Shown in pieces: positions 1 through 24,957 of a stretch of DNA of 24,957 nucleotides. A program made the translations under genes and the position numbers. The stretch is from a virus, in the IMG/VR virus record IMGVR_UViG_3300045902_000378, positions 1 through 24,957 of that record. One strand, written 5' to 3'. The notes below the pieces were generated by a model, which saw nothing but the letters and a program-made list of their open reading frames with translations, did no database searches and had not been told where the DNA came from. Position 1 is the stretch's first letter, and each line of letters begins with the position of its first letter.

Positions 1-1
1 T

Positions 2-676
2 GGTGCAGTCGGACAAGCCGCTGCGGCGGCGACGGCCATTCCCGGCGTCGCGTCCGGTTTAGCGTCGGCCGCCCCAGGTCTCGCGGCAGCAGCGCCGTTT
101 ATCGCAGTCGGCGCCGCAATCGCAGCCGTTCCGGCGGCGGGCGCGTTGACGCTCCAAATGATCGCGGACCAGGCCCGCGGTCGAATCGGCGGCTTGTCGC
201 CCGACGTGGCGCAGGCGAAATCAATCGCGTCCGTGCGACAGCTCGCGGCCGATCAAGCCACGGCGCGAATCCTGGGCGACGAAATTGCTGAGAACATCGA
301 CGTGCGCAGCCGGATCAGGGCAGCACGGCAGGGGCTTACGGCTCAGGCCGCTGAACCGCTGCTTCAGAACTTCAACGCCATCCTGGAAGTCCTGGCATTC
401 ATGTTGGAGAAAGCCAATCAGGTGGCGCAGGATAATCCCGGTGTCGTGTCTGGTGCGTCGCGGCTCGCGGCTCGGACTGCACTCAACGCGTTTTTTCCGG
501 GCCTTGGCGACGCGTTTGATTTCTATTTGCCCATGCTGAGCAAGCTGCTCGGCGACAAGCCGCCCGATGTCAGCGGCAATCTGCTCATCGACCTCAAGCC
601 GCTGCCGCTGCCGTATCCATTCAACGGGGCCGACGAAAGGCTGCCGACACCGCCCGCCATGATGCCAGGATTCTGA
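2..676 (+). CDS. C-terminal end of a tape-measure-like tail protein (5' partial)
   Basis: The reading frame is open from base 2 with no stop, so the gene begins before the window; the TTG at 146 is only an internal codon. The visible 224 residues start with a long Ala/Gly-rich hydrophobic stretch (bases 2-145), then helical, charged sequence and a Pro-rich tail ending in PGF. Hydrophobic Ala/Gly-rich helices are common in tail tape-measure proteins, which set tail length and pass through the membrane during DNA entry. That assignment is inference from composition and from the neighbouring structural genes; no family motif is recognised. It is followed within 4 bases by the end of the opposite-strand membrane-protein gene. 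Confidence 0.75.
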   Translation, partial: GAVGQAAAAATAIPGVASGLASAAPGLAAAAPFIAVGAAIAAVPAAGALTLQMIADQARGRIGGLSPDVAQAKSIASVRQLAADQATARILGDEIAENIDVRSRIRAARQGLTAQAAEPLLQNFNAILEVLAFMLEKANQVAQDNPGVVSGASRLAARTALNAFFPGLGDAFDFYLPMLSKLLGDKPPDVSGNLLIDLKPLPLPYPFNGADERLPTPPAMMPGF

Positions 677-679
677 AAA

Positions 680-1045
680 CTACTTACGAGGCAAGGCAAG
701 ATGCATCACCGCAAGAACTACAAGTGAAATAGCGTACGGAATTGTCGGGCAGCACAAACCGATGCTCAGCGTACCAATGATTGCCCCTACGAACCAATCA
801 CCTTGATTGTAGATACTTCCCGTTGACCTGTTGATGACGATAGTTCCCGAGTGTTGCAAATCGGGATCAAGGAAGTACGTGCCAAAAGACCATAGGGTAA
901 GCACGGCCATGCCTGACAACCACAGTGCAGTAGCAGCGACTAGGAGCATGCGAACATTTGCACGCGAATTGTTCGCTCGAGTCCTATGGTACGGCGGTCT
1001 CTGTACCGGTGGGGGGACTGGCGGCGGAATAGGTATCTGGCTCAT
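680..1045 (-). CDS. Small two-TM membrane protein, probable phage moron
   Basis: A 121-residue protein on the strand opposite to all surrounding structural genes. It has a Pro-rich N terminus (about residues 3-20), a basic stretch, a first hydrophobic segment at about residues 33-55, a loop, and a second long hydrophobic segment at about residues 85-118. The block is visibly less GC-rich than its neighbours, as expected for an independently acquired gene. A good sigma70-like promoter (1052-1081) sits directly upstream on the same strand, leaving only about 6 bases before the ATG. The family is not recognised. Lysogenic conversion or superinfection exclusion is a reasonable guess from the context, but nothing in the sequence proves it. 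Confidence 0.65.
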   Translation of the reverse strand: MSQIPIPPPVPPPVQRPPYHRTRANNSRANVRMLLVAATALWLSGMAVLTLWSFGTYFLDPDLQHSGTIVINRSTGSIYNQGDWFVGAIIGTLSIGLCCPTIPYAISLVVLAVMHLALPRK

Positions 1046-1051
1046 GTCGCC

Positions 1052-1081
1052 AGTCTAAATCGCATCGTCCTGAAAAGTCAA
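1052..1081 (-). promoter_or_regulatory. Promoter for the opposite-strand membrane protein
   Basis: Read on the minus strand, TTGACT (bases 1081-1076) is followed after 18 bases by TAGACT (1057-1052). The -10 box ends 6 bases before the ATG at 1045, so transcription would begin at or next to the start codon (leaderless). The same TAGACT -10 recurs in the leftward promoter at 14313-14341. The -35 box abuts the start of the rightward 596-aa gene. Confidence 0.5.
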
Positions 1082-1082
1082 A

Positions 1083-2873
1083 ATGGCCACGATCGTCAAC
1101 ACGAATCTCGCCGGCTTCACCGTGACCTACAACGGTGTCCAGTTTGGCGGTGCGGACGCGCCGGGAATCGTCGTGGGCAACAACGTATTTCGCAGCACGC
1201 CGCCCATGTACGGCTGGGAAAGCACGCCGCGGTACGACGAATCTCGCCGCGCCGTGATGGGCCTCGACATCACGCTCACCGTGCGAACGATCGTCTATGA
1301 ATCAAGCGTGGCCGCGATGTCGGACAACATGGCGGCGCTGCGGAGAAAGCTGTCGGAACCCGGCAAGGCGCTGGCCATCGTCGGCCTGGGCAGCGGCTTC
1401 GGTAATATTGTCAGCCCGGCCGGCAACTATCTCGACCTCGACAACGGGCCCAAGCCTGGCAAGCTGTCGGCCGTGCCGCTGGGTCAACTGGCGTGGGAAC
1501 TGGGCTGGACCATCTCGTTCTTCATCAGCGAGTGCGCCAGCGCGAGCACGGACTTGCTCGCGTTCCTGGCGTTCAATTTCACCAGTACCTGGGTCAACGA
1601 CTTCGAGGGGCTTTGCACGCGGACGATTCAGGGCCATGTCGTCATTCCGCAAGTTCGAAACGCCGCGAGCCCCAAGGCAGTGCTGCACGTCGCCGAAGAA
1701 ACGCGCGGCAACATCGTCGTCAGCGTGCCGCCGGGCTTCCGTCGTGTGCAAAACCTCTGGAACGAAACCATCGACAAGAGCCGGCTGAATTTCTCCATCG
1801 TGGATGAGCAACTTGAGGGGGACGTGCTGCCGCCGGGCATCGTGGAAGCCGATGGTTCATTTGGATTCTCGACAGGGGACGACAGCGGCGGGATGAGCAA
1901 CGGCATCGCCACGATGACGATGAGTCTCAAGACGGCCCCGAATCAGCCGCGGAACTTAGCCGGGCAGTTATTCCTGGCCGCCGCACTGAGCAAGCAAGGC
2001 GAAATAACCGCCGGCATAGCTGCGGCTAAAGCAGCCGATCCGAGCCTCCCCGATGGCAGCGTTATCCCGATCCGACTGGCCATCGTGAACGGCAAGTTTG
2101 ACCGTGCTCGCCACACTGAAGCGACGATCAGTTGGAAGGTCACACAATCGCTCAACAGCCTTTTGCTCGCCACTGGCATTTGGACGCCAATCGCGCCGAA
2201 CAATGAGACGCAGTGGAAAGCCTCAATGGCCGCGTTGTGGGGCAACCGCGGCTTTAGCGGCATCGGCTCCAGCGCCGCCGAAGCGGTGATCATCGACGTG
2301 TGCGACAACCGCACGGCAGCCACGATCGGCGTCGTCGGTTCGAACCCAAACAACCCGGCCAACGCTTCGCTCCCGTCGCTCACGTGTCCGGACATCCCCG
2401 CCAATGGAGGCTGGCTGCACTATGACCTGGACATCCGCGTTCATCGCGAAGAACATCAGACCGAGCATCGGCGCGCCGCGGCTTACCTGCCTATCATCGG
2501 GCAAATCTTCGGGACCGATCCGCTCCTGAGCAATGACATCGACCTGCCAGTACCGGACGTTCAGCAATCCGCCAGCGATGAGCACCTGACCGAGTATCAC
2601 GGATTCCCGACCACATTGGTTGCGCTGAACTTCGTCGGCCTGCGGTTCAAGAACAAACCGTTCATGCCGCAAGTCAAGACGATTGGCGGGCATCCAGCGA
2701 TCCCAATTACATCGCCTACCGGTTCGCCAAAAATCGTCTTTGATGCCTTCGGCTGCCCGATTTGGCTACTCAAGAGCCAGGTCATTTACCGGGTGTCCGG
2801 CGTCGTGACCAAGATCAAGGCGACCGGCAGCTTGACTAGTGCCGCCGCCCCCGACGTTCCTATTGACCTGTAA
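1083..2873 (+). CDS. Probable tail structural protein, 596 aa
   Basis: A complete 596-residue soluble protein without signal peptide or membrane segments, rich in beta-type sequence (many V/I/T/G). It begins MATIVNTNLAG and contains a segment with WESTPRYDESRR followed by beta-like repeats. No catalytic motif is seen. Its position between a tape-measure-like protein and the frameshift gene suggests a tail tube, baseplate or tail-completion component, but I do not recognise the family. The ATG at 1083 lacks a clear Shine-Dalgarno sequence. The next gene starts 5 bases after its stop, so the two are co-transcribed. The opposite-strand gene just upstream interrupts what would otherwise be a continuous tail operon. 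Confidence 0.8.
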   Translation: MATIVNTNLAGFTVTYNGVQFGGADAPGIVVGNNVFRSTPPMYGWESTPRYDESRRAVMGLDITLTVRTIVYESSVAAMSDNMAALRRKLSEPGKALAIVGLGSGFGNIVSPAGNYLDLDNGPKPGKLSAVPLGQLAWELGWTISFFISECASASTDLLAFLAFNFTSTWVNDFEGLCTRTIQGHVVIPQVRNAASPKAVLHVAEETRGNIVVSVPPGFRRVQNLWNETIDKSRLNFSIVDEQLEGDVLPPGIVEADGSFGFSTGDDSGGMSNGIATMTMSLKTAPNQPRNLAGQLFLAAALSKQGEITAGIAAAKAADPSLPDGSVIPIRLAIVNGKFDRARHTEATISWKVTQSLNSLLLATGIWTPIAPNNETQWKASMAALWGNRGFSGIGSSAAEAVIIDVCDNRTAATIGVVGSNPNNPANASLPSLTCPDIPANGGWLHYDLDIRVHREEHQTEHRRAAAYLPIIGQIFGTDPLLSNDIDLPVPDVQQSASDEHLTEYHGFPTTLVALNFVGLRFKNKPFMPQVKTIGGHPAIPITSPTGSPKIVFDAFGCPIWLLKSQVIYRVSGVVTKIKATGSLTSAAAPDVPIDL

Positions 2874-2878
2874 ACACC

Positions 2879-3226
2879 ATGCACTACGCCACGCTCCAAC
2901 TCAACACGCCGGCCGTCATCACGGTCCAAACCGCCGACGGCTCCGCCACGGCCCAGATCGACGTGTATCAAGCCCGGCGCATGCTCGAAGACGCCGGCCG
3001 CAAGCCGAGCGACGAAGCCAAATGGGCGCACGTGCTCGCCTACCTGGCCGACAAGCTAGGCGTGCCGCGCGAGGAACTGGCCGAGAGCAACGCGATCGAA
3101 CTGAACGACGCGATCATCGCGCTTGTGCTCCGGCTCAACGGCGAGCGTCAAAAAAAAACCGAACAGATTGCCTGCTCGCTCACCTCTACCCCGGAATCCC
3201 GGCCGGCTACCGCGACTGGCCCCTAG
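2879..3226 (+). CDS. Zero-frame product of a frameshift gene pair (tail-assembly-chaperone-like)
   Basis: A 115-residue protein beginning MHYATLQLNTPAVI, with an N-terminal beta-like part and helices to about residue 90. The tail after the A9 run (CSLTSTPESRP...) is low-complexity. It starts 5 bases after the previous gene. At 3150-3158 the mRNA reads A AAA AAA in the correct phase for -1 slippage, and the -1 frame continues open to 3429. A short form plus a longer -1 fused form is the classic layout of tail assembly chaperones (lambda G/GT type). The location just before the portal gene, and not just before a tape-measure gene, is atypical, so the chaperone role is tentative. Confidence 0.75.
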   Translation: MHYATLQLNTPAVITVQTADGSATAQIDVYQARRMLEDAGRKPSDEAKWAHVLAYLADKLGVPREELAESNAIELNDAIIALVLRLNGERQKKTEQIACSLTSTPESRPATATGP

Positions 3227-3429
3227 AAGAAAAGGAATCCTGGCTGGCCAATGTGCCGGCTGTGCTGGCGTATGCCGATGAACAGCGGCGGCGATTGGAC
3301 CCGCGGACCCCGGAAGGCATTTACAACCTCGTCCTGGCCCAGACCGGCAACACCGAACTGGCAGAGCAAGCCCTGACGCGAGCCAAGGAAGACCTGAAGC
3401 TGGCCCGGATGGAAGGCACACGGATATGA
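2879..3429 (+). CDS. -1 frameshift fusion product, about 183 aa
   Basis: If ribosomes slip back one base on A-AAA-AAA (3151-3157), translation joins residues 1-93 of the upstream frame to 90 further residues coded by 3157-3426. The second part contains YPGIPAGYRDWPLEEKESW and helical, coding-like sequence with strongly biased GC codons, and it has no usable start codon of its own near the junction. Its stop TGA (3427-3429) overlaps the ATG of the portal gene in an ATGA, which would couple portal translation to the frameshifted product and not to the short form that ends about 200 bases earlier. This coupling is independent support that the -1 frame is translated. Confidence 0.65.
3150..3158 (+). 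other. A9 slippery site for -1 frameshifting
   Basis: Nine consecutive A in a GC-rich coding region. The zero-frame codons are CAA AAA AAA ACC, giving the canonical heptamer A AAA AAA. The -1 frame is open for 90 codons after it and ends exactly at the portal start. Confidence 0.7.
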
Positions 3430-6400
3430 GTTGGTTCGACTACCTGCGATCGTTCAGCACGCGGCGCGAGAAGCTCAAGGAGCGCGTCGTGACCAGCGAC
3501 CCCACGGCGGGCCTGCCGGCGCACGCGCCGCAGTTTTTCGGCAGCGAACTGCTCGTGAACCAACTTCCGCCGTATCACCTCGCCCATGGCCGGCTGATGC
3601 TCCGCAGCGACCCGCTGGTCCAGTTCGCGCTCAACGTTCGCAATGCCGCCCTGATGGTCGCCGAAGTCGAGATCACGGCCAAAGAGCCGGTCGTTCAGCA
3701 GTGGGTCCAAAAGCAGTGGGACGTGCTCTGGAACAAGCACCGCAACAAGATTCTGGCCACGAAGGCGTGGGGTTTCGGTCCGCTGCAAATCGTCTTCAAG
3801 GCCGGACCCGGCGGGCTCATCGAAATCGAGGACGTGAAGGATTTCGCGCCCGAGCGGACGAGAGCCGAGGAGTGCGGCGGCAAGGTGTGCGGGTTCAAGA
3901 TTCAGGATCGCAAGCTGCGTTTCCCGCAGGGCCTCTGGCTCACCTTTAACAGCGAATACGGCTCGCCCTACGGCACGGGCTGCCTGCGGCGGCAATATCC
4001 GGCGTGGTTCGAAAAGTGGACCAATCACGGCGCGAAGAAACTTCTGCAACTGCGGATGTTGAAGGACGCCTATATCGGCGACATTTTTTGGTATCCGAAG
4101 GACCAGCTCGTCCAGATTCCAGACGGCTTTGGCGGCGTGAAAACTATGCCCTGGCGCGACCTGGTGCGCGAACTCGGCGAGAACCGGCTGAGCGGAGCGG
4201 CCCAGTTCCTGCCCAGCGTCTATGACGACAAGAACAACAAACTGCTCGACTACACGCCGCCGCAGGACGTGCCCGGCGGCTCGCAAATCTTCGAGTGGAA
4301 CGAGCAGTGTGACGAAGGAATCCTGCGCGGGGCCGACGTGCCCATGGAGGTTGTGAAGGCCAGTGAGACCGGCAGCGGATACAGCGGCCGCTCGATTCCG
4401 TTCATGGTCGTGCTGTCGGTCTGTACGGGCGAGCTCACCGAATACATCCAATGCATCGAGCAGCAGGTGCTCAGGCCGGCGGCCTGGCTGAACTGGGGCG
4501 GCGATCCGCAGTTCGAAATCAAGCCAAAGTCGCTGGTGGAGTCGTTCGCGCAAGATGCCAGCGGCAGTCCGCTGGGCGGGGCCGCAATCGGCGGACAGCC
4601 GGGGCAGCGGCCGGAGCGACCATCGCCCCCGTCGCAACCTGGCATGCGCATGGGCTGGGTCGGCCACGACGGGCAAGTGACGCAATTTGACGAGGACAGT
4701 GATCGCTGGATCACGATCGGCGGCCGTGAGCAAGATGGTCGCAAGCACGTCGGGGGGTTCCCGGTGCAAATTGACCCCGACGGCCGGATCGTCAAAAGCG
4801 GAGGGCCGCAGGGGCTCGTCGGCAGGCACGTCTCCGAAGCTGGTGGCTACTTTGGACAAGAGCGGCGGCGTCAGGCTCGCGAACAGGAAGCCGCGGACTG
4901 GGGCGGCCGCAAGGGCTACAGCACGATCGTGGCCCGCCAGTCCGCACGCTGGAAGATCGACCCGGCGACCTATGAGAGCATCGCCGATCAGGTCTGGGCA
5001 GACCGGCTGCAGCAGCACGGCGAGCGGGAAGCAGCCAAGCAGTACGCCCGCAAGCGATTGAACCTCAACGCCGGCGATATCGAGCGGCTCGAGAATCAGG
5101 GCTTCGACCACGGCAGCGACCACAAGCGGATCAAGGGCCTGGACACGCTGGGCCGCGAAATGGCGTCGCTCTTCCCGGCGCTCGGCTGGGGCGAAGGTTA
5201 CGGCAGCGGTGATGACCGCGACTATGGCGCCGACGTGTGGGAACTGGTTAAAGAGGGCAAGCAAACGCTGCCCAGCAAGACGAGCCGGGAATACCACGCC
5301 GCGGTCGATGAGCATCTGGCCGAGGAATGGGACCGGCATAAGCGGCGCAAGTCCACACTCGTGGACGATGAGCCGGTTGATGATTCGCAGTTTGGAGAGG
5401 ACGGGCCGTTGCCGGGTGACGAGAAGATCGTCGATGGCAAGACGTACGTGTTTCGCGATCACCGGTGGCACATCGCGAACGACCAATCGGAACCGGAGTC
5501 CGAACCAGCCGACGCTAACATTAAAACCAGCGCCAGCCAGAGTCGTCCCCTGGAAAGGCTGCGCAATAAGCCACCGATCCCTGTTGCAGAAGTGATTCCA
5601 CAGTTCCACGGCAATATCGGCGAAGCTCGAAAGTGGGCGATGGAGAACCTGCGCGGCAAACCGTATGTGAACAACGAAACCGGAATGTCGATTAGGGTCG
5701 CCCGACGTGCGATCGAAAAAGCAACGAGCGAGTCCGCGGTAGCCAAAAGCGGCACACCCAATCACTTGGAGGCGCTGACGGCACTGCCTGATCTCTTGGA
5801 GCGGGCCGTGCTTGCGGAATCACATGCGGACCGCGGTGACTCGCCCGACATCGGCAGCATGCACCGCTTTTATGCGCCACTGAGAGTTGGCAAAGACACC
5901 TACCGGGTCAAGCTGACCGTGAAAGAATACCGCCGCGAGGGCACGACGTTCTACACGCATGAACTGGCGGAAATAGAAGTGCCCGCAAGGAAGCTGGTAC
6001 AGGACGCCGAAGGCGTTGCCCCTACCACACAAGCGGGCACTCACGTAAGTATATCGGACCTTCTGCGCGGGGCCAAGAACCAAAAAGGCGAACCGCTCAT
6101 TCCTGAAGCCCCGACCCAGTTCGACGAAGCCGATCCAGTCGCCGAAGATGTCGCCACCACTGGTTCTCGCTCCGCTCGCCAGCGTATTCGCCGCGCTGCC
6201 AGTCGCATCCGGGCGCTAAAAAAAAACGCCCTGACGCCGCTGACTGAATTAGCGCAGATCGTCGAAGGCGAACTGCTCGCCTTGCACCGCGGTCTCTCTG
6301 CAGACCTCGCCGCGTCGATGCTCGGCGGTCATCTTGTCGGCGCTGCCGAAGCCTGGACCTCGCTGCCCGCTGCCTTCGCGCCGCCGCCGGCCGTCCCGTC

Positions 6401-7169
6401 ACTGCCGCCTGCACCGCCCGCAGGGCCACCTTCACTGGCCGACATGCTGGGGCCGGACGAGCCGCCGCCCGCGGTGAGTTTTCCTGTGGTCGAAGACGCG
6501 CGAGACGTGCTCGCCGAGGCCCCTGTAGCTGTCCAGCCGGACTACCGGGCCACAGCCGAGGCGGTGAAACAGGGTGCGTTTGCAATCACGGGCGACTTGA
6601 CCGAAGCGGCCGTGGCTGACGTGCGTGACATCCTCGTCGAGAATCTGGCCAAGGGCCCGGATCGCGAGTCGTTTATCGAAGCGGTCATAGAGCGACTCGG
6701 CGAAGGCGGCCCGCTATCAGAAGCCCGCGTCGAGACGATCTTTCGCACGAACGTTGCAACAGCGATCAGCGACGGCACTGAGAAGGCGCTCAAGAATCCG
6801 ATAGTGGCCGACGCGTTTCCCTATCGGGCCTATTACTCGACCACGGATAACCGCGTCCGCAAGGAGCACCGCGCCCTCGAGAAACACGGCCTGGACGGCA
6901 CGAATATCTACCGGGCTGACGATCCCGTATGGGCCATGTTCCGGCCGCCCTGGGCATTCAACTGTCGTTGCGCCTGGTCCCCGGTCTCCGTCGAGCAAGC
7001 CGCCCGCCGCGGTGTCCGCGAGGCGCAGGAGTGGCTAGAGCGTGCCAAGGCGATGGCGGCCGAGCTCGGCGGCAGCGAGTACCAGTATTTCGAACGTACG
7101 GCGCCGGCATCGCCCGCGTGGGTCGCGCCGCCGCCGTTTCAACCCGATCCGGAGTTTCAGCGCCAGTGA
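3426..7169 (+). CDS. Portal - LPD3-like polyvalent - MuF head morphogenesis fusion
   Basis: A 1247-residue protein. Residues 1 to about 385 resemble the Mu gp29/DUF935 type of portal, the ring through which DNA is packaged and ejected. A Pro-rich linker follows at about 385-410, then an unassigned charged region at about 410-690 with repeated GG/VGG turns. At about 725-850 lies a segment (IGEARKWAMENLRGK ... YTHELAEIEVPA) that resembles LPD3, a 'large polyvalent protein' domain. A second Pro-rich linker (about 980-1020) leads to a C-terminal MuF (SPP1 gp7/Mu gpF) domain at about 1090-1185, with the hallmark RKEHRAL and NCRC motifs. The portal and MuF genes are usually separate neighbours. The start ATG overlaps the previous stop, and the next gene overlaps its stop. 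An A9 run lies at codons 932-933. Confidence 0.85.
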   Translation: MSWFDYLRSFSTRREKLKERVVTSDPTAGLPAHAPQFFGSELLVNQLPPYHLAHGRLMLRSDPLVQFALNVRNAALMVAEVEITAKEPVVQQWVQKQWDVLWNKHRNKILATKAWGFGPLQIVFKAGPGGLIEIEDVKDFAPERTRAEECGGKVCGFKIQDRKLRFPQGLWLTFNSEYGSPYGTGCLRRQYPAWFEKWTNHGAKKLLQLRMLKDAYIGDIFWYPKDQLVQIPDGFGGVKTMPWRDLVRELGENRLSGAAQFLPSVYDDKNNKLLDYTPPQDVPGGSQIFEWNEQCDEGILRGADVPMEVVKASETGSGYSGRSIPFMVVLSVCTGELTEYIQCIEQQVLRPAAWLNWGGDPQFEIKPKSLVESFAQDASGSPLGGAAIGGQPGQRPERPSPPSQPGMRMGWVGHDGQVTQFDEDSDRWITIGGREQDGRKHVGGFPVQIDPDGRIVKSGGPQGLVGRHVSEAGGYFGQERRRQAREQEAADWGGRKGYSTIVARQSARWKIDPATYESIADQVWADRLQQHGEREAAKQYARKRLNLNAGDIERLENQGFDHGSDHKRIKGLDTLGREMASLFPALGWGEGYGSGDDRDYGADVWELVKEGKQTLPSKTSREYHAAVDEHLAEEWDRHKRRKSTLVDDEPVDDSQFGEDGPLPGDEKIVDGKTYVFRDHRWHIANDQSEPESEPADANIKTSASQSRPLERLRNKPPIPVAEVIPQFHGNIGEARKWAMENLRGKPYVNNETGMSIRVARRAIEKATSESAVAKSGTPNHLEALTALPDLLERAVLAESHADRGDSPDIGSMHRFYAPLRVGKDTYRVKLTVKEYRREGTTFYTHELAEIEVPARKLVQDAEGVAPTTQAGTHVSISDLLRGAKNQKGEPLIPEAPTQFDEADPVAEDVATTGSRSARQRIRRAASRIRALKKNALTPLTELAQIVEGELLALHRGLSADLAASMLGGHLVGAAEAWTSLPAAFAPPPAVPSLPPAPPAGPPSLADMLGPDEPPPAVSFPVVEDARDVLAEAPVAVQPDYRATAEAVKQGAFAITGDLTEAAVADVRDILVENLAKGPDRESFIEAVIERLGEGGPLSEARVETIFRTNVATAISDGTEKALKNPIVADAFPYRAYYSTTDNRVRKEHRALEKHGLDGTNIYRADDPVWAMFRPPWAFNCRCAWSPVSVEQAARRGVREAQEWLERAKAMAAELGGSEYQYFERTAPASPAWVAPPPFQPDPEFQRQ
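6218..6226 (+). other. Second A9 slippery-type run, inside the portal-MuF gene
   Basis: Codons CTA AAA AAA AAC give the heptamer A AAA AAA in the zero frame, as in the upstream site. A -1 slip reads seven more codons and meets TGA at 6245-6247. A +1 shift meets TGA at 6232-6234. Either event would release a portal plus LPD3 protein of about 940 residues without MuF. Confidence 0.45.
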
Positions 7170-7366
7170 CACCCGTCATCGAACTGAAGATCAGCATGAA
7201 CCAGCAAGGCCAGATTCAGGTGAGCGGTCCCCTGGAAAACAAAATCGCCTGCTACGGCCTCTTGGAAGCGGCCAAGGAGACCATCGCGGCGTTCCACGCC
7301 AAAAAGGCGTCCGGTCCCACGATCGTCCCCGCATCGGCTGACACCCTGCAAAAACTCGGCAACTAA
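7166..7366 (+). CDS. Small structural-region protein, 66 aa
   Basis: The GTG start overlaps the portal-MuF stop (GTGA), an arrangement typical of translational coupling. An ATG ten codons further on is the alternative start. The 66-residue product contains GQIQVSGPLENKIACYGLLE followed by an amphipathic helix and is acidic to neutral, with no membrane segment. Small proteins of this look occur among phage structural genes, but I cannot name a function. It ends 3 bases before the next gene. Confidence 0.7.
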   Translation: MTPVIELKISMNQQGQIQVSGPLENKIACYGLLEAAKETIAAFHAKKASGPTIVPASADTLQKLGN

Positions 7367-7369
7367 CGC

Positions 7370-9823
7370 ATGGCCAAGCGATTTACCACAGCCATCACGA
7401 TCGGCGGGCAGCGCGTCGAGCACCCGCCCGCTGACATCGCGCAGACGCGGGCCTGGCGAAAGGCCAACTGCGTATTTTGCCCGCTCGGGCCGGCGCCGAC
7501 GCGGGCCTGGTTTCTGATGCGCCGCAAGGCCCTGCTGGAACTCGACAAGGACGCCGCCCATGACATCGTGTGGCAGCATATCGAGGCGTCTCAGCCGGAT
7601 TCATCAGACGCGACCACAACGACGCTGACATTCCGAGGACTTTACCTCGTCACCGCTGAGCGGCTTTATCACGGCGGCTTAGACGACGACAACGCCCTCT
7701 ACCTGGTCGAGTTCGCTGATGGCCGCTATCTCGACTCCCAAAAGAGCGACAGCGGCGACGTCCGAATGAACCTGCGGAGCTATGCCCAGCAGGAAGATTT
7801 TCTAGAGGGGACAGGCAATCGCACTTGGGAAAATCTTGTAGCCGACTTATGGGGCAAGTGTGACCACTTAGGCAACTTCCCAGGCTTGCCGGCGGACATC
7901 CCGATTGACGATGGACCAGACGGTACCTGGCTCCTTGGATTGAATGCGTATGGCGCTCTCAATGCGGTTCTGGAGCACCTCGACTGCGCCATCGCTCACG
8001 ACGTGCTGGCAGGCACTTACTCGATCGCGCAACTCGGCGAACTGCAAAACGTCGAGGACGACGAGCCGACACTGCAGTGGGACGGTCAGCCAGTAACGCC
8101 GGCGGCAGCGCGCATCGCCGAAAAGCTCGTGGTCTATTTCTACGAGCGCCGCCGCGGGCACGGTCAAGAGCGCGATGTTGATCTCGTCAACAACTGGGCG
8201 GCCACCAGTGGCGTTCACAGCATCGAAAAGACCACTGGCATCGATGGCAGCGACGGCACGCTGCCGCTGTGGGATCCGCTCTACGCGATCCTGGGTGAGA
8301 ATGGCCAACTGGAAAACGAACCACTCCTTGACGACCGGGCCGACAATCGCGTGCAGCGCTACGCGGCGCGGATGACCGTGGCAGACGCCCATCGTATCCA
8401 CGCGGGCTTGCGGACGTTGTGGAAGCCCGGCGGCTTCATCCGGGCCGTGCTGTGGCGGAATTGGGGCGACGGCGGCAGCAGTCCGCTTGGCGGCACGGTG
8501 ACCGAATATGTGAGCGGCCCCTACCTTGTCCGCGGACTGAGAGATCAATCAGGGCCTGGTGGCTCATCGCTGTTTGAATTCGACAGCCGGCCCGAGTCCT
8601 TCTTGACGCTAGACCTGGCGCGCCACAGCTACCCGAACTATCCCCACGTCGCGCAGCTCGTCCAAATCAACCACACCGATGGCATTGTCGGCGGGCACTC
8701 TCAGCCCCCCAACGCGGACGGCTTGCATCTAGGACGAGTGCGGCGGTTCATCGACGGCTCGATGGCCGTGCTGGATGACTGCTGGATTTTGCTGGTCGAT
8801 GACTTCGACCAGCGCCAGGGCCAGCTCACTGCCAAGCAAGGCGAGTTCTTTTACGCCCGCCTGTGCGGCGTCAGGACCTCACGCGAGATTCCCGCCGCCC
8901 AGCCGCGGCAACTCCCGCTGTATCTCGCCTACCGTGGAGAGCGCGGCGAGGACGAGATCATCGTCTTTGAGTTGGCGCAGGAACTCACGATCGGCAACGA
9001 AGCGCAGGCCACTATCTGCCAGCTTTCCGGCGGCAACTACATTGCCACGAACGCCACGGTCATTGTGCGCGATGCGTTTCAGACCGGCGCGGGAATGTGG
9101 GCGGGCAAGGTTGGCTATCGCGGCCTGGCACGCAAACGGTCGGACGAGAAATACGACATCCTCTACATGCAGCGCGAAGCGCTGTTCGTGAAGTTTCAGA
9201 CCACTCAGGACCGCAGCCCACAATCGACAGCGATTCAAGGCCAAGTGGTCTTTCGCTTTCAGCACGGCGACCACGGTCCGAGCATTGGCGAAACGATCAC
9301 GATCCAGGACGTTGAAAAACTGTTTCCGCGAGCGCTCAAGGGCGGCTACGGCTATGCAGTCTGGAATGATCTCGTGGGCATCTATACTTGCCTGACAGTT
9401 CAGCAGCAATGCCTTTTAGCCACGGCGCAGGTCAATATGCCCTATTCCGGCGTCGGGGCCGGCGGCATGGACGGCGAAGTCGGCGTGAACAACGTCACGA
9501 TCAAGGACTTCACGCCAATCACTCCCTCGCCGTTCAACCTGGTCCCACAGCCGATTCCGCGCAACGCCTCAAATGTGTTCGGTCACAAAGGGCGCGACAA
9601 CGATCAAGTGCTGCTCGCGTGGGACGAGTGGAGTGTTTCGTGGATCGTCATCGACGTGAGCAAGCATGAAGTAGCGCTGATCTTCGATCTGCGTGTGAAG
9701 CCGGACAAGACGAAACTGCAGGTAAAGGCCATCAAGGCTGCCATCGAGACGAATCTCGACCCGACGAAGCCCGCCCCAGATGGCGTTGACTGGACTGATA
9801 AGATTGACCTCAAGACCTGTTGA
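7370..9823 (+). CDS. Large probable tail/baseplate structural protein, 817 aa
   Basis: A complete 817-residue protein without signal peptide or membrane segment. Near the N terminus is a CVFCP motif, followed by beta-rich sequence (TLTFRGLYLVTAERLYHGG), a long central region with many D/G/W residues, and a further beta-rich C-terminal half. No enzymatic motif is recognised. The position after portal-MuF and before a small Cys-rich structural-like protein points to a virion protein, most likely in the tail or host-contact apparatus. This is inference from location and size only. The Shine-Dalgarno is weak; the gene is 3 bases after the preceding stop and probably coupled to it. Confidence 0.75.
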   Translation: MAKRFTTAITIGGQRVEHPPADIAQTRAWRKANCVFCPLGPAPTRAWFLMRRKALLELDKDAAHDIVWQHIEASQPDSSDATTTTLTFRGLYLVTAERLYHGGLDDDNALYLVEFADGRYLDSQKSDSGDVRMNLRSYAQQEDFLEGTGNRTWENLVADLWGKCDHLGNFPGLPADIPIDDGPDGTWLLGLNAYGALNAVLEHLDCAIAHDVLAGTYSIAQLGELQNVEDDEPTLQWDGQPVTPAAARIAEKLVVYFYERRRGHGQERDVDLVNNWAATSGVHSIEKTTGIDGSDGTLPLWDPLYAILGENGQLENEPLLDDRADNRVQRYAARMTVADAHRIHAGLRTLWKPGGFIRAVLWRNWGDGGSSPLGGTVTEYVSGPYLVRGLRDQSGPGGSSLFEFDSRPESFLTLDLARHSYPNYPHVAQLVQINHTDGIVGGHSQPPNADGLHLGRVRRFIDGSMAVLDDCWILLVDDFDQRQGQLTAKQGEFFYARLCGVRTSREIPAAQPRQLPLYLAYRGERGEDEIIVFELAQELTIGNEAQATICQLSGGNYIATNATVIVRDAFQTGAGMWAGKVGYRGLARKRSDEKYDILYMQREALFVKFQTTQDRSPQSTAIQGQVVFRFQHGDHGPSIGETITIQDVEKLFPRALKGGYGYAVWNDLVGIYTCLTVQQQCLLATAQVNMPYSGVGAGGMDGEVGVNNVTIKDFTPITPSPFNLVPQPIPRNASNVFGHKGRDNDQVLLAWDEWSVSWIVIDVSKHEVALIFDLRVKPDKTKLQVKAIKAAIETNLDPTKPAPDGVDWTDKIDLKTC

Positions 9824-9828
9824 TCGCG

Positions 9829-10329
9829 ATGCCCGATTACATGCATGTAACGAGCGACGGCAAGCTGATTGTCGATGAGACCACGGGCAAACTGTTTGCC
9901 GGCGACACGTGCTGCTGTGGCATCTTCGCCATCGTGATCTGGAACTCGAACGCAGCGCGAGACGACAATTTCAAGGTCGTTTTGAACGGGACGGAACTGG
10001 GCACGATCAACAATAACGCCAGCGACTACACCGGGCGCATCTTTTCGCTCGACGCCGCGATCACGCCAGCCAATATCAGCGTTCAACAACCCAACGCCTT
10101 CGAACCCACGATCGTCTTTAATGCCGCCCTGCTGATCAACGGCACGAATACGCTGCGTATCGAGTCAATCCAGGACAACAACAACGGCAATTTTGGCGAA
10201 GTGCGGGTGGCCAAATGGATTCTGACCGGCGGCCAATATGCAATTCACGGCACGCCCTACGTCAGTGCCTCCTACAGCTTTGCAGATGGCGTTGGCAACG
10301 GCCAAGATTACACGTTCAGCTATCCGTAG
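9829..10329 (+). CDS. Small beta-rich structural/adhesin-like protein, 166 aa
   Basis: The ATG at 9829 was chosen; a TTG at 9820 overlaps the previous stop and is the alternative. The protein starts with MPDYMHVTSDGKLIVDE, has a CCCG cluster near residue 28, and then beta-sandwich-like sequence with many N/D/G/T residues (VVLNGTELGTINNN, DNNNGNFGEVRVAKW). The second half would suit a carbohydrate-binding or adhesin-like fold. As the last gene of the rightward structural block, with host-contact character, a fibre or tip protein is plausible but unproven. It ends one base before the end of the opposite-strand gene. Confidence 0.7.
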   Translation: MPDYMHVTSDGKLIVDETTGKLFAGDTCCCGIFAIVIWNSNAARDDNFKVVLNGTELGTINNNASDYTGRIFSLDAAITPANISVQQPNAFEPTIVFNAALLINGTNTLRIESIQDNNNGNFGEVRVAKWILTGGQYAIHGTPYVSASYSFADGVGNGQDYTFSYP

Positions 10330-10330
10330 G

Positions 10331-10996
10331 TCAGTCGGCGTCGGGTGGCTTCTTCCGCCCGGTCAGAGCCGCCTCTGCCTTGGGTCCGCCGATCCGCTGG
10401 ATGGCCGTGTAGGCTTCTTCCCAGCGCCGCCCGTCGAGTTCCTTGACCAGCAGCGGAATCGCATCTTCGCCGCCGATGCGACCTAGCGCTAGGCAGATTA
10501 GGCCGTGGTCAAGTTCGGCCTCGGGCCGGCGCAATAGCGCCTTGAGCCGCGCCGCGTCACGCGTATCGGCCAGAAACACCAAATGCTCAAGGGCTCTGGT
10601 CCGCGTCCATTTCTCCGGCGCCAGCAGCATCAGATAGCACGCCTCCTTGAACTGCCGCATTTCGCTTTCGCTGAACGACTCGTCGGGCGGCGGTTCAAGT
10701 TGCCGGTTGTACGACCACTGATCGAGTTGAGCATAGATGCGGCGGCACGCACAGCGCTGGCTGTACTGAACTGCCGGCACGCGGTTATAGCGAGCGAAGG
10801 CGTCAAGCGTCCGCTGGGCAATGCCGACACGGTAATCAGCTTGGCCAGTCAGCGAGTAACCGCGCGGCGTGGCAGTGCAAGCGAGGCGGGCAAGTTCAAT
10901 GAGAGTTTGGCCGTTGGGACTGCGCGTCCCGTCCGGCGCAAAGCGGGTATCGGTGGCGGGGAGGATCGCGGCGATGATCAGCAACGTGGTGGCCAT
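10331..10996 (-). CDS. Exported protein with HEAT-like repeats, 221 aa
   Basis: The N terminus (MATTLLIIAAILPATD) is a short hydrophobic signal-peptide-like segment. A CACRR motif lies near residue 85 and a Pro/Ser acidic linker at about 100-110. From about residue 125 to the end are helical repeats with HEAT-like rhythm (ALEHLVFLADTRDAARL, CLALGRIGGEDAIPLLV, AYTAIQRIGGPKAEAAL). HEAT repeats are protein-binding scaffolds, and planctomycetes have many exported ones. The gene points against the structural operon and converges on it with one base between stops. It may be a lysogeny-expressed accessory gene; its partner is unknown. Confidence 0.7.
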   Translation of the reverse strand: MATTLLIIAAILPATDTRFAPDGTRSPNGQTLIELARLACTATPRGYSLTGQADYRVGIAQRTLDAFARYNRVPAVQYSQRCACRRIYAQLDQWSYNRQLEPPPDESFSESEMRQFKEACYLMLLAPEKWTRTRALEHLVFLADTRDAARLKALLRRPEAELDHGLICLALGRIGGEDAIPLLVKELDGRRWEEAYTAIQRIGGPKAEAALTGRKKPPDAD

Positions 10997-11368
10997 GTCG
11001 GCCAGTGTAGCAACGCGGACGGCGGCTCTCCACTACGAGGCCAGCAAGCGAGCGAAGCGCGCACGCTCAATTACATACGGCGAGCCTTGTCGATCAGGCG
11101 TCCCCGCCAGCCAGCGAGAATTTTCGAAAACCACAACCGGTAGTAGGTCGCGCCCTGCCGACCCACAATATCTTGTGCAAGCTTGCTTTTCTCGGCGGTG
11201 GTGTTATCTTGTCCACCGAACCACCGAAGCGGCACAATCGTCAGCCGTGGAACCCGGCCCGCCGGCCCGTCAGTCCGGCGTCTTGTGAAGCGACTTGACC
11301 CGTCGCCTCTTGGAATCGTCCGGCAGGGATGCTGCCCGTCATTCCTCGTTGTCTGGGAGTCTGCAACT
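10997..11368. other. Gene-free interval between divergent genes
   Basis: About 370 bases between the start of the leftward HEAT-like gene and the start of the WYL-like gene. It must hold two divergent promoters, but I see no near-consensus pair. A hairpin with stem CGGTGG/CCACCG (11196-11201 with 11213-11218) is visible. The rightward frame can be read upstream to 11183, but codon use and residue composition there are not coding-like, so the start at 11369 is preferred. Confidence 0.4.
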
Positions 11369-11836
11369 ATGTCCCCGCTCGCCGTTGGTCGGTTCTACTC
11401 GTTCGATTATCCGGCCGCCAATTACGAAGGCGTTCGCGTCCGCCTCGAGCGCCGCCGTGTGAAAGTGCTGGAAGCTCGCGACACGTTCGCCCAGCCGCTG
11501 GAATTCGCCACGCTGATCGAAGACCCGCTGCTGATGCGCGGCCGCTGGCTGTACCGCTGCCTTGATCTCGACAAGGGCGAGGAGCGGAAGTTTTACGACC
11601 GCTCCATGTTCAGCATCCGCGAGATTGCCGAGCCGAAGTATGGCGGTGACGTCGAGCCGCCGCAGCTCATGGCCGTCGTGGATCCCGGTGCTCAGCGCGT
11701 TGTGGCTCGAGCCATGCCGCCAGCGACGGCCGAAGGATTTGCCCGCGGCTGGTCGCGTCGCCACGGCATGGCTTGCACGGTCATCGAACCGATCAACTTG
11801 CCCAGCGACGATCAAGTTCTTGAGCAATTGCGATAA
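11369..11836 (+). CDS. WYL-domain-like small protein, 155 aa
   Basis: The ATG at 11369 begins MSPLAVGRFYSFDYP. The sequence runs through FATLIEDPLLMRGRWLYRCLD and GEERKFYDRSMFSIREI, a pattern resembling the WYL fold (a ligand-sensing SH3-like beta barrel of bacterial regulators) with its final R-F...I strand, but without a helix-turn-helix. The C-terminal part is basic and helical. It could sense a nucleotide or ligand in lysogeny, but the similarity is by eye only. The last 44 bases overlap the 3' end of the integrase gene on the other strand, so the two genes converge. Confidence 0.65.
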   Translation: MSPLAVGRFYSFDYPAANYEGVRVRLERRRVKVLEARDTFAQPLEFATLIEDPLLMRGRWLYRCLDLDKGEERKFYDRSMFSIREIAEPKYGGDVEPPQLMAVVDPGAQRVVARAMPPATAEGFARGWSRRHGMACTVIEPINLPSDDQVLEQLR

Positions 11837-13022
11837 GCTCGGCAGCTTCGTTCTCGGCGTAGATCGCTGTCGTGTTCAGGTCCGCGTGGCCCAGCCAGCG
11901 CTGTGCGGCCTGCTGGCCGATCGTCTGACTGATCTCGGTCGCGATTGCGTGACGGAGTTGGTTGGGGGTCCAGCAATGCGCGGCTCGCCATGCCGCCGCC
12001 TCCTCACGCAGCCGCTGTTGATCCTCTGGCTTGAGCTTCGGTGAAATGCGACGGAGATGCTTCGGCATGTCGAAAGCGATCTCGCAGGCCCGTGTGATCG
12101 CGCGGCGATACGTGTAGGTGTCGTAATGCTCGCGGACCTGGTCTCGCACTGCCCGGCCGGTCCGCCTTACTTCGGCGTCGCGTGGGCTGAATAGGTACGC
12201 CTCAAGATCGGTTCGCATGTACGGCAACAGGATCGTTTGCGCTGCCTGCGGGATCGCTTTAACCAGCGCCTGGCCGCGCCACGAATTCTTGTGCCTGGCC
12301 GGAGCGTAGAGCCAGACCGGCCCGCCCGTGCGCAGATCGCAGCCCCGCATGATCGTGACCTCCTCCGGCCGCATCCCGCACAGGTATTGGACCTGAGCCA
12401 TCGCCGCGATCACGGGCGGTAGATGCGGCAGCACAGCTTTGACCGCGGCCTGACTGACCGGGCGGACGGGCTCAGTTTCCCTGGCCTCAGTGCGGCCGCG
12501 CTGCAGTCCGGCGACACACGACAGGCGATGGTAGAGTTCCGGCGGCAGGCGCTCGTTCGAACACAGCCAGCGGAAAAACCGCTTGACCCGTCCGACCTGG
12601 GCGTTGATGTGGTTGCGGGAGTAGCCGGCGGCGATGAGCGATTGCCGGTAGGTCATCAAGGCCCGCGGGCCAAACTCACGGGCCAGCATCGTCCCGAAAT
12701 GCTTGGCCAGGGCCTTTAAAGCCTGGACGATGTTGCCGAATTCCTTGGTCCGCCTCCCGCTTTGGCAGTAGTACCCCTCGGCAAAGTCGAGATAGACCAG
12801 GACGGCTTCGCTGATCGTGATATCGAGGCCGGCGCCGCTGTCGGCCGGTGGCGTGTAGCCGCCAGCCAGGATTTGCGCCACGACCTCGCCGTACTTTTTG
12901 TGGGCCTCCGGACTGCCAGCCTTGCCCAAGTAGAGCCGCCGGGACCTCGTTGGAATGGAACGGTGCTCTACGAACGCCTGGCCATTCGGGTGAACACGGA
13001 ATTTCGGAACGCGCGGAATCAT
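11793..13022 (-). CDS. int: Tyrosine recombinase / phage integrase, 409 aa
   Basis: The start at 13022 is set by a Shine-Dalgarno TAGGAG (complement of 13031-13036) 8 bases upstream. An N-terminal basic arm-binding-like region precedes a SAM-like core-binding domain (about residues 60-170) and the catalytic domain. Recognisable residues are Arg about 217 in CGMRPEE, Lys about 246 in RHKNSW, Arg about 356 in NQLRH, His about 378 in WLGHAD, and nucleophile Tyr about 386 in AIYAE. The usual His of the HxxR box is Asn here. The enzyme inserts and excises the phage genome at att sites; the attP core lies about 118 bases upstream of its start. Confidence 0.93.
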   Translation of the reverse strand: MIPRVPKFRVHPNGQAFVEHRSIPTRSRRLYLGKAGSPEAHKKYGEVVAQILAGGYTPPADSGAGLDITISEAVLVYLDFAEGYYCQSGRRTKEFGNIVQALKALAKHFGTMLAREFGPRALMTYRQSLIAAGYSRNHINAQVGRVKRFFRWLCSNERLPPELYHRLSCVAGLQRGRTEARETEPVRPVSQAAVKAVLPHLPPVIAAMAQVQYLCGMRPEEVTIMRGCDLRTGGPVWLYAPARHKNSWRGQALVKAIPQAAQTILLPYMRTDLEAYLFSPRDAEVRRTGRAVRDQVREHYDTYTYRRAITRACEIAFDMPKHLRRISPKLKPEDQQRLREEAAAWRAAHCWTPNQLRHAIATEISQTIGQQAAQRWLGHADLNTTAIYAENEAAELIAIAQELDRRWAS

Positions 13023-13052
13023 GCCCTTAGCTCCTAAGCTGGCCGTGTCGCA

Positions 13053-13070
13053 CGATACGGTGCGATACGG
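13053..13070 (+). repeat. Tandem CGATACGG repeats, possible integrase arm sites (left)
   Basis: Two copies of CGATACGG (13053-13060 and 13063-13070) lie between the integrase start and the tRNA fragment. The first sits in the 11-mer GCACGATACGG, which recurs at 13300-13310 on the other side of the core. Placement on both flanks suits integrase or excisionase arm binding. Confidence 0.5.
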
Positions 13071-13139
13071 TTGGGACATGCCGCGCCGCGAATCAGTCGC
13101 GGGGACGCAAGTTGCTGTCGGCAAACGGGTTGTAACCAG

Positions 13140-13183
13140 TACCCCGGGCGCGATTCGAACGCGCGACCCCCGGTTTAGGAAAC
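13140..13183 (-). other. attP core: 3' half of tRNA-Arg(CCT)
   Basis: Read on the minus strand, the block contains an anticodon loop TTCCTAA (complement of 13175-13181), a 5-base variable loop, a perfect T arm GCGCG-TTCGAAT-CGCGC (13164-13148), a 3' acceptor strand CCGGGGT and discriminator A at 13140. The 5' anticodon-stem strand does not pair beyond the first bases, and no D arm or 5' acceptor strand precedes it. It is thus a tRNA 3' half, as carried in attP by phages that integrate into tRNA genes and restore the host 3' end. The 3' end faces the integrase gene. Confidence 0.8.
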
Positions 13184-13299
13184 AGCGCTTTGGGCAGGTG
13201 TTCTCCGCGACTAACTTTTGGCGTGGCAATTGGTTATGGAAATCCGGCGAGTGGACAACTCGGCGCGGATGGACGCATGAGATTTCAGCGTTTTGCGAG

Positions 13300-13310
13300 G
13301 CACGATACGG
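13300..13310 (+). repeat. GCACGATACGG repeat, possible integrase arm site (right)
   Basis: This is an exact 11-base copy of 13050-13060, in the same orientation, about 117 bases to the right of the tRNA-fragment core. Its left counterparts lie about 70-80 bases from the core. Confidence 0.45.
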
Positions 13311-13379
13311 GAAAACGTGTCGTCGTAAGGGCGTGATTCTTCACTCGCTCGGCGCGGAGGCGGAGTGTAAACTTGCGGC

Positions 13380-13538
13380 ATGACCACAGCATCTTTCGCC
13401 CTGTTCGCCGTGCTGTATGTGGCTCTGCTTATTTGCTCGGCCCTGTACGGGTATCGCCGGGGTTTCCAGGACGGGCTTTCTGAATCGCATCGACGACGTC
13501 GGCCGGCAAATGGATTTGAACGGGGGCCTGCTCGCTGA
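13380..13538 (+). CDS. Possible 52-aa single-TM protein
   Basis: A short frame begins MTTASFALFAVLYVALL, with a hydrophobic segment at about residues 5-23 followed by YGYRRGFQDGLS and a cluster of four Arg, the topology of small phage membrane proteins. Its last 110 bases overlap the 3' end of the leftward zinc-ribbon gene, and no strong Shine-Dalgarno is visible. The overlap makes it uncertain; one of the two C termini may be non-functional sequence. Confidence 0.35.
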   Translation: MTTASFALFAVLYVALLICSALYGYRRGFQDGLSESHRRRRPANGFERGPAR

Positions 13539-13959
13539 ATGTCTGGTAAGCGAGAAGGATCGCGCCGATCACGGCCAGCACTAGCATCCAGAATTGAACC
13601 GCCTCTTGCTGGTTGCTTGGAGCGAGGCGCCAGAGGGCGGAAAGCTCAGGCATTTGCAGATTGGCCTGCCTGGCGATTTCTTCCGCTGGAAGGTCGCTGC
13701 GCAGCGCGTGACGAGCGATCCCAAACACTTTCTCCAAGAAGTCCCTGTCGGCTGTCGAGTGCGGTGTGATAACCGTCGCGTCTTTAACCGACTCGTATTT
13801 GCCGTGCGGAACCGTGCCGTCGCTGTGGCATCTCGGGCAACCTTCGCGAACGCGGAAAACGCCACCAAGGATGTTGGCGGTTTGCGTGACAGGCGATTCG
13901 AAAAAGAAAACCGCCCTGCACTCAGGGTTGTCGCAGACCGCCGGAAGCATCATGCCCAT
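13429..13959 (-). CDS. Zinc-ribbon membrane-anchored protein, 176 aa
   Basis: It begins MGMMLPAVCDNPEC. Two pairs of Cys, CDNPEC (about residues 9-14) and CPRC (about 41-44), form a zinc ribbon. A middle helical region is followed by one hydrophobic segment at about residues 123-142 (FWMLVLAVIGAILLAYQTF) and a short C-terminal tail. With no signal peptide, the ribbon is probably cytoplasmic and tethered to the membrane. The family is not recognised. It lies with the 92-aa gene in a leftward unit from the divergent promoter, the position of lysogeny-maintenance genes, which hints at a prophage-state role. Confidence 0.7.
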   Translation of the reverse strand: MGMMLPAVCDNPECRAVFFFESPVTQTANILGGVFRVREGCPRCHSDGTVPHGKYESVKDATVITPHSTADRDFLEKVFGIARHALRSDLPAEEIARQANLQMPELSALWRLAPSNQQEAVQFWMLVLAVIGAILLAYQTFSEQAPVQIHLPADVVDAIQKARPGNPGDTRTGPSK

Positions 13960-13995
13960 CTGAGCTAACCCGCGTGCTGGGTTGGGGTTGTGGCG

Positions 13996-14274
13996 TCAAT
14001 CTGGTAGTCCGATTTCCTTATTGCGTTTGATGCGCCGCATAAATTCCAAGGCATCGTCGGCGAATCCAAGGGCTTCGGACACGGCACGGTCGATTCGGTT
14101 AATGCCGTCGATTCGAACCTCGGGAACCTTCATGTCGCCCATGTCCTTTAGCACAGCCTCGAGCTGACCAACGGCGACCTGCAGAGCCTTTCGGCTCACT
14201 TCAATCTGCTCTCGCGTGCGTGTCCCGACACGACTAACGCGCCCGCGCTCTTCGCGTTTTCCTTGCTTCGGCAT
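13996..14274 (-). CDS. Helical small protein, 92 aa
   Basis: It has a very basic N terminus (MPKQGKREERGR) followed by a long predicted helix (SRKALQVAVGQLEAVLKDM), a second helical part (INRIDRAVSEALGFADDALEF) and a basic end. A coiled-coil or four-helix character is likely. No DNA-binding motif is clear. It is the first gene transcribed from the strong leftward promoter at 14313-14341, with about 30 bases of leader, which is where a repressor or antirepressor would be expected. Its role is therefore worth testing, but I do not recognise it. Confidence 0.65.
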   Translation of the reverse strand: MPKQGKREERGRVSRVGTRTREQIEVSRKALQVAVGQLEAVLKDMGDMKVPEVRIDGINRIDRAVSEALGFADDALEFMRRIKRNKEIGLPD

Positions 14275-14312
14275 GTCACGTCCAGTGACGAAGTGTTGCG
14301 AATCTTCAAAAA

Positions 14313-14341
14313 AGTCTATGTCCGAAGTCGTGTCGTGTCAA
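14313..14341 (-). promoter_or_regulatory. Leftward promoter of the lysogeny-side genes
   Basis: On the minus strand a perfect TTGACA (14341-14336) is separated by 17 bases from TAGACT (14318-14313). Transcription would start near 14306, about 30 bases before the ATG at 14274. Confidence 0.65.
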
Positions 14342-14380
14342 CGTGTTACGCCAAATAACAATAATATCTTCCTGGAACTA

Positions 14381-14409
14381 TTGACTGTTTTCGGTACAGA
14401 CGGTAATAT
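14381..14409 (+). promoter_or_regulatory. Strong rightward early promoter, leaderless
   Basis: TTGACT (14381-14386), a 17-base spacer and TAATAT (14404-14409) form a near-consensus sigma70-type promoter. The ATG of the first early gene is at 14418, eight bases after the -10 box, so the transcript should begin at or within two bases of the start codon. The octamer TAATATCT occurs at 14362-14369 and again at the -10 (14404-14411), a possible operator repeat. Confidence 0.7.
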
Positions 14410-14417
14410 CTCGCAAC

Positions 14418-14795
14418 ATGTCAGCCATCTTCACCGACCTCATCGAACTCTCGGAAGCCGCGAAGCTGCTGCCAAAGCGGCACGGCAAGAAGATCCACGT
14501 GAAGACGATCAAGCGGTGGATCGTGAAGGGCTGCCGGGGGATTCGGCTGGGCGGGCAGAAGATCGGCGACGTGTGGTTTACCTCCGCGGCCTGGCTGCGG
14601 CAGTTTCACGACGAATGCACGCGGCGGGCGTCACGCGAGAGCGAGTGCGACCGGCCGCCGGCTGTTGTTTCAGAAGCCGCTCGACGGGCTGAGCGGGAAT
14701 TAGCACGGAGATTTGGATTCGATGCCACGGAAACGGACGCGGCAGCGCAAGTGCCTCACGTGCGCCAACAAGGCCACGCGGCGCGGACTGTGTGA
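14418..14795 (+). CDS. DUF1580-family DNA-binding-like protein, 125 aa
   Basis: Residues 5-70 match the pattern of the planctomycete DUF1580 family as I know it: LIELSEAAKLLPKRHGKK, VKTIKRWIVKGCRGIRLGGQKIG, WFTSAAWLRQF. This is an excisionase/MerR-type winged helix-turn-helix. The tail (about 75-125) is Ala/Arg-rich. It is the first gene after the rightward promoter, about 1.4 kb from the integrase start, so it may be an excisionase or early regulator. No Shine-Dalgarno is possible in the short leader. Its last 74 bases overlap the next gene in another frame. Confidence 0.8.
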   Translation: MSAIFTDLIELSEAAKLLPKRHGKKIHVKTIKRWIVKGCRGIRLGGQKIGDVWFTSAAWLRQFHDECTRRASRESECDRPPAVVSEAARRAERELARRFGFDATETDAAAQVPHVRQQGHAARTV

Positions 14796-14925
14796 CGCCT
14801 GCTACGCGCAAGCCTATCGGGCGATGCGCAAGGGCGAGATTACGTTCGATGAGGCGGAAAAACAGGGAACCATTTTGCCGCGGCATCGCGGCGTGTGGGC
14901 GCAAAAGACTGGTCTGGCGAAGTAG
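14722..14925 (+). CDS. Small zinc-finger protein, 67 aa
   Basis: The ATG at 14722 is chosen (a TTG at 14713 is in frame). The product has a basic start (MPRKRTRQRK), then CLTCANKATRRGLCDACY, a CxxC-x10-CxxC zinc-binding motif, and a short helical acidic part. Such tiny treble-clef or ribbon proteins are frequent in phage early operons and may bind nucleic acid. The first third overlaps the end of the DUF1580 gene in a different frame; both frames look coding, because each keeps a recognisable fold motif upstream or downstream of the overlap. Confidence 0.65.
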   Translation: MPRKRTRQRKCLTCANKATRRGLCDACYAQAYRAMRKGEITFDEAEKQGTILPRHRGVWAQKTGLAK

Positions 14926-14962
14926 GGCGACTTCGAGGCTCGGACGTTGGAAGGACCGTGTG

Positions 14963-15736
14963 ATGCCAATCTGCGCGACACCGAAGATCGACCGTGAGTT
15001 TGCCGACCTCTGCCCGCCGCTCACACCCGAAGAGCGCAGCTTGCTCGAAGCCAGTATTGAGGCCGACGGCTGCCGCGATGCCCTCGTGGTGTGGAAGGAA
15101 AACGGGCTGCTGCTAGATGGGCATAATCGCATCGAGATTTGCGGCGTGCTCGGCAAGAGTTACCGGACTAAGGAATTGAGCCTGCCCGATCGCGCGGCCG
15201 CAGTCGAATGGATCATCGCCAACCAGCTTGGCCGCCGAAACGTGAGCGACGAACAAAAGTCCTACCTCCGCGGCAAGCGGTATCAGCATGAGAAGCGGAA
15301 GGACGGCGCACGAGGCCCGTCTAAAAAGCCGGGGCAAAATGTCCCAGCTTCAGACCGCACGTCTGCCAAGATCGCCGCCGAGACGCACGTCGATGAGAAA
15401 ACGATCCGCCGAGACGCCGAGTTTGCCACGGCCGTCGATCGCCTCGCCGAAGTCTGCGGCAAAGAGGCTAAGGCCGCGATCCTTTCCGGCGAGTCGCCGC
15501 TGACCAAAAAGGCGGTGGTGGAAATGGCCGAGCTTCCAGCACGCGAGGCCAAGCGAGCGTTCAAGGAAGCGGTCAACGGCGAGCAGAAACGAGCCGACCC
15601 GCCCAAGTTCGACCTGGAAACATCGCTGGGCAAGATCTGCGATTCCGTGCGGCGACTCAAGGAGTTGGCCCCCAAGGGAGTCTGGCCGTTCATCGCCAGC
15701 GACTTGCATGGCCTTGCGGCGGAGTTTGAGTCATGA
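14963..15736 (+). CDS. ParB-like nuclease/DNA-binding protein, 257 aa
   Basis: The start at ATG 14963 has a GGAAGG 8 bases upstream; a GTG directly before it is an alternative. Residues about 1-90 form a ParB/Srx-type N domain with the hallmark LLLDGHNRIEICGVLGK and IIANQLGRRN motifs. A helical HTH region follows (about 105-150, TSAKIAAETHVDEKTIRRD), then a helical C-terminal part. ParB N domains bind and hydrolyse CTP or, in some stand-alone forms, act as nucleases. The stop overlaps the GHKL ATPase start (ATGA), so the two proteins are made together and probably cooperate. No ParA is present nearby. Confidence 0.85.
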   Translation: MPICATPKIDREFADLCPPLTPEERSLLEASIEADGCRDALVVWKENGLLLDGHNRIEICGVLGKSYRTKELSLPDRAAAVEWIIANQLGRRNVSDEQKSYLRGKRYQHEKRKDGARGPSKKPGQNVPASDRTSAKIAAETHVDEKTIRRDAEFATAVDRLAEVCGKEAKAAILSGESPLTKKAVVEMAELPAREAKRAFKEAVNGEQKRADPPKFDLETSLGKICDSVRRLKELAPKGVWPFIASDLHGLAAEFES

Positions 15737-17238
15737 GCCAAGAGTGGACCAGCCAAGAGCGCGACATGACGCCCGTAACCTCCTTTTTGGAGAGCGAGCG
15801 GAATTCGCGGTTGGGTTGGAAAAAAGCCGTCGCCGAACTGGTGGATAACAGCTTTGATGCTTCCGCCAATCAGGTCACGCTCGACTTCGCCGCAAAACTG
15901 TTTTCAATCACGGACGATGGCCGCGGCGTTCGCGACCTGCAAGCGATCCTGCGAATGGGCGACCATCGGCGGCAGCGAAAGGATACGCTCGGCCGCTACG
16001 GAGTCGGCGCCAAGCAGGCGTTTCTCTGGGCCTGGGGCGAGACGCTCATTGCCACCAACTACGACGACAGTATTTGTCGTGCGCACGTGAAATGGGCCGA
16101 AGTCGAGCGCGACGGAAAGTGGCGATTCACCGAGCAGCGCTGCGAGGCCACGCCCGAGACGTGCGCGGCGTGCGGCATATCGGTCGGTCATGGCACGAAG
16201 ATTACACTCCGCAATCACGAGCAAAAACTGCCCGCAGTCGATGACCTTGTAGAGTACCTGAGTTATCAGTTCTCCCCGGCAATTTCTCAAGGGCGGCAAA
16301 TCCTCATCAACTTCAAGACGAAGCGGATTGTCGTGCCGGAGTTTCGGAAACCGGCCTTAGAGTTTCCGATTGACCGCCTATTGGAAGTCGAGGGGCGGCA
16401 ACTTCGCGTGTGGGCTGGCGTCGTACCCTCTGGCCAGCCGAATCCAAAGCCGGGCTTCACGATCGTCCATCGTCACCGAGTTATTCGCGCCGGTGTTGCT
16501 GACGGATGCGGCGAGAACTTCTCGGACCGTTTCTTTGGCTGGGTCGAATTGATCGGCGACGGCTGGAAGCTGGCCGTGAATAAAGACGCGATCCATGAAA
16601 CACAAGAGGACAGCCTGTATGCGGCACTCGAAGAGTGCTGCCGCGAGCAACTAAACCGAGCAACGCTTGAATCGCGAGACGTGGCGCTGTCGGGATTGGA
16701 AGCCAGCGTTTCCAAGGCCGTGACCGACTCGCTCTGCGAACAGAAGAAAAAACGCGCCAAACGCGACAGGACAAACAAAACGAAAAGCGGCACCGTGGCA
16801 TCGCAGGACACTGACCGCGAGCATCGCGCGGCGACCGCGGTTCAGGACGGCGAGAAATCCATGCTGGGTCCGTGTCCTGACAAGATCGGCGGGGCCGTCC
16901 GCAAGATCGGCGACAAGGTAACGGTGCGATTCAGCGACTCTGGGACGGGCGAGTTGGCTGGCCGTGTAGATGCAAACGGCAAAGCGGTGGTCGTGACCCT
17001 GTACCTCACGCATCCGGCGGTGACGTTTGCCGTGAACACGAGCGGGACAGAGTTTCTATCGCTGCTGACGGCCAGCCTTGTAGCGATGTACGCGATGACT
17101 ACTGACGCGAAAACCGGCCAGCGATTGCTGCCACTACCCGTCGAGGACCGTGGCATGACGGAACGTTTGTGGATTGCCCTGTCGGCCCTGACCAGTGGCA
17201 TCGCACCGAAGGTCGAAGTGGAGAGCGGAGTTACTTGA
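15733..17238 (+). CDS. GHKL (HSP90/MORC-like) ATPase, 501 aa
   Basis: The N-terminal half carries the Bergerat ATP-binding motifs: ELVDNSFDAS (N box, about residues 35-44), ITDDGRGV (G1, about 58-65), GRYGVGAKQA (G2, about 86-95) and GHGTKITL (about 153-160). The central region is transducer-like. A Lys/Arg/Thr-rich linker at about 335-355 leads to a C-terminal domain of unknown type. This resembles DNA-acting GHKL proteins (MORC, MutL, gyrase B) more than a histidine kinase, as no phospho-His domain is present. It overlaps the ParB-like gene by 4 bases. A joint role in DNA segregation, loading or defence is inferred. Confidence 0.85.
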   Translation: MSQEWTSQERDMTPVTSFLESERNSRLGWKKAVAELVDNSFDASANQVTLDFAAKLFSITDDGRGVRDLQAILRMGDHRRQRKDTLGRYGVGAKQAFLWAWGETLIATNYDDSICRAHVKWAEVERDGKWRFTEQRCEATPETCAACGISVGHGTKITLRNHEQKLPAVDDLVEYLSYQFSPAISQGRQILINFKTKRIVVPEFRKPALEFPIDRLLEVEGRQLRVWAGVVPSGQPNPKPGFTIVHRHRVIRAGVADGCGENFSDRFFGWVELIGDGWKLAVNKDAIHETQEDSLYAALEECCREQLNRATLESRDVALSGLEASVSKAVTDSLCEQKKKRAKRDRTNKTKSGTVASQDTDREHRAATAVQDGEKSMLGPCPDKIGGAVRKIGDKVTVRFSDSGTGELAGRVDANGKAVVVTLYLTHPAVTFAVNTSGTEFLSLLTASLVAMYAMTTDAKTGQRLLPLPVEDRGMTERLWIALSALTSGIAPKVEVESGVT

Positions 17239-17254
17239 ACCACTTAGCCGGCTT

Positions 17255-17276
17255 GCCCCGCGATTCCTGGCGGGGC
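17255..17276 (+). terminator. GC hairpin after the GHKL gene
   Basis: A perfect 7-bp stem GCCCCGC/GCGGGGC with an 8-base loop lies 17 bases after the GHKL stop. There is no T run after it, so if it terminates transcription it is not a standard intrinsic terminator; a partial attenuator or 3'-end protector is equally possible. Confidence 0.3.
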
Positions 17277-17335
17277 TGTAGATCGCTCACGGGGACAAGA
17301 GCGAGGTCGGCTGATTTACGAGGGAGTGACATGCG

Positions 17336-17434
17336 ATGACCACGAACACCCGCAACGAACTGCTGGCCCTGCTGGACTGGTGGCCTGCCATGGTGCTGCT
17401 GGCGGTCGCGGTGTGGGCGGCGTGGTGGAGGTGA
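17336..17434 (+). CDS. 32-aa micro-membrane protein
   Basis: A short frame preceded by AGGGAG (17321-17326). The product starts MTTNTRNELLALLDWWPAMV and continues as one Ala/Val/Leu/Trp-rich hydrophobic helix ending WWR. The single membrane span with charged ends and a good ribosome binding site suggest a real gene, similar in kind to the 26-aa frame at 17900. The function is unknown. Confidence 0.45.
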   Translation: MTTNTRNELLALLDWWPAMVLLAVAVWAAWWR

Positions 17435-17473
17435 CGAGACTTAGCAGAGGCCGTCCGCTCGTTGCGGCTGGCA

Positions 17474-17525
17474 ACCGATTCCGCTGCTGAGTCCTTGGCT
17501 TGTAGGGGCTGGGAGCGGAATTGGT
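17474..17525 (+). ncRNA. Long hairpin directly upstream of the tRNA
   Basis: A 12-bp stem (17474-17485 with 17514-17525, one G-T pair) encloses a 28-base loop that can itself form a short 5-bp stem (AGTCC/GGGCT, with one G-T pair). It ends two bases before the tRNA. It may mark a processing site or an attenuator, or be part of a larger RNA. Confidence 0.4.
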
Positions 17526-17527
17526 GA

Positions 17528-17601
17528 TGCGGGGTGGAGTAATCGCGTAACTCGCCGGGCTCATAACCCGGAGACTGCCGGTTCGAGTCCGGCCCCCGCG
17601 A
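17528..17601 (+). tRNA. tRNA-Met(CAT), initiator-type
   Basis: A 74-nt cloverleaf. The acceptor is TGCGGGG/CCCCGCG, giving a U1.G72 non-Watson-Crick end, with discriminator A. The D stem is GAGT/ACTC, the anticodon stem CCGGG/CCCGG with loop CTCATAA (anticodon 17562-17564), the variable loop AGACT, and the T arm GCCGG-TTCGAGT-CCGGC. CCA is not encoded. Three bacterial initiator hallmarks are present: an unstable 1-72 pair, A11:U24 in the D stem, and the GGG:CCC run in the anticodon stem. The D loop (AATCGCGTA) lacks the usual GG, having C where G18 is expected, so activity may be reduced. Confidence 0.85.
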
Positions 17602-17649
17602 GTGGAACTCATGGAGTAGGAAGCCGGCACGACGCCGGGCCGAAGGGAC

Positions 17650-17693
17650 ATCGGAACCGCCGCGGCGCTCGGAGCAAAGCGGCGCGGTTCCGA
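17650..17693 (+). promoter_or_regulatory. GGA-bearing leader hairpin before csrA
   Basis: GGAACCG (17653-17659) pairs with CGGTTCC (17686-17692), with further pairing of CCGC and GCGG inside. The loop contains CTCGGAGC. A GGA in a hairpin loop plus the GGA in the Shine-Dalgarno is the usual two-site layout for CsrA binding. Positions are approximate and the binding role is inference. Confidence 0.35.
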
Positions 17694-17713
17694 CCAATCA
17701 GGAGGACGAACTG

Positions 17714-17896
17714 ATGTTGGTGCTCAGCAGGAAGCCGCGTGAGTCGATTCGGATCGAGACCGGGCGCGAGACGATCGTGGTCCACGTCAACCAGATCGCG
17801 GGCAGCCGAGCCGTCGTGGGCGTCGAGGCGCCGCAGCACGTGCGGATTGTCCGCAGCGAGATCGAGGACGAAGAGCAGGGCTCGCCCGTGGGCTGA
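17714..17896 (+). CDS. csrA: Phage-encoded CsrA/RsmA RNA-binding regulator, 60 aa
   Basis: It opens MLVLSRKPRESIRIE, the signature start of CsrA, and continues with the expected five-strand pattern (IVVHVNQIAGSRAVVGVEAP, HVRIVRSEIED). The conserved Leu4, Ser5, Arg6 and the VxIVRxE segment near the C terminus match the RNA-contact surface of the family. CsrA dimers bind GGA in hairpin loops and control translation or stability of host mRNAs. An AGGAGGA Shine-Dalgarno (17700-17706) lies 7 bases upstream and itself contains GGA. A GC hairpin with GGA in its loop precedes it, so self-repression is plausible. Confidence 0.9.
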   Translation: MLVLSRKPRESIRIETGRETIVVHVNQIAGSRAVVGVEAPQHVRIVRSEIEDEEQGSPVG

Positions 17897-17899
17897 ATC

Positions 17900-17980
17900 A
17901 TGTTGTTCAAAACCATTTGTGCCGCCGCGCTGCTGGTGGCCTGCCTCTGGCTGGCGGGCCTGGCGGAGCGGTGGAAGTAA
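17900..17980 (+). CDS. 26-aa micro-membrane protein
   Basis: It starts 4 bases after the csrA stop, reads MLFKTICAAALLVACLWLAG and ends LAERWK. There is one hydrophobic span with a positive N side. The stop abuts the GGAGGG ribosome binding site of the next gene. It is probably translated with csrA; its function is unknown. It resembles the 32-aa frame upstream only in general design. Confidence 0.4.
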   Translation: MLFKTICAAALLVACLWLAGLAERWK

Positions 17981-17993
17981 GGAGGGATTCTGG

Positions 17994-18716
17994 ATGCCAC
18001 GCTATGAAAAAGCGCCCGCCGCAGTCGGGCAGATCGTCGAGCGGATGATGGATCGCTATCACCCGCAACTCCGTGATGCCAAGGTCACGATCGAATGCCT
18101 GCTGGCGTTCCCCACCACGGACAAAAACGGCGACAGTTCGGGGCCGGCACTGAAGCACGCCGGTTATCCCGTCGCGGCGCTGGTCAAGATCATCGGCCTG
18201 AAGGAACGCACCGCTGGACGCAGCGATGTCGAGATCGTCATCGACGGCGAGAAGTGGGACGAGCGGAGCGAGTTGGAGCGCGACGCCCTGATCGATCACG
18301 AGCTTGAGCATCTGGAACTCAAGACCGATAAGGACGGCGCCTTGGTGCGCGACGACCTGGAGCGGCCGCGGCTGAAGATCAGGAAGCACGACGTGCAAGT
18401 CGGCTGGTTCGACGCGATCGTGCGGCGCCACGGCCGGGCGTCTTACGAGTTCCAGCAGTGGGAAGAGATCAAGGCGGTCAACTACCAACAGCGGTGGCTG
18501 CCGTATTTGGACGAGCCGGATCAGACGCCGGTTAAGGCGGAACCGATTCTCGAAGCCAAACCAGTGAGCGTCGGGCCGAGCGAGCACGACGATCTCAAGA
18601 TCGAAATCGAGACCGGTGGCCAGAAGGCCAAGACGACGCTCGGTGGCCTACGGAAAGCTGCTGGCCGGGCACTGAAAGAAGCCCGTGGCCGCAAGGCCGC
18701 GATGGCCGGCGCGTGA
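17994..18716 (+). CDS. Putative phage metallopeptidase, 240 aa
   Basis: The ATG at 17994 follows GGAGGG (17981-17986). Residues about 1-150 match the 'putative phage metallopeptidase' type: a beta-sheet region with KVTIECLLAFP, then LIDHELEHLEL, a HExxH-like zinc site (His-Glu-Leu-Glu-His, about residues 99-103). Acidic residues and HDVQVGWFDAIVRRHG follow. The C-terminal 70 residues are charged and low-complexity. A role against a host or phage protein is assumed; the substrate is unknown. Confidence 0.75.
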   Translation: MPRYEKAPAAVGQIVERMMDRYHPQLRDAKVTIECLLAFPTTDKNGDSSGPALKHAGYPVAALVKIIGLKERTAGRSDVEIVIDGEKWDERSELERDALIDHELEHLELKTDKDGALVRDDLERPRLKIRKHDVQVGWFDAIVRRHGRASYEFQQWEEIKAVNYQQRWLPYLDEPDQTPVKAEPILEAKPVSVGPSEHDDLKIEIETGGQKAKTTLGGLRKAAGRALKEARGRKAAMAGA

Positions 18717-18730
18717 GGAACATCAGACCA

Positions 18731-18961
18731 ATGCCCACAACCACTCTCACCCCGCGCCAAGCCGAAGTCCTGGCCGCGATCAAGCGGTTCCAGGACGAGC
18801 ATGGCTACTGTCCGACGATCCGCGAGTTGGGCGAACTGCTCACGATCACGTCGTCAAACGGAGTCGCCAGTCACCTGCGAGCGCTGGAGAAAAAGGGCGC
18901 GCTGCGGCGGGTAGTTGTCAACGGCCGCAAGGTGGCGCGGGCGTGGAGCGTAGTGGACTGA
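18731..18961 (+). CDS. LexA-type winged-helix DNA-binding protein without protease, 76 aa
   Basis: The ATG at 18731 is preferred. Residues 5-70 match the LexA N-terminal DNA-binding domain: LTPRQAEVLAAIKRF, GYCPTIRELGELL, SSNGVASHLRALEKKGALRR. The protein ends just after the domain, so the S24 self-cleaving protease of LexA is absent. It would bind DNA without direct RecA-triggered inactivation. It may compete with host LexA at SOS boxes or act as a phage operon repressor. It is co-oriented with the early operon. Confidence 0.85.
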   Translation: MPTTTLTPRQAEVLAAIKRFQDEHGYCPTIRELGELLTITSSNGVASHLRALEKKGALRRVVVNGRKVARAWSVVD

Positions 18962-18972
18962 GAGAGCGCACG

Positions 18973-19000
18973 AAAAAGCCCGCGTCTGATACACGCGGGC
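18973..19000 (-). terminator. Intrinsic-type hairpin, terminator-like on the minus strand
   Basis: A perfect 8-bp stem GCCCGCGT/ACGCGGGC with a 7-base loop (18978-19000). It is preceded on the plus strand by AAAAA (18973-18977), which becomes TTTTT after the stem on the minus strand. Leftward transcripts would terminate here. On the plus strand it has no T run and may only be a leader structure. Confidence 0.5.
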
Positions 19001-19037
19001 CAAGTCAACCCAAGCCTCAAAGAAAGGATCAACCGCA

Positions 19038-19373
19038 ATGGAATCTACCGCAACAATGCCTGAGAAGCAATCCGATTTCGCCACCGAGGCCCGCCAGCGG
19101 CGCGCCCATAACCTGCGGCGCTGCCTGGATTGGATTTCCGAGCACGACGCTTGGGAGGACGTGCGCGATATCTATGTGCCGCTCTGGTCTGGGCGGGCCG
19201 CGATCGGATTCGACAGCCACGCTGCTCTCCGCCAGCATTTAGCGGGCCATGTCGCGATTCAATCGCGCGGCCCGCAAGGCGGTTCGTTCCTCGAAGTCGA
19301 GTGCGACGGCATCAAGTTCTGGGCCGTTGAAATCCAGGAGTCGCGGCCGGAGCCGCGGGAGGTCGTGCTGTGA
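19038..19373 (+). CDS. Hypothetical early protein, 111 aa
   Basis: Preceded by AAAGAAAGGA (19020-19029). It has an N-terminal charged helix (ATEARQRRAHNLRRCLDWI), then a beta-rich part (VRDIYVPLWSGRAAIGFDS, FLEVECDGIKFWAVEI). No motif is recognised. Its stop overlaps the GTG start of the next gene (GTGA), placing it in the same translation unit as the recombination genes. Confidence 0.7.
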   Translation: MESTATMPEKQSDFATEARQRRAHNLRRCLDWISEHDAWEDVRDIYVPLWSGRAAIGFDSHAALRQHLAGHVAIQSRGPQGGSFLEVECDGIKFWAVEIQESRPEPREVVL

Positions 19374-19696
19374 GCGCCGCCACCAACGAGCGCGGTGTGT
19401 TCCTCGCCTCGCTGCCTCTTAAGGCGTTTTACTGCGGCAGCGAGGTCAGCTATCTCGTCGCCGAACTGGCCGAACTGGCTGGAGTTTCACCGCACGACGT
19501 GCTCGACAAGACGGCCAGCGTGGCGGAGCGGTGGGAAACCGACGGGCAAGACTGGGACACGCTGGCCGATGTGCTGGCTTGGCTGCGCGAGCCGGCGCAT
19601 GGGCGGCACGCTGACGAGATTGAGATCGTGCTGCGGCGCGAGGGCCACCAAGAGCGGATGGTTGCTGCGCTGGGGATCAAGGAGGCACGCTCATGA
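19370..19696 (+). CDS. Hypothetical early protein, 108 aa
   Basis: The GTG start overlaps the previous stop by 4 bases, and its own stop overlaps the nuclease ATG by 4 bases. It is mostly helical and acidic (VSYLVAELAELAGVSPHDVLDKTASVAERW). No recognisable domain is present. The tight coupling on both sides suggests a small accessory to the recombination module, for example a nuclease modulator, but that is only context. Confidence 0.7.
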   Translation: MSAATNERGVFLASLPLKAFYCGSEVSYLVAELAELAGVSPHDVLDKTASVAERWETDGQDWDTLADVLAWLREPAHGRHADEIEIVLRREGHQERMVAALGIKEARS

Positions 19697-20547
19697 TTGA
19701 ACTCGCTGTACCACGGTCGATTTCGATGATCCCCGGCACGGACTACTTCGCCGATCACTCGGCTGTGTCGCAGTCGATGCTCAAGGTGTTCGCGCGCCGC
19801 CGACGGCTCTACGAAGCGTATTACGTGACACACAGCCTGCCCGAGCCTTCCGAAACCGACCCGATGCGGAAGGGGACGGCGGTGCATACGGCGCTCTTAG
19901 AGCCGGAGCGTTTTGACGATTTGCTCGTTACGTTCCCGCCGGAAATTCTGGCCAAGAACGGGGCGGTGTCCACGGCCGAAGCGAAGGCGTTTCGCGAGCG
20001 GCATGAATCGGCCGGCAAGGTTGTGCTCAAGGAAGCCGACGCGGCCAATGTGCGGGCGATGGCGGAATCGGTGCGGCGGGTGTGCGGTCGCTGGCTGGAC
20101 CTGCCGGCCATCAAGGAGCGCGCGATCTACTGGACCGACGACGTAACCGGCCTGCGGCTCAAGATGCGGCTCGACTGGTTGATCCGCCGACAGACCGCGA
20201 TCGTGTTCGATCTAAAGACGACAGGCGACGCTAGTCCGGCTGCGTTTCGCAAACGGATCGAACAGAACGGCTACTGGATGCAGGATGCCCACTACCGCGA
20301 AGGCATCAAGCGCGAACTCGGCGCCGAGAAGGTCGAGTTCTATTTCATCGCCGTAGAGGACGAAGAGCCGCACGCTTGCGCGATCTACTCGCTTGACCCA
20401 GCCGCGCGAGCGCAAGCGGCGATTCGCCGGCGTTCCCTGCTGAATGAGCTGCACGTGTGCCTGCAAACCGGCGACTTCTCGGAGCGGTGGGAAAGCGAGA
20501 TCACGCCACTGCCGCTCCGCGACTTCTGCTTCACGTCCGACCTGTAA
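19693..20547 (+). CDS. RecE-like PD-(D/E)XK exonuclease, 284 aa
   Basis: Visible features are GTAVHTALLEPERF (about residues 60-73, the conserved His of this group), IVFDLKTTGDAS (about 174-185, the D...DxK metal site), and YWMQDAHYREGI (about 196-207), containing the Q-x-x-x-Y motif of RecB/lambda-exonuclease enzymes. Length fits the putative exodeoxyribonuclease VIII/DUF3799 family. It would chew one DNA strand 5' to 3', giving single strands for the RecT annealing protein coded next. The ATGA overlap with the gene before and a 21-base gap to recT indicate co-expression. Confidence 0.87.
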   Translation: MIELAVPRSISMIPGTDYFADHSAVSQSMLKVFARRRRLYEAYYVTHSLPEPSETDPMRKGTAVHTALLEPERFDDLLVTFPPEILAKNGAVSTAEAKAFRERHESAGKVVLKEADAANVRAMAESVRRVCGRWLDLPAIKERAIYWTDDVTGLRLKMRLDWLIRRQTAIVFDLKTTGDASPAAFRKRIEQNGYWMQDAHYREGIKRELGAEKVEFYFIAVEDEEPHACAIYSLDPAARAQAAIRRRSLLNELHVCLQTGDFSERWESEITPLPLRDFCFTSDL

Positions 20548-20568
20548 ACACCGGGAGATTCATGAGCC

Positions 20569-21603
20569 ATGTCATCAGCCCTTGCCAATCCACAAAACCG
20601 GATTGCGGACTATTGCAACAAGATTGCCGCCGCCAATCCTTCCGAGGCGGTCCAAATAGCCCTGGCTGAAGCCGAACGGGCCAAGGCTGTCGCCGAACAG
20701 GCGCAAGCGGAATATCGCGCAATGGCCGAAGTCGAGTTTGACGCCAAGGGTCGGATCGTTAAGGCGAACCTCGCGGGTCTGTATCGACTGGCACAAGCCT
20801 ACAGTGGCAGCCAGATCGTACCCGAACAATACCGCGGCAAGCCGAGCGATTGCTTTATCGCCTGCCAGATGGCGTTCCGCTTGGGCGTTGATCCGCTGGC
20901 CTACATGCAGGCCAGCTACATCGTTCACGGCAAGCCGGGCATCGAAGCGAAGTTGGCCGTCGCGATGCTCAACACGTCAGGCCGGATCAAGGGCCGGATC
21001 AGCTACAAGCTCGAAGGCACGATCAAGGACAAGACGCGGGCCTGCACCGCTTCAGCGATCGACGCCGAGACCGGCGAAGTGGTGAGCGCGACAGTGGATT
21101 GGGCGATGGTCGAAGCCGAAGGCTGGGCCAGTAAATCCGGCAGCAAGTGGAAGACGATGCCTGACGTGATGTTCCACTATCGCTCAGCCGTATTCCTGAT
21201 CCGTCTTTACTACCCCGAAGTTCTCATGGGAATGCAGACGCGCGACGAGCTTGAAGACATGGGCGAGGCCGCGCCGCCAGCCCGGAACCTCGCCGAACTC
21301 ACCGCCCGCATTGAAGGGCCGCAGGCCGGCAACGGACAACATGCCGAGCCAGAGGACGTGATTGACGGGAATGCCGATACCCACGACCGCCCCCAAACCT
21401 CCGACGCCCCCAACCACGACCTGGTGGACGGCGTGGAGATGGACCTCGCCGAAGCCACTACCGTCGGCAACTGTGAGGACGCAAAGTCAAAGTGGCTCAA
21501 GCACGCCAAGACGCCGGCGGATGAAACGATGGTCCGCGGCAAGTGTGATGCCAAGGCGAATGAGATTCGGGCGGCGCGCGGGGAGCGATCGAACAAGGGC
21601 TGA
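20569..21603 (+). CDS. recT: RecT family single-strand annealing protein, 344 aa
   Basis: Residues about 10-230 match RecT: CQMAFRLGVDPLAYMQASYI, VHGKPGIEAKLAVAMLN, MPDVMFHYRSAVFLIRLYYPEVLMG. An N-terminal helical Ala/Glu-rich region precedes it. The acidic, Pro-rich C-terminal part (about 235-340) is a flexible tail of the type that binds SSB in some members. RecT anneals strands exposed by the RecE-like nuclease coded directly upstream and supports phage recombination or replication. The gene is followed by the longest gene-free stretch of the early operon. Confidence 0.9.
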   Translation: MSSALANPQNRIADYCNKIAAANPSEAVQIALAEAERAKAVAEQAQAEYRAMAEVEFDAKGRIVKANLAGLYRLAQAYSGSQIVPEQYRGKPSDCFIACQMAFRLGVDPLAYMQASYIVHGKPGIEAKLAVAMLNTSGRIKGRISYKLEGTIKDKTRACTASAIDAETGEVVSATVDWAMVEAEGWASKSGSKWKTMPDVMFHYRSAVFLIRLYYPEVLMGMQTRDELEDMGEAAPPARNLAELTARIEGPQAGNGQHAEPEDVIDGNADTHDRPQTSDAPNHDLVDGVEMDLAEATTVGNCEDAKSKWLKHAKTPADETMVRGKCDAKANEIRAARGERSNKG

Positions 21604-22263
21604 TACTCAACCCCTGGAAGGGCCACGGCGGGATGGGCCGGCAGCCGGCTCTAGCACCTGCGGCCCTCTGGCAGCGAACGCCGGAAGCTGACCAGCGCGT
21701 AAGGTGCGGAACGCAGCGCACCCCAGGCGAAATCAGAGTTTTGGGAGGCACGCGACAACCGACCCTGATTGCCGAGTTGCGCAACCGCAAGGCCGCTACT
21801 TCAACCAATCGGGATGGATGCCAAATGGCCGCGGAAGCGTGACGTACGCCGCAGGGGAGAGACCCAGCGGGATTTTAGCTGATACACCCTGTGGGCCTGT
21901 GAAGCGAGAAATTCGCGGATGAATCGTGGAGGCCAAATACCCGAGGAAGCTGGCCGCGACTGGCAACCTTGTGCGGCTACGGCAAGCGTGGCTGACAGCA
22001 GCCAAAGGCTGATTGATCGGGGAGACCCGACGCTGCCCGGGCTTGTGCCGGCGGCGCGGCGGAGCAATGAGGCCGCGAAACCACGTCGTGCGAGGGGAAG
22101 CCTGAACCGACAGGCAGTGAATCGCACGCTCCTGCCCTACGGCGTCCGAGGCCGAGAGATAAGGCAGAAAGCTCGGGGGCGCGCCGGCGTCCAGAACCGT
22201 GGGATTATCTGGCGGGAATCCATAACCGCCAGACTCCCCGGCCGGCAATTTTTGAAAACAACC
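21604..22263 (+). ncRNA. Candidate large structured RNA (about 650 nt, gene-free)
   Basis: No convincing frame occupies these 660 bases in an otherwise packed operon. Local complementary stems are frequent: 21703-21708/21717-21722, 21731-21736/21765-21770, the self-complementary 21776-21785, 21904-21907/21913-21916, 21989-21994/21999-22004 (6 bp, 4-base loop), 22087-22093/22122-22128 enclosing 22100-22104/22111-22115, 22152-22156/22172-22176, and 22208-22215/22226-22233 (8 bp) with outer 22201-22204/22235-22238. The pattern suggests an ornate noncoding RNA like those of phages (GOLLD, ROOL), but I cannot match any named family. Strand is assumed from the operon. Confidence 0.45.
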
Positions 22264-22698
22264 ATGAAACCAGACGCCCACAAAACGATTGAGCAGTACC
22301 GCATCAAGTCCGGCAAGCTCGCCAGCGACGCGAGTTACGGCAACAACGGCGCGTTCATGCTGCCGCTGGCTGGTGGCAACGGCAACGGAGCGCTGCGGCT
22401 GTTAGATGCTGACGCGCGCACGCCTTCAACACGACTCGTGGCAGTCATCGTCAGCGACGAAGAGGACTGGGATCACGTGTCTGTGAGCCTGCCGACGCGC
22501 TGCCCGACCTGGGAGGAAATGTGCTTTATCAAGGACTTATTTTTTGAGCCGCATGAAGTCGTGATGCAGTTGCATCCGGCCAAAAGCGAGTACGTGAATC
22601 ACCATCCGTTTTGCCTGCACCTGTGGCGACCGCAAAACAAACGCATTCCCGTGCCGCCGACGTGGATGGTTGGACCAAGGAGAGGAGCGGCAGTATGA
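22264..22698 (+). CDS. DUF7694-like protein, 144 aa
   Basis: The start at ATG 22264 is chosen because the sequence upstream in frame is not coding-like. The core has the pattern WDHVSVSLPTRCPTWEEM, IKDLFFEPHEVVMQLHP, then NHHPFCLHLWRPQ, which is the compact His/Trp-rich domain called DUF7694 in phages and bacteria. It has no known activity. Its stop overlaps the next ATG (ATGA). It sits directly after the candidate structured RNA, and its Shine-Dalgarno is not obvious, so the RNA could control it. Confidence 0.75.
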   Translation: MKPDAHKTIEQYRIKSGKLASDASYGNNGAFMLPLAGGNGNGALRLLDADARTPSTRLVAVIVSDEEDWDHVSVSLPTRCPTWEEMCFIKDLFFEPHEVVMQLHPAKSEYVNHHPFCLHLWRPQNKRIPVPPTWMVGPRRGAAV

Positions 22699-22970
22699 AC
22701 CTCGAATCTCTCCACGACTGGCTCTACGGCGCATGCCGCCTGGGCGACCCGGTCACGGTGCGCGATCTCATGGCGGAACTCGACGCGCTGCGGAAGGGTC
22801 CGAAGCCGAAGATGTGGGATGATTTGCCGAAGGACGGTATCAGCATGATCCAGGCGCTCGAGCGCCTCGCCCTGGCGGGCAAGGCGACCAAGGTGATCCA
22901 TGAGGGTGAAGTGGCTTGGCGGTGGTGTGAGCCGCCGGTGAAGGTTCAGGCGCAGGGCGAGTTGTTTTAG
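22695..22970 (+). CDS. Hypothetical winged-helix-like protein, 91 aa
   Basis: The ATG at 22695 overlaps the previous stop by 4 bases. A 91-residue protein with helices followed by a possible beta wing (AGKATKVIHEGEVAWRWCEP), a layout seen in small winged-helix proteins. It has no diagnostic motif. The C terminus GELF resembles short beta-clamp or partner-binding tails, but this is weak. It may be a transcription or replication accessory. Confidence 0.65.
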   Translation: MNLESLHDWLYGACRLGDPVTVRDLMAELDALRKGPKPKMWDDLPKDGISMIQALERLALAGKATKVIHEGEVAWRWCEPPVKVQAQGELF

Positions 22971-23000
22971 GGAATCTGGCGGCAGGGAGAGGACGTGCTG

Positions 23001-23981
23001 ATGGGTGCTAACAGCAAAATCGAGTGGACCGACCACACCGCATCACCCTGGTACGGGTGCGCTCACCGGGAATTCGAGGACGGCTCAACTCATCCTGGCT
23101 GCCAGAACTGTTATGCAGAAGCGATGAGCAGCCGCAACCCTCACACGCTTGGCGTATGGGGTACTGGCGGCGTGCGGGTCAAGTCAAAGTCGTTTATTGC
23201 CAACCTGCGGAAATGGAACCGCGAAGCGCAGGCGGCCGGCAAGGTCGTTAGCGTGTTTCCCTCGCTGTGCGATCCGTTTGAGGATCGGCCGGAGCTTGAA
23301 CCGTGGCGGCAAGAAATGTTCGCCATGCTCGACGAATGCCAGTTTGTTCGGTTGCTGCTGCTGACGAAGCGGCCGGAGAACGTGCGGCGAATGTGGCCGC
23401 GATGCGAAGAGGATTACGAGGACGATGAAGGCATCGCACACGCGACCTATTATCGCCCGCACGTCTGGCTCGGCTGCTCAGTGTCGAACCAAGAGACGGC
23501 CGACCGACTGGTTCCCGAGCTGCTCAAGTGCCGCGACCTCGTGCCGGTCCTGTTCGTGTCAGCCGAGCCGCTGCTGGGGCCGATTAACCTACGGCTTGAA
23601 TGCCCGGGCTGCGCCTTGTGTTGGGCGTCGAAGGATGGAGTGACGAAACTGGGGCAGTGCTACGAGGAGGGGGCTAGTATCGACTGGGTCATCGCCGGCG
23701 GCGAGAGCGGCCCCAAGGCGCGGCCTATGCACCCCGACTGGGCGCGGAGCCTCAGAGACCAGTGCCAGGCCGCTGGCGTGCCGTTCTTTTTTAAGCAGTG
23801 GGGAGAGTGGCTGCCGACTTCACTCCAAGACTGGACTCCCGATCAGATCACGAGTTTTGATGATGGCGTGCGTATGTGGCGCCACGGTTATTTGTCGCGC
23901 AAGTGGGAGCCGGAGCAAATGCGCAAACTCAACGGGCGGGAGTGGAGCGAGTTTCCACAGGTGGAGGCCGCCCATGCCTAG
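23001..23981 (+). CDS. DUF5131 (phage Gp37/Gp68) family three-Cys protein, 326 aa
   Basis: ATG 23001 is used because GGAGAGG (22986-22992) lies 8 bases upstream; GTG 22995 is in frame. The start reads SKIEWTDHTASPWYGC, with the family signature Cys (about residue 19) and GCQNCYAEAM (about 36-45), the conserved three Cys of this family, thought to bind a metal or Fe-S cluster. The rest contains LLLTKRPENVRRMWP and DWVIAGGESGPKARPMHPDW, also typical. Its biochemical role is not established. It overlaps the helicase gene by 8 bases. Confidence 0.85.
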   Translation: MGANSKIEWTDHTASPWYGCAHREFEDGSTHPGCQNCYAEAMSSRNPHTLGVWGTGGVRVKSKSFIANLRKWNREAQAAGKVVSVFPSLCDPFEDRPELEPWRQEMFAMLDECQFVRLLLLTKRPENVRRMWPRCEEDYEDDEGIAHATYYRPHVWLGCSVSNQETADRLVPELLKCRDLVPVLFVSAEPLLGPINLRLECPGCALCWASKDGVTKLGQCYEEGASIDWVIAGGESGPKARPMHPDWARSLRDQCQAAGVPFFFKQWGEWLPTSLQDWTPDQITSFDDGVRMWRHGYLSRKWEPEQMRKLNGREWSEFPQVEAAHA

Positions 23982-24957
23982 CACCGATTACCGCACGTTC
24001 TTGGCCCGCAAGAGCCAGTGCGTTGGCAATGACGGCTTTGATCCGGAGTTTATGCCGGACGCCGCGTTTGACTTCCAGCGGGAGTTGATCGGCTGGGCAG
24101 TGCGCAAGGGCCGCTGCGAGATCATGGCCGAATGCGGCTTGGGCAAGACGCTCATTGAGCTCGGCTGGGCTGAAAACGTCGTGCGGCAGACAGGCGGCAA
24201 CGTGCTGATCATCGCGCCTCTGGCCGTCAGTCAGCAGACGCAGAGAGAAGCCGAAAAATTCAATATCGAGGCCCGCGTCTCGCGCGATGGCTCGGCCCCC
24301 TCTCAAATCACGATCACCAATTACGAACGGCTGCACTATTTCAACCCGGAAGATTTTGTCGGGGCCGTCGCCGACGAAGCGTCCGCGATCAAGGCATTCG
24401 ACGGCAAGCGCCGCAAGCAAGTCACGCGGTTCATGTGCAAGATGCCGTACCGGCTCTTGGCCACAGCGACGCCGGCCCCGAACGACTTCATCGAACTAGG
24501 AACGGCGTCGGAGTGCCTGGGGATCATGACCCAATCCGACATGCTCGGTTATTTCTTCCGCGAAACGAAGGACATGCGGCACACGGTGTTTCGCGAGCAC
24601 GACTTTTGGAACGACACCAAGTGGACGTTCAAGCCGCACTCGGAACGGCCGTTTTGGCGGTGGGTCGCAAGCTGGGGAAGGGCACTGCAAAAGCCTTCGG
24701 ACATCGGCGACTTCGATGATTCGAAGTACGTCCTGCCGCAGCTCAAGTATCACTATCACGTAATAGAGAACCCTTACATTCCCAAGGGCGAACTATTCCC
24801 ACGGCCGGCGATCACGCTCAATGAGCAGAAGGACGAGCGGAAGCGGACGATCAAAGAGCGATGCGCGAAGGTCGCGGAGCTGGTGGACCATGACCGGCCG
24901 GCCATCGTCTGGTGCCACCTGAACTACGAGGGCGACTTGCTTGAGAAGTTAATCCCC
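23974..24957 (+). CDS. SNF2-type superfamily 2 helicase, N-terminal part (3' partial)
   Basis: The frame is open to the window end (328 residues seen). Helicase motifs in order are the Q-like FDFQRELIGWAV (about residues 32-43), Walker A AECGLGKT (about 51-58), IIAPLAVSQQ (motif Ia, about 77-86), Walker B VADEAS (about 129-134) and motif III LLATATPAPND (about 159-169). The second RecA domain begins near RPAIVWCHLN at the edge. Such phage proteins are DNA translocases or helicases, often next to or fused to DNA methylases. The ATG at 23974 lies within the end of the preceding gene, so translation is coupled. Confidence 0.9.
   Translation, partial: MPSTDYRTFLARKSQCVGNDGFDPEFMPDAAFDFQRELIGWAVRKGRCEIMAECGLGKTLIELGWAENVVRQTGGNVLIIAPLAVSQQTQREAEKFNIEARVSRDGSAPSQITITNYERLHYFNPEDFVGAVADEASAIKAFDGKRRKQVTRFMCKMPYRLLATATPAPNDFIELGTASECLGIMTQSDMLGYFFRETKDMRHTVFREHDFWNDTKWTFKPHSERPFWRWVASWGRALQKPSDIGDFDDSKYVLPQLKYHYHVIENPYIPKGELFPRPAITLNEQKDERKRTIKERCAKVAELVDHDRPAIVWCHLNYEGDLLEKLIP

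Follow-up and report, generated by a model that had tools for sequence, protein, structure and literature searches.

To our knowledge, large phage RNAs with an elaborate conserved structure are few, i.e. GOLLD and ROOL, and no function is known for any of them. GOLLD, which occurs in phages and prophages, is a large structured RNA that is often encoded near tRNA genes, has one half that is less conserved than the other, and is of unknown function (PMC12286853). Similarly, ROOL is an ornate phage RNA encoded near tRNA islands and is of unknown function (PMC12286853). Here, we analyzed a stretch of 24,957 nt of viral DNA (the window; IMGVR_UViG_3300045902_000378), in which a gene-free region follows a recT-like gene. 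The RNA that we describe from this region resembles GOLLD in being phage-encoded and near tRNA genes, with a tRNA at 740-821 of a second contig containing this RNA (L063, see below) and at a distance of about 4 kb in the window, and in having one half conserved and the other less so. It differs from GOLLD in that the conserved half is the 5′ part and in that its core is only about 200-260 nt.

The sequence-only reading of the window had proposed a structured RNA, perhaps of a new family, or a long leader that regulates the DUF7694 gene. In a cmscan search against Rfam 15 covering window 21400-22400 at E<=10 and L063:1-1200 at E<=5, neither core matched any credible family, and the window region gave chance matches only, with the gathering threshold as well as with E<=10. 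Specifically, the GOLLD and ROOL covariance models had no match within these regions and thresholds and, for ROOL, there is thus no sequence or structure in common that the model could see. The RNA belongs to neither family, and the two are its nearest relatives in kind. A module similar to YrlA (RF02553, bacterial Y RNA-like) is present directly 3′ of the core in L063 with a score below threshold; however, the conserved core is not itself a YrlA RNA, and in the window region the permuted tRNA-like module of YrlA and its closing stem are absent (Rfam search, E<=10). Group I and group II introns were not among the Rfam matches up to E 10.

The gap between recT and the DUF7694 gene

The gene-free stretch is flanked by the recT-like gene (20569-21603; RecT by Pfam, PHROG 561) and the DUF7694 gene (22264-22698, with its ATG at 22264). 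No other gap in the window is as large as these 660 nt; the next in size measure 289 nt, ahead of the tRNA, and 199 nt. The G+C content by codon position is flat (0.64/0.63/0.65, with GC3 of real genes at 0.60-0.79), in none of the six frames does the codon score rise above about zero, and searches with Pfam and PHROG against the six frames, with stops read through, gave no match. These data bear out the earlier claim of 660 bases without credible coding and confirm that the gap is real and non-coding. In the region, no sigma-70-like promoter was found and no terminator was called by the scanner.

The stretch had also been described as full of stems. The two named stems exist: 22208-22215 pairs perfectly with 22226-22233 inside an outer GCCGG/CCGGC stem, and the nested stem at 22087-22128 has seven outer and five inner pairs. 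Both, however, lie outside the conserved 5′ half, in the 3′ half for which no homologue was found and, because the genome is GC-rich, stems alone are weak evidence. The whole stretch folds with z = -2.2 on the + strand and -1.9 on the - strand, as compared to a mean z of -0.67 (sd 1.33) for 17 further stretches of 659 nt taken from this phage; 150-nt windows have a mean z of -1.0 inside the stretch vs -0.2 outside, and the two conserved cores folded alone have z of -0.9 and -0.5. Thus, folding energy by itself is unexceptional and not decisive for a structured RNA. On the single sequence (z of about -2), the shuffle test suggested in the sequence-only reading is not decisive; the stretch rises above chance because of its homologue and the covariation with it.

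A homologue in a second phage contig

The stretch contains an internal near-repeat, with TGGATGCCAAATGGCCGCGGAAGC at 21815 and TGGAGGCCAAATACCCGAGGAAGC at 21927, and this motif was therefore chosen as a search pattern. The pattern GCCAAATNNCCGNGGAAGC was present in nine IMG/VR viral contigs, one of which, the 104-kb contig IMGVR_UViG_3300005471_000011 (L063), has the one true homologue, at 304-493. The window core matches L063 with E 5e-16 in blastn (L063:304-486) and E 2e-16 in nhmmer, and identity between the two RNAs is 69-70%, with 69% over 202 aligned columns. Two further patterns, GAGGCACGCGACAACC and GAACGCNGGAAGCN{12,34}ACGCAG, gave 15 and 40 contigs, respectively, all of which except L063 were rejected as not real; exact-seed scans of this type reach only sequences that retain the seed. 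Searches with blastn against phages and plasmids returned nothing or short chance matches, and pseudo-peptide scans, which covered the two strands in viral contigs and a single frame in genome contigs, identified no relative. We also built a covariance model (R1; 176 positions) with window 21668-21870 and L063 304-493 as seed. On 299 + 398 + 188 genomes from three phyla, R1 gave seven weak matches (18-28 bits), all in the second set, that were rejected because many of their pairs are broken and the top match extends into coding sequence; on the 3′ half of the region, it found no second copy. In total, two members of the RNA family were found, i.e. those in the window and in L063.

The two phages have almost no protein similarity. 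The first 40 kb of L063, which was compared with the window, has one weak match to the window proteins (30% over 91 residues) and, therefore, the conservation of the RNA is not a matter of simple phage relatedness. In the window, the RNA has recT on its 5′ side and the DUF7694 gene on its 3′ side, while in L063 an unrelated gene is on the 5′ side and tRNA-like sequence follows directly on the 3′ side, comprising a permuted tRNA module that resembles YrlA, a tRNA with a weak score and a tRNA-Thr. The match to YrlA at L063:532-605 (41 bits, E 3e-8) is under the curated cut-off of 69 and has no broken pair; its layout of T-arm, CAGCC(UUCG)GGCUG and D-arm is that of a permuted tRNA module, here carried by a phage contig. 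At L063:569-634, there is a shortened tRNA-like gene with a variable loop that is nearly absent, arranged head to tail with another tRNA-like sequence. The only tRNA of the window is a tRNA-Met at 17528-17601. A very stable hairpin (17474-17527) lies directly 5′ of this tRNA and is the strongest local fold of the window (z about -6), and a small ORF just after the tRNA (17714-17896) was judged by eye to be a putative CsrA. For the window phage itself, no close relative was found in IMG/VR or among phage records; RecT and the portal-like protein have distant matches only, with no close relatives found for the latter. Based on the integrase, we suspect that the host is a planctomycete.

Covarying stems and invariant loops in the conserved core

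In the alignment of the two copies, identical loops and junction blocks alternate with stems that have diverged yet stay paired (Table 1). All 41 of the 41 pairs in the seven helices of alignment A3 are standard in both copies and nine are changed on both sides; by contrast, in a control in which the partners were slid by one to three columns, 27-41% were paired with 0-2 double changes. With the inclusion of hairpin F, which was aligned by hand, 48 of 48 pairs hold in both copies. Compensatory changes that keep the helices, as expected for a conserved structured RNA, are present in 12 of these pairs, with no pair of the 48 broken; the column shuffles gave 4.6 such changes on average and 11 at most. 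The consensus fold with hairpin F has z = -7.4, and none of 1000 class-preserving column shuffles was as good. Without the structure-guided realignment of F, z is -5.7 on the + strand and -3.5 on the - strand and, therefore, the + strand is favored. Hairpins B, C and F and the apical hairpin of A appear independently in both copies in unconstrained single-sequence folds. Hairpin D and helix E derive from the comparison and are absent from the minimum-energy fold of the window copy, in which other pairing is preferred. The copies differ by indels of 1, 13 and 1 nt, which together with the flat codon positions exclude coding, and the homologue does not encode a conserved protein. The RNA is non-coding, conserved and covarying, it is common to two phages with almost no protein similarity, and it lies outside Rfam. 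The proposal of a structured RNA, perhaps of a new family, made from one sequence thus gains a homologue, covarying stems and the lack of a match in Rfam 15.

Table 1. Features of the gene-free stretch and its conserved RNA (window positions)
Feature	Positions	Strand	Basis	Stems, window vs L063
Whole gene-free stretch	21604..22263	+	G+C flat by codon position, six frames without a protein family, largest window gap	
Conserved RNA core, homologous to L063:304-493	21668..21870	+ favored	blastn, nhmmer, covariation	
Hairpin A	21619..21667	+	apical stem 21635-21641/21645-21651; same position and shape in L063, different sequence	L063: GCGGCGC(UUCG)GCGCUGC
Hairpin B, 8 bp, invariant 11-nt loop GAACGCCGGAA	21668..21695	+	2 compensatory changes	CUGGCAGC/GCUG-CCAG vs CUGACGGC/GCCGUCAG
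Three-way junction holding hairpins C and D	21696..21752	+	closed by 21696-21700/21748-21752	
Hairpin C, 6 bp, loop GAACGCAG (L063: GGACGCAG)	21703..21722	+	4/6 pairs changed on both sides	GGUGCG/CGCACC vs CUGGGG/CCCCAG
Hairpin D, 5 bp	21723..21744	+		CCAGG/UUUGG vs CCAAA/UUUGG
Invariant stretch UUUGGGAGGCACGCGACAACCGA	21740..21762	+	window/L063 alignments	
Helix E, 11 bp, terminal loop that varies (13 nt less in L063)	21759..21817	+	3 compensatory changes	CCUGAUUG/CAAUCGGG vs CAGUAUUG/CAAUGCUG
Invariant 29-nt stretch UGGAUGCCAAAUGGCCGCGGAAGCGUGAC	21815..21843	+	two small predicted hairpins, sequence without variation	
Hairpin F, 7 bp, 1x1 mismatch, invariant loop GAGAGA	21849..21870	+	3 compensatory changes	CCGC-A-GGG/CCC-A-GCGG vs GCUC-A-GCG/CGC-G-GAGC
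3′ part, no homologue found (392 nt)	21871..22262	+	folds somewhat better than shuffled, z -2.4; holds stems 22087-22128 and 22208-22233	
Possible 3′ end	22186..22253	+	GCCGG/CCGGC stem around 22208-22233 hairpin, then AAUUUUU	

The conserved RNA, i.e. the core together with hairpin A upstream, amounts to about 200-260 bases in the 5′ half of the stretch. The end of the L063 copy at 493 corresponds to window 21870, and blastn and pseudo-peptide scans found no homologue of 21871-22262. The core motif recurs in diverged form beyond the conserved core: TGGANGCCAAATNNCCGNGGAAGC is present at 21815-21838 and again at 21927-21950, and the two copies may mark an internal duplication. The terminator-like sequence at 22186-22253, which was not called by the scanner, is a possible 3′ end as judged from its stem and U-rich tail.

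Competing explanations and a model for the RNA

Based on these data, we consider it fairly probable that the stretch gives rise to a structured non-coding RNA that stands alone, acts in trans and is transcribed in the same direction as the operon; its conserved 5′ domain would present loops. Four other explanations were weighed against it. In the long regulatory leader suggested by the sequence-only reading, the RNA would act in cis as a leader or attenuator of the DUF7694 gene, and the stretch indeed ends just ahead of the start codon with a terminator-like 3′ stem. However, the copy in L063 precedes tRNA-like genes and no DUF7694 gene is present in the 40 kb examined, while 46 contigs or loci with DUF7694 relatives lack the RNA, most of them with another gene directly upstream; the RNA is also absent from three loci with RecT relatives. 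The difference in neighbors between the two phages, recT and DUF7694 vs a tRNA cluster, argues against a DUF7694 leader, which we regard as unlikely, and favors an RNA that stands alone in the manner of GOLLD and ROOL. The same neighbors in L063, where the core ends at 493 and is directly followed by tRNA-like sequence including the YrlA-like module and the tRNA, would suit an RNA element tied to tRNAs or tRNA-like sequences, either in their processing or as a joint RNA with the Y RNA-like module, that has been displaced in the window. This possibility has a low probability, because the tRNA of the window is about 4 kb upstream of the RNA and the region has no YrlA-like module.

A DNA element, i.e. 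a replication origin or an attachment or recombination site with inverted repeats that resemble RNA stems, would fit the position within a recombination operon, and single-stranded DNA also forms stems. But there is no DnaA box in 21000-23000, the repeat search found no iterons and the stretch, at 64% GC, is not AT-rich; moreover, conserved loops, covarying stems of unlike sequence and the better score of one strand fit RNA, making a DNA element quite improbable. The 115-codon open frame that continues into the DUF7694 gene could be taken as the trace of a decayed gene or a functionless intron remnant. This we find the hardest to credit, because there is no coding signal, protein match or Rfam match to a group I or group II intron, and because compensatory changes require selection.

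Returning to the stand-alone RNA, we infer that it is a discrete transcript that acts in trans and binds through its loops. In this model, the 5′ domain, composed of hairpins A and B, the three-way junction with C and D, the long helix E, two small hairpins and hairpin F, would display the invariant loops and junctions. Invariant loops on a covarying scaffold fit an RNA whose loops bind something, and the partner could be a protein, the ribosome, another RNA or the RNA's own copies. The ACGC that is repeated in the loops of hairpins B and C may contact the invariant GCGU at 21837-21840, and a further candidate contact is the GGAGG of the junction, which is likewise invariant. The 3′ part would be lineage-specific and may end at the terminator-like hairpin ahead of the DUF7694 gene. 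By analogy to GOLLD and ROOL, the RNA probably acts during infection. We give even chances to the broader proposition that it represents a new class of ornate phage RNA apart from GOLLD and ROOL, in which a conserved 5′ domain is combined with exchangeable 3′ modules and acts in trans during infection; these modules would be the unique 390-nt part in the window phage and the tRNA and Y RNA-like sequence in L063.

The seed alignment and the 176-position covariance model can be used for finding further members. A further RNA family that is present in unrelated phages, and whose loops are identical letter for letter, provides an independent case for addressing the question of what such RNAs do.
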